From NCBI RefSeq assembly GCF_000754805.1, contig NZ_KN150731.1, forward strand, positions 310,001 through 374,000: a DNA stretch of 64,000 nucleotides, read 5' to 3'. The notes beneath the pieces were generated by a model that worked only from the letters and a program-made list of their open reading frames with translations, searched no databases and was not told the origin of the DNA. The DNA comes from Yersinia frederiksenii ATCC 33641. Lineage in GTDB: Bacteria; Pseudomonadota; Gammaproteobacteria; Enterobacterales; Enterobacteriaceae. This document shows positions 1-64,000 of this stretch, one piece after another. Numbering within the stretch: position 1 is the stretch's first letter; each line of letters begins with the position of its first letter. The position numbers were made by a program, and so were the translations under genes.

Positions 1-1
1 G

Positions 2-235
2 CTCACGGCCTTGGCTCTACAGGTTTTATCAACCCAACTTAGCGATGAAACTAATATTGTTCGCTTGATTCGACTAGCGGAACAGCAGGGCATAACCGCG
101 CTGGACATTCAGTTGCCTTATGCTTTGGAAACCGCTCAACTTGGTGAGATTAAGCAAAGATTTCCACAATCGATGGGGCTGAGTCAGAAAGATGAATGTT
201 TATCGGTGGACATAGTGGGAACGGAAAATTATTAG
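2..235 (+). CDS. 3' end of an unrecognised protein (partial)
   Basis: This frame is already open at the window edge, so only about the last 77 codons of a gene are visible. The visible part is soluble-looking, with a likely amphipathic helix (IVRLIRLAEQQGITALDIQLPY) and no motif I recognise. It ends at TAG and converges with ydgI, with an 11-bp inverted repeat between the two genes. An internal TTG at 11 could serve as a start, but the open frame upstream makes a truncated CDS more likely. No function is proposed. Confidence 0.45.
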   Translation, partial: LTALALQVLSTQLSDETNIVRLIRLAEQQGITALDIQLPYALETAQLGEIKQRFPQSMGLSQKDECLSVDIVGTENY

Positions 236-252
236 TGTCTTTAACAGGATAT

Positions 253-291
253 TCAAATGGACAAACTCGTTTAACTGGCCTGTCCATTTGA
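253..291. terminator. Bidirectional hairpin between convergent genes
   Basis: TCAAATGGACA (253-263) pairs perfectly with TGTCCATTTGA (281-291). The hairpin lies between two convergent stop codons. There is no strong U-tract on either side, so termination is inferred from position. Confidence 0.45.
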
Positions 292-319
292 GATATTGAT
301 TTCGGCACACTTTTTTAAC

Positions 320-1711
320 TCAGTGCATTGCGAGCCAGGTTGCCGGGATAGTGGCGACCAATACCAGACCGATGGCCGCACGCTCCAACGTATTGAGTAA
401 CCGGAGTCCCTCATGCCCTTTACGTGCATAAATAAACACCGCTAATCCTGGTGCGTAGAGTAGGGCAGAGAGCAGCAGATACAGTAATCCCGCAGCATAG
501 ATCAGCCACAAACCATATAAGCAAGCACCAGTGGCAACCACAATCAGCCGCCAATCCTGACGTTTTAGCGCCACTTTAAATAGAAATGCGCCAACCAAAA
601 AATAGGGTACCAGAATCATTTCTGATGCGATCGTCAGCAAGGTATTGTAATTACTGCCAGTCAGCCAGATAAGGATCAGTGCGACCTGTACCGCACAGTT
701 GGTCAGCCACAGTGATTTGGCTGGGGCGTTGTGTTGATTTTGTTGGCGGAATATTTTCGGAAATGCGCCGTGGTTAGCGGCAACCATCGGCACTTCAGCC
801 GCCATAATGGTCCAGCTAAGATAAGCGCCGCAAACAGAAATAATCAGCCCGGTGGCAATAATCACCTCCCCCCAAGGGCCTATCATCTCAACCATAATGC
901 CTGCCATCGAAGGGTTACGCATACCCGCCAATTCAGCGCGAGGCACGACACCGAGGGACAATAACGTAATTAACAGGTAAACGCTGAGCGCGGAGATAAC
1001 CGCCAACATGGTGGCCCGACCGACATCTTTTTTATTCCGTGCTCTGGCAGAAACCACCACCGCGCCTTCTACACCAATAAAGACCCATAAGGTGATCAGC
1101 ATGGTGTCTTTCACTTGCTGCCAAACCGGGGTGTGCAGCGCAATGCCGGTAAAATCAAAACTGAATGTATCAAGGCTGAAGGCGAAACCTGCCAGAACAA
1201 TAAAGCCACCAATAGGGAGCATTTTCGCCAGGGTAGCGGCTAGATTGATGCTGGCGGCAGTTTGCACCCCGCGTAATACCAGAGCATGCACCAGCCACAA
1301 TAAGAAAGATGCACCCAATAATGCCTGCCAGGTATTTCCCTCACCAAAGATAATATTGCCTGATTTATCGGTAAAGAAACTCAAGGCGGCAAAAACAATC
1401 ACTAAGTAAGAGACGTTGGCAATCACGGCGCACAGCCAGTAACCCCAAGCGGAGAAAAAACCAATAAGGTCGCCAAAACCCTCTTTGGCATAGGTGAATA
1501 TTCCACCATCCAGATCAGGCCGTAGGCGGGTTAATAGCAACATCGCAAATGCCAGGAAAATGATCCCCACGCCGGTAATACTCCAGCCAATAAGCAAAGC
1601 TGCCGGGCTGGCAACTTCAGCCATATTTTGCGGCAAGCTGAAGACACCTGCACCCAGCATAGAGCTGAGGACCAGCGCGGTTAGCGCAGTCAGGCCGAGT
1701 TTTTTTTCCAA
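320..1711 (-). CDS. ydgI: APC-family basic amino acid antiporter YdgI
   Basis: This 463-residue polytopic inner-membrane protein is built almost entirely of hydrophobic segments (about 12-13). It starts with the APC signature LTALVLSSMLGAGVFSLP at residues 7-24. It matches E. coli YdgI (about 460 aa), a putative arginine/ornithine antiporter of the ArcD-like branch. The neighbours ydgH and pntAB reproduce the E. coli order and support the name. The true substrate is not shown by the sequence. It is separated from ydgH by a terminator and probably transcribed separately. Confidence 0.88.
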   Translation of the reverse strand: MEKKLGLTALTALVLSSMLGAGVFSLPQNMAEVASPAALLIGWSITGVGIIFLAFAMLLLTRLRPDLDGGIFTYAKEGFGDLIGFFSAWGYWLCAVIANVSYLVIVFAALSFFTDKSGNIIFGEGNTWQALLGASFLLWLVHALVLRGVQTAASINLAATLAKMLPIGGFIVLAGFAFSLDTFSFDFTGIALHTPVWQQVKDTMLITLWVFIGVEGAVVVSARARNKKDVGRATMLAVISALSVYLLITLLSLGVVPRAELAGMRNPSMAGIMVEMIGPWGEVIIATGLIISVCGAYLSWTIMAAEVPMVAANHGAFPKIFRQQNQHNAPAKSLWLTNCAVQVALILIWLTGSNYNTLLTIASEMILVPYFLVGAFLFKVALKRQDWRLIVVATGACLYGLWLIYAAGLLYLLLSALLYAPGLAVFIYARKGHEGLRLLNTLERAAIGLVLVATIPATWLAMH

Positions 1712-1928
1712 TTGTGGATCCTGGTTTTTAGAGTATTAATGAATGGCTACTGGCTATTAAGCAGTATTATATGAGGCAAACATATCAAGACCTGACAGAT
1801 AATAGCCTCAAAATTTTTGGAGGATTTTACGGAGTGGAAAGCTAACATGCAATGATTGGTTATGCGATTTCGGCAAAAAATTATTCAATCAGTTGTCATC
1901 AAAGGCTTGTGTATTGTTAATACATAAC

Positions 1929-1956
1929 AAAAGGGCAGCCCATGGCCGCCCTTTTG
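1929..1956 (-). terminator. Rho-independent terminator of ydgH
   Basis: AAAAGGGCGGCC, a short ATGG loop and GCTGCCCTTTT form a GC-rich hairpin ending in Ts when read on the - strand. It begins about 20 bases after the ydgH stop codon. Confidence 0.8.
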
Positions 1957-1974
1957 ATGATGATTCAAACAATC

Positions 1975-2928
1975 TTATTTGAACAGGTCAGCACTCACAC
2001 TCAAGTTACCACCGCTTTTGTTCTGCCATTGGCGGGTAACGTGGTAGTACTTAGCCCCTTTTGCCGCTGCACGTTTAGCGACTTCGTGAGAGACATCGGT
2101 CATGCTGTTAAAGTGACCTGTAAAGCTAACAGAATCAAACGGTACCATCTGCGCGGCAGTCGTATTATTCAATTCTTGAATCTGAGTGCCATCTGGCAGA
2201 GTTACAGTGTAACGCTTACCTGTTGATGATTGGGTTTCAAAGAAACGACCCACATCGGCACTCGGTGTACCGGAAGAGGCAACACCCGGAATTTCAACAT
2301 TCGCCGCAGCTGCACCGCCGGCTGCCAGAGCAGCACGACCAGCATCTGAATCCGCAGGAATCACATCCGGGCTCTGTACCACACGTTTGGCTGCATCTTC
2401 TTTATAGATATAGGCCGTCACGAACTGGTTGCCACCTTGGTTGGCATCAACCTGACGCACGATGAAGAAGGAGTATGCACCTTTCTCTTTTGCTGCTTTA
2501 GAAATGGCGTCACTGATATCAGGTTGGCTACGGAAGAAACCGCTGACAGAAACGGTGTCATAAGGTTGCAAAACATAGGCTTCTGTTTTTGGTAATTCTT
2601 TAATGCCATTAAAGACGCGATACTGGGTCTGTTTGCTCACTTCCGGTGCATCATTATGATAAACATCGGCCGTTACACGCCAGTTGCCGCCATTGTTGTT
2701 ACTGTTAATATCTTGGATATAGAAAGAGTCTGCGCCCAATTTATCAGCACGGCGGGATACCGCATCAGCTGCCTCATTGATTGCATTAAACCGGCCAGTA
2801 ATAGTAATGCGATCAAAGGGCTTGATGGCTGCTGCTTGCTCTGGAGCGAGTTCTTTTGCCGCATGTGCAGCAGAAAGCGCGGTGAGTGATAGCAATGCCG
2901 ATGCGATGATCGTGTATTTCAGCTTCAT
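1975..2928 (-). CDS. ydgH: Periplasmic DUF1471 protein YdgH
   Basis: This 317-residue secreted protein has a signal peptide (MKLKYTIIASALLSLTALSAAHA). Three DUF1471 (YdgH/BhsA/McbA-like) domains follow, each starting with a [IP].FD.[IV]..[ST]G.F motif: IKPFDRITITGRF, LQPYDTVSVSGFF and MVPFDSVSFTGHF. The long three-domain form is typical of YdgH itself, unlike the single-domain YahO paralogue at 48822. The start was moved to the ATG at 2928, which has AAAGGA just upstream and begins the signal peptide. An upstream start at 2952 would add eight residues with no purpose. The exact role is unknown; single-domain family members are linked to stress and envelope phenotypes. Confidence 0.9.
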   Translation of the reverse strand: MKLKYTIIASALLSLTALSAAHAAKELAPEQAAAIKPFDRITITGRFNAINEAADAVSRRADKLGADSFYIQDINSNNNGGNWRVTADVYHNDAPEVSKQTQYRVFNGIKELPKTEAYVLQPYDTVSVSGFFRSQPDISDAISKAAKEKGAYSFFIVRQVDANQGGNQFVTAYIYKEDAAKRVVQSPDVIPADSDAGRAALAAGGAAAANVEIPGVASSGTPSADVGRFFETQSSTGKRYTVTLPDGTQIQELNNTTAAQMVPFDSVSFTGHFNSMTDVSHEVAKRAAAKGAKYYHVTRQWQNKSGGNLSVSADLFK

Positions 2929-5072
<2,144 letters not shown>

Positions 5073-5190
5073 TTTTATATAAAGCCGGGCTTGCCAAATG
5101 TGCAAGTGGGCAAAGCTGAGTTGATGAAAATGTTGATAAAAACAATTTTGCTAATAAAAGCAATGTTATACAAAAATAAAGGGGTAACTG

Positions 5191-6582
5191 ATGTCTAGTG
5201 GTCTTGTTACAGCTGCGTACATAGTTGCTGCGATTCTATTTATTTTCAGTTTGGCTGGGCTGTCGCGCCACGAAACATCCAAACAAGGTAACAGCTTTGG
5301 TGTGGCTGGTATGGCCATCGCGCTTATCGCGACCATTCTTGGGCCGGACTCAGGTAATGTTGCCTGGATTATCATTGCTATGGTGATTGGTGGGGCAATC
5401 GGTATTTATCTGGCGAAGAAAGTCGAAATGACTGAAATGCCGGAACTGGTGGCTATCTTACACAGCTTCGTGGGTCTGGCTGCGGTTCTGGTTGGCTTTA
5501 ACAGCTATCTGGACCATGGTTCAGCAGTCATGGATGCTGTGATGGTGAATATCCACCTGACCGAAGTGTTCTTGGGGATCTTTATCGGTGCGGTGACATT
5601 CACAGGTTCTATTGTTGCCTTCGGTAAATTACGTGGGATTATCTCTTCCAAGCCGCTGATGCTGCCACAACGCCATAAGTTGAACTTGGTCGCACTGGTT
5701 GTTTCATTCTTGCTGATGATTCTGTTCGTCAAAACCGATAGCGTCGCCTTGCAAGTGGTCGCGTTATTATTGATGACCTTGATTGCTCTGGGCTTCGGTT
5801 GGCACTTGGTTGCATCCATCGGTGGTGCGGATATGCCGGTGGTGGTTTCGATGCTGAACTCTTACTCCGGTTGGGCCGCTGCGGCAGCAGGTTTCATGCT
5901 GAGCAACGACCTGCTGATTGTGACAGGGGCATTAGTCGGTTCTTCCGGTGCGATACTGTCGTACATTATGTGTAAAGCGATGAACCGTTCGTTTCTTAGC
6001 GTGATCGCTGGCGGCTTTGGTACGGATGGCTCTTCTACCGGTGATGCCGAAGAGATGGGCGAATACCGCGAAACTACAGCTGAAGAAGTGGCTGATCTGC
6101 TGAAAAACGCCAGCTCGGTTATCATCACCCCAGGCTATGGTATGGCGGTTGCACAAGCACAATATCCGGTTGCGGAAATTACTGCAAAACTGCAAGCCCG
6201 TGGCATCAAAGTGCGCTTTGGTATTCACCCGGTAGCAGGGCGTTTGCCTGGTCATATGAACGTGCTATTGGCGGAAGCTAAAGTACCTTATGACGTGGTA
6301 CTGGAGATGGACGAAATCAATGATGATTTCCCAAGCACCGATGTCGTATTGGTGATTGGTGCTAACGACACTGTAAACCCTGCCGCACTGGAAGACCCGC
6401 GCAGCCCGATTGCCGGTATGCCGGTGTTGGAAGTGTGGAAAGCGCAAAGTGTCATTGCCTTTAAACGTTCAATGAATACCGGCTATGCTGGGGTACAGAA
6501 TCCATTGTTCTTCAAAGACAATACTCAGATGTTGTTCGGCGATGCAAAAGATAGCGTGGAAGCAATTTTACGTGCGTTGTAA
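5191..6582 (+). CDS. pntB: NAD(P) transhydrogenase subunit beta
   Basis: PntB supplies the rest of the proton-conducting membrane domain and the NADP(H)-binding domain III. The first 270 residues are a run of membrane helices. The C-terminal 180 residues are soluble and contain the [11 protein letters not shown] nucleotide loop and the [11 protein letters not shown] segment typical of domain III. Its 463 residues match E. coli PntB (462). A good ribosome site (AAGGGG) precedes ATG. It forms an operon with pntA and is closed by a strong terminator just downstream. Confidence 0.97.
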
Positions 6583-6600
6583 TCGTCAGCGTTGTAGCTG

Positions 6601-6632
6601 AAGAAGGGCCACTGATGTGGCCCTTCTTTTTT
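6601..6632 (+). terminator. Rho-independent terminator of pntAB
   Basis: AAGAAGGGCCAC and GTGGCCCTTCTT form a perfect 12-bp stem around TGAT, followed by a T run. It lies about 20 bases after the pntB stop. Confidence 0.92.
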
Positions 6633-6665
6633 GGCATTAAATTTGAAAATCAGATGAGAGGGCGA

Positions 6666-7622
6666 TTATTCATCATCTTCGTGGTCTTCATCACTTTCAA
6701 TCGGGCAAGTAAAGCCTTCCGGTTTAATGGCCAATAAATCACATTTAAGATGGTCGATCACATGTTCGGTGGTATTACCAATAAAGGCGGCAGATAGCCC
6801 GGTGCGGCCCAAGGTACCCAATACCACCACCCCAGCCCGTAAATGTTCAGCCAGATCCGGGATAACCTCTTCAGGTAATCCTTTCTCCACATGAGTGAAC
6901 TTTTCGTCAATACCAAACTGCTGACGCAGGGCTTTCATCGCCACCAAATGCTGGCCGCGAATAGCATCGTTGTAGACACTTGGGTCAAAATCTGGCAATT
7001 CAATAGCGATATTGATAGGGGTGACCGGATAAGCACTAATCAAATGCACCTGAGTTTGGTTAACATGCTCAGCCAGTTCTCTGGTTTCTTTCACTAAACG
7101 TAGATTGAGAGGGTCGTGCAGCGGGTCTTCACTGGATAGATTGACAGCCACCAAGGCGGTACCGCCTTCCGGCCAAGGTTGGTCTTTTACCATCCACACC
7201 GGACATGGACATTTACGTAATAAGTGCCAGTCGGTAGGGGTGAAAATAATGGATTCCAATCGATCGTGCTGATGCGCCATTTTTAGCAACAAATCGTGCT
7301 TATATTTCAGGACTTCCTGAATAATGGCTTCATAGGGGCGATTGTGCCATACCACTTTGATTTCAATGGGAATGCCAGCATCAAGATAAAAGCGGCACTG
7401 TTCGCTTATCCATGCTGAACGTTGACTAATAACCCCTTTGCGCATCGCTGTACGTTCATCGGGTGACAGCAAAGTGGTCATGTCATAAGACAAGTCATAA
7501 ATAGCTAAAAATGCTTTGATTGTGCCGCCATTGCGCTGCACTAGATAAACTGCACGTCTTAATGCAGGCTGATCATCCTGATTGGGGTCAATAGCAACCA
7601 GAATATTCTGATACTTTGCCAT
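6666..7622 (-). CDS. uspE: Universal stress protein E
   Basis: This 318-residue cytoplasmic protein has two tandem Usp domains, starting at [21 protein letters not shown] and at about residue 155 ([12 protein letters not shown]). The second ends in the [23 protein letters not shown] motif. The length matches E. coli UspE (316), and the position next to fnr is the conserved enterobacterial arrangement. The acidic tail (SDEDHEDDE) is typical. AAGGAGACACT directly precedes ATG. UspE is tied to stress survival, motility and adhesion in E. coli; the biochemical role is not settled. Confidence 0.95.
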
Positions 7623-7687
7623 AGTGTCTCCTTACTACCGTGAATTAACCGTATGTTAGTTAAAGAGTAAACCATGAAAGTGAAAGA

Positions 7688-7695
7688 GGGTAGGG
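7688..7695 (+). other. KOPS (FtsK-orienting octamer)
   Basis: GGGTAGGG on the + strand fits GGGNAGGG. It points rightward, toward dif at 48554. Confidence 0.6.
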
Positions 7696-7761
7696 AGAGA
7701 ACAAATCAGACCAACAAATAAGAGTTATCCTCTTGGGCATTTATTGATCTGATTTCTTGAC

Positions 7762-8514
7762 TTAAAGACTCGGTCTTGGATTACCAGCCAACAGGGCCAG
7801 AGCTTCGGTATTCTCAATGGTGATGTACTTACCTTTCACACTCAGAATATCGCTTTTCTGGAAACGCCCCAACAAGCGGCTAATCGTTTCTACCGTCAAC
7901 CCCAAATAGTTACCAATATCGCCGCGCGTCATGGTCAGACGAAACTCACGTGGGGAGAAGCCACGCTGAGCAAAACGACGCGAAAGGTTATAAATAAAGG
8001 CAGCCAGGCGTTCTTCTGCATTCTTTTTAGACAGCAGCAAAATCATGTCTTGATCACTTTTTATCTCACCACTCATCAGGCGCATCATCTGCTGACGCAG
8101 ATTTGGCATTTTGCCGGATAAGTCATCCAGTGTATCAAACGGGATTTCACAGACCATTGAGGTTTCCAATGCCTGAGCAAAGCTTGGATGTTGCAAGTTA
8201 CTGATAGCATCAAAACCGACTAAATCGCCCGCCAGATGGAAACCGGTAATTTGTTCATCGCCTTCTTCAGTAATGGTATAACTTTTAATGGTCCCGGAAC
8301 GGATGGCATACAGGGATTTGAGTTCATCACCTGCTTTAAACAGCGCCTGTCCTTTCTGAATAGGTTTTTTCCTTTCAATGATATTGTCGAGCTGGTCCAG
8401 CTCGTTTTCATTTAAGGTAAACGGAATACAGAGCTGGCTGATACTGCAATCCTGACAGTGGATTGCACAACCACCAGACTGAATACGTCGGATTACGCGT
8501 TTTTCCGGGATCAT
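7762..8514 (-). CDS. fnr: FNR oxygen-responsive transcription regulator
   Basis: FNR is a CRP-family global regulator of anaerobic genes that senses O2 through a [4Fe-4S] cluster. All four cluster ligands known in E. coli are present at the same numbers: Cys20, Cys23, Cys29 and Cys122. A cyclic-nucleotide-binding-type fold occupies about 30-150. The recognition helix region ([22 protein letters not shown]) is near residues 195-217. The length of 250 equals E. coli Fnr. An FNR box just upstream of the start suggests autoregulation. It sits between uspE and ogt, as in other enterics. Confidence 0.98.
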
Positions 8515-8532
8515 AGGGTATTCCCATTAATA

Positions 8533-8546
8533 TTGATATGCGTCAA
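8533..8546 (-). promoter_or_regulatory. FNR box in the fnr promoter
   Basis: On the - strand the site reads TTGAC-GCAT-ATCAA, one mismatch from TTGATNNNNATCAA. The E. coli fnr promoter carries the same TTGAC...ATCAA half-site pair. It lies 19 bases upstream of the fnr start codon. Confidence 0.75.
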
Positions 8547-8586
8547 TTTTAACATCTTTTCTTGCGTCTGATAAGAGCAACAATAG

Positions 8587-9105
8587 TTAGCGTGCTAAAA
8601 GATAACCCTCATGCATTAATAACCAGCGTTTTCGCTCCACGCCACCGGCATAACCGGTCAATGCGCCTTGTTGCCCAATCACTCGATGGCAAGGGACAAC
8701 AATGGAAATTGGATTCAGGCCATTTGCCATGCCAACCGCTCTGGACGCGGTCGGGCGGTTAATGCGTTTAGCTAACTCGCCATAGGTAATTGTTTCACCG
8801 CAGGGGATCTTGCGTAATTGATCCCAGACTTGGCGCTGAAAATCAGTCCCGGCGGTCTTGATCGGTAAATTATCAATAATATTGAGCTCGCCGGCAAAAT
8901 AACGCTGCATACTCTCGCTCAATCCACCAGGATTGCGTTTTTCAACCAACGTAAAACTATTTTTGCCATAATGATTGTGCAGCAACTTTATCAGCCGCTC
9001 GTAATGGTCCGTCCAATCAATGGCACGTAACCGGTTCTCTTCATCTGCAATGAGCAACAGTTCGCCTTGAGGCGTCGTCATCCTATCAATCAAAAACGTT
9101 TCCAT
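8587..9105 (-). CDS. ogt: O6-methylguanine-DNA methyltransferase Ogt
   Basis: Ogt is a suicide repair enzyme that moves alkyl groups from O6-alkylguanine or O4-alkylthymine to its own cysteine. The active-site motif IVVPCHRVIG places the acceptor at Cys139, the same number as in E. coli Ogt. The RAVG 'arginine finger' region (SRAVGMANGLNP) precedes it. The protein has 172 residues against 171 in E. coli. GGGGACTT precedes ATG. It lies downstream of fnr's promoter region on the same strand, but the fnr and ogt genes are each likely to have their own promoter. Confidence 0.95.
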   Translation of the reverse strand: METFLIDRMTTPQGELLLIADEENRLRAIDWTDHYERLIKLLHNHYGKNSFTLVEKRNPGGLSESMQRYFAGELNIIDNLPIKTAGTDFQRQVWDQLRKIPCGETITYGELAKRINRPTASRAVGMANGLNPISIVVPCHRVIGQQGALTGYAGGVERKRWLLMHEGYLLAR

Positions 9106-9361
9106 AAGTCCCCACTATCTTGCGGTCATTGGTTGATGAAAATTTGGGCCGGTGAAAATTTTAGTGGCAATTATTACATGAAAAATAGCTTCGATAGATC
9201 ACTATCCGGATGTGAAAGCAAAAAGCTGTTCTTATTGCGGCATTAATCGCATAACACAGAAAGTTTAATTATAAGCTCGGGGTGGGCGAAGTGGGTTTTA
9301 GCCGCTAGGATGAGAAGTTACGAAAGCAGTCTACAACCCTACTGTTGGCGAAATCCCTCTA

Positions 9362-10168
9362 ATGTCAGGTACCCAATTCATGTCCAATGCCCTGTTGTAT
9401 CCTTTATTACGTGATGGTGAACCGCTGGCTGCTGCCATTGAACGTCCGGAAAGTCGCTCACCTTTTATTTTACTGGCAGACCATGCCGGGCAGCGCATCC
9501 CGGCTCAGTTAGGTGATTTGAGATTACCCGCCGGAGAGATTGATCGGCATATTGGCTGGGACATTGGCTCGTTAGCCACTGCACAGTTGCTTAGCCAGTA
9601 TCTCGATGCCACATTGATTCACCAGCGCTATTCGCGTTTAGTGATTGATTGCAACCGCACTCCGGGTATCGCCAGTTCTATTCCTGAAATCTCGGAACAC
9701 ACGCGGATTGTACGTAATATCGGCGTGACAATAGAAGAGGCCGAAGCCCGTCGAGTCGAGGTATTTCAGCCCTACCATGACCTGATTACACAAACACTTA
9801 ATCGGCGTCGTGATAGTGGCCAGCCCAGTGTCATTATCTCGATGCATAGCTTTACGCCGTCATTTAAAAATAGTGAGCGCCCGTGGCAGATTGGGACCTT
9901 ATTTAATCGTAACCCTGCGTTTGCTTTGCAATTAATTACGCTTTTACAACAAGATAGCTCGCTGAATGTTGGGATTAACCAACCTTATGCCATGACAGAT
10001 GCAACAGACTTCACGCTGCCATTCCATGCTGAACGTCGGCAATTACCTTATGTGGGTATCGAGATTCGCCAGGACCTTATTACTCAACAAGCCGGGCAAG
10101 AGCAGTGGGCTCTGCGTCTGGCAAAATTATTGCCGCAGGTATTAGCGGCATTAAATCGGGCAAAATAA
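9362..10168 (+). CDS. N-formylglutamate amidohydrolase family protein
   Basis: This cytoplasmic hydrolase of 268 residues belongs to the N-formylglutamate amidohydrolase/predicted N-formylglutamate deformylase family. Conserved blocks include LLADHAGQRIP (about 37-47), DIGSLATAQLLSQYL, RYSRLVIDCNR and IISMHSFTP, which carry the likely metal-binding Asp/His residues. It is not next to histidine-utilisation (hut) genes, so a role in that pathway is only an inference from the family. The start is uncertain: ATG at 9362 and ATG at 9380 both lack a strong ribosome site. Confidence 0.8.
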   Translation: MSGTQFMSNALLYPLLRDGEPLAAAIERPESRSPFILLADHAGQRIPAQLGDLRLPAGEIDRHIGWDIGSLATAQLLSQYLDATLIHQRYSRLVIDCNRTPGIASSIPEISEHTRIVRNIGVTIEEAEARRVEVFQPYHDLITQTLNRRRDSGQPSVIISMHSFTPSFKNSERPWQIGTLFNRNPAFALQLITLLQQDSSLNVGINQPYAMTDATDFTLPFHAERRQLPYVGIEIRQDLITQQAGQEQWALRLAKLLPQVLAALNRAK

Positions 10169-10310
10169 GTGGCGGAATATTTATTATCCGAGAAATATCT
10201 GTTTTGCGTTAATGATCAAACGGGATTTATGACTCGCAGCAATTAATTGGCTATTATCGATGCTAACCGTCACATTTTATTCATAACATCATAGTAAGGT
10301 TGGTTATCAC

Positions 10311-10829
10311 GTGGAATCCAAGCCTGCGCGTATCCTGATCAGTGCCTGTCTAATGGGAAAATCAGTTCGTTATAACGGCAGTGCTCTGTCTGTTCATGAT
10401 GAAATAATTCAACGCTGGCAGGATGAAGGTCGACTGGTGCTGGTTTGTCCTGAGTTGGCCGCCGGTATGCCGGTACCACGCCCTCCGGCTGAAATTCAAC
10501 AAGGCAATGGTGAGGCCGTACTACAAGGGCTGGCGCGGGTGATTGAACAATGGGGTAATGATGTTAGCCGGGAGTTTCTGCAAGGCGCTTATCAGGCTTT
10601 GGAAGTGGCACAACAACACCATTGTAAGCTAGCGATTCTGACCGAAGGTAGCCCATCTTGTGGGAGTAGCCATATCTATGATGGTCATTTTAGTGGCACT
10701 CAACGCACCGGTCAGGGGGTCACTACTGCATTATTACGTCGCCACGGGATCACGGTTTTCAGCCATCTTCAACTTGAACAGGCAGATGATTTTTTGCGAA
10801 GTTGTTCACAAATCAAGGTTGAAAATTAA
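10311..10829 (+). CDS. DUF523 protein
   Basis: This 172-residue protein of the DUF523 (YbbK-like) family starts at GTG with AAGG upstream. Conserved family segments are LISACLMGKSVRYNG near the N-terminus and the EGSPSCGSSHIYDG loop around 104-117. These place conserved cysteines in a probable metal- or thiol-dependent site. The biochemical function of the family is unknown. It lies on the same strand as sbmC, but the SOS box just after its stop codon means sbmC has its own promoter. Confidence 0.8.
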   Translation: MESKPARILISACLMGKSVRYNGSALSVHDEIIQRWQDEGRLVLVCPELAAGMPVPRPPAEIQQGNGEAVLQGLARVIEQWGNDVSREFLQGAYQALEVAQQHHCKLAILTEGSPSCGSSHIYDGHFSGTQRTGQGVTTALLRRHGITVFSHLQLEQADDFLRSCSQIKVEN

Positions 10830-10852
10830 TCAAATGTCATAAAATCGCGATA

Positions 10853-10872
10853 CACTGTATAAATAAACAGTG
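10853..10872 (+). promoter_or_regulatory. LexA (SOS) box of sbmC
   Basis: CACTGT-ATAAATAA-ACAGTG is a perfect match to CTGT-N8-ACAG with an extra base pair of symmetry on each side. It lies 65 bases upstream of the sbmC start. E. coli sbmC is a known SOS gene, so site and gene support each other. Confidence 0.9.
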
Positions 10873-10936
10873 GTTGCTGGCGTTCGTATCTTTAGCCACT
10901 TAATTTTGCTTGAAACCATTAAGTCGAGGTAGCGAT

Positions 10937-11407
10937 ATGACATTTAAGATAGCTGAAAAAAAACCGCAACAAATCGTAAGCATCCGGTTAGTCGGCCCTT
11001 ATCATGAGACCATCCCGCGAGGCTTTGACCAACTTTCATCGCTCTATGCTCAGCACCAAATTCCAGGTAAAGACTGGTTAGCGTTGTACTGGGACAACCC
11101 AGAAACCAATCCTCCGGCCCAACTGCGGGCTGATGTGTCGCTCTCTGTTGCAGATGACTATGTCTTGCCTGAAGAACTCAGCGATCAACTGCAATTACAA
11201 GTGATACCCGGTGGCTTGTATGCAGTGTATAGCACTCGAGTAACCGATGATGATTACGCCAAAGCATGGGGTGAATTGTATCACCAACATTTGCCGCAAA
11301 GTGGCTATCGCCCCGCGGATGGCGCATGTTATGAGGTTTACCTTAATGACGGCAGGACTGATGGTTATTTTGATATCGATATTTATCAATCAGTCGAGAA
11401 AGCGTAA
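10937..11407 (+). CDS. sbmC: DNA gyrase inhibitor SbmC (GyrI-like)
   Basis: This 156-residue protein of the GyrI-like/AraC-effector-binding fold matches E. coli SbmC along its length, for example LVGPYHETIPRGFDQL, YWDNPETNPPAQLRADV, IPGGLYAVYSTRV and CYEVYLNDGRTDGYFDIDIY. In E. coli the protein inhibits DNA gyrase and protects against microcin B17 and mitomycin. The ATG at 10937 was chosen because it follows GAGGTAGCG and agrees with the family's N-terminus; an in-frame ATG at 10910 has no such site. An SOS box lies upstream and a hairpin follows the stop. Confidence 0.88.
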   Translation: MTFKIAEKKPQQIVSIRLVGPYHETIPRGFDQLSSLYAQHQIPGKDWLALYWDNPETNPPAQLRADVSLSVADDYVLPEELSDQLQLQVIPGGLYAVYSTRVTDDDYAKAWGELYHQHLPQSGYRPADGACYEVYLNDGRTDGYFDIDIYQSVEKA

Positions 11408-11417
11408 TAAGGTGTAG

Positions 11418-11447
11418 CAGCAGCCGGACTAGCCTGTTCGGCTGCTG
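11418..11447 (+). terminator. Hairpin downstream of sbmC
   Basis: CAGCAGCCG (11418-11426) pairs perfectly with CGGCTGCTG (11439-11447). It begins 11 bases after the sbmC stop. The U-tract is weak. Confidence 0.6.
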
Positions 11448-11600
11448 ATATAACCCGCCTTTGTATTAAATTGAAGCCGCTTATAGTAGCCAATGCCCTT
11501 CATCTTGCGGGTGCCGACTGATATTTTTTGTCTGTCCGTTTTTTGCCTCTCGGTCGTCAGGAATAATTGGTTAACCCGTCACTGAAAATTCGGACTCGCG

Positions 11601-11792
11601 GTGAAAGTTGACGATGATACGGATACAGAAAAGAGACTGGCATCGCGGGCGGAACATATTCCGGCAGTATCTCAATCCGTGTTCCAGCCATTAAATCAAG
11701 TTCAATGTGATAGCGCGGCGGCAGTGGCCTTTTTAGTCGGTAAAAATAGTGGCTGGATTGATGGACAAGTTTTGCAGGCCAATGGGGGCTGA
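11601..11792 (+). pseudogene. C-terminal remnant of an SDR oxidoreductase
   Basis: The last 25 codons read AAVAFLVGKNSGWIDGQVLQ followed by ANGG and a stop. This is the standard C-terminus of classical short-chain dehydrogenases (FLV...S.(W/Y)I.GQ.L..(N/D)GG). The remaining 40 residues upstream are only weakly SDR-like. There is no Rossmann GxxxGxG or YxxxK motif in any frame before it, and no good ribosome site. It is best read as the 3' stub of a deleted gene. The flanking 11450-11600 and 11793-11860 show no other feature. Confidence 0.6.
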
Positions 11793-11869
11793 TTTAACGT
11801 TACCGAGTAGTGTGGTGGCAATAGGTCAGAAAATAATCTTTAAATATAAGGATTAATAATTAATTACGA

Positions 11870-11887
11870 TTGTCATAAAAGCGTCAT
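11870..11887 (+). promoter_or_regulatory. Pho box (PhoB site) of phoA
   Basis: TTGTCATAAAAGCGTCAT matches 14 of 18 positions of the Pho box CTGTCATAAAACTGTCAC, with both TGTCA/GTCA repeats in phase. It lies 74 bases upstream of the phoA start, where the -35 region would be. TAGTAT at 11899 is a candidate -10. Confidence 0.8.
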
Positions 11888-11960
11888 TGGTCTGTTCTAG
11901 TATCCGTTGTAACCAATAAATACAATTTGTATTACTGTTTTACAACAAGGAATTCTACTG

Positions 11961-13391
11961 ATGCACAATCGCGTATCCACTTTGTCCGCTATAGCGTTAT
12001 CCACCCTGATGTTAAGTAGCACTTTGTTCGCACCTAATGCAGTTGCCGCCGCTACAGGGTTATATGACCGCAGCGCGCATGGCGATGTCACCCAATTTGG
12101 TGGCGCTCGCCGCTTGGCAGGTGACCAGACTCAAGCTCTTCGTGACTCGCTGTCCAATAAGACCGTAAAAAATGTCATTTTACTGATTGGTGACGGCATG
12201 GGTGATTCAGAAATCACTTCTGCACGTAACTATGCGATGGGGGCCGGTGGCTTCTTTAAAGGCATTGATGCTCTGCCGCTGACCGGGCAATACACGCACT
12301 ATTCATTAGATAAAAAAACGCAAAAGCCAGACTATGTTACCGATTCGGCCGCCTCAGCGACCGCATGGTCTTCGGGTGTAAAAACCTATAATGGCGCGCT
12401 GGGTGTGGATGTGCTTGGCAAAGACCATGTCACTATTTTAGAACTGGCTAAAAAAGCGGGTAAAGCCACCGGTAACGTGTCAACCGCTGAACTGCAAGAT
12501 GCCACACCCGCGGCACAGTTTGCTCATGTCACCGGGCGTAAATGTTACGGTCCAGAAGAAACCAGTGAGAAGTGTGGCACTAATGCATTGGAAAATGGGG
12601 GCCGGGGCTCTATTACTGAGCAAATGATTGAAGGGCGCGCCGATGTCACTTTGGGCGGCGGCTCAAAGTCATTCAGCCAGTTGGCTAAAGCGGGTGAGTG
12701 GAAAGATAAATCCCTGCGTGACCAGGCACTGGCTCGTGGTTATGTGATTGTCGAAAATCTTGATGACTTGAATGCCATCAAGCAGGCAGACCAGAAGAAA
12801 CCGCTGTTAGGGCTATTCAGCTCTGGCAATATGCCGGTGCGCTGGCAGGGGCCAAAAGCCTCTTACCACGGCAATATAGATAAACCACCGGTTGTTTGTG
12901 AAAACAATGCCGAACGGACCAAGGATATTCCAACGCTGGCGGCCATGACTGAAAAGGCCATTGACCTGCTGAAAACCAATGAAAATGGCTTCTTCTTGCA
13001 AGTCGAGGGGGCATCGATTGATAAGCAAGACCACGCCGCTAACCCCTGTGGCCAGTTTGGCGAAACCGTCGATCTGGATGAAGCCGTACAGAAAGCACTG
13101 GAGTTCGCCCGTGCTGATGGTAACACCTTGGTTATTGTGACGGCAGACCATGCGCATTCCAGCCAAATTATCGAAGCCGACGCTAAAGCTCCTGGTTTGA
13201 CGCAAGCATTAACCACCAAAGATGGTGCGGTAATGGCGATCAGCTATGGCAACTCTGAAGATGACTCCCAAGGGCACACCGGTACACAATTGCGCATAGC
13301 CGCTTACGGCCCTCATGCAGCCAACGTTGTTGGTTTGACTGATCAAACGGACCTGTTCTTTACTATGCGTGATGCGATGGCAATTAAATAA
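11961..13391 (+). CDS. phoA: Alkaline phosphatase
   Basis: PhoA is a periplasmic Zn/Mg phosphomonoesterase that releases phosphate during starvation. The 476-residue precursor has a signal peptide (about residues 1-30, ending NAVAAATG). The metal-binding [11 protein letters not shown] follows at 75-84, the nucleophile Ser129 is in [10 protein letters not shown], and the later metal ligands are in [10 protein letters not shown] and [13 protein letters not shown]. These are all the catalytic blocks of E. coli PhoA (471 aa). ATG follows AAGGAATTCTACTG. The upstream Pho box indicates PhoB control, and a terminator follows. Confidence 0.96.
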
Positions 13392-13413
13392 ACTGCCTTT
13401 CTTTTTGTTGAAT

Positions 13414-13445
13414 AATCCCGGTGCAGTTATGGCCGGGATTTTTAT
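13414..13445 (+). terminator. Rho-independent terminator of phoA
   Basis: AATCCCGG and CCGGGATT form an 8-bp stem followed by TTTTATTG. It lies 23 bases after the phoA stop. Confidence 0.85.
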
Positions 13446-13600
13446 TGTTGTCATCCCACCCTGGCTTTTATTTCTGCCGAAATTTCCTATTTACATCATC
13501 ACTGCTTAACAATTGTTATAATAATAACATTTAAAACTGTCGGATTAAGGCGAAAAACCTAATTATCTTCCTTTCATTGCTGCGATCGTTGTCACACACA

Positions 13601-13638
13601 TAACATTTATAGCCTGATAATGTTATTGCATTAACATT
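13601..13638 (+). promoter_or_regulatory. Palindromic operator candidate of the deoKPX operon
   Basis: TAACATT (13601-13607), AATGTTA (13619-13625) and TAACATT (13632-13638) recur just before deoK, with one more TAACATT at 13525-13531. The last two form a near-perfect 20-bp palindrome, AATGTTATTGCATTAACATT, centred on TGCA and ending 34 bases before the start codon. This is the expected layout for a sugar-responsive repressor site. Which repressor binds is unknown. Confidence 0.5.
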
Positions 13639-13671
13639 GAATGATAAAAAAATAGCATAGAGGAAGGGACA

Positions 13672-14601
13672 ATGGATATTGCAGTCATTGGTTCGAACAT
13701 GGTTGATCTGATCACCTACATTGATGAAATGCCACAAATTGGGGAAACATTAGAAGCACCGGATTTTGAAATCGGGTGTGGCGGTAAAGGGGCGAATCAG
13801 GCAGTGGCTGCTGCCAGATTAGGTGCCAATGTCATGATGGTGACTCGCGTGGGTGATGATCTGTTTGCAGAGAACACGATTCGCAATTTACAACAAGCGG
13901 GTATTGATACCCAATATGTGAAAACAGTCGCCGGAACCTCCAGCGGTGTCGCGCCCATTTTTGTCGATAAGTCATCACAAAATCGCATTCTCATTATCAA
14001 AGGCGCGAATAACCATCTATCACCGGCAGATATAGACGCTGCTGCTGATACCTTAAAAACCTGTCAATTGATCATACTGCAACTCGAAATACCACTAGAA
14101 ACGGTCTATGCCGCCATTGATTTTGCTCGTCAGCATCAGATTAAAGTCATTCTCAATCCCGCTCCGGCGTCTAAAGCGCTTGATATTGGCTATGCCTGTC
14201 AGTGCGAGTTCTTCATGCCAAATGAAACAGAACTTGCCATTCTGACCGGAATGCCAGTGGACAGTCTGGACAATATTTATCGGGCAGGGCGTAGCTTGCT
14301 GGATAAAGGCCTACATAACCTGATTATTACGCTGGGGCATCGCGGTTCTTTATGGATGCAGGGCGATGAAATACACCATGTGCCGCCGGTCAGTGTCCAT
14401 GCCATTGATACCAGTGGCGCCGGTGATGCATTTATTGGTTGTTTTGCTCACGAATATGTTCAACACGGAAATGTATTAAAAGCTATGGAAATGGCTTCTG
14501 CTTTCGCTGCATACAGTGTCACTGGCAAAGGAACACAACGTTCTTACCCTGACGCGTCGCAATTTATTGATTTTTTAAATACCCTACACCAAGGAAAATA
14601 A
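13672..14601 (+). CDS. deoK: Deoxyribokinase (PfkB family)
   Basis: This 309-residue sugar kinase of the ribokinase/PfkB family has the substrate motif GGKGANQA at 37-44 and the anion-hole/catalytic motif DTSGAGDAF near 248-256. On sequence alone it could be a ribokinase. The gene order kinase, FucP-like permease, DUF4432 epimerase-like protein, with sizes 309/443/337, matches the Salmonella deoK-deoP-deoX operon for deoxyribose catabolism. It would phosphorylate 2-deoxy-D-ribose at O5. GAGGAAGGGACA precedes ATG. deoP starts two bases after its stop. Confidence 0.75.
   Translation: MDIAVIGSNMVDLITYIDEMPQIGETLEAPDFEIGCGGKGANQAVAAARLGANVMMVTRVGDDLFAENTIRNLQQAGIDTQYVKTVAGTSSGVAPIFVDKSSQNRILIIKGANNHLSPADIDAAADTLKTCQLIILQLEIPLETVYAAIDFARQHQIKVILNPAPASKALDIGYACQCEFFMPNETELAILTGMPVDSLDNIYRAGRSLLDKGLHNLIITLGHRGSLWMQGDEIHHVPPVSVHAIDTSGAGDAFIGCFAHEYVQHGNVLKAMEMASAFAAYSVTGKGTQRSYPDASQFIDFLNTLHQGK
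14282..14289 (+). other. KOPS (FtsK-orienting octamer)
   Basis: GGGCAGGG on the + strand, inside deoK, points toward dif. Confidence 0.6.
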
Positions 14602-14602
14602 A

Positions 14603-15934
14603 ATGCGCCTGAATACCGTTCAACTGCCAGATGGCTATTTAAATAAAACCCCTTTATTTCAATTTATTTTGCTTTCCTGCTTATTTCCACTCTGGGGGTG
14701 TGCAGCCAGCCTGAATGATATTTTAATTACGCAATTTAAAAGTGTTTTTGCACTCAGTGATTTTGCCAGTGCATTGGTACAAAGTGCCTTTTATGGTGGC
14801 TACTTCCTGATTGCCATTCCGGCATCATTGGTCATTAAGAAAAGCAGTTATAAAGTGGCTATCTTGATCGGGCTAACTCTTTATATTGTCGGTTGTACAC
14901 TGTTTTACCCCGCATCCCACATGGCAACTTACACCATGTTTCTGGCGGCTATTTTCGCCATTGCCATTGGCTTGAGCTTCCTCGAAACGGCTGCAAATAC
15001 CTACAGCTCAATGATTGGGCATAAGGATTACGCCACTCTGCGCCTTAATATCAGCCAGACGTTTTATCCGATTGGCGCATTGATGGGAATTGTATTAGGC
15101 AAATATTTGGTATTCCAGGAAGGTGACAGTTTACAGAGCCAAATGGCCTCTATGACGCCAGAGCAGGTCCATGAGTTTCGCCTTAGTATGCTAGAACATA
15201 CATTAGAGCCTTATAAGTATCTGATCTTTGTTCTCTTACTGGTGATGCTGCTGTTTGTTATTACCCGTTATCCACATTGCAAGCCTCAAGGTGACAGTAA
15301 TAAGAAACTGGCTCAACCATCATTAAAAGAAACACTGAAATACTTGGCAGCCAACAGCCGCTTCAAAAAAGGAATTGCGGCACAGTTCCTGTATGTTGGT
15401 ATGCAAGTCGCAGTGTGGTCTTTCACTATTCGCCTGGCGTTGAATCTTGGCGCATCTAATGAACGAGATGCTTCCAACTTTATGATCTACAGCTTTATTT
15501 GCTTCTTTATTGGTAAGTTTGTTGCCAACTTCCTGATGACCCGTTTTAAAGCAGAGAAAGTGCTAATTGCCTATTCCATTTTGGGGGCCTTAACCCTGCT
15601 ATATGTGGTCTGCGTGCCTAACTTTACTGCGGTTTATGCCGCCGTATTTGTCAGTGTATTGTTCGGGCCGTGCTGGGCCACTATTTATGCTGGCACGTTG
15701 GATACGGTAGACAATAAATATACCGAGGTGGCTGGGGCGATTATTGTCATGTCAATTGTCGGTGCGGCGGTCATTCCTGCCTTACAGGGCTTTGTCTCTG
15801 ACCATTTAGGCTCAATGCAGCATGCTTTTGTTGTCTCTTTATTGTGCTTCGCCTATGTAGGTTTCTATTTCTGGGGTGAACTGCGCAACAAACAACGAGT
15901 CAATGCGGCAACATTGGCAAATAACGAATCCTAG
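14603..15934 (+). CDS. deoP: Deoxyribose permease (FucP-type MFS)
   Basis: This 443-residue inner-membrane sugar symporter has about 12 membrane helices. The arrangement resembles the FucP branch of the major facilitator superfamily, for example the FLETAANTYSSMIG segment at about 131-144 and a long central loop near 215-250. It directly follows deoK with an AAGGAA ribosome site inside the kinase's end, so the two are probably translated from one message. The deoxyribose substrate is inferred from the operon and from the Salmonella deoKPX parallel; fucose-like sugars remain possible. Confidence 0.75.
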   Translation: MRLNTVQLPDGYLNKTPLFQFILLSCLFPLWGCAASLNDILITQFKSVFALSDFASALVQSAFYGGYFLIAIPASLVIKKSSYKVAILIGLTLYIVGCTLFYPASHMATYTMFLAAIFAIAIGLSFLETAANTYSSMIGHKDYATLRLNISQTFYPIGALMGIVLGKYLVFQEGDSLQSQMASMTPEQVHEFRLSMLEHTLEPYKYLIFVLLLVMLLFVITRYPHCKPQGDSNKKLAQPSLKETLKYLAANSRFKKGIAAQFLYVGMQVAVWSFTIRLALNLGASNERDASNFMIYSFICFFIGKFVANFLMTRFKAEKVLIAYSILGALTLLYVVCVPNFTAVYAAVFVSVLFGPCWATIYAGTLDTVDNKYTEVAGAIIVMSIVGAAVIPALQGFVSDHLGSMQHAFVVSLLCFAYVGFYFWGELRNKQRVNAATLANNES

Positions 15935-15953
15935 CTAAACGGGGAGTATCATA

Positions 15954-16967
15954 ATGACCGCTAAAATAGCGCTGTTCCGTGAGCAATTCAGCCGCCATGA
16001 GCAGGAAATTTTTCACAGCGATAACTTTACTGTGACCAGTTTTAAATATGCATCGGGTATTGAAGCCTTAAAAATCAGCAACTCTCGTGGCTATGTGACT
16101 CTGTTACCTTATTACGGTCAGATGATTTGGGATGCTGAATTTGATGGTCACAATCTGAAGATGGATAACATGTTCTCTCAGCCCAAACGAGGCGAGAATA
16201 TTGTCGATACCTACGGTTGTTTCGCTTTCCATTCAGGTTTGCGTCGCAACGGTTGTCCATCACCGGAGGATGACCATGTTCTTCATGGTGAAATGCCTTG
16301 TGCTGAAATGGATCATGCCTGGTTAGTTATTGATGGTGACAAGTTAGCACTGGCAGGAAGCGTCGAATATGTGAAAGGGTTTGGTGATCATTATTGTGCT
16401 CAACCGCTCGTGAGATTAACGGCGGGGAGTGCACAGTTTGATATTGAAATGAATGTCACCAACCTGGCTAGTGTCCCAATGCCTCTCCAATATATGTGCC
16501 ATATGAATTACACCTATATTCCTGGGGCCACTTTCCGCCAAAACTTACCCGGTTCAGCATTAAAACTCCGTGAAACCGTACCGGCACACGTACAGCCAAC
16601 ACCACAGTGGTTGCAATATACCCGGCAATTACAGGACCGACCTGCGGGTTTAACTGATTTAAATGAACCGGAGTTTTATGATCCAGAGATCGTTTTCTTT
16701 GCCGATGATTTATCACAATACGTTGATGAAGCTGAGTTCTTTATGTTGGCACCACAAGGGCATCGTTTTGTGACTCGTTTTTCAACCGCACAGTTTAATT
16801 ATGGTACTCGCTGGATACTGTATAACGGCGATCAGAAAGTGGCTGCTTTTATTCTACCGGCAACCTGCCGTCCAGAAGGGTATTTAGCGGCAAAAGAAAA
16901 GGGGACTTTACTGCTACTTTCACCGGGAGAAACGCGTCATTTTAGCGTGACGACTGGAGTGGTCTAA
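15954..16967 (+). CDS. deoX: DeoX-like DUF4432 / aldose-1-epimerase-fold protein
   Basis: This 337-residue soluble protein has a galactose-mutarotase-like (DUF4432) fold, with the family blocks LPYYGQMIWDAEFDG, HGEMPCAEMD, MCHMNYTYIPGA and QFNYGTRWILYNGDQKVAAFILPAT. Salmonella DeoX has the same length and the same operon position. It may interconvert anomers of deoxyribose or a related sugar before phosphorylation; this has not been shown by sequence. It starts 19 bases after deoP with GGGGAG upstream and is the last gene of the operon. Confidence 0.72.
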   Translation: MTAKIALFREQFSRHEQEIFHSDNFTVTSFKYASGIEALKISNSRGYVTLLPYYGQMIWDAEFDGHNLKMDNMFSQPKRGENIVDTYGCFAFHSGLRRNGCPSPEDDHVLHGEMPCAEMDHAWLVIDGDKLALAGSVEYVKGFGDHYCAQPLVRLTAGSAQFDIEMNVTNLASVPMPLQYMCHMNYTYIPGATFRQNLPGSALKLRETVPAHVQPTPQWLQYTRQLQDRPAGLTDLNEPEFYDPEIVFFADDLSQYVDEAEFFMLAPQGHRFVTRFSTAQFNYGTRWILYNGDQKVAAFILPATCRPEGYLAAKEKGTLLLLSPGETRHFSVTTGVV

Positions 16968-17053
16968 ATACAGGATATTTCTTTTATCGTGGGCAAGGAG
17001 GCCCGCCAATTATCGACAGACCTATTCTTGAATAAGCTTGGATGATATAAAAA

Positions 17054-17833
17054 CTAAATTCGGCCATAAAAAGTCATTCTGGCGGTTTCTGATAGCGAAA
17101 TGTCAGGTTGAGCATTATAAGCTAAGACCACCAGCATGCGGGTAATGTCCCCCTGAGTCGGAGTGACACGGTGAATAGCATTTCGACCTCGGAATAAGAC
17201 TAAATCACCGGGTTCAATCTGTAATGTTTTGGGCGTGATTTGTTGATTTAATAGTTTTTCTACCCCGGCATAATTCATTTCTCCTTGGTCGGCATCTCTC
17301 ATCTCTTCGATATATTCAAAAACACCCCCCGCTTGAGGTTTTTGCACCAATAAAGTAATGGCAAATGATGAGTTATCGAAGTGCCAACCGAGTTCTTGGC
17401 CATGGCTCGCATAGTGCAAATTAATGGAAGAAAGTGAATCAGCATAAGGGTAAAGCTGTTCTTCATTTAATACGGCGCACAGGAAGTCTTGAAAATCTGC
17501 TGCGGTATATAAAGTTCTCAGGGCCGAGTCTGCGGGGATTTCTTCGTCAGTAATACAGCCTTTTGATGAGGTTACCAAACGATTTCTGGGATGATCAACG
17601 GCAAAATCTACATCCGTCTTAGTCAGATATACATTGTGTTGAGTCGCGGCATAATAAGCCCGATGCTGATGCTCAATACCCTCTTGCTTAATACTATTCA
17701 GCGCTTGAGGTAATAAAAAGTTGGATAAGACTAATGCGCCGTAGGTTTCTAAGGTGCTTTTACATTGTGCGATAAAGGCTGAGTCGTTGACGGGATTTGC
17801 CTTCATATTAATAATTTCATCGAGTTTCTGCAT
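17054..17833 (-). CDS. Fe(II)/2-oxoglutarate oxygenase, HalD/BesD-like family
   Basis: This 259-residue soluble enzyme has the double-stranded beta-helix metal site HxD...H: His151-Phe-Asp153 (in GWHFDNSSFAITLLVQ) and His221 (AIHRVTP). Arg232 in DITRM likely holds 2-oxoglutarate. The overall pattern is that of the family containing the amino-acid halogenase BesD. In true halogenases the Asp is replaced by Gly; here Asp is kept, so hydroxylation is the expected reaction. The substrate is unknown, probably a free amino acid. GGGGATAT precedes ATG. It is divergent from a LysR gene, its likely regulator. Confidence 0.7.
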   Translation of the reverse strand: MQKLDEIINMKANPVNDSAFIAQCKSTLETYGALVLSNFLLPQALNSIKQEGIEHQHRAYYAATQHNVYLTKTDVDFAVDHPRNRLVTSSKGCITDEEIPADSALRTLYTAADFQDFLCAVLNEEQLYPYADSLSSINLHYASHGQELGWHFDNSSFAITLLVQKPQAGGVFEYIEEMRDADQGEMNYAGVEKLLNQQITPKTLQIEPGDLVLFRGRNAIHRVTPTQGDITRMLVVLAYNAQPDISLSETARMTFYGRI

Positions 17834-17887
17834 ATATCCCCACAGTCATGCTAAATGTTGCTTGGTTTCTATGACTAACTGTATAGG

Positions 17888-17904
17888 ATTAGTTGTAACT
17901 AGAA
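17888..17904. promoter_or_regulatory. Candidate LysR operator
   Basis: ATTAGTT-GT-AACTAGAAT is an imperfect palindrome of the T-N11-A kind in the 148-base region between the oxygenase and the LysR gene. Position and symmetry fit a site for the divergent regulator. Confidence 0.4.
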
Positions 17905-17981
17905 TAACAATAAAACGTTACTGATAGGTTAAGTTTGGCTATCGATATCAGCAGCATAAATAGTGGGTCAGGGAGCGAGTA

Positions 17982-18884
17982 ATGGATAGTTTAAAAGCAG
18001 TTCGCTTACCAAAGCTGACTGCCATTTTAGCATTTGAAACCGCGGCAAAAATGGGGAGTTTGGCCCGCGCAGCCACATGCCTATCATTAACACCCGCAGC
18101 GGTCAGCCAGCAAATTCGCCAATTAGAGCAGCATTTGGGCATTCAACTCTTTGCCCGGTCAAAGTCAGGTGTTGAATTGACCAGGCAAGGCAGCGCTTAT
18201 TTGGCTTATGTGCAACAAGCGTTTGAAACATTACGGGTGGCACAACAGAGTATGGCGCGGGATAAAGGCGATTTGTCGCTCAATATCTTTGCATTGCCCG
18301 CGCTGGCTAGCCGTTGGCTTAATCCGTCACTCAACCAATGGCTGACACAACATCCTGATATCGACATCCGTATTCATGCAACACATTCAGCGGTGGATTT
18401 TAATCGTACTGCGGCTGACTTTTATTTAGCCTTTGGTGAAGAACATTATCCTCAGCAAGAGAAAGAGGTTTTATTCCAAGACTGGGTTTTTCCGGTTGCC
18501 AGCCCCCATTTATTAACTGCACCTTGGTCAGAGGGGAAGCGCAAGATTAATTACCCGATGATTCATGTTGACTGGGGCAAAGAAGGGCAATTCTTACCTG
18601 ACTGGCATGAGTGGCTGTTGTCGGCAAAATGGCTACAATGTCCCCCTAATCGTGGGCCAATCTATAATCTAACCTCAATGGCGATCGATTCTGCGATAGC
18701 GGGCAACGGCATTTTGCTGGGGCAGCAACATTTGATTAAAAAAGAGTTAGCGGAAGGTAGCTTAATTCAATTATCTGACCATAGACTGCCGGTCACAAAA
18801 CCTTATTATTTAATTTATCCTAAACGTACGTTGGACAAACCGAAGGCGGCGGAATTTATCCAATGGTTGCATAGTCTTTGCTAG
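17982..18884 (+). CDS. LysR-type regulator (GcvA-like)
   Basis: This 300-residue transcription factor has an N-terminal winged helix (LPKLTAILAFETAAKMGSLARAATCLSLTPAAVSQQIRQLE, about 9-50) and a LysR substrate-binding domain. The motif order and the 'LP.L.A...FE..A...S...AA..L..T..AVS.QI..LE' pattern place it in the GcvA-like branch. It is divergent from the 2-oxoglutarate oxygenase, which suggests it controls that gene in response to the substrate. GGGAGCGAGTA precedes ATG. Confidence 0.85.
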   Translation: MDSLKAVRLPKLTAILAFETAAKMGSLARAATCLSLTPAAVSQQIRQLEQHLGIQLFARSKSGVELTRQGSAYLAYVQQAFETLRVAQQSMARDKGDLSLNIFALPALASRWLNPSLNQWLTQHPDIDIRIHATHSAVDFNRTAADFYLAFGEEHYPQQEKEVLFQDWVFPVASPHLLTAPWSEGKRKINYPMIHVDWGKEGQFLPDWHEWLLSAKWLQCPPNRGPIYNLTSMAIDSAIAGNGILLGQQHLIKKELAEGSLIQLSDHRLPVTKPYYLIYPKRTLDKPKAAEFIQWLHSLC

Positions 18885-19142
18885 CTGAATGCATAATCAA
18901 CTGGCATAATTGCTTTATTGTCTGCTTAGATTTGTGACGAAGCTGAGCACATACTATTTAAAATAAAACAGTTACTTATTATTTAACCGATAAATTGCAC
19001 TTAAGTCTAATTTATTGGTTTCCTCTGTGGTTTTTACCGTGCTTATTTATGTGAAAGTATGCGTAAAAGAACTATTTATTAAAAATTGCCATTAAAGGCA
19101 GAATAAAAATCACTATTTTAAGATAGGGGCATATAAACCATC

Positions 19143-21518
19143 GTGGCGAAGAGAAAATCTACTGGTACCGGCTGGGTTATCCTACTGATTGTGGTTTTAG
19201 GTTTGATCACCGGTATCCCAAGAGAGGCATGGATTGCAGTAAGTGCAGCTATCTTGTGTATGTATTTTGTCTGGCAAAACCTCAAAGGTGCTCAGACCCA
19301 CGCCCGCCCGGCGATCAACCGCGACATGCAAAAAACCGCGGCGATCCCCGACATGGGCGATTACCAGATGGCGCCGTCGCAGTTAGAAACAGAATATTCT
19401 GCGGCAGCTGATGAGTCGGCCCAAAAACCATCAGTTGATGAGGATAAGAAACCAAAATCAAAGCAGCCAGACGTTTCTCGAGGTTCTTTAGCGAGAGCCT
19501 CTTGGCTGCGCCCTGGTGAACTGGCCGTGGTGGCAGGCATAAATTTGCCGGATGGCATGATTTACATCGGTAATAAATACAAAAGTAATCGTACCGGAGC
19601 GGAGCCAGCATTTATTAATCCATCGATGGAGGTCGCGACAGAAGATGTCGATATTTCGTTACCTCTGATAGACAGTGCTCCTGATTACTCGACTTGTTCA
19701 CCTGAGGCGAGGAAGGGATATTTACAGTGGTTATCTGAAGGCCGTAAATCACCTACTGCAGATATTGGTTATGTTTTCTTATTTTTCTATGGTTTAGAGC
19801 ATCGGGTACTCATTGATGCAGCAATAGATCCCGTGGCGAAAAAAGAACTTCCTATAATTGAATCTGAAATTAGTCGCTTACTAAATATTTATGGCAAAAA
19901 TAATGCCTTTAATCATTATGCGCAGAATCTATTGGTTTATATCTCGCGGGTCAATATAGATGAGAAACTATATCTTTCCCCCCCTCCCGTAGCACGCGAA
20001 GCCTCGACAGAGCTGCCGCTGGCATTGTTGGTGGGATTAGGGCAGTTAGCGGTTGATCAAAAACCCTTACCTGCGGCGTGGGCGCTAGCTTGGGGTGAAG
20101 CCGACCCCGCGATCAATCAGAACATTTCAATGGCCCATTGTGCTGAAGCTTTTGCCACACTATTTCAGCAGCGTTATCAAGAACAATACGGCGAAGGTTT
20201 TCTCTTGCCGGTCAATAAAACCAAATTACAAATATTTTATCGTCCAGCCTCTGCGGGTCTCATGGGGCAAGAGTTTTTCCAACAGATTGCCGACTTGCCA
20301 AATGTTGCTGTATGCAAAGCACATCGCGATAAGCTGCGGGCAATATTTGAAACATGTCAGCAAGATCTTGATATCTATAACCGTTTTGCCAGTGTCAATC
20401 CTAAGAAGAAGATGTCGCTGGAAGGTCAGTTATTGATGCCAATGATATTGTGGTCCAAAGAATTAAAGACTGAGCTCGAAAGTATCAAAGCCAGAGTGGG
20501 ATACGGTTTACTGATGGTCACACTCGCTGAGCTGTTTACTCAACTCAGTACTGCCTGTGGTACCAAGCCATTAGAGCGTTTGGCTCGCAGCCATGTTATG
20601 GCATTGACTTATGCATTGGCATCTTTGCAAGTGGGGATCGAGCCTGATGTAAGGGCCGATAACCGCACGCCAGTATTACAAGATATGGTGGCGCTGTTCC
20701 CGATTGAGTCGCTGGTCGCTGAGTCGGCAACTTTTGATATCTACCGCGTCACCATGCTGGCTGTTGAACTGGCTTGTGCCGCAGTGATGATCGATGGGCG
20801 CATTGGTGAACCTGAATCCATAATATTGACTCGGCATATTGATGCCTGGGGCTTCTTGAGTCCGGGTCAACGTATGCGCTTAAAAGCCTATCTTCAGCCG
20901 GGCATTCGTAAAAGTAATACTTTGCTCGCGTTAAAGAACAATTTGGAGCCTCTCTCTGTGGAAAACCGCCGGAGTATTGCGCGTTTCCTGGCTCATTTGA
21001 TTCAAGTTGAGGGGACAATTACCCCGCAAGAAGTTAAATTCCTTGAGCGGGTCTATCAGCGTTTTGCTCTGGACAGTAAATTGGTTTATGCCGATCTTGA
21101 TAGCCGTGCAACACCTATGACCTTGAGTTTGCCGTCACCCGCAGCCGAGATGATTACGGATACCGACCGGATCAATCTGCTGAAAAAAGAGAGTCAGGAG
21201 TTAGTTACATTACTCGAAAATCTCTTTGTGACTGAAACCGTCGTGGTACCAAACCCGGAAGAGATTAACCCGCAATCAATGGCGGCGATCAGTGCTAATT
21301 TACCTGATGGTACTGTGACGTTCTTAAAATTGCTCATTTCTCGTGATACTTGGGAGCGGGAGAAATTGGTCGATATTGCATCTGATATGGAAATTAAGCT
21401 TGAAGATGCATTGGTGGAAATTAACCGAAAAGTATTAGCTGTGTTTGAAGTGCCATTGATCACCGGAGAAGAGACTATCACTATCAACCGTGAGATATCA
21501 GCGGCACTCCTTGCTTGA
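19143..21518 (+). CDS. Membrane-anchored TerB_N/TerB_C domain protein
   Basis: This 791-residue protein starts at GTG. Residues 11-29 and 31-47 form two hydrophobic segments that anchor it in the membrane. A Lys/Pro-rich linker follows, then a TerB_N domain (about 145-340) with the motif GYLQWLSEGRKSPTADIGYVFLFFYGLE. A TerB-like helical region with acidic metal-type residues (CAAVMIDGRIGEPES, near 545) and a TerB_C-type C-terminus complete it. Such proteins are linked by domain analysis to tellurite resistance and to predicted membrane-associated stress or defence complexes. No ter operon or helicase partner is adjacent, so its role here is open. The ribosome site is weak. Confidence 0.75.
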   Translation: MAKRKSTGTGWVILLIVVLGLITGIPREAWIAVSAAILCMYFVWQNLKGAQTHARPAINRDMQKTAAIPDMGDYQMAPSQLETEYSAAADESAQKPSVDEDKKPKSKQPDVSRGSLARASWLRPGELAVVAGINLPDGMIYIGNKYKSNRTGAEPAFINPSMEVATEDVDISLPLIDSAPDYSTCSPEARKGYLQWLSEGRKSPTADIGYVFLFFYGLEHRVLIDAAIDPVAKKELPIIESEISRLLNIYGKNNAFNHYAQNLLVYISRVNIDEKLYLSPPPVAREASTELPLALLVGLGQLAVDQKPLPAAWALAWGEADPAINQNISMAHCAEAFATLFQQRYQEQYGEGFLLPVNKTKLQIFYRPASAGLMGQEFFQQIADLPNVAVCKAHRDKLRAIFETCQQDLDIYNRFASVNPKKKMSLEGQLLMPMILWSKELKTELESIKARVGYGLLMVTLAELFTQLSTACGTKPLERLARSHVMALTYALASLQVGIEPDVRADNRTPVLQDMVALFPIESLVAESATFDIYRVTMLAVELACAAVMIDGRIGEPESIILTRHIDAWGFLSPGQRMRLKAYLQPGIRKSNTLLALKNNLEPLSVENRRSIARFLAHLIQVEGTITPQEVKFLERVYQRFALDSKLVYADLDSRATPMTLSLPSPAAEMITDTDRINLLKKESQELVTLLENLFVTETVVVPNPEEINPQSMAAISANLPDGTVTFLKLLISRDTWEREKLVDIASDMEIKLEDALVEINRKVLAVFEVPLITGEETITINREISAALLA

Positions 21519-21575
21519 GCCAGCCCACAATAATCGCTACCATACGCGCCTAATAATGTTTGAGAGATAAGCGTA

Positions 21576-22250
21576 ATGAAATACCAATGGATACTGTTCG
21601 ATGCGGATGAAACTCTATTTCACTTTGATGCCTATGAAGGGTTAAAGCTGATGTTTTCACGTTTTAACGTGGATTTCTCCGTGCAGGATTTCGACCATTA
21701 TCAATTGGTGAATAAGCCACTGTGGGTTGACTACCAAGACGGAAAAATATCGGCGACTGAATTACAAAATACCCGTTTTGAGATGTGGGCTGCAAAGTTG
21801 GGTGTAGCGGCAACGCGCTTGAATAGTGAGTTTTTAACCGCCATGGCCGATATCTGTTCACTGTTACCCGGTGCCCGCGAGTTAGTTGAGGCCTTGAGCG
21901 GTAAAGTTAATATGGGCATCATTACCAATGGCTTTACTGAGTTGCAAACTGTACGTTTGGAACGCACGGGTTTAAAGAATGTTTTTTCTCCGCTGATTAT
22001 TTCTGAAGAAGTGGGTGCGGCTAAGCCAGATGTCGCTATCTTCGAGCATGCTTTTAATTTAATGAATAATCCCGCGAAAGAAAATATTCTGATGGTGGGC
22101 GATAATCTCCATTCAGATATTCAGGGCGGTATTAATGCCGGAATTGATACCTGTTGGCTTAATATGCATGGCGCCGTCGCCGATAATAATATCGCCCCTC
22201 GCTATCAAGTCAGCTCATTGGCAGAGTTACAGTTGTTACTGCTGGCATAG
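21576..22250 (+). CDS. yjjG: Pyrimidine 5'-nucleotidase YjjG (HAD)
   Basis: This 224-residue HAD-superfamily phosphatase matches E. coli YjjG (225 aa), a house-cleaning nucleotidase that removes phosphate from dUMP, dTMP and non-canonical pyrimidine nucleotides. Motif I is FDADETLFHFD (9-19), motif II is IITNGFTE, motif III is the Lys in GAAKPDVAIFEHAF, and motif IV is MVGDNLHSDIQGG. The first residue after the nucleophile pair follows the DxD rule. It is monocistronic, with a strong terminator downstream. Confidence 0.92.
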   Translation: MKYQWILFDADETLFHFDAYEGLKLMFSRFNVDFSVQDFDHYQLVNKPLWVDYQDGKISATELQNTRFEMWAAKLGVAATRLNSEFLTAMADICSLLPGARELVEALSGKVNMGIITNGFTELQTVRLERTGLKNVFSPLIISEEVGAAKPDVAIFEHAFNLMNNPAKENILMVGDNLHSDIQGGINAGIDTCWLNMHGAVADNNIAPRYQVSSLAELQLLLLA

Positions 22251-22273
22251 TTCCGTTATCTTTCATCAAAGAA

Positions 22274-22310
22274 AAGCCGTTAACGAGACATTCTCGATAA
22301 CGGCCTTTTT
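22274..22310 (+). terminator. Rho-independent terminator of yjjG
   Basis: GCCGTTAACGAGA and TCTCGATAACGGC pair around CAT with one bulge, followed by CTTTTT. It starts 24 bases after yjjG. Confidence 0.88.
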
Positions 22311-22423
22311 ATTTGCCTAATAGCCGCTTCATTACCACTCGCTGGCGACTTAACTCAGCGTCTTCAGCAAGCGGGTATTCACGCTGAGATCAGATTTCTT
22401 TTACTGTGACTAAAATGAAATCA

Positions 22424-22756
22424 TCAACGCTGATTAGCGACCAAATCTTCTACTTGGTCAAAAATGGGCATTTCAGCACCAAAACGGCGAACCTGAAGCA
22501 CATCCTCTAATTTTTCTAATTGGCTTATCATTTGTAACAGTCGCTGATCATCTAAGACCTGCAGCCAAATGCGGCTTTCTTCACCGCCCGCCAGCGGCAT
22601 ACATAAAATCCCTTCCACGTTGAATGCCCGACGGGCAAATAAACCGCAGATGTGGGACATAACTCCGGGATGGTTGCGGACAGTAAGCAATAGCGTCACC
22701 CGCGCGGCAATGGGTAAGTCTGCTGTTTGTTGAGTTGTGATGTGCTGATTTGTCAT
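22424..22756 (-). CDS. ilvN: Acetolactate synthase I small subunit
   Basis: IlvN is the regulatory ACT-domain subunit of acetolactate synthase I and confers valine feedback sensitivity. The ACT core reads [33 protein letters not shown], nearly the E. coli sequence. It has 110 residues against 96 in E. coli, through an extended N-terminus. The ATG at 22756 lies one base after the ilvB stop and has GGAGGTGAG upstream, so it was preferred to an in-frame ATG inside ilvB. It is co-transcribed and probably translationally coupled with ilvB. Confidence 0.93.
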
Positions 22757-22757
22757 A

Positions 22758-24425
22758 TTACTCACCTCCAATCATGTCGATATTAGCCGCGCCCGGAGGC
22801 ACCATCGGATACACTTTTTCATCTACATCAATTAGCGCGTGGATCAACACCGGCCCTGGACGATTCAATGCTTCATGTAATGCAGTATAAGGGTCACTCG
22901 CAGTATTAAGGTCACAGGTTGAGAAACCAAACCCTTCGGCAATATGAATGAAATTAGTCCGATAAGGGTAGTCGGCGGCAAAAATTCGTTTACCGAAGAA
23001 CAATTCCTGTTGCTGATGAACCAAACCTAACGATTGGTTGTTCATCAAAATAATCTTCACGTTCAGTTGCTCTTCAGCGGCGGTTGCCATCTCCTGAATA
23101 TTCATCATCAAGCTGCCATCACCGGAAAAACACACCACTTTAGCTTGCGGTTTAGCCAGTGCTGCGCCAATCGCGGCGGGCAAGCCAAAGCCCATGGTGC
23201 CTAGTCCGCCAGAGGTTAACCATTGGCGCGGACGGTGCAGAGGATAAGCTTGAGCCACCCACATCTGATGCTGACCCACATCCGTGGTAATAATAGTCTC
23301 ATCATCCAGCGCTTCTGCGGCGGCACGAATCAAACCATAGTGGCACAGCGGATTTCCACTATTAGGCTGATTAAATGGGAATTCGCGTTGTATATCACTG
23401 ACAGTGGTACGCCACTCACTGCGAGTGTTGCTCTCTACTAACGGCAGTAACTGGGTCAAGACCTGTTTAATATCTGCATTCATCGCCAGATGCGGACGGC
23501 GAATTTTACCCAGCTCAGCTGGATCGATATCAATGTGAATAATGCTAGCATCAGGGCAAAACTGTTCGGCTTTTCCGATGGCGCGGTCATCAAATCTGGC
23601 CCCCAACACAATCAATAAGTCAGCTTGCTGCATGATGAAATTGGTTGAGCGTGCCGCATGCATCCCTAACATTCCTAAGGATAATGAGTGGTCAACGGGC
23701 ATAGTCCCTAGCGCCATTAATGTCATGGTGGTAGGTAAACCGGCTTTCTCTGCAAGTTGTATCGCTTGCTGATGAGCTTCAGAACTGACAATTCCACCGC
23801 CCAGATAGAGCACTGGCCGAGCCGCACGATTAATCATTTGAGCGGCTTGCTCAATAGCAATGGGGTCAATCGGGCAGGGCGCATCAGCTATCCCAGGCTC
23901 AGGTAGATTATCAAGCTCAATAGTGGCCGTTTGCACATCTTTAGGAATATCAATCCATACCGGACCAGGGCGACCTGACTGCGCAATGCGGAATGCGGCA
24001 GGGATCACACGCGTCAGTTCGCTGATATCCCGGACCAGATAATTATGTTTGGTTATAGGAATCGACATGCCGTAGGTATCAACTTCTTGAAAAGCATCAG
24101 TGCCAATCATGGAAGAAGCAACCTGACCGGTAATACAAACCAGTGGAATGGAATCAAGCTTGGCATCAGCAATTGCCGTCACCAGATTCGTAGCACCGGG
24201 GCCACTGGAGGCCAAACAGACAGCCGTTTGTCCACTGGCTCTGGCCATGCCCTGCGCCATAAAACCGGCACCTTGCTCATGTCGCGCCAATACATGGCGA
24301 ATAATGCGGCTTTGCCCCAGCGCATCATACAGCGGTAGCGCAGCACCGCCGGGGATCCCTGCAACGGTGGTAATACCTTGCTGCTCCAGCAAACGAACTA
24401 TCAATTGGGCGCCTGTATAACGCAT
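22758..24425 (-). CDS. ilvB: Acetolactate synthase I large subunit
   Basis: IlvB condenses two pyruvates (or pyruvate and 2-oxobutyrate) in the first common step of branched-chain amino-acid synthesis, using ThDP, FAD and Mg2+. It shows [14 protein letters not shown], the ThDP-activating Glu in [12 protein letters not shown], the FAD/ThDP-binding core, and the ThDP motif [19 protein letters not shown]...MNNQ. The start at 24425 has AAGGATATAACC directly upstream; the ATG 15 bases earlier has none. It has 555 residues against 562 in E. coli. A Val-rich leader peptide and attenuator precede it. Confidence 0.96.
23872..23879 (+). other. KOPS (FtsK-orienting octamer)
   Basis: GGGCAGGG on the + strand, within ilvB, points toward dif. 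Confidence 0.6.
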
Positions 24426-24468
24426 GGTTATATCCTTCATCAGGGCCGGCGGCTAACAGAGTAGGGCT

Positions 24469-24504
24469 AAAAAGAAACCCCGCTCGGCTGGCGCCGGCGG
24501 GGTT
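24469..24504 (-). terminator. ilvBN attenuator terminator
   Basis: On the - strand AACCCCGC and GCGGGGTT form a GC-rich stem followed by TCTTTTT. It lies between the leader peptide stop and ilvB, where an attenuation terminator should be. A second GC-rich stretch in the loop (CGGCGCC) may take part in an alternative fold. Confidence 0.85.
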
Positions 24505-24531
24505 TGGGAATCTTTCTGGATTCGGTACCCG

Positions 24532-24633
24532 TTACGGCGCGCTGCCGACCACCACCACCACCACGCGCACGACGACTACCGCGTCAACATGCGCGGTGTT
24601 TAGTAGGGCGAAATTGGCAGTGGAATAGTTCAC
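24532..24633 (-). CDS. ivbL: ilvBN leader peptide IvbL
   Basis: This short frame encodes a 33-residue peptide from GTG at 24633 (an ATG at 24645 would give 37). It ends in HVDAVVVVRVVVVVV then GSAP, so ten of its last 15 codons are valine. E. coli IvbL ends VVVVRVVVVVGNAP and has 32 residues, so size, composition and ending agree. Ribosome stalling on the valine codons would control the terminator just downstream and so ilvBN expression. GAGAT five bases before the GTG favours that start. It is too short for usual gene calling. Confidence 0.88.
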   Translation of the reverse strand: MNYSTANFALLNTAHVDAVVVVRVVVVVVGSAP

Positions 24634-24645
24634 GGGATATCTCAT

Positions 24646-24874
24646 CAATAAGTGGAATAAGCCTTAAAAGATAAACACGATTAGCCCAAAGGCACAAGAG
24701 TGCAGAACAATAAGAATGCAAAAACACAAGATTGATCACAGAGTGGCTGAGAACGGTATCATCCTTATCATCAGACGTTAATTTCACTGAATGCTTTCTT
24801 GTTGATGCCTTGTTTAAATTTTAAACATTAAAGTGACATTTCGTGGTTTGAATGGAATAACGCAGAAGGGATTT
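24646..24874. other. Divergent promoter region of ivbL-ilvBN and the DUF1460 gene
   Basis: This AT-rich stretch separates the two divergent units. I see no further gene in it. A longer - strand frame running through to 24584 has no family resemblance and overlaps ivbL in another frame. Confidence 0.4.
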
Positions 24875-25669
24875 ATGCATAAATCATTGTCGTTGGTTTT
24901 AATTGCAGTTCTAGCGGGGTGTGGTGCGAAATATAGCCCACATGAAACAACCGATATTGATAATTACACGACAACACGTATTGCGCAGATTATAGCAACT
25001 CAAGTAGACACCGCTCAGAGTGAATCTCCGGGTGAGGTTATCAACAATGTATCCGCCGAATTTCTAGGAACTCCCTATAAAGCCAATATGCTTATTGGAT
25101 CTTCAACAGAACCTGAAAAATTGGTGATAGATTTCAGAGGGCTAGATTGTTTTACTTACCTTGATTATGTTAATTCGTTACGTAAGTCTACAGATAGCAA
25201 TATATTCGTTCAGCGGCTTATTGAAACACGCTATATCAATGGTGATGTTAGCTATAAAAATCGGAAGCATTTCTTCACCGACTGGTCACAACGACAACCG
25301 TTAAATGCCCAAGATGTGACTGCAACAATAAGTTCGCATGCTGTTACTGTCACTAAGTATCTGAATAAAAAAGAGGATGGCGGTGAGTTTATTCCAACGT
25401 TGGGGGTAACAAAACGCGATGTGGTTTATATTCCTGCCGAGTTTGTTGATGATACGGTTGTGCATAATTTAAAAACAGGTGATTACATTGGTATTTATAC
25501 CAAAATTAAAGGTCTAGATGTTACTCATACCGGTATTTATATCATGACGCCAAATGGACCCATGTTGCGTAACGCCTCTTCAATGAAAAAGAATATGAAA
25601 GTTGTTGATTCACCTTTTATTGAGTATGTAAAAAACACACCTGGAATTATTGTGCTTAGAGCATTGTAA
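24875..25669 (+). CDS. DUF1460 lipoprotein, predicted cell-wall amidase
   Basis: This 264-residue protein has a lipoprotein signal, MHKSLSLVLIAVLAGCGAKY, with a clear lipobox LAGC. It belongs to DUF1460, a group of NlpC/P60-type enzymes described as N-acetylmuramoyl-L-alanine amidase-like. The putative nucleophile is Cys in FRGLDCFTYLDYV. The His of DVTHTGIY (about 225) is the expected partner. The ATG at 24875 starts the signal peptide and follows AAGGGATTT, so a longer upstream start was rejected. It probably acts in the periplasm on peptide stems. The next gene encodes another peptidoglycan amidase, which supports the role. Confidence 0.78.
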   Translation: MHKSLSLVLIAVLAGCGAKYSPHETTDIDNYTTTRIAQIIATQVDTAQSESPGEVINNVSAEFLGTPYKANMLIGSSTEPEKLVIDFRGLDCFTYLDYVNSLRKSTDSNIFVQRLIETRYINGDVSYKNRKHFFTDWSQRQPLNAQDVTATISSHAVTVTKYLNKKEDGGEFIPTLGVTKRDVVYIPAEFVDDTVVHNLKTGDYIGIYTKIKGLDVTHTGIYIMTPNGPMLRNASSMKKNMKVVDSPFIEYVKNTPGIIVLRAL

Positions 25670-25771
25670 AGTACCTATAATTCTGACGTTCTAGACAATG
25701 TGGGCAAAGTAAAAATAGGGATGTATTGATTGACACATATTAAATGATGTTAATACCACAAGGAGTTCACT

Positions 25772-26545
25772 ATGTATCAGATTGATTATAATAGTTATCG
25801 CTCTGTTAAGGGGTTTAATTTCCGCGTCAGATTTTTAGTTTTACATTACACTTCGGAGAATTTTGCAGATTCGATAGCTTCCCTGACAGGGAGTAAGGTC
25901 AGTGTCCAATATCTGGTGCCAGATAAGACTGATGAAAGCTATATCCAAGCTGGATTTAAAGATATGCGAATATTTAATCTAGTGGATGAACAGGCGCGCG
26001 CCTGGCATGCTGGCGAAAGTGGTTGGGCAGGGCGTACTCAAATTAATGATAGCTCGATTGGTATTGAAATTGTCAACTTGGCAACGGAAAGTGAGGGTAT
26101 TTTTAATTTCCCACCTTATCCGGCTGAACAAATTGTTGCCGTCAAACAGTTGGCCTCAAATATTTTACAGCGTTACCCCGATATCACCCCGGTGAATGTG
26201 GTGGCTCACTCTGATATTGCGCCAACCCGGAAAAGTGATCCAGGTCCGGCTTTCCCATGGCAAGAGTTATATGAGGCGGGAATTGGGGCTTGGTATGATA
26301 ATGATACCAAACAAAAATATGCCCAACACTTTGTTTCCCATGGTTTACCGACCAGAGCAGAACTTCTCAGTCGTTTCAGTATTTATGGTTATGATATTAC
26401 CTGTGCTAACAGTGACGACGGTTATCACTATCTGGTGCGTGCCTTCCAGCTACACTTTCGCCCCGAAAATTACAGTGGTTCCATTGATATTGAAACTGCC
26501 GCTATTTTATATGCCTTAGTCGAGAAGTATTTTCATTCGATTTAG
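25772..26545 (+). CDS. AmiD-like N-acetylmuramoyl-L-alanine amidase without signal peptide
   Basis: This 257-residue Amidase_2 (zinc) enzyme has a C-terminal peptidoglycan-binding-like helical domain and aligns with E. coli AmiD over its whole mature length. Shared blocks are LVLHYTSENFADSIASLTG, WHAGESGW, IGIEIVN, VVAHSDIAPTRKSDPGPAFPW and the tail AFQLHFRPENYSG. Likely zinc ligands are the His of LHYT, the His of VVAHSD and the Asp of KSDPG. Unlike AmiD it has no lipoprotein signal: the first residues are MYQIDYNSYRS and the strong AAGGAG site fixes this start. It may work in the cytoplasm on recycled muropeptides, as AmpD does. Confidence 0.83.
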   Translation: MYQIDYNSYRSVKGFNFRVRFLVLHYTSENFADSIASLTGSKVSVQYLVPDKTDESYIQAGFKDMRIFNLVDEQARAWHAGESGWAGRTQINDSSIGIEIVNLATESEGIFNFPPYPAEQIVAVKQLASNILQRYPDITPVNVVAHSDIAPTRKSDPGPAFPWQELYEAGIGAWYDNDTKQKYAQHFVSHGLPTRAELLSRFSIYGYDITCANSDDGYHYLVRAFQLHFRPENYSGSIDIETAAILYALVEKYFHSI

Positions 26546-26591
26546 TGGATATTGGGTGATACGTAGCGAGAGAAACTTCACTGAATAACGG

Positions 26592-26626
26592 TCACTCACT
26601 CCCAGCGTCTTGCTAAGAGTGAGTGA
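26592..26626. terminator. Bidirectional terminator between amidase and srfC
   Basis: TCACTCACTC and GAGTGAGTGA form a perfect 10-bp stem followed by TTCTTCTT on the + strand. It lies between two convergent genes. Confidence 0.8.
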
Positions 26627-26632
26627 TTCTTC

Positions 26633-29059
26633 TTATGCTTTAATGAATTTTAATATGGCGGCCAGTTGTTCACGATGCTGCGCACTAATTTCATTGCTAG
26701 CCGAGTAACCTTGATTGTGAATAATCATTTCACCTAAACCAACCAGCCAGTCATAAATATAAAATGCCGTATTATTGGTTGGCGTGAGCGCCAATTTTGT
26801 CAGCCGATGTGATGCCCCCAAAGGAGAGGCTGATTTAGCTGGCTGAACAAAAATCTTATAATCACGGTTAATGCGGCTGTCAGGGCGTTGATCTTCACTG
26901 ATTTGCAAGAAACCAAGCCAGGCAACAAAATCGCCTAATACCGTGAGGGCGCGCGAGACTTGACGATCGGCTTTGGTTTCACGATGCAAACCCACTTGCT
27001 CGCTGTCTGCCAGTGTCCTGACCAATTGCTCTACCATCTTTAAGCGGATACTGGCGGTGATTAATTCCGCAACCAGCAGCTCAACAGTCGGCTTATTAAT
27101 GCCCAGTAACGCGATCAGCGGCCCATTTTCCGGCAGTTGCCGTAAGTGATTGACCCAGTAACGGTGTACTTTTGCCGCGTATTCCGCTTCATAATCACTT
27201 CCTAGCGCTGCTGCTGGTAATTCAAGTGCTACGGGTTGGTCGCTGAATAAGTCAATATCAATACCAATGCTGAAGGGGTCGGAATTGGTATTGGGGGTGG
27301 TTAATTCAGCGCTGTGGTTTTGCTGTTGCAAATACAAACCACGTAATTCATCACGAGATGGCAATAAACGTTCTAGTAACTCGCCATGTAGGCCAGTTCG
27401 AGTTTGCAGTGCTTTAAGCAATGTCTCAGCAATTAGTTGTTTTTGCTGTGATTCATTAGCTTCAGGTTGATACCAACCTGCCAGTAAATTCTCTGCCAGT
27501 TCCCGTTGCAGCTCATGAAGCTGCTCGGTAATACGCTCAGTTTTTATATCCCGGCGAACTTCTTGCGCCAAATAGGTGACCATGCGTTCAATGCCACGGG
27601 TATCCAGTGCCAGCATAGTGCCCCAGCTATCGCCGGGGTTACCTACGTAACGCTGAACCGCGGCGTCATGGTTTTTTGCCGCCTCCGCAGCCGTGCGCTG
27701 ATCAAAGGGAGTTAATGCCCAAATAAGCCCCGGATTTCGACGCGAACGGACTTGGCTATTCTCCCCTTGAGTCTGCTTAACCCAATACTCCAATGTCTTT
27801 CCAACCACTTTTATTTCGTCGCGTTGACCGACAGCATTGCAGACCAGTAATAGATTGATTTGCTGCTTATCCGTGTAACGTTCAAGCAAGTAGGTATTTT
27901 TCGCTTGTGACAGCCAAGAAGCCAGTGGGTAAGTGTTATGTTCAGGGGATGCACTATCAAGAGCGGCATTAAAGTCAGGAAAATCTAATAAGTCGATTGA
28001 TTCGAATACATTTTCTGGTGCTGACTTGGGTAGGGAAATCTGTAGCTCAACCGACAATAAGGTTAATTCAGCAAGTGACAGCGTCACGAAATCAGTGGTG
28101 ATATTATCTATTAACGGCAGCACTTGGATGTGGCTATCTGCCGGGGTGTGCAGATCGGCAAGAGTGGCGACATTCATGATGCCATTGGCTGGCAACAGCA
28201 TATCGTCAACTAATACGCTCAGCGGGGCCAGTAATTGCGATGCACCTCCCAGATGCTGCAATGTATAGGCAAAATGGCGATAGGCATCTGTCAGTGGCTG
28301 AGATTCGGCCCACAGCAGTGAGAATAGACGCGCACGGTCGTCAATACTCAAGTAAGGAGCCAGTTCAATGGCAGTCGGCCAAAAATGGGCTGCCAATATT
28401 TTTTGGCGTGATACATCATGGCGAACCAGATAATCCCAGAGGCTAATGACATCATCACGGGTGATGCCAGCCACGGCTGAGGGCTGTTTGCGCATCACCA
28501 ACTGCTGCAGATGGTGGCTAATATGCTGTTCATCCACAGTATTGGCGTGAATGTCTTGGCGTTGATTTTTTGTTTGCTGTTGCAGCAAAAAAGCACCGGT
28601 GACTATTTTGACCATATCCGCTTCATTGAGCAGAGAAAGTTGTACTGGATGAGTTTCATGCTGGGCTATCGCTGGGTTAACGCCCGCTTGGTGACTAAAA
28701 CGGGTGACCAGGCCGCTGGCTTGATATCCCGGTTTGATTTGCTGCCAAAAATCGAGCGTTTTCCCGGCAAGAGTGGAGGCTAATCGGCCATGTTCATTCG
28801 GCATCAGCGCGGTAATGAGGTGTCGTTTACCGGCGGATGACTGGCCAAAAAAGCCAATACTCATGGCGGTTAATGAGGTCTCGGATAAATGGCGTGCTTT
28901 ATTGCGATGGCGACGTAGTGTGATGGCCAGTTGGTCAGCTTCAATATCCAGACGAATAGCGTGCTGGCGCGTATTGTTAATCCAATCAATTGCCTGATCA
29001 ATGCCTTGAGTGACCTGCTGAAGCTGGCTATTGAGCTGTCGGTGGGTTAATGATTTCAT
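26633..29059 (-). CDS. srfC: SrfC-like protein with degenerate P-loop
   Basis: This 808-residue protein is the last gene of the srfABC operon and starts in a 4-base ATGA overlap with srfB. After an N-terminal helical segment it has a P-loop-like motif GQSSAGK at 72-78, but Arg79 replaces the usual Ser/Thr. Possible later GTPase motifs are LLDFPDFNA (about 345-353) and LLLVCNAVGQRDE. The long helical C-terminal half recalls dynamin-like proteins. It is annotated as a 'putative virulence factor' in enterics; the molecular function is not established. The P-loop change suggests weakened or altered nucleotide binding. Confidence 0.8.
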   Translation of the reverse strand: MKSLTHRQLNSQLQQVTQGIDQAIDWINNTRQHAIRLDIEADQLAITLRRHRNKARHLSETSLTAMSIGFFGQSSAGKRHLITALMPNEHGRLASTLAGKTLDFWQQIKPGYQASGLVTRFSHQAGVNPAIAQHETHPVQLSLLNEADMVKIVTGAFLLQQQTKNQRQDIHANTVDEQHISHHLQQLVMRKQPSAVAGITRDDVISLWDYLVRHDVSRQKILAAHFWPTAIELAPYLSIDDRARLFSLLWAESQPLTDAYRHFAYTLQHLGGASQLLAPLSVLVDDMLLPANGIMNVATLADLHTPADSHIQVLPLIDNITTDFVTLSLAELTLLSVELQISLPKSAPENVFESIDLLDFPDFNAALDSASPEHNTYPLASWLSQAKNTYLLERYTDKQQINLLLVCNAVGQRDEIKVVGKTLEYWVKQTQGENSQVRSRRNPGLIWALTPFDQRTAAEAAKNHDAAVQRYVGNPGDSWGTMLALDTRGIERMVTYLAQEVRRDIKTERITEQLHELQRELAENLLAGWYQPEANESQQKQLIAETLLKALQTRTGLHGELLERLLPSRDELRGLYLQQQNHSAELTTPNTNSDPFSIGIDIDLFSDQPVALELPAAALGSDYEAEYAAKVHRYWVNHLRQLPENGPLIALLGINKPTVELLVAELITASIRLKMVEQLVRTLADSEQVGLHRETKADRQVSRALTVLGDFVAWLGFLQISEDQRPDSRINRDYKIFVQPAKSASPLGASHRLTKLALTPTNNTAFYIYDWLVGLGEMIIHNQGYSASNEISAQHREQLAAILKFIKA
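28028..28035 (+). other. KOPS (FtsK-orienting octamer)
   Basis: GGGTAGGG on the + strand, within srfC, points toward dif. Confidence 0.6.
28075..28087. promoter_or_regulatory. matS site (MatP binding)
   Basis: GTGACAGCGTCAC fits GTGACRNYGTCAC at every position. It lies inside srfC. MatP organises the Ter macrodomain through such sites. Confidence 0.9.
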
Positions 29060-32000
29060 TTTCTAAATACGCTCCCACTATCAATCCAATAATGGGTTGA
29101 TGCTGAACCATTGCTGGCTAAGGTGTTTAGTTTGAGGCGCAGATGCTGCAATGGAACACGGCTACCATCTTGCAATACCGCATCGGCTATCTCAACACGT
29201 TCAGGGCTACTGTTTTTATCCATCCGGTCTTTATCAACCAATGACTTATCGACTTTTGCCAGTTTCAATCTGACATGTAGCACACTGTCCCCAGCGACTT
29301 TGCGCGCCAACTCTTGGTCAACAATCGACAAACTGTAAAGTGGCGAAGCAGGCCAGCGGTCGTTATCGAGCTGACGGAATCCAAGACACAATGTGCCTCT
29401 TACCTGGAAATGCACCTCAGACGGCAAGATATAATCGGTGCTATCGAGGTCAAGATCGCGATAGTAGACATTTTCATCAATCAGAGCATCGCTGCTATCT
29501 AGCATGCCAAGGTAGCGAATAGTCGAATAAGGTTGGAAATCGCCAGCTTTGAAGTAAAAACCGGCCAGCCGCAAGTCGAGCGCCAATAAACACAGCATGG
29601 CTCCCACTGCGGCCGTGGATTTCGGGTTATCAATACGACCTTGTTTACTAAATGGATACCAATCACTGGTATGGTATCCATCCAGTGAAAGAATACGGTT
29701 GTTCGGAAGCGGTTGTAGATGGCGGAACAGCGCTTGGATACCGGGGAAGCGCGAAGGGCGGCCGGTCAGTAGCAACACATCACAGCTATAGAGTGACACC
29801 ACTTCAGCCAGTGACCGCAGATTTTGCGTAATGCTCATCCGGTTAGATAAAAATTCGCCGTGCAGTTGACTTAATTTCAATACCAGCGGCACCTGCAAGA
29901 TATCAAATTCCCCGGCATCGGCGGGCAGCTCGCGCTGAACTTCACTGTTGATATACTCCAGTACTTTCGTGGTCGGCGGCTGAGACAATAGCTCAGCGAA
30001 GCTGGCCTCGATTTCAGCATTAGTCTCTAGCGGGTCAAAGCTTTCATAAGCTTCCAGAATTGCTCGGCCTACGGGCATAAATATTTGTAATGTAGCTTGC
30101 TGACGCAGCGCTGATTGTCCGTCCATGCGGCCATCATTACCGAACAATTTATCCATCAGCACATCAGTATTGGCGACAGTGGCCTGCTTCAGCCGCGCCT
30201 GAAGTGCAGGCAAAATATAGAGCTGAATAACATCCAGCAAAATATCGTCGCCAGCCACTTTAAATCCTTCACGAAACAGTAGCCGAGGGCTGATTTTGAC
30301 ATTATTGCCTATGCCATCATCCAACCAATATTGTGTGATGGCCAAGTCGGTCGTGCCACCGCCAATATCAATTGAGGCAATGCGTAAGGTTTTTCCTGCG
30401 CTTTCTCCAGCTTCCAGTTGCTTATCTGGCCGGGCCATACTGGCAAAGAAAGCGGCGGTTCTCCCACCGAAGTTAACCTGCGTTTCGTTATACAGATACA
30501 CCATTTGGCCACAGGTGGCTTCATCCCACTCCATCTGGACACTGGGGACTGGCACTGAGCTTTTAGCGCGGTCGGCGGCAGAAACAAAATTATCATCTGC
30601 CGGATGCCAGCCCATGGATTTCCATACCAGCGCAATAGCTTCATTCATCCGGCGGCGGAAAATCTCGCGTTCTGGTTTCGGCATGGCGGAAGGCAACGTC
30701 AGAATAATGGCGCGTAATTGACGCGGAGCATTGGCATGGGTCATTTTCAGCCGCTGGGCGGCACTGTTTATTTGCATCAGTGCCTGGGCCAATAACTCCG
30801 ATAGCATGAATGTCATCAATGAACTGCGGCTATAGTGCGGCGAAAATACCGGCATCCGTTCATCCAGTGGCAGGCTATATAAGGGTTGTCCGTCATCATT
30901 GACCAAATGAGTCAACGGTGGTGCGGTCGCCAGCGGTTCATCGGTTTGAGTGGATTGCGTTTCATTAAATCGCCAACCTGGGGTATAGGTTTCCTCATCC
31001 CATAAATAGCGGCGGGGACTGGAAATGCCGGTGGAGCCCTCGGTTCCTAAGCGGTGTAGCGCCATTCGACTCGCTTCGCGACCTACCCGGGTTATTGCGG
31101 GCCAAATAAAGGCATCATCGCGACCACTTTCCACTGAGAAATTCTGCTTGCCGAATTTGGCTTGCGCGAATTCCACCCGGCTTTCGAATAACTCATTGTA
31201 TAGATAATGGGGTTCGCTTAAGTCGCGTATTTGCAATTCGTAAGTCTGTTTTAGGCCATGACTTTCATCGGCATGGTCTTCAACTAAAATACCGCAAGTA
31301 TGTGAGTTACCGACATCAAGAATAAGGTCAACATTCACGGCCGGTTCTTGCAGGGTGCTGGTATTTATTTTAATTTCCGGCACACTAACTTGGCTGCCCA
31401 GTAATTCGAGCAAGTTAAGGTAGTGGGCCTGATATTCAAATTCACGCAGTGAGGCACTGATATGCCGCGCAGTACGTTCCTCTTGCTCAGACGCTTGTTG
31501 TATAAAAACTTCGCGTAGCCAACCATCAACCCAGGTTAAATCAAGAAACTCAGCTAACTCTTCATTATGGTAGGCAAGGGCAAAACTCAATCCGGTTTTG
31601 ATATCGTTTTCATTCGGCGCCAGATATTCGTTAGCATGGCCTTCAGGATAGACTTTGGTATCAAAGGCCAGTGTCACTCGCAAAGTGTTGCCATCTTGAT
31701 CCGGTGTATCCAAGACTAAAATTTGCATTCTGGCCCAGTTATCTGGCCCATTGATGAAAGTACGTGGCGGATTAAAACGCAAGAAAGGCAAGGGGAGCCA
31801 AATTTTATTCAGCAACTTCAGCGATTGTTCTAGCGGGAAACTAAATTCAGGTTTAACAATCTCAGGCGCTGCCCCCGGCACCATCAGGGAATATTTGCCA
31901 TTATGTTCATTGTAATTTAGCCGCAGCAGTGGGCCGTTGGCACTTTTACGGACGAATTTATTGGGCAGTTCAATCTCTAATTCAGGCTGTAAAGCGAAGT

Positions 32001-32070
32001 CCAAAAACTGGATGCCACTATTCTGAATCAGCGTAATTTTCTGTTTATAGTCAGTGATCGTTGCCAGCAT
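29056..32070 (-). CDS. srfB: SrfB-like protein, predicted ASKHA (Hsp70/actin-fold) ATPase
   Basis: This protein of about 1004 residues is the SrfB family member of the operon. Three motifs of the actin/Hsp70 ATPase fold can be read in order: DVGNSHTCG at 252-260 (phosphate-1), DIGGGTTD at 568-575 (phosphate-2), and LLLTGRPSRFPG at 766-777 (adenosine). This strongly suggests an ATP-driven chaperone-like or scaffold subunit. The start at ATG 32070, four bases after the srfA stop, is preferred; a GTG 18 bases upstream overlaps srfA. The family is called a virulence factor from early Salmonella work, but no mechanism is shown by sequence. Confidence 0.85.
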   Translation of the reverse strand: MLATITDYKQKITLIQNSGIQFLDFALQPELEIELPNKFVRKSANGPLLRLNYNEHNGKYSLMVPGAAPEIVKPEFSFPLEQSLKLLNKIWLPLPFLRFNPPRTFINGPDNWARMQILVLDTPDQDGNTLRVTLAFDTKVYPEGHANEYLAPNENDIKTGLSFALAYHNEELAEFLDLTWVDGWLREVFIQQASEQEERTARHISASLREFEYQAHYLNLLELLGSQVSVPEIKINTSTLQEPAVNVDLILDVGNSHTCGILVEDHADESHGLKQTYELQIRDLSEPHYLYNELFESRVEFAQAKFGKQNFSVESGRDDAFIWPAITRVGREASRMALHRLGTEGSTGISSPRRYLWDEETYTPGWRFNETQSTQTDEPLATAPPLTHLVNDDGQPLYSLPLDERMPVFSPHYSRSSLMTFMLSELLAQALMQINSAAQRLKMTHANAPRQLRAIILTLPSAMPKPEREIFRRRMNEAIALVWKSMGWHPADDNFVSAADRAKSSVPVPSVQMEWDEATCGQMVYLYNETQVNFGGRTAAFFASMARPDKQLEAGESAGKTLRIASIDIGGGTTDLAITQYWLDDGIGNNVKISPRLLFREGFKVAGDDILLDVIQLYILPALQARLKQATVANTDVLMDKLFGNDGRMDGQSALRQQATLQIFMPVGRAILEAYESFDPLETNAEIEASFAELLSQPPTTKVLEYINSEVQRELPADAGEFDILQVPLVLKLSQLHGEFLSNRMSITQNLRSLAEVVSLYSCDVLLLTGRPSRFPGIQALFRHLQPLPNNRILSLDGYHTSDWYPFSKQGRIDNPKSTAAVGAMLCLLALDLRLAGFYFKAGDFQPYSTIRYLGMLDSSDALIDENVYYRDLDLDSTDYILPSEVHFQVRGTLCLGFRQLDNDRWPASPLYSLSIVDQELARKVAGDSVLHVRLKLAKVDKSLVDKDRMDKNSSPERVEIADAVLQDGSRVPLQHLRLKLNTLASNGSASTHYWIDSGSVFRK

Positions 32071-32074
32071 AATA

Positions 32075-33418
32075 TTATTTAGTCTCACGCTTCATCGTCA
32101 TTGGAAGGGTCGTATTGGCATCATAACGGCCTTTACAATCGGCAATACCGCTAGCACCTTGCTTACAGACCAGCTCAGGCATTTGATATTTTGACCCATC
32201 GCTACACTGCGCTCTGTAACGGCTATTGATCACCAAATTGCCCGATTTCATCAGCCCGGCAGTAATATTGGCGCGACAAGTGACATTATCGCCGTGGGTT
32301 ATTTTGGCGGTGCCTTTGCCATTTTTAAGCTGATATCTCAAGCTTGGTGCTTTACCCGTATGCGCGGTTTTAATGTCTGGGCTAACACGCCAGTTGCCAT
32401 TAAGGAATGTTGTTGAACCAATTTTGACGGCATCAGGCGGTAATATCAGCGCGCTTTTGCTCTGTGCCTCAGTCAATACCGGTGCGACGACAGACTCGGT
32501 AATAACGGGGGCTGGAGTGACGATGGTGGCATTTGCCAATGGCAGTTGTGGCTCAATGGCGGGTTGCACAATCTTGGTGACAGGCGCCATTACTGGCGGC
32601 GCAATTTCCTGAATTTTCGGCGCTTTATCTTCAGCAGTGACCGCTTTAACCGTGGGTGCCGCAGAGGCGCTTTCTGGCATGCCGCCACTAAATTGCACGA
32701 TTAATGCGACCATTAACGCCAACACCGGCAATATCCAGCTGAAACGCAGCCAGCGAGGCGATTTTTTTACCTCGCTGACAGGCGGTGCGAGTTCACTCTC
32801 CGGCATGGGCGCTATCACTGGCGCAATATCGGCTTGAGGTGGTAATTCAATCGCAGTGGCCGTGGCTAGGGCCACAGGGGGAATTGGCGCAGGCGCACTG
32901 GCACTCAGGGGCGAGGGAATGGGGTCGCTGCTTTCTGCCGTCTCGCGTAAACAATCCAGCGGATCAATGCGTGTTTTTTTATCCTGACTGACAAATCCCC
33001 AAAAAGTTAGCACGGGTTTGCCAGCCACTAAATACACGTGGTTCTGATCAGGAAACTGTATAGCTTTAGCCAGCAACACGCCAAATAGTCGTTGAGCGGC
33101 TTTATCTGATTTCTGTGCTCGCTGGCATAGGTCATTGACACTTGACCAGCACGCTGACAGTTGTTTAATCGCGGCTTTGCGCTCGGTGGTGCTGGCGGCT
33201 ATCCATGAGGTGACTTTACCGTCAATGGGGGAATACCAGTCAATGCGGTCACCTTGTTCGTTGAGCTGGGGAATGGCCAGGCAATCAGCAATAGGCTGCT
33301 GTTTTTTAAGGCGCAATGCTTCTCTTATCTGCAGTGCAGAAGCATAAACCGGCTGCCCGTTTTCGCCCAACGCCAGAATATCGTCCAAACTACCACTGCG
33401 TAAAAATGATTTTGCCAC
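32075..33418 (-). CDS. srfA: SrfA-like membrane protein
   Basis: This 447-residue first gene of srfABC starts at GTG with AAAGGTC about ten bases upstream. Residues 1-160 form a compact soluble domain, followed by a Pro/Ala-rich linker (165-215). One transmembrane helix follows (about 224-243, WLRFSWILPVLALMVALIVQ). The C-terminal part (from about 330) is Cys-containing and has repeated short beta motifs (SLRYQLKNGKGTAKITHG, CRANITAG). The layout suggests a single-pass protein linking the cytoplasmic SrfB/SrfC to the periplasm. It is divergent from amn. Confidence 0.8.
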   Translation of the reverse strand: MAKSFLRSGSLDDILALGENGQPVYASALQIREALRLKKQQPIADCLAIPQLNEQGDRIDWYSPIDGKVTSWIAASTTERKAAIKQLSACWSSVNDLCQRAQKSDKAAQRLFGVLLAKAIQFPDQNHVYLVAGKPVLTFWGFVSQDKKTRIDPLDCLRETAESSDPIPSPLSASAPAPIPPVALATATAIELPPQADIAPVIAPMPESELAPPVSEVKKSPRWLRFSWILPVLALMVALIVQFSGGMPESASAAPTVKAVTAEDKAPKIQEIAPPVMAPVTKIVQPAIEPQLPLANATIVTPAPVITESVVAPVLTEAQSKSALILPPDAVKIGSTTFLNGNWRVSPDIKTAHTGKAPSLRYQLKNGKGTAKITHGDNVTCRANITAGLMKSGNLVINSRYRAQCSDGSKYQMPELVCKQGASGIADCKGRYDANTTLPMTMKRETK

Positions 33419-33699
33419 GCAAAAAAGACCTTTGTAATGAAACCTAAGGCAGAAAATAATGTGTTATCTGCGACAGCCTATACTTTAGTGCGCATGAGAA
33501 GGAATCAAACGGCGGAATAAGTGGCAAAATGCCCCGTTGTTTACCGAAAAGTGTTTGGCAGACCTGACCGGATAATAGGACGAAACTATCGGATAGCTTC
33601 GTACCTTGGTGCTATTTGCGCTCATACACCTATTGCTGTCTGGATTTATTGCGTAAGCTCTAGCCATCGTCATGGGAATGTGTATTGCAAGGAGATACT

Positions 33700-35160
33700 T
33701 TGAATCAATCATCCGCTACAACTCATCTCTCGGCCCTTGAGGCCATAGAGAGACTGGAGACGTTATACGAGTCGGCGCTGACGGCATTGCGTGATGCTAT
33801 CAGCGACTATATTCGTGATGGTTCTTTGCCGGATGTCGGCGAGAGGGCCAAAGGTTTATTCTCATATCCACAGATCAGTGTCCGCTGGGACGGGCGGTTT
33901 CGTGATCGGCAACGCACCCGTGCTTATGGGCGTTTCTCGCGCACCGGTCAATACAGCACCACCGTCACGCGGCCAGCCTTGTTCAAGCCCTATTTGACTG
34001 AGCAACTGACTTTGCTTGAACACGAGTATGGTGCTGTTTTTGAAGTGACACCGTCACAACAAGAGATGCCATATCCGTTTGTGATTGATGGTTCTGACCT
34101 GGTTCTTGACCGCTCAATGACCGCAGGGTTGGCTCAGCACTTCCCAACCACAGATTTGGCTATGATTGGCGACGGCATTACTGATGGTATTGATACCCTC
34201 ACAGCCGACTTCCCGCTGTCGCATTTTGATGCACTGCGTACCGATTTTTCACTGGCACGACTGAAACACTATACCGGCACCCCGGCAGAACATATTCAGC
34301 CCTATATTCTGTTTACCAATTACAGCCGCTATGTTGATGAGTTTGTCAGTTGGGCTTGTGAGCAAATTCTAGACCCAGCCAGCCCTTACAAAGCATTATC
34401 CTGCGCCGGAGGAAGCTACATAACGGCCGAGAATGCGGATCCTGAAAAAACCACTTCCGATCTGGCGTGGAAAAAGTATCAGATGCCGGCTTATCATTTA
34501 ATGGCTGAAAGTGGGCATGGTATTACGCTGGTGAATATTGGTGTCGGCCCATCAAACGCCAAAACTATTTGTGACCATCTGGCTGTGATGCGGCCTCATG
34601 CCTGGTTGATGATTGGGCACTGTGGCGGTTTACGTGAGAGTCAGGCTATTGGCGATTATGTGCTGGCTCATGCTTATTTGCGTGATGACCATGTGCTGGA
34701 CGCGGTATTGCCACCGGATATCCCGATCCCAAGTATTGCCGAAGTACAGCGCGCACTGTATGACGCCACGAAAGCGGTGAGTGGGATGCCGGGGGTTGAA
34801 GTCAAGCAGCGGCTACGTACCGGCACTGTGGTGACCTCGGATGATCGTAACTGGGAGCTGCGTTTTTCTGCTTCTGCACTGCGATTTAGTTTAAGCCGTG
34901 CGGTGGCCGTTGATATGGAAAGTGCCACGATTGCCGCGCAAGGTTATCGTTTCCGCGTGCCTTATGGCACCTTACTGTGTGTCTCCGACAAACCCCTGCA
35001 TGGCGAAATCAAGCTGCCGGGTCAGGCCAATCACTTCTATGAAGGGGCTATTTCTGAGCACCTGCAAATTGGTATCCGGGCGATAGATTTGCTGCGTGCC
35101 GAAGGGGATCAACTGCATTCTCGCAAATTGCGCACCTTTAACGAGCCACCGTTCCGTTAA
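33700..35160 (+). CDS. amn: AMP nucleosidase
   Basis: Amn cleaves AMP to adenine and ribose 5-phosphate in the cytoplasm and tunes adenylate pools. The N-terminal AMN domain (about 10-180) is followed by a nucleoside-phosphorylase-like domain with GHGITLVNIGVGPSNAKTICDH, MIGHCGGLRESQAIGDYV and VDMESATIAAQGY. It has 486 residues against 484 in E. coli. The TTG at 33700 was chosen because AAGGAGAT precedes it; the frame also runs five codons further upstream to another TTG. The gene contains a matS site. Confidence 0.95.
   Translation: MNQSSATTHLSALEAIERLETLYESALTALRDAISDYIRDGSLPDVGERAKGLFSYPQISVRWDGRFRDRQRTRAYGRFSRTGQYSTTVTRPALFKPYLTEQLTLLEHEYGAVFEVTPSQQEMPYPFVIDGSDLVLDRSMTAGLAQHFPTTDLAMIGDGITDGIDTLTADFPLSHFDALRTDFSLARLKHYTGTPAEHIQPYILFTNYSRYVDEFVSWACEQILDPASPYKALSCAGGSYITAENADPEKTTSDLAWKKYQMPAYHLMAESGHGITLVNIGVGPSNAKTICDHLAVMRPHAWLMIGHCGGLRESQAIGDYVLAHAYLRDDHVLDAVLPPDIPIPSIAEVQRALYDATKAVSGMPGVEVKQRLRTGTVVTSDDRNWELRFSASALRFSLSRAVAVDMESATIAAQGYRFRVPYGTLLCVSDKPLHGEIKLPGQANHFYEGAISEHLQIGIRAIDLLRAEGDQLHSRKLRTFNEPPFR
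34045..34057. promoter_or_regulatory. matS site (MatP binding)
   Basis: GTGACACCGTCAC fits GTGACRNYGTCAC at every position. It is inside the amn coding region. Confidence 0.9.
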
Positions 35161-35236
35161 TCTCATGGATTCATTGAAGAAACCATAGGCTCGCCGTATA
35201 TAAAGGTAATCTCAGGCAGGGGCTTAAAATCCCTGC

Positions 35237-35365
35237 CTAGCGGCGAACCCCGGTACCAATACTGATGCTGGATATGCCACTCGAACCGCCACTCACCCCG
35301 ACATGACCGGTATTCACACAAGCAATCAGTAACAATGTAATCATCACAATGGTTAATTTTTTCAT
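35237..35365 (-). CDS. 42-residue small lipoprotein
   Basis: A short frame between amn and apbE encodes 42 residues. It has a lipoprotein signal, MKKLTIVMITLLLIAC, with lipobox LIAC. A short Gly/Ser-rich tail (VNTGHVGVSGGSSGISSIS) follows. AGGAAAGCG precedes ATG. A hairpin (AGGCAGGG/CCCTGCCT) overlaps the stop codon. The signal peptide, ribosome site and position make it a credible gene missed because of its size. No function can be assigned. It lies downstream of apbE on the same strand reading and may share or follow its own promoter. Confidence 0.65.
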   Translation of the reverse strand: MKKLTIVMITLLLIACVNTGHVGVSGGSSGISSISIGTGVRR

Positions 35366-35463
35366 TCGCTTTCCTGAGTTCACGAGCAGGCTATTGGTGC
35401 AGCGGCAGGTCAGAAAGCCGTCATACCCATAATGCTACTTACCTTAATTATATCAAACTATGA

Positions 35464-36504
35464 TTAATGCTGATCGGGTGCCAAAAATGCTTTGAATTGT
35501 GGCGTCATCACCGCAGTGAATCCTTGGTCGGTTTTGGTAATGAGATACACCGCTAATCCTTTTTTCTCAGCCAGCTTCAACGCTTTTTCTGTTCCCAGCA
35601 CCATCAGCCCGGTATCCCAGCCATCAGCTTCCAATGCAGTCGTCGCAATCACGGTGGCGGAGACCAGTTTATGATTGATGGGGCGGCCTGTCGCCGGGTC
35701 CAACACATGAGAATAACGCAGGCCTCCTTGCTCAAAATAGTTGCGGTAACTGCCAGCAGTACTGATGCTGTAGCCTTGCAGACCCACCAGTGCCTGTACG
35801 GCATTTTCCTGGTCGGTCGGTTTCTGAATAGCGACACGCCATGGCCGCCCTTGACCATTCACACCACGGGAAGAGACCGCGCCACCCACCGAGATTAAAT
35901 AGTTGGTAATCCCTTTGCGCATCATCATGTTGACTAAGAGATCAACCCCATAGCCTTCTCCCATGGTCGAGAGGTCAACATATAAATCAGGCAAGTCTTT
36001 TTGTAGCCATTCACCACGGTTATCACTAATAAGCTTCAAATGCTGCAAGCCAACTTGCTGGCGTGCGCGCTCGATCTGATCTTGGGTCGGTATGTTAATC
36101 GGCTGCTTCTCTGGGCCAAATCCCCATAAATTCACCAGCGGGCCGACAGTGATATTCATCGCGCCATCAGTATCACGACCGATACGCTGAGCCTGCAAAA
36201 TAATATCAGCCATACCTTGCGCAATCGGCTGTGGTTCAGTGCCGCGATACTGATTAAAGCGGGAAAGCACCGACGTTTTACGATAGGTAGAAATATCATC
36301 ATTGGCTTGCTCCAACAGCGCATCTATTTCCTGTTGTAATTGATGTGGGTCGGGTGTGGTGGCGCCACTGACTTTGACACTGTAGAAAGTCCCCATAGTT
36401 TTACCTTCAATATCAATTTGTTGTCTGGTTTCAGCGTCATGACAGGCGGTCAGCAGGCTGAATAGTGCGCTCAATAATAATCCTTGGGCAAAACGGGGGG
36501 CCAT
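35464..36504 (-). CDS. apbE: FAD:protein FMN transferase ApbE
   Basis: ApbE attaches FMN covalently to threonine residues of exported flavoproteins such as Nqr and Rnf subunits. The 346-residue precursor has a lipoprotein signal (LLLSALFSLLTAC). Family motifs are GKTMGTFYSVKVSG, the nucleotide-binding stretch MNITVGPLVNLWGFGP, VDLSTMGEGYGVDLLV and the metal site HVLDPATGRPINHKLVSATVIA with ALEADGWDTGLMVLG. E. coli ApbE has 351 residues. AAGGACGCCCC precedes ATG. No flavoprotein target is adjacent. Confidence 0.93.
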   Translation of the reverse strand: MAPRFAQGLLLSALFSLLTACHDAETRQQIDIEGKTMGTFYSVKVSGATTPDPHQLQQEIDALLEQANDDISTYRKTSVLSRFNQYRGTEPQPIAQGMADIILQAQRIGRDTDGAMNITVGPLVNLWGFGPEKQPINIPTQDQIERARQQVGLQHLKLISDNRGEWLQKDLPDLYVDLSTMGEGYGVDLLVNMMMRKGITNYLISVGGAVSSRGVNGQGRPWRVAIQKPTDQENAVQALVGLQGYSISTAGSYRNYFEQGGLRYSHVLDPATGRPINHKLVSATVIATTALEADGWDTGLMVLGTEKALKLAEKKGLAVYLITKTDQGFTAVMTPQFKAFLAPDQH

Positions 36505-36692
36505 GGGGCGTCCTTACAAGAAAAATAGCGGGTGTGGGATTATATGCTTTTCGTCTGACAGCTGAATAGGTCGTCTTAACGGTCAGATACAGCGCAAATG
36601 TAGAGTCACCATAGGCTGATTCAACCAGATTAGTGACAGTATCTGTTTAATAATCAGAGTTATCCTTTCGCCCATCAATCAAGAGAACCCCT

Positions 36693-37451
36693 ATGCACTT
36701 TACTCAAGCCATTGCCAGACTCCCTGCTGACACCTGTGGCAGCGGCCAGACCACCTCAAAATTGGGTGCGCCAGATATTGCTGCAACGGGTAACCAGTTC
36801 TTGGCTTATGTGGCTACTTTGCTTCGTCTTGGTCTGAAAGTGACGATTTTACCGGCGGCTCCGGCATTTCCTGATGCACACTTTGTGGAAGATACGGCAG
36901 TCGTGATGCCCGAACTGGCGGTAATAACACACCCCGGCGCGCCGAGTCGTCAGGGCGAGGTCGACACCATCGAGCCACTGTTTACTGACCGCCCGGTTTT
37001 TCGTATGAGTCAGCGCGGCCATCTTGATGGTGGTGATGTTTTGTTGGTGGATAAGCAGTTTTTCATCGGGTTAACGTCGCGTACCGATGAGGCAGGGATC
37101 AGCGAATTTTCGGCAGCGGTAGGGCGCTATGGTTATCAAGTCACCACCATCGAAGTGAGTGCTGGTCTGCACCTGAAATCGATTGTGAACTACGTGGGCC
37201 ACAATACGTTATTACTGACCGAGGATTATCAGCACCATCCGGCATTTGCCAGCTTTAATAGTATAGTGATTCCCGAGGCAGAATCTTACGCGGGTAATAC
37301 CTTATGGATCAATGATACGTTGATTACACCTCAAGGTTATCCTGATACGTTGGCACAAATTGAAAAGTTAGGGATGCCCATTATACAACTTGATACCAGC
37401 GAGTTTAAAAAGATGGATGGCGGCTTAACTTGCCTGTCACTGCGTTTCTAA
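36693..37451 (+). CDS. DDAH-type dimethylarginine dimethylaminohydrolase family protein
   Basis: This 252-residue amidinotransferase-fold hydrolase has the DDAH pattern: FVEDTAVVMPE (about 65-75), RGHLDGGDVLLVD near 111, the catalytic His in SAGLHLKSIVNYVG, and the nucleophile Cys at the very C-terminus (GGLTCLSLRF). DDAH enzymes convert methylated arginine to citrulline and methylamines; arginine-deiminase-like activity is a possible alternative. It heads a probable operon with an amino-acid ABC importer, which suggests uptake and breakdown of an arginine-like substrate. Confidence 0.85.
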   Translation: MHFTQAIARLPADTCGSGQTTSKLGAPDIAATGNQFLAYVATLLRLGLKVTILPAAPAFPDAHFVEDTAVVMPELAVITHPGAPSRQGEVDTIEPLFTDRPVFRMSQRGHLDGGDVLLVDKQFFIGLTSRTDEAGISEFSAAVGRYGYQVTTIEVSAGLHLKSIVNYVGHNTLLLTEDYQHHPAFASFNSIVIPEAESYAGNTLWINDTLITPQGYPDTLAQIEKLGMPIIQLDTSEFKKMDGGLTCLSLRF

Positions 37452-37510
37452 CCCTTTTTATCTCTGACTGTTCGCCATTTTTATGACTTGCCAACACTGG
37501 GATGTTAACG

Positions 37511-38284
37511 ATGAAAAAGACATTAGCAGCATTATTGACTGGCCTGATACTTTCCGCCCCTGTTGCGGCCCAAACGATTGATACCATCAGTTTCGGGGTT
37601 GATGGGGGATATCCTCCTTTTGACGTGCTGGCGCCTAGCGGCGAGATAACCGGTTTTGATATCGATATCGCCAATGCCCTGTGTGACAATCTGCATGCCA
37701 AATGTGTGTTCGTCAAACAGCCATTTGAGAGCATGATTGCAGCCCTCAATGCCCGTAAGTTCGATGCCATTATTGCGTCCCTCAGTATTACTGAAGAGCG
37801 TAAAAAAGAAGTCGATTTTACCGATCGCTATTACCGCAGTGCCGCACAGTTAGTCGCGCGTAAGGGCAGCACCTTGTCACCTGATGTGGCCACGTTGAAA
37901 GGTAAAACTGTTGGGGTGCAAACCGGCTCTATCCATGAGGCCTTTGCGAAAAAACATTGGGCTGGGCAGGGCATAAAAATTGTTTCTTATGCTAACCAGG
38001 ATAATGTGTATCTGGACCTGATGTCCGGGCGCATCAATGCTTCACTACAAGACAATATTCAGGCCGCCAGTAGCTTTATTGATACACCTCGCGGGCAGAA
38101 ATTTGCCTTTGCCGGCCCGGTGATTCAAGACGAAACCATCTCCACAGATGTCGGTATCGCGGTGGGTAAAGATAACCCGGCACTGCGTGATGCGCTAAAT
38201 GGCGCGATTAAGGCTATCCGCGCAGACGGTACCTATGACGCGATTGTGAAGAAGTATTTCAGTTTCGATATTTACGGGAACTGA
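37511..38284 (+). CDS. Amino-acid ABC transporter substrate-binding protein
   Basis: This periplasmic binding protein (SBP_bac_3 family) of 257 residues is most like ArtI/HisJ/ArgT. It has a signal peptide MKKTLAALLTGLILSAPVAAQT. Typical motifs are FGVDGGYPPFDVLAPSGEITGFDIDIANAL, KQPFESMIAALNARKFDAII and VGVQTGSIHEAF. The ATG at 37511 has GGGAT upstream and starts the signal peptide; an ATG nine bases earlier is less likely. With the DDAH gene upstream, an arginine-type or methylarginine ligand is inferred. Confidence 0.88.
   Translation: MKKTLAALLTGLILSAPVAAQTIDTISFGVDGGYPPFDVLAPSGEITGFDIDIANALCDNLHAKCVFVKQPFESMIAALNARKFDAIIASLSITEERKKEVDFTDRYYRSAAQLVARKGSTLSPDVATLKGKTVGVQTGSIHEAFAKKHWAGQGIKIVSYANQDNVYLDLMSGRINASLQDNIQAASSFIDTPRGQKFAFAGPVIQDETISTDVGIAVGKDNPALRDALNGAIKAIRADGTYDAIVKKYFSFDIYGN
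37974..37981 (+). other. KOPS (FtsK-orienting octamer)
   Basis: GGGCAGGG on the + strand, inside the binding-protein gene, points toward dif. Confidence 0.6.
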
Positions 38285-38352
38285 TTTTTTGCTCCGACCG
38301 GGCGGCTTGCTGAAACGTCCGGTTGCCGTTTTTCAGCATGGGGAGGCCGATA

Positions 38353-39042
38353 ATGGTAACAGACTATTTGCCGTTACTGGCACAAGGGGCGGGGTTATCG
38401 CTGTGTGTGATGCTGCTTTCATTGGCGGTGGCGCTGATTCTTGGGCTGATTAATGCGGTTATCAAACTGTTTGGCCCGCGCTGGCTACGTTGGATATCAA
38501 CCGGATACACCACGTTGGTGCGCGGCATCCCTGAGCTGGTCATTATGCTATTGCTGTTTTTTGGCGGCGAAATGTTGGTTAACGGCTTCCTGAGTTTATT
38601 GGGGTTGGGGCCCGTTCGCTTTAACACCTTTATTTCCGGAGTGCTGGCGATTGGCATCGTGTTTGGTGCTTATTATACCGAAACCTTCCGTGGTGCTTTT
38701 CAAACCGTTGATCGCGGCCAGCTAGAGGCTGCGGTGGCTTACGGTATGCGGCCCGGTCAAGTATTCCGCCGCATTATGTTGCCGCAAATGCTCAGCTTTG
38801 CTATTCCCGGTATTAATAATAACTGGTTGGGTTTGATGAAAGCCTCGGCATTAATCTCTATTTTGGGCTTAGAAGATATGGTGTGGCTGGCTGAACAGGC
38901 CGGGCGGGCGACCCAAAAACCTTTCTTGTTTTATTTCCTGGTGGCACTGATTTATATGGTGATTACCGCGCTTTCTAGCTGGGGCTTTAGCCTGCTGGCC
39001 CGGCGCTATGCACTATCGACCTCAACGGCGAGGGCGCGCTAA
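38353..39042 (+). CDS. Amino-acid ABC transporter permease (HisQ/ArtQ-like)
   Basis: This 229-residue inner-membrane permease has about five helices. It contains the EAA loop typical of importers, QLEAAVAYGMRPGQVFRRIMLPQ (about 125-147), which normally docks on the ATPase. The ATG at 38353 follows GGGAGGCCGATA; an ATG 30 bases earlier has no site. It overlaps the next permease gene at TAATG. It is the HisQ-like half of a heteromeric channel. Confidence 0.88.
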   Translation: MVTDYLPLLAQGAGLSLCVMLLSLAVALILGLINAVIKLFGPRWLRWISTGYTTLVRGIPELVIMLLLFFGGEMLVNGFLSLLGLGPVRFNTFISGVLAIGIVFGAYYTETFRGAFQTVDRGQLEAAVAYGMRPGQVFRRIMLPQMLSFAIPGINNNWLGLMKASALISILGLEDMVWLAEQAGRATQKPFLFYFLVALIYMVITALSSWGFSLLARRYALSTSTARAR

Positions 39043-39764
39043 TGAATCTGCAAACCGTGCTGGAAGCCATCCCTACATTTCTGTATAGCGACGGTTCAGA
39101 CACCACCGGGCTGGCGATGACCGCCAAACTGTTTTTACTGTCGGTATTCCCCGGCCTGCTATTGGCGCTGTTAATGGCCATCGGGCAAGCATTTGGCCCG
39201 CGACCACTCGCCTGGCTCATCCGCAGCGTGACCTACTTCTTTCGCAGCACGCCGCTTTATCTGCAATTAATGCTGATTTACTACGGCCTGTCGCAGTTTG
39301 ATATTGTGCAGTTGGGCTGGCAGGATGACCAACCATTTTGGTTGCTGTTCCGCGATGCCACCTTCTGCGCCGTGCTGGCCTTGGTGCTCAATACCAGTGC
39401 TTATGTTGCCGAACTATTGGCTGGCATGATGGTGACCTTTCCCCGTCAGGAGTGGGTGGCTGGCGAGGCGTTTGGTATGACGCAGTGGCAAATTATCCGT
39501 CGCTTGGTATTGCCGGCAACCTTACGCCGTGGTATTCCGGCGCTGAATAACGAAATGGTCTTCCTGCTGCATGCGACCTCTCTCGCCAGCACGGTCACCT
39601 TGCTGGATATCACCGGTGTCGCCCGTTCTTTCTATGCCGCCACTTACTCACCCTTTATCCCATTTTTGATGGCTGCAGCCCTGTATTTGCTCTGTACTTT
39701 TCTATTGATTTTCTTATTTTCGCGCGCGGAACGGCGCTGGTTGGCCTTTGCCCGCCACGACTGA
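39042..39764 (+). CDS. Amino-acid ABC transporter permease (HisM/ArtM-like)
   Basis: This 240-residue second permease shows the paired EAA loop VAGEAFGMTQWQIIRRLVLPATLRR (about 140-164). It starts within the stop of the preceding gene, so translation is coupled. No ATPase gene follows: the next gene is a convergent Lrp regulator 21 bases away. The importer must use an ATPase encoded elsewhere, for example a HisP or ArtP type protein. Confidence 0.88.
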   Translation: MNLQTVLEAIPTFLYSDGSDTTGLAMTAKLFLLSVFPGLLLALLMAIGQAFGPRPLAWLIRSVTYFFRSTPLYLQLMLIYYGLSQFDIVQLGWQDDQPFWLLFRDATFCAVLALVLNTSAYVAELLAGMMVTFPRQEWVAGEAFGMTQWQIIRRLVLPATLRRGIPALNNEMVFLLHATSLASTVTLLDITGVARSFYAATYSPFIPFLMAAALYLLCTFLLIFLFSRAERRWLAFARHD

Positions 39765-39785
39765 GGTAGCAGGCCCGCCAAAAAT

Positions 39786-40241
39786 TCAGGATCGCTTAAT
39801 CGCTTGTAGTTCGGTGATAGTGACAATTTTATCGACACGGAATTTTTTACTGGTCAGCCAGGTATCAGCCAGTAATCGGTAGTGTTCCATGTTGCGACAG
39901 CCAATACGCAGCAGAAAATCGAAACTGCCGCCAACGAGCCAACAATCCAGCACTTCGGGGGTTTTACGGACCTCTTGTTCAAAGGCGGCTTGGGAATGAC
40001 CGTGATCGGCCAGCGCAATTTGTGCCTGGATCACAAATGCGTGCTCCGGCTCCGGTAACTCAATAATCGCGCTGTAGCCACGAATAATACCGGCTCGCTC
40101 CAGTAACCGAACACGCTCCAGACAGGGGCGGGCGGTCAGATTGACCTGTTCAGACAGCTTCTGATAAGAGATACGACCATCCTGGCTCAGGATTTCAAGG
40201 ATTTTTTTGTCAATTCGGTCAAGCCGGGCTTTCTTTTCCAC
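39786..40241 (-). CDS. Lrp/AsnC-family regulator
   Basis: This regulator of about 151 residues has an N-terminal helix-turn-helix (LDRIDKKILEILSQDGRISYQKLSEQVNLTARPCLERVRLLE) and a C-terminal RAM/ligand-binding domain. The start is uncertain. GTG at 40241 is chosen; a TTG at 40256 would place its first base on the first base of the divergent gene's ATG. It probably responds to an amino acid and controls the divergent deacylase gene, the ABC operon that converges on it, or both. Confidence 0.82.
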   Translation of the reverse strand: MEKKARLDRIDKKILEILSQDGRISYQKLSEQVNLTARPCLERVRLLERAGIIRGYSAIIELPEPEHAFVIQAQIALADHGHSQAAFEQEVRKTPEVLDCWLVGGSFDFLLRIGCRNMEHYRLLADTWLTSKKFRVDKIVTITELQAIKRS

Positions 40242-40255
40242 AGATAGGACGTCCA

Positions 40256-41371
40256 ATGAAAATCAATCACCATAAGTTACCTGAACATGCCCTGAGTGGG
40301 CAGCGTCAATTAACCAGTTTTCACTTTGGCCAGCCGGGATTGGGCGAGAAAATCTACCTTCAGGCTGGCCTGCATGCCGATGAACTGCCCGGTATGCTGG
40401 TATTACATTATCTTAAAAGATTACTGAGTCAGGCGGAACGGCGCGCCGAAATTCAGAGTGAAATAATTATTGTGCCAATCGCTAACCCGGCCGGTATGGC
40501 ACAAGTGCTGCTAAACAGTGGAATCGGCCGTTTTGATTTAGTCAGCGGGCGTAACTTTAATCGCGACTTCCCTGATTTGGCCAGATTGGTGCAACAGCGC
40601 TTGTCTACATTCAGTCAAGAGAGCCATCAGGTACAGCACCAGATTCGCCGCGCAATGGTTGATGCCTTACAAAATTTACCGCTTCGCAGCGAAGTCGATG
40701 CTTTGCGTCAACATCTGCTGATGTTGGCTTGTGATGCTGATTTGGTGCTGGATCTGCATTGCGATGACAGTGCCATTTTGCATCTATATGCCGATCCCGC
40801 CTGGCGCGAGTCGGTCGATACGCTCGCGCGTTTTTTGCATATTGATACCGTGCTGCTGTCACAAGATAGCGGCGGAGGCTCCTTTGATGAAGCTTGCGGC
40901 CTGCCGTGGCACCGGCTGGCGGCGCAGCATCCAGACTTAAGTGCGCTGGCACCGGCTTGTATGGCGGTCACCGTGGAGCTGCGAGGGCAGCAAGATGTCA
41001 ACCACGCGCTAGCCAGTGCGGATGCCGAACGTATTTACCACTATCTGCAATATCGAGGAGCCATTGCCGGAGACACGCCAAATATCCCACAGCGCGAGGT
41101 GGTGATGTTGCCATTTTCCGCCGGAGAAATTGTCACCGCACCTGCCAGTGGCCTGTTGCTGCTGTTGCGCCAACCGGGTGATTGGGTGGGTAAAGATGAC
41201 GTAGTTGCTGAAATCATTGACCCGATCACCGATACGGTGCAAGCGGTACGAGCGAAAGCCGGGGGCATCATCTATGCCAGTCGGCGCGCACCTTTTGTTA
41301 CCTTGGGGGCTGAAATCATGAAAATTGCCGGGAAAACATCCTATGCCGGAGGCGGGGGATTGGCGTCCTAG
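40256..41371 (+). CDS. Succinylglutamate desuccinylase/aspartoacylase family protein
   Basis: This 371-residue zinc deacylase or carboxypeptidase of the M14-like AstE/AspA family has zinc ligands in GLHADELPG (His and Glu, about 38-43) and in VLDLHCDD (about 162-169). The catalytic Glu is probably that of VTVELRG (about 240). The C-terminal domain after 280 is a beta-rich lid with a biotinyl-like fold (SGLLLLLRQPGDWVGKDDVVAEI). It likely cleaves an N-acylated amino acid. Next to the DDAH/ABC cluster it may complete a pathway for modified arginine. AGGACGTCC precedes ATG. Confidence 0.8.
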   Translation: MKINHHKLPEHALSGQRQLTSFHFGQPGLGEKIYLQAGLHADELPGMLVLHYLKRLLSQAERRAEIQSEIIIVPIANPAGMAQVLLNSGIGRFDLVSGRNFNRDFPDLARLVQQRLSTFSQESHQVQHQIRRAMVDALQNLPLRSEVDALRQHLLMLACDADLVLDLHCDDSAILHLYADPAWRESVDTLARFLHIDTVLLSQDSGGGSFDEACGLPWHRLAAQHPDLSALAPACMAVTVELRGQQDVNHALASADAERIYHYLQYRGAIAGDTPNIPQREVVMLPFSAGEIVTAPASGLLLLLRQPGDWVGKDDVVAEIIDPITDTVQAVRAKAGGIIYASRRAPFVTLGAEIMKIAGKTSYAGGGGLAS

Positions 41372-41441
41372 CCAATTGAGTGACCACGAAAGTTTGCTAG
41401 CCACTCTGGAGGATGTCCTTATCCTCCTTCGAGGCTATGTG

Positions 41442-42296
41442 CTACAGGCCTAGACGGTCAAAATCTGCGGCATCATGGCGCTCAGCTAACTGTTCTTCTG
41501 GCTCCCCCCAAGTGCGATTTACAATCCGGCCACGTTGGACCGCCGGTCGCTTCGCGAGAGTTTCCGTCCAGCGAATAAGATGGGTATAGGACTGCACATC
41601 GAGGAATTCCCCGGCTTCATATTGCAAGCCCAGCACCAAATTGCCATACCAAGGCCAGATGGCGATATCGGCAATTGAATATTCATCACCCGCAATATAT
41701 TCGTGGGTTTTAAGCTGAGTATTAAGCAAATCAAGCTGTCGCTTGGCTTCCATGGTGAAACGGTCGATAGCGTATTCAATTTTCACTGGGGCATAATGAT
41801 AGAAATGACCAAAACCACCGCCCAAATAAGGTGCTGCGCCTTGTAACCAAAACAGCCAATTCAGCGCTTCAGTTCGACCTGCGGGTGATTTAGGTAAGAA
41901 GTGGCCAAATTTATCCGCTAAATAAAGCAAAATGGCACCGGACTCAAATACCCTGACGGGTGGCGTCGTCGAGTGATCCATTAGGGCAGGGATCTTTGAA
42001 TTCGGATTAACGGCAACAAAACCACTTGAGAACTGATCACCTTCACCGATACGAATCAAGTGGGCATCATATTCCGCCCCTTTTTCGCCCAATGCCAATA
42101 ACTCTTCCAGCAGAATAGTAACCTTCTGACCATTCGGCGTACCCATGGAATAGAGTTGCAACGGGTGCTTGCCAATCGGTAACTCAGCTTCATACCGGGC
42201 ACCCGCCGTTGGGCGATTGATTTTGGACCACACACCGCCGCTGGCATTGTTTTCCGTCCAGACTTTCGGTGGTTGGTATTCGTTATCTTTCATCAT
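41442..42296 (-). CDS. yghU: Glutathione-dependent disulfide-bond oxidoreductase YghU
   Basis: This 284-residue nu-class glutathione transferase-like protein matches E. coli YghU (288) closely, for example GKHPLQLYSMGTPNGQKVTILLEELLALG, NPNSKIPALMDHS, RVFESGAILLYLA and NWLFWLQGAAPYLGGGFGHFYHYAPVKIEYAI. YghU binds two glutathiones and reduces disulfides or peroxides. Start codons at 42296 and 42293 (Met-Met) follow AAGGTCATGC. A longer frame upstream has no family counterpart. Confidence 0.92.
   Translation of the reverse strand: MMKDNEYQPPKVWTENNASGGVWSKINRPTAGARYEAELPIGKHPLQLYSMGTPNGQKVTILLEELLALGEKGAEYDAHLIRIGEGDQFSSGFVAVNPNSKIPALMDHSTTPPVRVFESGAILLYLADKFGHFLPKSPAGRTEALNWLFWLQGAAPYLGGGFGHFYHYAPVKIEYAIDRFTMEAKRQLDLLNTQLKTHEYIAGDEYSIADIAIWPWYGNLVLGLQYEAGEFLDVQSYTHLIRWTETLAKRPAVQRGRIVNRTWGEPEEQLAERHDAADFDRLGL
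41984..41991 (+). other. KOPS (FtsK-orienting octamer)
   Basis: GGGCAGGG on the + strand, inside yghU, points toward dif. Confidence 0.6.
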
Positions 42297-42417
42297 GCAT
42301 GACCTTATTTGAGAATGAATACGAACGTAGCAATACTCAACGTGAGTATGCACCAATCATAAAGAATAACAGGGATAATAGTGGGGTGGAGGAATTATGA
42401 TCTCGATTAAACGGGCA

Positions 42418-43596
42418 TTATGAGGCTTCATACAGCACCGTTGATGCTTCTGCGACCTGGCGTTTCAGGATGTTGAGAGTCTTAGATAACAGATTTTCCT
42501 GTTCTTTAAACCAGCCATCTTTATCAGGCAGTGACGTGGCCAGCCGCCAGGACTCTTCTTTTTCCAACGCATCCAGCTCATGCAACATTGCGTCAATTTG
42601 ATTGCTGACTTCATTGATTTTTCTGCGTAATCGCTCAAGATCATCGATAATATCGCTCGCCATTAGCGGCTCAAGACCCTGTTTTAAGCTCTCTAGCAGA
42701 GTATGAATGGCGGAAACATCACCTCGCTGGCGAGCTTGATTAAGCTGCACCATCAGCTGATGCGCTTTCTCTTTAAATTCATCCGCGACTAAATCTGGAT
42801 GACACAACCGGCTGGCTTGTCGCCACAGTCGTTTTAATTGCTGGCGCTGGTCCGTAGAGAGCTTCCGCTCATTATCGTGCCGCTGTTCGGCATCATTTTG
42901 CTGCTCCTGATAGCTCTCGTACTTCTCTTTTGCTTCTTCACGAGCTTTACGGGTTGACTCGGTATTGCGGGTGTTAAACCCCTTTTCCAGTTGTTGGATT
43001 TCCGCCAGCAGTGCAGTGACCAACTCGGTTTGTTGCTGGATCTGATTTCGTATTTCAACGGTTTCATGGGAAAGGGAAGAGAGCCCTAGCCAGCGCTGTT
43101 TTAACAAAGTTAGCTCATCGATGGCTTGAGAAATATACTGCTGACAATGGCGATAATCACGCTCTCGACGGCGGGCTTCCGCTTCTGCTTTACGCAAGGT
43201 GCTTTCCGCTAACTGTTTGCGCAGATGGAGTATTTGCTTCGTTAAAGGGCCAAGACGCACCAGATAGAGATCATTGAAATCATCCAGTAACTGAATACGT
43301 TCATTACGCTTATCGATGAGCTCGCGTAACTGCTCCTCCAGCGCTTTCAACTCAAGTTTACAGGCGGCCAACTCAAGATCCTGCCACTGGGTTACCGACT
43401 GTTTATTGACCAACCACGCAGAAATAGCATCCAGTGCTGCGGTGAATTTTCCTTGTTCAATCGCCACGGCAATAAATGTCAGTTCCGGATCCTGAGCTTC
43501 ACTTTTAAGGTAAGGAAGTTGGAGGCGGATCATTTCGTCATCTTCAAGCTCAATTGCGCTTTTAATGATCTCTAACCGTTTAATGAGTTTTTTCAT
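42418..43596 (-). CDS. Coiled-coil protein with embedded J-domain
   Basis: This 392-residue, highly charged protein is mostly predicted coiled coil (about 75-250 and 310-350). Between the coils, residues 250-290 read LKRLWRQASRLCHPDL and continue with FKEKAHQLMVQLNQA. This is a J-domain segment with the essential HPD tripeptide at 266-268, so it could stimulate a DnaK-type Hsp70. There is no signal peptide or membrane segment. The family is not one I can name. It sits next to an effector-like pentapeptide protein, divergent from it across 361 bases. Confidence 0.7.
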   Translation of the reverse strand: MKKLIKRLEIIKSAIELEDDEMIRLQLPYLKSEAQDPELTFIAVAIEQGKFTAALDAISAWLVNKQSVTQWQDLELAACKLELKALEEQLRELIDKRNERIQLLDDFNDLYLVRLGPLTKQILHLRKQLAESTLRKAEAEARRRERDYRHCQQYISQAIDELTLLKQRWLGLSSLSHETVEIRNQIQQQTELVTALLAEIQQLEKGFNTRNTESTRKAREEAKEKYESYQEQQNDAEQRHDNERKLSTDQRQQLKRLWRQASRLCHPDLVADEFKEKAHQLMVQLNQARQRGDVSAIHTLLESLKQGLEPLMASDIIDDLERLRRKINEVSNQIDAMLHELDALEKEESWRLATSLPDKDGWFKEQENLLSKTLNILKRQVAEASTVLYEAS

Positions 43597-43957
43597 AAAT
43601 ATCGGATTTGCTAATGGCGTAGGCAGAATACCTACATACTAAACAACGGTTTCCCATTGTTCCAGATGAATGAGGGATGATTTCATCAGGATAACAAGAT
43701 AGTTATCCAGGCATGAGCGATAAATCACACTCGGCTCAAGGAGAGATTCGAAATATCAGACTGAGGATGTTGCCAAGGTTAATTTCCCCAAGTGTTCCCC
43801 AGCCCGACATCCCGACTCTCAGTCGATAATTTTAGACCTTAAATATACGCCATTCTCTGTATGTTCTCAGCTTGCTCCCCGCACTACGCTTTCTGACATG
43901 TTCTACTGTGTTACCCGCGTAAGATTGCCTTTGTATCGACCATAAGGATAAATAGTG
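43597..43957. other. Intergenic region before the effector-like gene
   Basis: These 361 bases separate the divergent J-domain gene and the pentapeptide gene. I see no convincing gene or repeat. A - strand frame ending at 43832 runs antisense into the pentapeptide gene and lacks any family feature. Confidence 0.4.
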
Positions 43958-46069
43958 ATGGCATATAACATTAATAATTGTTCCGAACTGTCCCAGATAG
44001 CGAAATACTGTGCAACCGCCGCCAGCAATCAGGCTCTGGATAAAATGACCGGCCCTCAGGGTATTCGGGAGCATATTATTAATTTTTTTACTTTTGCTGC
44101 AATCCGTAAGGAGAATGCTAAGCCATATCATGAGTTCGCGAAAGCGATGACGGCGGCACTTCATCAGGCCTCCTTCGACACCCACTCCTGCACAATACCA
44201 GACAGGCTGGTCGTTAATTTTGCTGGGTATACCGTCATATTCACCCAACCGGAAATACATCATCACGCGGCTGACTTTGTGACTATTGAGATAAGTCAGG
44301 CTGCGGAAACAATCAGAGCAGAGGTTGACAGGGATAAGTTCTTGCTTATCAGCACCGCTCTGCAGTTGCGCCAGCTGGGGGGGCTACCTTCCAGCGCTGT
44401 TGTTTTAACCAAAGACAATTGCATGAAATTGCGGAAGGCTAACTTCTGCGACGCTGACCTGCGTCTGGTTGATCTGAGAAAAGCTGACCTGAGTGGGGCC
44501 AACCTACGCCAAGCCAACCTGAGCGGGGCCAACCTGAGCGGGGTCAGTCTGAATGGGGTCAATCTGGACTGGGTTAACTTGAGTGGGGCCAACCTGAGCG
44601 GGGCCAATCTACGCCAAGCCAACCTGAGCGGGCTCAACCTGAGCGGGGCCAACTTGAGCTGGGCCAACCTATGCTGGACTAACCTGAGCGAGGCCAATCT
44701 GAGTGAGGCCAACCTGAGCGGGGCAGACTTGGAAGGGGCCAATCTGTACAAAGCCAACCTGAGTGAGGTCAATTTGAGAGTGGTTAACCTAGGAGAGAAC
44801 AACCTAGAGGTTGCCCGCCGGAGCAGGGTCAACCTGAGCGAAGCCAACCTGAGCGGGGCTAACTTGAGCGGGTTGGCCTTACTCGGGCTCAACCTGAGCG
44901 GGACTAACCTGAATGGGGCTAACTTAAGCAGAGCCAAACTGAACTGGACCGACCTGAGCGGGGCAAACTTAAGTGGGATCAATCTGAGTGGGGCCATCCT
45001 GAGTGGAGCCAATCTGAGTGGGGCCAACTTAAGTGGGAGCAAACTTGGCGGGGCCATCCTGAGTGGGATCAATCTGAGCGGGGCCAATCTAAGTGGGGTC
45101 AACCTAGGCGGGGCCAACCTGAATAAGGTCAAGTTGTGCGGGGCTAACTTAAGCCGAGCCGACTTGAGCTCAGCCAATCTGAGTGAGGCTAATCTGAGCG
45201 GGGCGAACCTGAGTGCGGCTAACTTGAACAGGACCATCCTGAACAAAGCCGACCTAAGCTCGGCCAACCTGAGCAAGGTCAACCTGATCGGGAGTTGGCT
45301 GAACGAGGCCAACTTGGACAATATCCTACAGAAAGGTGGTTTTATTATGATGCCCCAGGGACGACCGAAATGGGATAATCGCACGCTGGACTTGTACCTT
45401 AACCACATAAACAACACAGAAAGCGGTAGCCTGCTGACAATGATGGACAGCCTCGATGAGCAGTACGCCGCCGTTAAATTACACATGGCGCGTGAGCTAA
45501 TGGCGACCCTACTTGAGGAACAAGTCAAGCTGTCCAACGTAGCCTTGCCCCTGATGGATATCCTGTCTAAACCGCCATACATCGATGATACTGATATCGC
45601 CGCCTGGATGAGTACAGTCTGCGAATCATACCTCAACGACAATGGCACGCGGGTCATGCCCCAGAATACAGGGCTGTTTAATTTGTCTGTCGATTTGTTC
45701 GCACGTCGGCCAGAACGGATGCTTTCCCTGAACGGTCCGTTTATTCAAATTGTGGCTCAGGGCATGGCTGAAAACAGCCTGCCGGAGATGAAGCAAAAGG
45801 CCGCTGATCTTTACGCGACTTATTTACGGGATGAACGAATAAAGGCCTATTCTGATTGGGAGGATTTTGGCAATGGGGAGGGGCAGCCGGACTGGGATGA
45901 CAAACATGCCGTCAATTACATTCTTATGTCCGCACAACCTGCAACGGTCAGTGCCATGCTACTGTCACCGCACGATCTGGAGAGCATGCTGAGGCCTCAG
46001 CCTGAAACTCAGTGGGATAGATTTTATCTCTACAGCAGCCCCGACAATAGTTTAGCCATGAACGAATAG
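43958..46069 (+). CDS. Pentapeptide-repeat protein resembling a type III effector (PipB2/SopA-like)
   Basis: This 703-residue protein has three parts. Residues 1-155 contain IREHIINFFTFAAIRKEN (36-53) and resemble from memory the N-terminal region of Salmonella PipB2. Residues 158-455 are about 60 pentapeptide repeats of A(N/D)LSG type, which form a right-handed beta-helix. Residues 465-703 (LDLYLNHINNTESGSLLTMMDSLDEQYAAVKLH and PLMDILSKPPYIDDTDIAAWM segments) resemble the central region of the SopA/NleL HECT-like E3 ligases. The catalytic Cys lobe of those enzymes would need about 170 more residues and is absent. ATG 43958 follows AAGGA; a GTG three bases earlier is also possible. Confidence 0.65.
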   Translation: MAYNINNCSELSQIAKYCATAASNQALDKMTGPQGIREHIINFFTFAAIRKENAKPYHEFAKAMTAALHQASFDTHSCTIPDRLVVNFAGYTVIFTQPEIHHHAADFVTIEISQAAETIRAEVDRDKFLLISTALQLRQLGGLPSSAVVLTKDNCMKLRKANFCDADLRLVDLRKADLSGANLRQANLSGANLSGVSLNGVNLDWVNLSGANLSGANLRQANLSGLNLSGANLSWANLCWTNLSEANLSEANLSGADLEGANLYKANLSEVNLRVVNLGENNLEVARRSRVNLSEANLSGANLSGLALLGLNLSGTNLNGANLSRAKLNWTDLSGANLSGINLSGAILSGANLSGANLSGSKLGGAILSGINLSGANLSGVNLGGANLNKVKLCGANLSRADLSSANLSEANLSGANLSAANLNRTILNKADLSSANLSKVNLIGSWLNEANLDNILQKGGFIMMPQGRPKWDNRTLDLYLNHINNTESGSLLTMMDSLDEQYAAVKLHMARELMATLLEEQVKLSNVALPLMDILSKPPYIDDTDIAAWMSTVCESYLNDNGTRVMPQNTGLFNLSVDLFARRPERMLSLNGPFIQIVAQGMAENSLPEMKQKAADLYATYLRDERIKAYSDWEDFGNGEGQPDWDDKHAVNYILMSAQPATVSAMLLSPHDLESMLRPQPETQWDRFYLYSSPDNSLAMNE
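45875..45882 (+). other. KOPS (FtsK-orienting octamer)
   Basis: GGGGAGGG on the + strand, inside the pentapeptide gene, points toward dif 2.7 kb away. Confidence 0.6.
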
Positions 46070-46123
46070 CTTTTTAATTTTCTGGGTGAGCTAGATCAGA
46101 AAACAAGAAAAGTGACGACTGAA

Positions 46124-46282
46124 ATGCATCGCTGTAAAATATCTTACAAAATACAAGAAAGTGATAATAAATATATTCTTGATGCGTACTTTCAATTTGC
46201 ATGCCCAAATGAAGCGTTGATATTTGAAACGGAAATAAATCATGATGTCTTTCTGTATCCAACTATAAATGGATATTATTGA
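46124..46282 (+). CDS. Possible small protein (52 residues)
   Basis: A short frame between the pentapeptide gene and the first AraC-type gene encodes 52 residues (MHRCKISYKIQESDNKYILD... ending NGYY). The composition looks protein-like, with alternating hydrophobic strands and two cysteines. Its stop codon overlaps the GAGGTG ribosome site of the next gene, which suggests translational coupling. The same frame is open back to the pentapeptide gene's TAG, and GTG at 46112 is an alternative start. No ribosome site is clear. It could be a small regulator or the decayed end of a longer gene. Confidence 0.4.
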   Translation: MHRCKISYKIQESDNKYILDAYFQFACPNEALIFETEINHDVFLYPTINGYY

Positions 46283-46291
46283 GGTGACATT

Positions 46292-46636
46292 ATGGTTAAA
46301 GATAAATTTATTACTCACAGTTTTCCAGATGTCCTATGTTGGATTGAAAAAAATATTCACCGGGGAATTAAATCCACGGATGTAGTTGCCATTACTGGAT
46401 ACTCGCGATCGTATTTTTTACGTGAATTTCAACTCTTCATTGGCGTGAGTCTCTCTCAATACATTCGAGAGAAAAGGCTAATAATTTCAGCCAGTAAGTT
46501 AACGTGGACTAATTTAAAAATCCGTGAAATCAGTGACGAAATGGGCTTCCCGAGTCAGAGTACATTTTGTCAGACTTTTAAAACTTACTTCAATATATCT
46601 CCAACTGAATATCGTTATAACTCAAAAAATCTATAA
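46292..46636 (+). CDS. Minimal AraC-family regulator 1
   Basis: This 114-residue protein consists of little more than the two helix-turn-helix motifs of AraC/XylS regulators, like MarA and SoxS. The first HTH is in KSTDVVAITGYSRSYFLREFQLFIG and the second in KIREISDEMGFPSQSTFCQTFKTYFNISPTEYR. There is no ligand-binding domain, so activity would follow expression level. GAGGTGACATT precedes ATG. The AT-rich codon use differs from the housekeeping genes around it and suggests acquisition. Confidence 0.85.
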   Translation: MVKDKFITHSFPDVLCWIEKNIHRGIKSTDVVAITGYSRSYFLREFQLFIGVSLSQYIREKRLIISASKLTWTNLKIREISDEMGFPSQSTFCQTFKTYFNISPTEYRYNSKNL

Positions 46637-46711
46637 AAGTAAAATGCAGAGGGTGGGAACCACAGAATATATCTGAATACTATTCTTATGCCTTGGAATC
46701 TGGTTAATAAA

Positions 46712-47086
46712 ATGAAAAGACAATTTAAAGAGAAAACAGTGTTATCGGCCTTTCCTGAAATAAGGGAATGGATATCAAATAAGATAGAAAATGGGAATAG
46801 GGTGGTAACATCAGACGTCGTCTCTATATCTGGTTATTCACGTTCTTATTTTTTAAGAGAGTTTGATTATCATCACCAAATATCGGTTTCAAAATATATT
46901 AAACGCGAACGACTTTATCATGCACTCAATAAGGTTCTGGAATTAAAAAACAGCAATACGACATTAAAAGAAATTAGTATAACGCTGGGCTTCCCAAGCC
47001 AAAGTTCATTCTCAAGAGCATTCAAATCTTACTTTGGCGTCTCACCATCAAAATATGTACTTATCAATGCACTTATGGATTATTGA
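46712..47086 (+). CDS. Minimal AraC-family regulator 2
   Basis: This tandem paralogue of the preceding gene has 124 residues and shares VVSISGYSRSYFLREF and LGFPSQSSFSRAFKSYFGVSPSKY with it. It is again made only of the DNA-binding domain. The ATG at 46712 aligns with the start of its neighbour; an ATG at 46688 is possible. Neither has a strong ribosome site. The pair likely arose by duplication and may regulate the effector-like gene just upstream. The cfa gene follows after 26 bases on the same strand. Confidence 0.82.
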   Translation: MKRQFKEKTVLSAFPEIREWISNKIENGNRVVTSDVVSISGYSRSYFLREFDYHHQISVSKYIKRERLYHALNKVLELKNSNTTLKEISITLGFPSQSSFSRAFKSYFGVSPSKYVLINALMDY

Positions 47087-47112
47087 ATTAATGGTTAAGG
47101 AGAAAATAAACA

Positions 47113-48261
47113 ATGAGCTCAATTTGCGTTGATTCAGAATTAAAACAAGATCATTGGTATCGAATTTCAGCAGAAATGTTAGGCCAGGCAGGAATTGCAA
47201 TAAACGGAACAAAACCACAAGATATTAGAGTTAATAATACGAAGTTTTTTCAACGAGTTCTACAAGAGGGCTCTCTGGGGTTAGGTGAAAGTTATATGGA
47301 TGGTTGGTGGGAGTGTGACCGGCTAGATATTTTTTTCCAGTGTATTTTAACCTCTGAACTTGATACTCAACGCCCTAAACGCTTTAGTGATGTTGCCCGA
47401 ATTGCCTCCGCTCGTATCTTTAATTATCAAACACGTAAACGTGCCTGGATCGTAGGTAAAGAGCACTATGATTTAGGCAATGACTTATTTAGCCGTATGC
47501 TCGATTCTTATATGCAATATTCTTGTGCATATTGGAAAGAGGCCGAAACATTAGAACAGGCACAGCAGGCCAAATTGCGGATGATCTGCGAAAAATTACA
47601 GCTAAAATCTGGCATGAAGTTGCTGGATATTGGCTGTGGTTGGGGAGGGTTATCAGCATTTGCGGCTAAAGAGTATGGTGTGTCGGTAAAGGGAGTCACG
47701 ATTTCAGTTGAACAACAAGTCATGGCACAGGAGCGCTGTAAAGGTTTAGACGTACAAATTCAGTTGCAAGATTACCGTGACCTCAATGAGCGATTTGATC
47801 GTATTGTCTCGGTTGGTATGTTCGAGCATGTCGGCCCAAAGAACTATCGTACGTATTTTGAGGTGGTCTCACGCAACCTTAAACCAGACGGCTTATTCTT
47901 GTTACATACGATTGGTTCTAACCAAACTGATCTTAATGTCGACCCGTGGATTAATAAATATATTTTCCCTAATGGATGCCTGCCGTCGGTGACACAAATT
48001 GCCTCCACCAGTGAAGATTTGTTTGTACTGGAAGATTGGCACAATTTTGGTTGTGACTATGACCGTACTCTGATGGCTTGGTTCGATGCCTTTCAGCAGA
48101 ACTGGCCGCAGATTAAAGAGAATTACAACGACCGTTTTTATCGTATGTTTACTTATTATCTTAATGCTTGTGCCGGCGCTTTTCGCGCCAGAAATATCCA
48201 GCTTTGGCAGGTATTGTTGAGCCCTAAAGGTGTTGATGGTGGTATTCGAGTATATCGTTAA
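47113..48261 (+). CDS. cfa: Cyclopropane-fatty-acyl-phospholipid synthase
   Basis: Cfa methylenates the double bond of unsaturated acyl chains in membrane phospholipids using S-adenosylmethionine. Its 382 residues equal E. coli Cfa. Shared blocks are RVLQEGSLGLGESYMDGWWECDRLD, KEHYDLGNDLFSRMLD, the SAM motif LLDIGCGWGG (about 177-186), GMFEHVGPKNY and DPWINKYIFPNGCLPS. A strong AAGGAG site precedes ATG. The gene contains one KOPS octamer and is the last gene before dif on the left. Confidence 0.97.
   Translation: MSSICVDSELKQDHWYRISAEMLGQAGIAINGTKPQDIRVNNTKFFQRVLQEGSLGLGESYMDGWWECDRLDIFFQCILTSELDTQRPKRFSDVARIASARIFNYQTRKRAWIVGKEHYDLGNDLFSRMLDSYMQYSCAYWKEAETLEQAQQAKLRMICEKLQLKSGMKLLDIGCGWGGLSAFAAKEYGVSVKGVTISVEQQVMAQERCKGLDVQIQLQDYRDLNERFDRIVSVGMFEHVGPKNYRTYFEVVSRNLKPDGLFLLHTIGSNQTDLNVDPWINKYIFPNGCLPSVTQIASTSEDLFVLEDWHNFGCDYDRTLMAWFDAFQQNWPQIKENYNDRFYRMFTYYLNACAGAFRARNIQLWQVLLSPKGVDGGIRVYR
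47642..47649 (+). other. KOPS (FtsK-orienting octamer)
   Basis: GGGGAGGG on the + strand, inside cfa at the SAM motif, is the KOPS nearest to dif (905 bases away) and points at it. Confidence 0.6.
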
Positions 48262-48317
48262 TATGAGAGGAATCGAGAGTGGTATTCAGCTTGCATAAAT
48301 GATGCGTTTTAGATGCG

Positions 48318-48372
48318 GCTACGTGAATTCTGGCGTACTAAGTTACTGCCAAAAATACAGAATTCACGTAGC
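48318..48372. repeat. Perfect 15-bp inverted repeat (hairpin)
   Basis: GCTACGTGAATTCTG (48318-48332) and CAGAATTCACGTAGC (48358-48372) are exact reverse complements around a 25-base spacer, which has weak inner symmetry (GGC...GCC). There is no U-tract, so it is not a typical terminator. It lies 57 bases after cfa and 182 bases before dif. It may be a dispersed palindromic repeat or the end of a small mobile unit. Confidence 0.8.
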
Positions 48373-48553
48373 ACACGCAAAGTTGGATTCACGGATCGAA
48401 GAGGACGTTGAAATAAAACGCTGAAGTCTGACCGGTGATAATCCCATGGTGAGATGGAAACAGAGATAAATGGGGGAGGTCATGGATATCTTGCAGGCTG
48501 ATGGGCGGATACTGTGTAGTGACTAGAGCAAGACTATCTCAATATCAATATTC

Positions 48554-48581
48554 AATTTAACATAATATACATTATGCGCAC
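48554..48581 (-). other. dif: dif chromosome-dimer resolution site
   Basis: The 28 bases are the exact reverse complement of E. coli dif. On the + strand they read ATTTAACATAA (XerD arm, 48554-48564), TATACA (central hexamer, 48565-48570) and TTATGCGCACC (XerC arm, 48571-48581). XerC/XerD recombine two such sites under FtsK control to resolve dimeric chromosomes at division. KOPS polarity switches across it, matching a functional role. Confidence 0.97.
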
Positions 48582-48821
48582 CAAGGTAAGGATAAGCGGG
48601 ATCTGGCGTTTTGGGCTTTGCTCTGGGCATTCATTGATTTGAGTTTTGCTGCCTAACTAACCCTAAAAAATCCTTGCTGACCCTAACTCTATCCAGCTAA
48701 TAACCCTCTCATTGGCGTGTAACCAGGCCAAATACATAAGGCTGACTGGATAAAACCGATTATAGGAACAATACTTAGTACGGTTCCATATGGTTCTTAG
48801 TATCTTTACGAGAGGAATATT

Positions 48822-49100
48822 ATGAAATTCTTGAAAACAATAACAATGTTAGCTGTTCTCGGTGCATTCTCTTCCGGTGCAATATCCGCTGAGCTGTTAA
48901 CTAAAGAAGATCTCAACAAAAATCCTGGTCAGTATGAGAAAGTCGGTAATATTGTTACTTCCAATGAAATGGCACCAATGGATGCTCGAGAAGAACTGTC
49001 AAAAAAAGCAGATGAACTGGGTGGCGATTATTATGTCGTTACGTCAGCAAATACTGATAATAAGATTCATGCCACTGCTGATGTGTATAAGAAAAAGTAG
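48822..49100 (+). CDS. yahO: DUF1471 periplasmic protein YahO
   Basis: This 92-residue secreted protein has a signal peptide (MKFLKTITMLAVLGAFSSGAISA) and one DUF1471 domain. It matches E. coli YahO in detail: ELLTKEDL, QYEKVGNIVTSNEM, REELSKKADELGGDYYVVTS and NTDNKIHATADVYKKK. Members of this group respond to stress, but YahO's function is not known. GAGAGGAATATT precedes ATG. It is the first gene right of dif and is a distant single-domain relative of the YdgH protein at 1975. Confidence 0.88.
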   Translation: MKFLKTITMLAVLGAFSSGAISAELLTKEDLNKNPGQYEKVGNIVTSNEMAPMDAREELSKKADELGGDYYVVTSANTDNKIHATADVYKKK

Positions 49101-49136
49101 CCACTTTTTAGTGGATCTTATTGAATAACCTCGCTA

Positions 49137-49168
49137 CAGGCCCCCGCGGTATCCTCATCGGGGGCCTG
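49137..49168. terminator. Strong GC hairpin after yahO
   Basis: CAGGCCCCCG and CGGGGGCCTG form a perfect 10-bp stem 37 bases after the yahO stop. The downstream sequence has few Ts, so it is an imperfect terminator. Confidence 0.65.
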
Positions 49169-49197
49169 AAAGTATTTCGTGATTGTTCTGATTATTT

Positions 49198-49210
49198 GTG
49201 ACAGCGTCAC
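49198..49210. promoter_or_regulatory. matS site (MatP binding)
   Basis: GTGACAGCGTCAC fits GTGACRNYGTCAC at every position. It is intergenic and lies 617 bases right of dif. Confidence 0.9.
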
Positions 49211-49363
49211 TCAATTAACCCCCTTTTTTATCTTATCCGAATCCGGTATGCTCAAAATATGTTATAGGATTACCTGGATTTGAAACGTGATTTCAGTGTT
49301 CGCTCTATTCTATTTATCTCCATTTAAATCAATTGATTACCATGATATTCAGAGGCCTATATT

Positions 49364-50785
49364 ATGAGCCAGTCTGCACTGCGCAGTTCTGCTCTGCCCT
49401 TATTGGTCGCTGGTGCGTTCTTTATGGAAAACCTCGACGGGACAGTGATTGTCACCGCCATGCCGCAAATGGCGGCTGCCTTTGCGGTGCATCCCATCGA
49501 TATGAATATCGGTATTTCTGCTTATATTCTGACCTTGACGGTATTTATTCCCGCCAGTGGCTGGATTGCCAATCGATTCGGCGCACGTAATATCTTTGCC
49601 GCAGCAATGGTTATTTTTACATTAGCTTCAGTGCTTTGTGCTGTAAGTACCAATCTGATTGAGTTTACCGCCGCCCGTATATTGCAAGGCTTTGGTGGCG
49701 CGATGATGGTGCCCGTTGGTCGATTGATTGTGTTACGTAATACCGCCAAAGCTGACCTGATTAAAGCGATCGCGACGATTACCTGGCCGGGGTTAGTTGC
49801 CCCTATTCTTGGGCCACCTGTCGGCGGTTTTATTACGACCTATGCTTCCTGGCATTGGATTTTTATTTTAAATGTTCCATTAGGTATCATTGGGTTATGG
49901 CTGGCCTGGCGGCTTATTCCGCAAGAATCGCCACAGAAAGAGACCCCCTTCGACGGATTGGGCTTTTTATTAACGGGTACCGCTTGTTTCGGCCTAATGT
50001 TTGGTTTAGAACTCTTTAATCACCAAAGTTTCTCACGTTTAGTTCCCCTCTCTTGCATTGCTGGCAGCCTGATCTTAGGTGGGCTGGCCGTCTATCATGC
50101 CAAACGTCAGGCTTTCCCCTTGATTGATTTGTGGGCATTACGTATAAAAAGTTACAGCGTCACTGTTTGGGGCGGAGGTTTATTCCGCATGGCGATTGGT
50201 GCAGTGCCATTCTTGCTGCCATTACTGTTCCAGATTGGTTTTGGCTTGAGTGCCTTTAGTGCCGGTTTGCTGGTGTTGGCTGTGTTTGCCGGTAATCTGG
50301 TAATGAAGCCTTTCACTTCAGCGATCCTCTACCGTTTTCGCTTCCGTCCGACACTGCTGGTCAATGGCTTGCTGAATGCCGCCACTATTTTTGCTTGTGC
50401 ATTAATCACAACAGAAACGCCTAATTCACTGATTATATTGTTGCTTTTTATCAGTGGATTAACCCGGTCGATGCAGTTTACCGCACTTAATACCTTGGCT
50501 TTCTCTGAAGTCCCGGCAGCAAAAATGGCGGGCGCTAACACTCTGTCGAATATGGCTCAACAACTGGCAATTGGCTTAGGGATTGCCATTGGGGCATTAG
50601 CGCTGCGCATTGCCGAGTGGTTCCATCCCTATCGCGCGGGAATGATCCCACTGGAAAATTTCCAGATAGCATTTGTGGTTATTGGTGTGGTCGCATTACT
50701 ATCGGTAGTAGACACATTGGCGCTTAGCCGGGATGCCGGCGATGAAGTGCGTAAGAAGCCAGTCAGACGTGGAAAGGCAAAATAG
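49364..50785 (+). CDS. MFS multidrug-type transporter (DHA2, MdtD-like)
   Basis: This 473-residue inner-membrane protein has about 14 helices of the DHA2 drug:H+ antiporter family. Signature motifs are LDGTVIVTAMPQMAAAF (motif D1), GWIANRFGARNIF (motif A), RILQGFGGAMMVPVGR (motif B) and GLVAPILGPPVGGFI (motif C). It resembles E. coli MdtD (YegB) and YieO in length and motifs; which is closer cannot be told by eye. Substrates are unknown. GAGG precedes ATG. ydfG follows by about 85 bases on the same strand. Confidence 0.85.
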   Translation: MSQSALRSSALPLLVAGAFFMENLDGTVIVTAMPQMAAAFAVHPIDMNIGISAYILTLTVFIPASGWIANRFGARNIFAAAMVIFTLASVLCAVSTNLIEFTAARILQGFGGAMMVPVGRLIVLRNTAKADLIKAIATITWPGLVAPILGPPVGGFITTYASWHWIFILNVPLGIIGLWLAWRLIPQESPQKETPFDGLGFLLTGTACFGLMFGLELFNHQSFSRLVPLSCIAGSLILGGLAVYHAKRQAFPLIDLWALRIKSYSVTVWGGGLFRMAIGAVPFLLPLLFQIGFGLSAFSAGLLVLAVFAGNLVMKPFTSAILYRFRFRPTLLVNGLLNAATIFACALITTETPNSLIILLLFISGLTRSMQFTALNTLAFSEVPAAKMAGANTLSNMAQQLAIGLGIAIGALALRIAEWFHPYRAGMIPLENFQIAFVVIGVVALLSVVDTLALSRDAGDEVRKKPVRRGKAK

Positions 50786-50870
50786 TGATGTCGGCATGGC
50801 TTCCCTCCAGACTCAAGAGTATGTTAATCATATCAATTATATTATCGGCAACGAAAAATAAGGAATGCAT

Positions 50871-51620
50871 ATGATCGTTTTCGTCACTGGCGCAACCTCA
50901 GGTTTTGGTGAGGCTATTGCCCGCAAATTTATCAGCCACGGTCATCAGGTTATCGCCACAGGTCGTCGTCAGGAACGGCTGGCAGAGTTAAAAGCTGAGT
51001 TGGGTGAACAACTGCATATCGTGCGCTTAGATGTGCGAAATCGTGCGGCTATTCAGCAAGTTATCGATGAACTCCCCGCTGAGCTGAAAAATATCGACGT
51101 GCTGGTGAATAATGCCGGTTTGGCATTAGGATTGGAACCGGCTCACAAGGCCAATGTGGAAGACTGGGATACCATGATTGACACCAATACTAAGGGTTTG
51201 GTGAATATGACTCGGGCTTTATTACCCGAAATGGTGGCACGTAATGTGGGTCATATTATCAATATTGGTTCTACCGCGGCTAACTGGCCTTACGCCGGTG
51301 GCAATGTGTACGGTGCCACCAAAGCCTTTGTTAAACAATTCAGCTTAGGCCTGCGTGCTGACCTGCATGGCACCCATATTCGCGTGACTGACATTGAACC
51401 AGGTATGGTCGGTGGGACTGAATTCTCTGCCGTGCGCTTTAAAGGCGATGGTGAGCGTGTGAATAAAACCTATGATGGCGCCAACCCGCTGACACCTGAA
51501 GATGTCGCCGAAGCCGTTTATTGGGTCGCCACTCTACCTGCTCGCGTTAATATTAACTCACTGGAAATGATGCCAGTCAGCCAATCCTTTGCTGGATTAA
51601 GTATTCACCGCGAAGGTTAA
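50871..51620 (+). CDS. ydfG: NADP-dependent 3-hydroxy acid dehydrogenase YdfG
   Basis: This 249-residue classical short-chain dehydrogenase is nearly collinear with E. coli YdfG (248). The cofactor motif TGATSGFGEAIA is at 6-17, Arg in ATGRRQERL favours NADP, NNAGLALGLEPAHKA follows, and the catalytic YGATK is near 147. YdfG oxidises L-allo-threonine, serine and 3-hydroxy acids and reduces malonic semialdehyde. ATG 50871 was chosen because AAGGAATGCAT precedes it; an ATG six bases earlier lies too close to the ribosome site. Confidence 0.95.
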   Translation: MIVFVTGATSGFGEAIARKFISHGHQVIATGRRQERLAELKAELGEQLHIVRLDVRNRAAIQQVIDELPAELKNIDVLVNNAGLALGLEPAHKANVEDWDTMIDTNTKGLVNMTRALLPEMVARNVGHIINIGSTAANWPYAGGNVYGATKAFVKQFSLGLRADLHGTHIRVTDIEPGMVGGTEFSAVRFKGDGERVNKTYDGANPLTPEDVAEAVYWVATLPARVNINSLEMMPVSQSFAGLSIHREG

Positions 51621-51671
51621 TCCAACGCATAAAGTCACTGGGGCATAGCTCATTTATCTTCATGGGCTGTG

Positions 51672-54485
51672 CTACCAGCTTACCCGAACGCCTACTGTAC
51701 CGCCGATGGCATAATTATCATTAACATTGCGGGTTGCAGTGATTAGATTCACATTGCCATAGACTCCATAGCGCCCGTTCTGCCATTCATAAGTTCCCCC
51801 GGCACCGACCCCCACCGATTGCCGTTCATCTCGGGTAGTAAAATCAATGCCGGATACTCTAGTTTTAGTGCCATTCAGGAACTCATTATAAACATCAAGA
51901 TTACTGTAGAGGTGTGAGCGGCTGGTTGTGCCATTTTCTGCAATCCACACATTCTCTTTGTCCAGAGATACTCCCGCCCTTCCTCGCAAGCTATCTCCAT
52001 CCTGAAGTGAAACTTCGCTACCATATGGATCGCGGAACGTATCAAAATCTACCCGCGAATAGGTCAGTTGCAGTTGGGGTGTCAATGAGAAACCATTGCC
52101 TAGTTGATAATGTTTACCCGTTTCAACCGAGGAAGCATACCCCCTGCCCGAATTGCCATTAGCAACTGGGTGCCCTTCTGTTGTGGAGTTCAAGTCACTG
52201 TCAAACCACATGGTTTGTAATTGGCCGTCGATATACACGCCATCAGCACTGTACCAAGTGAGCGTTGTACCTACGCCATAACCATTGGTATCAATATTGC
52301 CGTAACCAAAGTAAGAGCTAATATCGGCTTTTGCTTTACCGTAGGAGAAATTCACCCCGCCGGTTAGCAATGAGCCGTCTTGGCCTTGATGCAATGGCAC
52401 ATCAATACCGGTTTGTAATTTCCACACAGCGATATCGCGATTTGAGCTGCTGGTAGAGTTGGCAGGATCGACTACTTGATGGCTGCCTTCGATACGCCCC
52501 CATGCCCATTGATTATCATTCGAATTGTTTGAGTCGAGTTCAGTTTGTGTCTGAGACCAGTAACGATTACCGACACGCTGTTGCAAGGTCGGCAATGTGT
52601 TCAGTGCGGCTAACACCTGCGGATACTGTTCATATAATGGCACGCCAGGCTGGTAGCGCGGGCTACCAGGTTTAACATCTGGCCCAAAGTCTGGCCCAGG
52701 ACCCGGCTCGGTTGATAGTAGTTCAGATGAAAGAGACCAATTGCGCCCAGCAACCGCCGCATTTCCGCTAGCCTGTAAGGTGTAAGCATAGGCCCCGGCA
52801 ATGACGGCCTGCTGACCGGCCCCTGTTATATAATCGCCAGCTAGCAAGAAAGTCCCATCAGGCGCCAAGCCGCCGACATCAATAATATTAATACCGTTAA
52901 TTGTGGTATCACCAAGGCCGCCTAAATTGCTCACCCGAACGGTAGTCGTACCGCTCGCATTACCTGATATCAGTAATTTATCGGTGGCAGAGCTGTCATT
53001 GCCAAGCACCGATTCAATTTGCAGTGCACCATTATTCCCCACATAGTTGCCATCGACCGTCAGGGCTCCGATGGAATTCCCGGGAGAAATAATACCTGCG
53101 TTAGTCGTGTTACCGACGATGCCATTACCTTCCAGCTGGCCGCCAGCGAGGATCATCGCCGTGGAGCTAGAGAGATTGCCGTTAATCTGTAGAATACCCT
53201 GATCATTGGCCTGCAATGTACCCGTAAAATCGCCTTGGTTGCTGTTGAATATGGTCCGGCCTGCAACGGCGTCAATCAGCCCGGAACCCACTAAACCTGT
53301 TGCGGAACCTGTCGCATTGTTAGCTCCACCATTCAGAGTGGCATCAAACACATAATTAGATGAGGTGTGATTGAGGATGATGCGCCCATCGCCAGCGCCA
53401 AACAGGATACTTGATGTAGTAAGGGTACCAACCTCCGCTGGTGCTGTACCAAGCAACCCACCGATCGTCAGTGTGCCGCTGCTACCCGCGTTATTGGCAA
53501 TCGTGACATTGGATGCAGAAACATAGCCCTGATTGGCTATTTCTATTGAAGCATTACCAGCAGTACCGACAGACAGCGCACCAGTGTTATTCCATTGTGA
53601 TCCGGTACCGCTAACTGCCACGGTGCCACTGCTGCCAGCCAGCTCGCCCACCGAACCAGAGGTACTCGATACAACACCGCTATCGGTGATATTTAACATA
53701 CCACTGCCAGCAGTGCCGACAGACAGCGCGCCTAGATTGTGCCATAACGACCCTAATCCGTTTACAGTCACCGTGCCAACACTACCCGCTCGCAGGCCAA
53801 TCATGCCTGATGCACTCTCTACAAGGCCACTGTTGGTGATCTCCAGTGTACCGTTACCACCAGAACCCACGCTAAGATAGTCTGAATTTAGCCATGTAGA
53901 ACCCACGCCACTGACCGTGACCTTGCCTATACCGGTGGTAAGGTTGGACGCTATATTGGCATTGGTATTTGATACCAGGCCCCCGTTGATGATGTCCATA
54001 GAAGCAGTGCCGCCTGCCCCCATCCCAAAGATGTCAGCAATAATCCATTGTGAGCCAGCACCACTCACTGTTGTTGCACCTATACTGCCGACTTGGTTGC
54101 CAATGATGCCCTGAAAACTTGATGCAGAGCCCCCGTCAAAGATATCCAGTGTGCCTGTACCCACATAACCGACATACAAGACATCAGAAGTATTCCACTG
54201 TGCTCCCGTACCACTAATAGTCACAACACCAATACTGTTTAGTGCCGCAATACTGCCTTTGACACTTGACACAATGCCACCACTGGTAATGTGTAATGTA
54301 CCGTCAGTAGAAACGCCCACAAATAAATCCTGGCCAACATTCCAAGGTGAGGCTTGCGTCCCCGGTACGGTAAAGGTCTGCCCGTTTTGAATATAAAACA
54401 CAGCAAATGCATTAAGTGGGCAAGTCAGCATAGCGAGAATCGAAATACAGGATAAAGCACAACAAAAACGTTTCGAGCTACCCAT
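51672..54485 (-). CDS. Repeat-rich autotransporter (type Va)
   Basis: This 937-residue protein has a signal peptide (residues 1-28), a long passenger with at least five repeats of about 48 residues, and a C-terminal beta-barrel (about 680-937). Each repeat has the pattern 'G.VTVSG.GS.W.N...L.VG..G.G.L.I...G.V.S....IG', as in VTVNGLGSLWHNLGALSVGT. A beta-helical stretch with GNYVGNNGALQIE (about 470-485) precedes the barrel. The barrel starts near NNQWAWGRIEGSH and ends with GTVGVRVSW. It is likely a surface adhesin; the target is unknown. AGGTGTATCGGT precedes ATG. Repeats may vary in number between strains. Confidence 0.88.
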   Translation of the reverse strand: MGSSKRFCCALSCISILAMLTCPLNAFAVFYIQNGQTFTVPGTQASPWNVGQDLFVGVSTDGTLHITSGGIVSSVKGSIAALNSIGVVTISGTGAQWNTSDVLYVGYVGTGTLDIFDGGSASSFQGIIGNQVGSIGATTVSGAGSQWIIADIFGMGAGGTASMDIINGGLVSNTNANIASNLTTGIGKVTVSGVGSTWLNSDYLSVGSGGNGTLEITNSGLVESASGMIGLRAGSVGTVTVNGLGSLWHNLGALSVGTAGSGMLNITDSGVVSSTSGSVGELAGSSGTVAVSGTGSQWNNTGALSVGTAGNASIEIANQGYVSASNVTIANNAGSSGTLTIGGLLGTAPAEVGTLTTSSILFGAGDGRIILNHTSSNYVFDATLNGGANNATGSATGLVGSGLIDAVAGRTIFNSNQGDFTGTLQANDQGILQINGNLSSSTAMILAGGQLEGNGIVGNTTNAGIISPGNSIGALTVDGNYVGNNGALQIESVLGNDSSATDKLLISGNASGTTTVRVSNLGGLGDTTINGINIIDVGGLAPDGTFLLAGDYITGAGQQAVIAGAYAYTLQASGNAAVAGRNWSLSSELLSTEPGPGPDFGPDVKPGSPRYQPGVPLYEQYPQVLAALNTLPTLQQRVGNRYWSQTQTELDSNNSNDNQWAWGRIEGSHQVVDPANSTSSSNRDIAVWKLQTGIDVPLHQGQDGSLLTGGVNFSYGKAKADISSYFGYGNIDTNGYGVGTTLTWYSADGVYIDGQLQTMWFDSDLNSTTEGHPVANGNSGRGYASSVETGKHYQLGNGFSLTPQLQLTYSRVDFDTFRDPYGSEVSLQDGDSLRGRAGVSLDKENVWIAENGTTSRSHLYSNLDVYNEFLNGTKTRVSGIDFTTRDERQSVGVGAGGTYEWQNGRYGVYGNVNLITATRNVNDNYAIGGTVGVRVSW
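52142..52149 (-). other. KOPS (FtsK-orienting octamer), reversed
   Basis: CCCTGCCC on the + strand is GGGCAGGG on the - strand and points leftward to dif. It is the only KOPS I found right of dif. Confidence 0.6.
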
Positions 54486-54862
54486 ACCGATACACCTATA
54501 TTAATGATCGCAAATGAAAATAATGCTGTCGGGTGATGAGTCATAGATTGAAATCATGGGTATGAGCCACTGGAAGATGTTATGTATTTTTTATATTGAC
54601 TTATGAGCTGTAAACTGCCCAAAAAATGCACAAATCATCTATAAGTTATATAGTCTATATTCAGAAAAACTTCACCAGTCATGGTTTCAATAAGCGAAAT
54701 AATGTCACTATCTTTACTTAGCATCCGATAGCTGAGGCTGGCATGGCACATGCGTACCGTCGCCAATATATTTAATATCAATTAGATTGCTGTGCACATA
54801 GGAAAAAATGTAATGTTCTGTAGGGAATTTCCTGAAAGATTGAGGATTACACTGGCTCGCCC
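54486..54862. other. Region between the autotransporter and ynfA
   Basis: These 377 bases are AT-rich and probably hold the autotransporter promoter. A - strand frame continuing from ynfA's region to 54714 has some protein-like stretches (HYIFSYVHSNLIDIKYIGDGT) but no start of its own and no recognisable family. I treat it as unsupported. Confidence 0.4.
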
Positions 54863-55189
54863 TTAATTTACCCGCCAACCGGCGACGATAATTAGCATAC
54901 CGGCCAAAGCGACCCCGGCCCCCACCCAATCAAATGCAGAAAGTTTTACGCCATCGACCACCCGTAGCCAAATCAATGCTGTCACCACATAAACTCCACC
55001 GTATGCGGCATAAACTCGCCCACTGGCCGCAGGATGCAGTGTCAGTAACCAAACAAACAGAGCCAAACTGGCTGCCGCTGGGAGCAATAACCAAATGCTT
55101 CCCCCTTTACGTAACCATAAATAAGGCAAGAAACAGCCAATAATCTCCGCTAATGCGGTGACAAAAAACAGTAACGATGTCTTTAACAC
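54863..55189 (-). CDS. ynfA: UPF0060 membrane protein YnfA
   Basis: This 108-residue inner-membrane protein has four helices and resembles small multidrug resistance transporters. It aligns with E. coli YnfA (108 aa) almost throughout, for example [48 protein letters not shown] and [13 protein letters not shown]. It starts at GTG. YnfA is described in enterics as an SMR-like efflux protein. It is divergent from ynfB, as in E. coli. Confidence 0.93.
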
Positions 55190-55381
55190 GTGCAGGTCTC
55201 TTGGTTTTTACTGGCCTGAAGGCCGTGGCAAAGAATATCCGGTTACTCTACCTATTCTAAACAAGACTGTCGCTAGCTAGTGTATAGGCTATGAGCAATG
55301 ATATAATTTTTGTATCCGCTGATAGCGTGCCATTAATTACATGATGATTTTAGATCACCGACTGATAAAGGACTTAAGACG

Positions 55382-55753
55382 ATGAAGATAAATAGCTTGC
55401 CACGCCTGATCCGCGCATTTCTACCGGTCGCCGTGCTGGCCTTGCCGCTGACCTGGCAAACCCCAGCGTTAGCGCAGTCGGCAACCTGCACTCAGGGCAG
55501 CACCTGTGTTTCTGTCGGTGGGAACAATGACCCAATGTCCAAAGAGCAAGCCCGTCAAAGCCAGCAACAATGGGATGATACCCATCGTCTGCGCAATAAG
55601 GTGAATAACCGGGTAGAAAAGAATTTTGATAAATATGATCGTGCTGAAGATGCTAAAGATAACTGCGATCGTAGCGAAAATCTGAACGCTTATTGGGAAC
55701 CTAACACCGAACGCTGTCTGGACCGTTTGTCCGGTCGCCAGATTAATCCGTAA
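55382..55753 (+). CDS. ynfB: DUF1283 periplasmic protein YnfB
   Basis: This 123-residue secreted protein has a signal peptide ending ALAQS (about 1-33) and a DUF1283 domain. It shares with E. coli YnfB the segments [46 protein letters not shown] and the C-terminal RLSGRQINP. Function unknown. AAGGACTTAAGACG precedes ATG. ynfD follows on the same strand. Confidence 0.9.
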
Positions 55754-55866
55754 TGGGTCGCGATGTCTCAGATTGACTTGAGGTTACGGGAGTCTGGGCT
55801 ATCCTTTAGGTACCATTTAAGAATCAATACGTTAGGCAAGCTATTCATCCACATAAGGATTTTATG

Positions 55867-56112
55867 ATGAAAAAAACGCTTATTATCAGCACATTGCTAC
55901 TTTCTCTGGCCCCACTGGCTGCTTTGGCATCTTGCGAAGCTGTCAAGGCCGATATTGCACAAAAAATCATCAATAATGGTGTCCCGGAAACCGGTTTTAA
56001 ACTGGATATCGTCCCTAATGATCAAGTTCAGCAAGCGGGCGGACAGGTTGTTGGTCATTGTGAAAATGATACTCAGAAAATAGTGTATACCCGTATCACT
56101 GACGGCGAGTAA
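55867..56112 (+). CDS. ynfD: DUF1161 periplasmic protein YnfD
   Basis: This 81-residue secreted protein has a signal peptide (MKKTLIISTLLLSLAPLAALA) and a DUF1161 domain with two conserved cysteines: SCEAVKADIAQKI and VVGHCENDTQKIVYTR. E. coli YnfD has the same domain and neighbours. Tandem ATGs at 55864 and 55867 follow AAGGA; the second has better spacing. Function unknown. A terminator follows. Confidence 0.83.
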   Translation: MKKTLIISTLLLSLAPLAALASCEAVKADIAQKIINNGVPETGFKLDIVPNDQVQQAGGQVVGHCENDTQKIVYTRITDGE

Positions 56113-56130
56113 TGTCTCAATGCTGTTGCA

Positions 56131-56160
56131 GGGCGTACCTTTGGGTGCGCCCTTTTGTTT
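56131..56160 (+). terminator. Rho-independent terminator of ynfD
   Basis: GGGCGTACC and GGGTGCGCCC form a stem around TTT, with one G-U type pairing. It is followed by TTTTGTTT and lies 18 bases after ynfD. Confidence 0.85.
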
Positions 56161-56206
56161 TATAAATCATATTCGAGCTAACTAATATGCCAGCCGGCTG
56201 CTTTAT

Positions 56207-57487
56207 ATGAAACGACCTGCCCATCTTTATTATTACCGCGCCATGCTGCGCCGACTTCTGATCGCTATCATGCTGGGCATGATGTCGGCATTGATTGTGT
56301 GGTTGTTCCATCAGGCAATGTTAGGGTTGGAGTGGCTATTATTCGCCCGCACAGATGGCAGTCTGGTGGCAGCGGCTTCTTCTATTACCGGCTGGCGACG
56401 AGCATTAACCCCAGCACTGGGGGGCTTGGCTGCCGGTTCGCTATTGTGGGCATATCAGCGTTACCAACATCGGAAACCCAGTGCGCCAACTGATTATATG
56501 GAAGCCATTGAAATTGGTGATGGTCGGCTAGATATTTCCGCCAGTTTGGTCAAGTCGCTGGCCTCTTTACTGGTGGTTTCCAGTGGCAGTGCCATTGGCC
56601 GTGAAGGCGCGATGGTTCTCTTGGCCGCTTTATTTGCCTCCGTCTTTGCGCAACGTTATGCCAAGCCAAAAGAGTGGAAACTTTGGGTGGCCTGTGGTGC
56701 CGCGGCCGGTATGGCCAGTGCTTATCATGCACCGCTGGCGGGCAGTCTGTTTATTGCCGAGATTCTGTTTGGCACATTAATGTTAGCTTCTCTTGGGCCG
56801 GTGGTGATTGCCGCGGTTAGTGCATTGCTGACCACTAATTTGTTACACGGCGGTCAGGAAACCCTGTATCAAGTGCAGGCGCTACCTTCACCCTGGCCGA
56901 TACAGTATCTGTTGATGGCATTACTAGGATTACTCGCCGGTTTTTGTGGGCCACTGTTCCTCAGAGGTATGGCGGCCAGTGGGCATGCATTCCGCTCGTT
57001 GAACTTATCGCCGCCGCTGCAATTGGCGCTTGGCGGGATCATTGTTGGACTATTATCGTTGATTTTCCCTGAGGTCTGGGGGAATGGCTACAGTGTGGTG
57101 CAATCATTTTTGACCGCGCCACCTGGGGTGCTATTAATTGGCGGCATACTCATCTGCAAATTAATGGCAGTATTGGCGAGTAGCGGTTCAGGCGCACCGG
57201 GCGGGGTATTTACCCCGACACTGTTTGTCGGGGCAGCATTGGGCCTGTTATGCGGGCAGATGTTTGCATGGTGGCCCATGTTTGGGGATAACATTGCGGT
57301 GCTTATGGCATTGACCGGTATGGCCACATTACTGGCAGCAACCACTCACGCGCCAATTATGGCCGCGCTAATGGTCTGCGAAATGACCGGGGAATACACC
57401 CTACTCCCTGGGTTACTCCTCTCTTGTGTTATGGCAACCACAATAGCCCGTTGGTTACGCCCTAACTCTGTATATCATTCGCGCTAA
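56207..57487 (+). CDS. clcB: ClC-type chloride channel/antiporter ClcB
   Basis: This 426-residue polytopic membrane protein of the ClC family matches E. coli ClcB (418). ClC signature blocks are [14 protein letters not shown] (about 125-138, with the gating Glu in GREG), the GSGAPGG loop (about 325) and [20 protein letters not shown]. ClcB is linked to extreme-acid resistance in E. coli. The start is uncertain: ATG at 56207 has no clear ribosome site, nor does ATG at 56243. In E. coli ynfEFGH-dmsD lie between ynfD and clcB; here they are missing. Confidence 0.92.
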
Positions 57488-57558
57488 AATAGATTGAAAA
57501 TAGTTAAAATGACAGAAATTATTAATTTAGCTAAGAGTTATCCTCTGCAATATTTATA

Positions 57559-58227
57559 TTATCGACTCATAGTCGTTAGATCTAAATATTTTTCCAGAGG
57601 CTTCTGTTCTGGATGAGGTAGATAAGGTAATTGACCTAACTGCGGAGCCGGTAAACGTTCGCGTAACATTGCGATGGTTTCAGCATAATGTGCCAGCCCT
57701 GGATTAATACGATTCGCGACCCAGCCCAATAAAGGTAATCCATCATTGATAATTGCTTGTGCCGTTAATAAGGCATGATTAATACAGCCTACTTTAATTC
57801 CGACCACTAAAATAACCGGCAATTGTTCTTGCACTACCCAGTCAGAATAAAAACGTTGGTCATTCATCATGACTTTCCAACCACCACATCCTTCGACTAC
57901 TACCGTATCTGCTTTCGCCGATAATTGCTGCAACCCTTCAGTCATCTTGTTGTAGTTAATCAGAGTGTCTGTGCAAGCATGGATAACATCACCGACCAAC
58001 GGATATGGGTTAACTTCATGATAATCAACTTCAATTGATGATGAAGCTTGTAAAATCAGAGCATCCTGATTACGAAATCCATCAGGAGTTTCTTTGCTCT
58101 CGATCGCGACTGGCTTATAACCTACCGCTGTTCTGCCATTTTGGCTTAAGGCCTGAAGTAAGGCCCGTGACACAACGGTTTTACCAACAGCAGTGTCGGT
58201 TCCCGTCACAAATATACGCGTTAACAT
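57559..58227 (-). CDS. ynfK: Dethiobiotin synthetase paralogue YnfK (BioD2)
   Basis: This 222-residue P-loop enzyme of the BioD family starts LTRIFVTGTDTAVGKTVVSRALL, with the nucleotide-binding GTDTAVGKT at about 7-15. Further blocks are VGYKPVAIESKE and VVVEGCGGWKVMMND. BioD makes the ureido ring of dethiobiotin from DAPA, CO2 and ATP. This is the second copy (E. coli YnfK) and lies outside a bio operon. ATG 58227 has GGAGTATTGCT upstream; the frame extends eight codons further without need. It is downstream of mlc on the same strand. Confidence 0.92.
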   Translation of the reverse strand: MLTRIFVTGTDTAVGKTVVSRALLQALSQNGRTAVGYKPVAIESKETPDGFRNQDALILQASSSIEVDYHEVNPYPLVGDVIHACTDTLINYNKMTEGLQQLSAKADTVVVEGCGGWKVMMNDQRFYSDWVVQEQLPVILVVGIKVGCINHALLTAQAIINDGLPLLGWVANRINPGLAHYAETIAMLRERLPAPQLGQLPYLPHPEQKPLEKYLDLTTMSR

Positions 58228-58450
58228 AGCAATACTCCGCAATCTGGCCACTTCGACTCACGTTTTTCCGCATAACATTAGCGAAATTGGCAACATGGTT
58301 AAAAGTCTAGGCGATGCTAGAGATGGACAGCTTGCGTTAGCGCAATGTTTTGCCGAACTGAGAGAGGTTTTTAACGGATAGCGCCAAATAATAGGAGGAA
58401 TACTCTGAGCATACCCACTAATAATTAACTCTTAATTATTAGTGAATACT

Positions 58451-59668
58451 TTATCCTTGCAGTAATTTAACCAGTAACGAGCCGTTATATAACGCTTCTT
58501 TTACTAATGCTGCACCGGGCATTGTTCCCTGATTAAAAAATGCCGTGGGTTCAACCAGAATATCCTCGCTATAAGCAGGCAACGCTTGTTGCCGAATACA
58601 GGATGCTATCGCCGGATGTAGAATAGCAGCCGCTTTATTTAGCGGTGATCCCACCAGGATTTTTTCCGGATTAAATAAATTAACCATAATGGCAATAATT
58701 CGCCCCACACTGTGGCCGACACCCAAAATAATATCTTTCGCTAATTGGTCACCCGCCAAGGCGGCATCACAAAGCGACTCAACACTTAATGGCGAACCGT
58801 GTAATAACGAACTCATTGAACCATTTAAACGTTGTTGGGCCAGCTCCAACATGTTTTCAATACTGGCCACCGTCTCAAGGCAGCCATGATTACCGCAGTA
58901 ACAGCGCTTGCCATAAGGATCGACTTGGGTATGACCAATTTCTATCACACTGCGGCTACCCGCATGTAATACCCGGCCTGCGGTAATCACTCCGGCACCC
59001 ACATTATGGTCAATCACCACCTGAATGACATTTTGACAACCTCGTGAGGCACCATACAGTGCTTCTGCCATGGTCCAGGCACAAATATCATGTTGCAGAT
59101 AGACCGGCAGTCCGGTTCGCTGCTCCAACGCCGGCCCCAGCAGCATTTCATCCACATCATAGAATGGCATTTTATGCACAATGCCTGCCGGAGCATCAAT
59201 AATGCCCGGCATGGTGATAGCAATGGCCGTTAGCCTTTCAAGCTTTTCCTGATGGCGGATAAAGAATTGATCAACTTCGTTGAGAATGCGATTAAGCAGT
59301 GGTTCTGGGTGGCTATCCGGTAGTGGAATTTGATCTTCGACCACCAATTTACTGCTGAGATCACGCAGTGCGAGTGTGATAGAGCCTCGGCTGATACGCC
59401 CAGAGACATAATGCCAGGCTTCGGTGTCGAGAACTAAGCCAATTGCTGGCCGCCCACGGCTACCAACATCTTGATATTCAGTCTCTTTTACCAGATGAGC
59501 TTCAACCAATTCACGTACAATTTTTGTGATGCTGGCGGGGGCCAGTTGCGCCCTCTTAGACAGTTCAATGCGGGATATCGGGCCGAACAAATCAATCAGC
59601 CGATAAACGGCCCCTGCATTGGTCTGCTTGATTTGATCAATATGCCCAGGCTGTCCATCCGTTATCAC
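58451..59668 (-). CDS. mlc: Glucose-responsive repressor Mlc (DgsA)
   Basis: Mlc is a ROK-family repressor of PTS and glucose-related genes that is released when unphosphorylated EIICB-Glc binds it. The helix-turn-helix is in LFGPISRIELSKRAQLAPASITKIVRELVEAHLV. The ROK zinc site is CYCGNHGCLE. The start is GTG 59668, which follows AAGGAGCCGGTTTA and gives 405 residues, against 406 in E. coli; upstream extension to an ATG would add 30 residues. The order ynfK, mlc, ynfL, ynfM is the same as in E. coli. Confidence 0.95.
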   Translation of the reverse strand: MITDGQPGHIDQIKQTNAGAVYRLIDLFGPISRIELSKRAQLAPASITKIVRELVEAHLVKETEYQDVGSRGRPAIGLVLDTEAWHYVSGRISRGSITLALRDLSSKLVVEDQIPLPDSHPEPLLNRILNEVDQFFIRHQEKLERLTAIAITMPGIIDAPAGIVHKMPFYDVDEMLLGPALEQRTGLPVYLQHDICAWTMAEALYGASRGCQNVIQVVIDHNVGAGVITAGRVLHAGSRSVIEIGHTQVDPYGKRCYCGNHGCLETVASIENMLELAQQRLNGSMSSLLHGSPLSVESLCDAALAGDQLAKDIILGVGHSVGRIIAIMVNLFNPEKILVGSPLNKAAAILHPAIASCIRQQALPAYSEDILVEPTAFFNQGTMPGAALVKEALYNGSLLVKLLQG

Positions 59669-59820
59669 TAAACCGGCTCCTTCTCTGCCACCGAGTATTT
59701 TTCGCGCTTCTAAATAAAGATTATCGGCTATGTTGGGGCTTTTAGCATATGGCGTCAACTATTTGATTAGTTATGTGATTTACTGCACATAATCACCGAT
59801 TTTATTGCACCAGGTGGTTA

Positions 59821-60732
59821 CTATTCATACGAAGCAAGGCTGGGGAGATCGGCAACCATCAAGCGAATCAATGCTTCTGCTGGGGCGGTCACTGGCCGAT
59901 GTTTATGATTGACCAGCCAGACCTCTGTGGTGGCACTGGCTTCAGCCAAGGGTAAATATTTCACCCCATCCACTTTTACCCGAGTAAACGACGCCGGTAA
60001 AATAGACACGCCTAAGCCGGAAGAGACCAAGCCGACAATCGTCATCGCCTCGCCAACTTCTTGCGTGATATAGGGCGTGATACCAGCGCGGGCGAGCAGC
60101 GTGAGAATTTCATCGTACAGGGCGGTGCCCACTTCGCGAGCAAAGAAAACAAAGGGTTGCTCGGCCAGTGAACTGTATTTGATGCTCGGTAGCGCCGCTA
60201 ATGGGTGCTCTTCATGCACCACAGCCACCAATGGCTCCCGTAGCAACAGGCGGTATTGCAAGGCATCCGGCAAACGAGTATTGCGCATCACCCCCAGATC
60301 AAGCCGCCCATCGAGTAATGGTTCGATTTGCTGCTTGGTATTAACCTCCTGCATTTTAATATGCACTTGCGGATGTAATTGACGAAAAGCCCGCAAATTT
60401 TTCGACACTGCACTAATAAAAGGGGCTGATGAGGTGAAGCCGATAGTGAGTTCGCCAGATTCACCGCGATGCAGGCGTGCCGCCTTCTCTGATGCCGAGT
60501 TTACCTGCGCTAAAATTTGGTAAGACTCTTTTAAAAACAGTGTGCCAGCTTGGGTCAGGCTGACATTACGGTTATTGCGAGCCAATAGCCGGGCCCCGAT
60601 TTGCTGTTCCAAGATTTGAATCTGCTGGCTCAATGGTGGTTGAGAAATCCGCAAACGCTCCGCCGCCCGTCCGAAATGTAGCTCTTCCGCGACCGCAATA
60701 AAATAACGTAAGTGCCTGAGTTCTATGCTCAT
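59821..60732 (-). CDS. ynfL: LysR-type regulator YnfL
   Basis: This 303-residue LysR regulator has the N-terminal helix-turn-helix ELRHLRYFIAVAEELHFGRAAERLRISQPPLSQQIQILEQQIG (about 4-47) and a substrate-binding domain. It corresponds to E. coli YnfL (297) by position. It is divergent from ynfM across about 126 bases and probably regulates it. The inducer is unknown. Confidence 0.9.
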   Translation of the reverse strand: MSIELRHLRYFIAVAEELHFGRAAERLRISQPPLSQQIQILEQQIGARLLARNNRNVSLTQAGTLFLKESYQILAQVNSASEKAARLHRGESGELTIGFTSSAPFISAVSKNLRAFRQLHPQVHIKMQEVNTKQQIEPLLDGRLDLGVMRNTRLPDALQYRLLLREPLVAVVHEEHPLAALPSIKYSSLAEQPFVFFAREVGTALYDEILTLLARAGITPYITQEVGEAMTIVGLVSSGLGVSILPASFTRVKVDGVKYLPLAEASATTEVWLVNHKHRPVTAPAEALIRLMVADLPSLASYE

Positions 60733-60858
60733 CTAACCCCATTGAGACTTTAAACATCTTATTGTGAATAATTAATATATTAGACAAAAAACTCTACTAT
60801 TTCTATGATCTTGCTATTGCAGCAGATTGTTTTGATTTTTTTGATTGAAGGAAATACC

Positions 60859-62157
60859 GTGACCCGCTTTTTTCGCCCTACAGATACTGTAGCGCCGACT
60901 CCCGCAGCAAATGATGATGCCCGCGCGTTAGTGGCAGAATCGAAAGTGACTCGTTTAGCTAAACGCCCCTATATTCAACGCGGTACGCCAGAATTCATCC
61001 GCGTCACACTGGCCTTTTTTTCCGCCGGGCTTGCAACCTTTGCCCTCCTTTATTGTGTCCAACCTATTTTGCCACTGCTGTCGCAGGATTTTAATATTTC
61101 CCCTGCGGGGAGCAGTTTGTCGCTCTCGGCAGCGACTGGCATGCTGGCGTTTGGGCTAATGTTTACCGGCCCTCTTTCCGATGCTGTTGGGCGAAAGTCG
61201 GTTATGGTTGTCGCACTGATGCTAGCCGCAATTTGCACCATAATTTGTGCCTTTATGACCAGTTGGCATGGGATTTTACTGATGCGGGCGCTGATTGGTT
61301 TGTCCCTCAGTGGAGTGGCCGCCGTGGCGATGACTTACCTCAGTGAAGAGATCCATCCAAGCTTTGTTGCACTCTCCATGGGGCTGTATATCAGTGGTAA
61401 TTCCATTGGTGGCATGAGTGGCCGTTTGGTTACTGGGGTACTGAGTGATTTCTTTTCATGGCGAATTGCACTGGCCGTCATTGGTGTATTTGCTTTAGCG
61501 GCAGCTTGCATGTTCTGGCGTATTCTTCCGGTATCGAAACATTTCCGCCCTACTTCATTACGGCCTCGGACACTGGCCATTAATTTTAAACTGCATTGGC
61601 GCGATTCAGGTTTGCCACTGTTGTTTGCCGAAGGTTTTTTGATTATGGGGAGCTTCGTAACCTTATTTAATTACATTGGCTATCGCCTACTGACACAGCC
61701 TTATTATCTCAGCCAGGCAGTGGTCGGTTTATTATCGATTGTTTATTTAACCGGGTCTTATAGCTCACCCAAAGCAGGCTCTCTGACCAGTCGCTATGGC
61801 CGGGGGCCGATATTAATGGCATCAATAGGCATGATGTTGGTGGGGGTCATAATGACGGGCTTCTCACCGATAATAACGATCTTTATTGGCATGATGGTGT
61901 TTACGGCCGGTTTTTTTGCCGCGCATTCTGTTGCCAGCAGTTGGATTGGCCGCCGTGCACGCCGTGCAAAAGCACAAGCTTCGTCGCTGTATTTATTTTG
62001 TTATTATGCCGGTTCGAGTGTGGCGGGAACATTAGGCGGTATTTTCTGGCTTAATTTCGGCTGGACTGGCGTCGTGGTATTTATCGCCATCCTATTGCTG
62101 CTCGCCTTGTATGTCGGGCAACGGTTACGCCAACTTCCCGAAGCGGCAAGAATTTAA
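60859..62157 (+). CDS. ynfM: MFS transporter YnfM
   Basis: This 432-residue inner-membrane protein has about 12 helices and matches E. coli YnfM (417) through most of its length, for example RVTLAFFSAGLATFALLYCVQPILPLLS, MRALIGLSLSGVAA, YLSEEIHPSFVALSMGLYISGNSIGGMSGR and FFAAHSVASSWIG. The GTG at 60859 follows AAGGAAATACC and is preferred to an upstream ATG in a hydrophobic, family-unlike stretch. The transporter is annotated as an arabinose-efflux or drug-type MFS; the substrate is not known. Confidence 0.92.
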   Translation: MTRFFRPTDTVAPTPAANDDARALVAESKVTRLAKRPYIQRGTPEFIRVTLAFFSAGLATFALLYCVQPILPLLSQDFNISPAGSSLSLSAATGMLAFGLMFTGPLSDAVGRKSVMVVALMLAAICTIICAFMTSWHGILLMRALIGLSLSGVAAVAMTYLSEEIHPSFVALSMGLYISGNSIGGMSGRLVTGVLSDFFSWRIALAVIGVFALAAACMFWRILPVSKHFRPTSLRPRTLAINFKLHWRDSGLPLLFAEGFLIMGSFVTLFNYIGYRLLTQPYYLSQAVVGLLSIVYLTGSYSSPKAGSLTSRYGRGPILMASIGMMLVGVIMTGFSPIITIFIGMMVFTAGFFAAHSVASSWIGRRARRAKAQASSLYLFCYYAGSSVAGTLGGIFWLNFGWTGVVVFIAILLLLALYVGQRLRQLPEAARI

Positions 62158-62317
62158 TCTCTTTAATCCGCTATCTGACGTCGAACTACAGTTTGACGTC
62201 CCCGCATTTATGTACATATTATTAAAGTGAAACTTAATACCACGAGTGACTACGTAACGTATTTAGGGATTTTTTGCGATAAATGTTTTTTTAATTTATT
62301 TGATGTTAGGAGAACGT

Positions 62318-62707
62318 ATGACAGCTCACTTTTTGACGCTTTGGGATATTCTGGCAACTACTTTTTCAATTTTCTTCTTTATAGCGTACTTACTGATCCT
62401 GTTTCAGGTCATTTCTGATCTTTTCAGGGACCACGAATTAAGCGGTGTTTATAAAGCGATATGGATTCTGTTTTTACTCTTTATTCCATTACTCACCTCT
62501 TTGGTATACCTCATTACTCGAGGCAAAGGCATGGCGCAGCGCTATCGCGCATCAGTGCAGAAGTCTGTTGCTGATACGAATGACTATATTCGTCATGTCG
62601 CGGGCAAATCACCCGCTGAACAGATTGCTGATGCTAAGAAATTATTGGATGAAGGCACCATCACTGAAAGCGAGTACCAGCAGTTAAAAGCTAAAGCTTT
62701 GGCCTGA
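62318..62707 (+). CDS. Membrane protein with PLDc_N and SHOCT domains
   Basis: This 129-residue protein has two membrane helices: one at about 8-32 and one at 45-65, the latter being the PLDc_N type (IWILFLLFIPLLTSLVYLI). A short charged linker follows, then a C-terminal SHOCT motif (IADAKKLLDEGTITESEYQQLKAKAL). SHOCT motifs are thought to mediate oligomerisation. The start at 62318 follows AGGAGAACGT. The function is unknown. A clear terminator follows. Confidence 0.82.
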   Translation: MTAHFLTLWDILATTFSIFFFIAYLLILFQVISDLFRDHELSGVYKAIWILFLLFIPLLTSLVYLITRGKGMAQRYRASVQKSVADTNDYIRHVAGKSPAEQIADAKKLLDEGTITESEYQQLKAKALA

Positions 62708-62742
62708 TTTATCACGCTATCCAGTAGATTTAACCGGCTGTG

Positions 62743-62779
62743 AAAGGCTAAATGTCAGCATCCCTGTCATTTAGCCTTT
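62743..62779 (+). terminator. Hairpin terminator of the SHOCT gene
   Basis: AAAGGCTAAATG and CATTTAGCCTTT form a perfect 12-bp stem around a 13-base loop, followed by GTTGTTATTT. It lies 35 bases after the stop. Confidence 0.85.
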
Positions 62780-62890
62780 GTTGTTATTTCACCCTCTAAA
62801 TAAAAAGCAAATTTCTGCTTTACCACTATCCCCCCTATAATGCTCCTTTCACTACTCATCTATCCATCTATCTAATTGCGAGATTCAGGA

Positions 62891-63784
62891 ATGAAACATT
62901 CACCGTTGCGGCGTTCGCTATTATTAGCGGGAATTACCCTCCCTTTAGTCAATTTCTCCTTACCCGCGTGGGCGGTACCCACATCTGATTTATTAGGTAA
63001 TCAATTGGCTGAACTAGAGCGGAACTCAAATGGCCGCTTAGGGGTCACGATGATTAACACCGCCAATGGCAGGAAAATTCAGTATCGCGGAACTCAGCGT
63101 TTCCCCTTCTGTAGCACATTTAAATTTATGTTGGCCGCCGCAGTACTGGGCAAAAGCCAAACTCAGCCGGGGTTGCTCGATAAGCATATAAAATATCATG
63201 AGAGCGATTTATTGTCCTATGCGCCCATAACACGCAAAAATTTGGCTCATGGTATGACGGTCTCGCAGTTATGTGCGGCCACCATGCAATACAGTGATAA
63301 CACCGCCGCAAACTTGTTAATCAAAGAGTTAGGCGGTGTAGCGTCAGTTAATGCGTTTGCCCGCAGCATTGGCGACCAGGTATTCAGATTGGACCGCCTG
63401 GAGCCGGATTTAAACACCGCCCTACCAAATGACCCGCGTGACACCACAACCCCTGCGGCCATGGCGGACAGTATGAACAAATTGGTATTGGGTGATGCGC
63501 TCCCTGTCGCGCAGCGAGAACAACTCACCCTATGGCTTAAAGGAAATACCACTGGAGCAAACACTATTCAGGCGGGTGCTCCGGCGGACTGGATTGTGGG
63601 GGATAAAACCGGCAGTGGCGATTATGGCACGACCAATGATATTGCCGTGCTCTGGCCAACTCAGGGAGCACCTATAGTGTTAGTTATTTATTTTACCCAA
63701 CGAGAAAAAGACGCTAAACCGCGTCGTGATGTACTGGCTGCGGCAACGAAAATAGTGCTGTCGCATCTATCCCCCGCACAGTGA
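62891..63784 (+). CDS. blaA: Class A beta-lactamase (BlaA type)
   Basis: This 297-residue periplasmic serine beta-lactamase has all class A motifs: STFK at 75-78 (nucleophile Ser75, Ambler S70), SDN at 135-137, EPDLN at 171-175 (general base Glu, E166) and KTG at 239-241. The length and its presence in a Yersinia-like context match the chromosomal BlaA of Y. enterocolitica. The signal peptide begins [14 protein letters not shown], with a twin-arginine pair before the hydrophobic stretch that suggests Tat export. No ampR-type regulator adjoins it, which fits constitutive expression. Confidence 0.93.
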
Positions 63785-63875
63785 CGATAATGGCAAGCCG
63801 GCGCCCAATTGAGCAGTGATGAGCGCCTTTAAATGACAACGCCGGGCTTTCAGATGTTTCTTTTTACTGATATAA

Positions 63876-63898
63876 ATACTGTATGTTGTAACTAAAAT
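63876..63898 (+). promoter_or_regulatory. Replication terminator (Ter) site in the tus promoter
   Basis: The core GTATGTTGTAACTAAA (63881-63896) is identical to the core of E. coli TerB. It lies 20 bases upstream of the tus start codon, as in E. coli. By analogy with TerB its left side is the non-permissive face, so forks coming from lower coordinates are stopped. Tus bound here would also repress its own gene. Confidence 0.92.
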
Positions 63899-63918
63899 GA
63901 GTTTTATTAGAAAAGACA

Positions 63919-64000
63919 ATGAATAAGTATGATTTGATAGACCGACTAAATAACCGGTTCTCTTCTCTGGAGACAGAATTACAGCACCTCCACCAGCAAC
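63919..64000 (+). CDS. tus: DNA replication terminus site-binding protein Tus (5' end, partial)
   Basis: Only the first 27 codons are in the window: MNKYDLIDRLNNRFSSLETE and LQHLHQQ. They align with the E. coli Tus N-terminus (M.RYDLVDRLN..F...E.EL). Tus binds Ter sites and blocks DnaB helicase from one side. The Ter site just upstream makes the assignment secure despite the short fragment. The gene continues beyond 64000. Confidence 0.88.
   Translation, partial: MNKYDLIDRLNNRFSSLETELQHLHQQ

What the first reader, a model, noticed from the sequence alone, without database searches (positions are those of the whole stretch)
48554..48581. Exact dif site between cfa and yahO
The 28 bases equal the reverse complement of E. 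coli dif, with both Xer arms and the central hexamer unchanged. This fixes the chromosome terminus inside the window and explains the otherwise empty 560-bp gap. Short sites like this are rarely annotated.
Basis: partly seen in the sequence, partly recalled or inferred. Interest (0 to 1): 0.8.

Follow-up and report, generated by a model that had tools for sequence, protein, structure and literature searches.

The report
Chromosome dif site with companion repeat
The spot where this bacterium separates its joined chromosome copies is an ordinary one, but beside it lies a 55-letter mirrored sequence that recurs next to such spots in other bacteria, in phage P1 and on some plasmids, and that I found no description of.

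Summary
It is the only copy within 3 mismatches in its 4.94-Mb genome, lies opposite dnaA (50.6%/49.4%), and KOPS polarity and GC skew flip at it. A contig match puts the genus as Yersinia. As a dif it is ordinary.

The same 560-bp gap holds a less ordinary thing: a perfect 15-25-15 inverted repeat (48318-48372), 182 bp from dif. Repeats with the same arms and 40-bp spacing score above 20 bits within 1.5 kb of dif in 31 of 140 distinct dif loci, the window included; sampled background has none. The repeat also lies between lox and cre in phage P1, and 22-37 bp upstream of Cre-like or ResD-like recombinase genes on several plasmids. Arm pairs show no covariation beyond shuffles, so I read it as a two-part protein-binding DNA site linked to dimer resolution; the protein is unknown. 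Against: 109 of 140 dif loci lack it, E. coli K-12's included, as do the F-plasmid stretch examined and 8 of 11 plasmid recombinase loci picked by protein similarity. I found no description in the open-access papers searched; main P1 papers are not held.

The parts
48555..48582 (-). dif site, exact E. coli 28-mer; on the minus strand XerC arm 48572-48582, central hexamer 48566-48571, XerD arm 48555-48565
   Evidence: 11-6-11 layout from passages of PMC10132070
48318..48372 (.). 55-bp inverted repeat: 15-bp perfect arms (48318-48332 and 48358-48372) around a 25-bp loop; 182 bp from the XerD edge of dif
   Evidence: the two arms are the only exact copies in the own genome
48583..48627 (-). conserved 45-bp flank abutting the XerC arm; scores 32.0 bits with a matrix made without the window
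47642..47649 (+). last forward KOPS before dif, pointing at dif
   Evidence: C1:357642-357649
52142..52149 (-). first KOPS beyond dif, pointing back at dif; the only reverse KOPS in the window, against 9 forward, all before dif
   Evidence: C1:362142-362149

Best explanation
The 28-mer is the working chromosomal dif: XerC and XerD exchange strands there to split chromosome dimers, and FtsK is steered to it by KOPS (biochemistry known from E. coli; position, polarity and gene content shown here). The inverted repeat beside it is a second, separate DNA element. Its two inverted 15-bp half-sites lie 40 bp apart, so an oligomeric DNA-binding protein probably holds both (inferred). It accompanies dimer-resolution loci whatever their recombinase (Xer at dif, Cre-like at lox, ResD-like on plasmids), so its likely job is to couple the resolution site or terminus to the state of the replicon, as an accessory or architectural site, rather than to do the recombination itself (inferred). 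The XerC-side flank would be a degenerate half-site of the same kind placed directly against XerC (inferred from sequence likeness).
For: dif. Repeat: matrix hits above 20 bits within 1.5 kb in 31 of 140 distinct dif loci, the window among them; 0 in 49 background stretches of 20 kb of the own genome on both strands, best -1.8 bits. Arm pairs (at most 6 mismatches in all) within 1.5 kb of dif in those 140 loci, spacings 20 to 70: 29 at 40 bp, 8 at all other spacings together. Pattern in 20 of 198 family and 23 of 295 order genomes, reversed control in none. Within 5 kb of dif on the same contig in 14 of the 20; 3 more of the 20 have it beside a tyrosine recombinase (G195, G165, G019). Within 1.5 kb of a dif-like site in 5 of 5 loci of family f7, 2 of 2 of f17, 1 of 1 of f20. 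Phage P1: repeat at 118-172, between lox and cre. Beside Cre-like genes (37-42% identical to P1 Cre where compared) in G146, G195 and on Pantoea, E. kobei and Acinetobacter plasmids, and in G449; beside ResD-like genes (51-54% identical to the F gene) in G165, G019 and a Lelliottia plasmid. Against a congener the arms match at 29 of 30 positions and the loop at 22 of 25, the 60-bp flanks at 39 of 120 without gaps. No covariation of arm pairs beyond shuffles on 17 sequences, which favours protein binding over RNA structure.
Against: 109 of 140 dif loci have no repeat above 20 bits, the E. coli K-12 locus included, so it is not needed for Xer recombination at dif. The stretch of plasmid F around its recombinase gene lacks it, as do 8 of 11 plasmid recombinase loci fetched by protein similarity. 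In family f2 it lies 5.5-34 kb from dif in five genomes and on another contig in the sixth. In G142, G020 and G173 I found neither dif nor a tyrosine recombinase in the stretch examined. On 64 sequences one arm pair (A-T to T-A) changes on both sides somewhat more often than independent columns would give, 15 against 9.8. No binding protein is identified. Related genomes are not independent cases, and the background was taken from one genome only.
Confidence: 0.68

Rival explanations
1. The repeat is the end, target or scar of a mobile element that hunts sites bound by tyrosine recombinases, as IS1202-family elements do 5 bp from the XerC arm.
For: dif flanks are a landing zone: an inovirus-type prophage in E. 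coli REF2; IS-like ends 5-6 bp from XerC in several loci (passages of PMC10132070). In G146 two repeats sit 1.75 kb apart around a Cre-like gene, and in pEA320 one lies on each side of it.
Against: Fixed 40-bp spacing with mostly unrelated loops is not what decayed element ends give. In P1 and at the window's dif no element is attached. Arms outlast flanks between congeners.
Confidence: 0.15
2. The repeat is a transcriptional operator of plasmid recombinase genes, carried to the chromosome with old insertions at dif.
For: It lies 22-37 bp upstream of the recombinase gene in seven loci; in P1 one arm overlaps promoter P3cre.
Against: At the window's dif there is no recombinase gene beside it; in pEA320 a second copy lies about 630 bp downstream of the gene.
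Confidence: 0.12
3. It is an RNA hairpin, for instance a checkpoint RNA of the Rcd type (recalled).
For: Perfect 15-bp stem in the window; linked to dimer-resolution loci.
Against: No covariation beyond shuffles (with one weak exception). No Rfam match near its gathering score in 47000-50000; the best, E 1.1, is a mir-137 model lying on the repeat with 19.8 of 56.7 bits. One-sided decay of an arm is common.
Confidence: 0.05

Closest known systems
E. coli dif / XerCD-FtsK chromosome dimer resolution
   Same: All 28 bases; minus strand of the K-12 record too, with 3 forward KOPS before and 2 reverse KOPS after dif in the 20 kb seen; single copy; terminus position
   Different: Nothing in the core site; the neighbourhood (cfa-like and yahO-like genes, 55-bp repeat) differs from K-12
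Phage P1 lox-cre region
   Same: A repeat with both arms (2 mismatches in 30) and the same 40-bp spacing lies about 100 bp from lox
   Different: Recombinase is Cre, with its gene beside the site; the P1 record annotates promoters, Dam and LexA sites there but no such repeat
cer and psi accessory sequences (ArgR or ArcA with PepA)
   Same: Accessory DNA beside a Xer site
   Different: Those are about 200 bp long, next to the XerC arm, on multicopy plasmids (passages of PMC11724359); 20 of the 31 best repeats at dif lie on the XerD side, and the motif differs as recalled
IS1202-family insertions at dif
   Same: Target the dif neighbourhood, 5 bp from the XerC arm (passages of PMC10132070)
   Different: Transposable elements; I saw none at the window's dif

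Membership tests
chromosomal dif (XerCD site) | 28-bp 11-6-11 site with conserved XerD arm | tested here: met
   no mismatch
chromosomal dif (XerCD site) | single copy in the chromosome | tested here: met
   1 match with up to 3 mismatches
chromosomal dif (XerCD site) | opposite the origin, at the skew and KOPS switch | tested here: met
   a skew-reversed stretch of about 1.45 Mb away from dif is a complication
chromosomal dif (XerCD site) | XerC and XerD encoded in the genome | tested here: met
   XerD over cut-off at C1:2002486; a second full-length match of 289 bits, below the XerD cut-off, at C1:3108808, taken as XerC without a XerC model
chromosomal dif (XerCD site) | FtsK-dependent recombination | not testable with these tools
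   needs cells
cer/psi-type accessory sequence | ArgR or ArcA site and PepA region next to the XerC arm | not tested
   no ArgR or ArcA matrix was run
Rfam RNA family | covariance-model match at gathering score | tested here: not met
   for window 47000-50000

The most novel reading that the evidence does not exclude
A single unrecognised host DNA-binding protein reads the same 55-bp two-part site beside chromosomal dif, P1 lox and plasmid resolution loci, and ties dimer resolution by unrelated recombinases to replication or division; in Enterobacteriaceae the asymmetric site points at dif, so it may act with polarity, as KOPS and Ter do.
Probability: 0.35. Interest if true: 0.85.

Novelty: new variant of a known kind. 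Interest (0 to 1): 0.58.

Why it matters
dif is usually treated as self-sufficient: 28 bp plus FtsK. A conserved partner element shared by dif, P1 lox and other plasmid resolution loci would mean that a layer of control over dimer resolution has been missed, and in a system (P1 lox-cre) used in laboratories everywhere. It also gives a second landmark for finding termini and resolution loci, and makes the question of what else acts at dif testable by pulling down the protein.

Tried and rejected
Inovirus scar as the source of the window's XerC flank: E. coli REF2 has such a flank at a prophage edge and viral contigs carry related flanks, but the flank also stands in K-12, in the 76 bp between hipA and dif, where no prophage gene is annotated. 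Which side borrowed it is open.

A degenerate second dif just beyond the repeat: likeness is limited to about half a site; not claimed. IS21 as owner of the IS-like flank, my first guess, was dropped for the IS1202 family after passages of PMC10132070; I ran no IS1202 model. RNA hairpin. Polarity beyond the 31 loci: read by eye it holds in roughly half of about 11 repeats of other genomes, so I do not claim it there.

Paper searches, listings only: 46 papers, 15 seen; 6 arm strings, 1 paper, on T7, not opened; 2; 8; 4 shorter strings, 116 papers, 15 titles seen, none on dif or P1; 7. Passages were read in PMC2731167, PMC7307601, PMC11724359, PMC10132070 and PMC5357621; none I saw describes the repeat. 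The P1 genome paper is not held, so a description there is not excluded.

Full report
The site. No other match with up to 3 mismatches exists in the window or in the genome, a 4,900,185-bp chromosome plus a 41,687-bp second contig. dif lies about 2,480,561 bp from dnaA one way and 2,419,624 bp the other. KOPS, from position-sorted lists: 28 forward and 2 reverse before dif, 0 forward and 19 reverse from dif to 660 kb; in the window itself 9 forward, all before dif, and 1 reverse after it. In 49 sampled stretches of 20 kb the GC skew turns from plus to minus between the 300-kb and 400-kb samples. XerD is found over its cut-off and a second full-length Xer-like gene is present. K-12 carries dif on the same written strand with the same KOPS order in the 20 kb seen. 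Each defining feature that I tested is met; this is an ordinary dif.

Where it comes from. A genome given as same genus (G176) has a contig of 228,587 bp with dif at 168,239, equal in length and position to Yersinia nurmii NZ_CPYD01000006.1, so I take the genus to be Yersinia. 117 of 198 family genomes have a dif within 2 mismatches; of the 81 without, I count 10 of 3 Mb or more.

The rest of the gap. At 48318-48372 lies a perfect inverted repeat, arms of 15 bp, loop of 25 bp. Its two arms are the only exact copies in the genome; 8 further places match with 2 mismatches, about what chance gives (the chance estimate is mine). Dif loci of related bacteria show the same arms near dif, nearly always 40 bp apart (exceptions at 41 and 37). 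Taking every spacing from 20 to 70 bp in 140 distinct dif loci, 29 arm pairs have spacing 40 and 8 have some other.

How strong is the link to dif. The core pattern with up to 1 mismatch occurs in 20 of 198 family genomes, its reversed control in none. With the dif places and one more seen, 14 of the 20 have a repeat within 5 kb of dif on the same contig. Of the other six, G195, G165 and G019 have it beside a tyrosine recombinase, and G142, G020 and G173 have neither in the stretch examined. A 67-bp matrix from 64 non-redundant repeats finds hits above 20 bits within 1.5 kb in 31 of 140 dif loci. For each test the repeats with the same loop were removed from training, but relatives were not. 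The best score in 0.98 Mb of the own genome, both strands, is -1.8 bits; the window scores 57.5. In 295 genomes of the order 23 carry it and the control none. A dif-like site (2 to 4 mismatches in f7, 1 to 3 in the others) lies within 1.5 kb in 5 of 5 loci of family f7, 2 of 2 of f17 and 1 of 1 of f20, and in G421 of the own family. In f2 five cases lie 5.5, 8.6, 22.5, 29.8 and 34 kb from the best dif-like site and the sixth, G223, is on another contig; in f21 the one case lies 9 kb away: near the terminus, not at dif. In six bacterial genomes or phage records reached through named or virus loci, plus P1, there are 1 or 2 copies each; a second copy in the Pantoea genome lies about 45 kb from the first. 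K-12 as a whole genome was not searched.

Away from dif. The repeat is often beside a tyrosine recombinase. G146 (two contigs), G195, G449, two Pantoea plasmids, pEA320, an E. kobei phage-like plasmid and an Acinetobacter plasmid have it beside a Cre-like gene; those compared with P1 Cre are 37-44% identical. G165, G019 and a Lelliottia plasmid have it beside a gene 51-54% identical to the F gene that I recall as resD. Pfam calls the ones tested phage integrases. Phage P1 has the repeat at 118-172, with half of lox at 1-17 and cre from 436. In IMG/VR a strict pattern gave 87 stretches, 80 of them listed and scanned; 73 of the 80 have a recombinase match within 1.5 kb, those shown being 99-100% P1 Cre. 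These are P1 relatives and count as one case. Negative cases: the plasmid F stretch; 5 of 7 plasmid loci that I fetched out of 40 listed by Cre likeness and 3 of 4 out of 40 listed by ResD likeness; of six plasmid loci fetched by DNA likeness, three show the repeat beside a recombinase, one a repeat with 4 mismatches without a listed recombinase, one only a poor repeat, one none; and the E. coli K-12 dif locus.

What kind of element. Between the window and a congener (G040) the arms match at 29 of 30 positions and the loop at 22 of 25, the ungapped 60-bp flanks at 20 and 19 of 60, though about ten bases next to one arm also match when gaps are allowed. Arm pairs show no covariation beyond shuffles on 17 sequences; on 64 sequences one pair of 15 changes on both sides somewhat more than expected. 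The loop has some content: 7.5 bits in all against 1.9-2.3 in six shuffled sets, which had fewer restarts. In the 31 dif loci the better arm, followed by GCGATC in 18 (not in the window), faces dif in 30, whichever side it lies on; L143 is the exception. Orientation was assigned from sequence alone, but several of the 31 are close relatives, and in repeats with two equal arms, as in the window, orientation rests on loop and flanks. My reading is a two-part binding site for an unknown protein, tied to dimer-resolution loci. Shown: presence, spacing, linkage, conservation. Inferred: binding, oligomer, role in control.

The XerC-side flank. 45 bp next to the XerC arm are conserved in 88 of 144 dif loci by a matrix trained on the set itself; the window, held out, scores 32.0 against at most 18.3 in 0.98 Mb of the own genome. 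A survey of 161 proteobacterial sites calls the flanks highly variable (PMC2731167, passages); that is a wider sample. The core of the flank (CAGATTC at -23) resembles one arm of the repeat, and the repeat matrix finds it in register in some loci with low scores (hits at -63), so the two may be related. Prophage and IS-like ends also lie at dif, so the flank's history is mixed.

Verdict. dif: correct and ordinary. The inverted repeat: a well-supported association without a known protein. I found no description of it in the open-access library (searches, listings only; passages of five papers); the main P1 papers are not in it.

Noticed in passing
own chromosome C1, about 0.8-2.25 Mb: Sampled GC skew and KOPS polarity are reversed over about 1.45 Mb inside one replichore, and the 16S gene at 2,135,442 points against replication. 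Either a large inversion within one replichore or an assembly error.
   Followed up: partly
L075, L071, L053, L032 and others, XerC side of dif: IS-like ends stop 5-6 bp from the XerC arm in several Enterobacteriaceae, as described for IS1202-family elements in Acinetobacter.
   Followed up: partly
L338 1659, L339 2153, L340 703, L341 1777: A second palindrome of the form 13-8-13 (TTCACGCATGATAAC...) lies near dif in four genomes of family f7; it looks like a lox-type site.
   Followed up: no
L010 and L104 (Mangrovibacter), the 16 bp before dif: In neighbourhoods 97% identical over 2.5 kb the last 16 bp before the XerC arm differ at about half of the positions, as if replaced.
   Followed up: partly
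window 43955-46069: A pentapeptide-repeat protein with PipB2_N and SopA-like domains, by Pfam a possible secreted effector.
   Followed up: no
window 51672-54485, minus strand: Autotransporter with AC_1 and beta-domain.
   Followed up: no
window 46292-46636 and 46688-47086: Two small AraC-type regulators in a row upstream of the cfa-like gene.
   Followed up: no
MT185428 3-53: Escherichia phage EC6098, whose record annotates a dif-motif, matches across dif and part of the XerC flank: another dif-using element.
   Followed up: no
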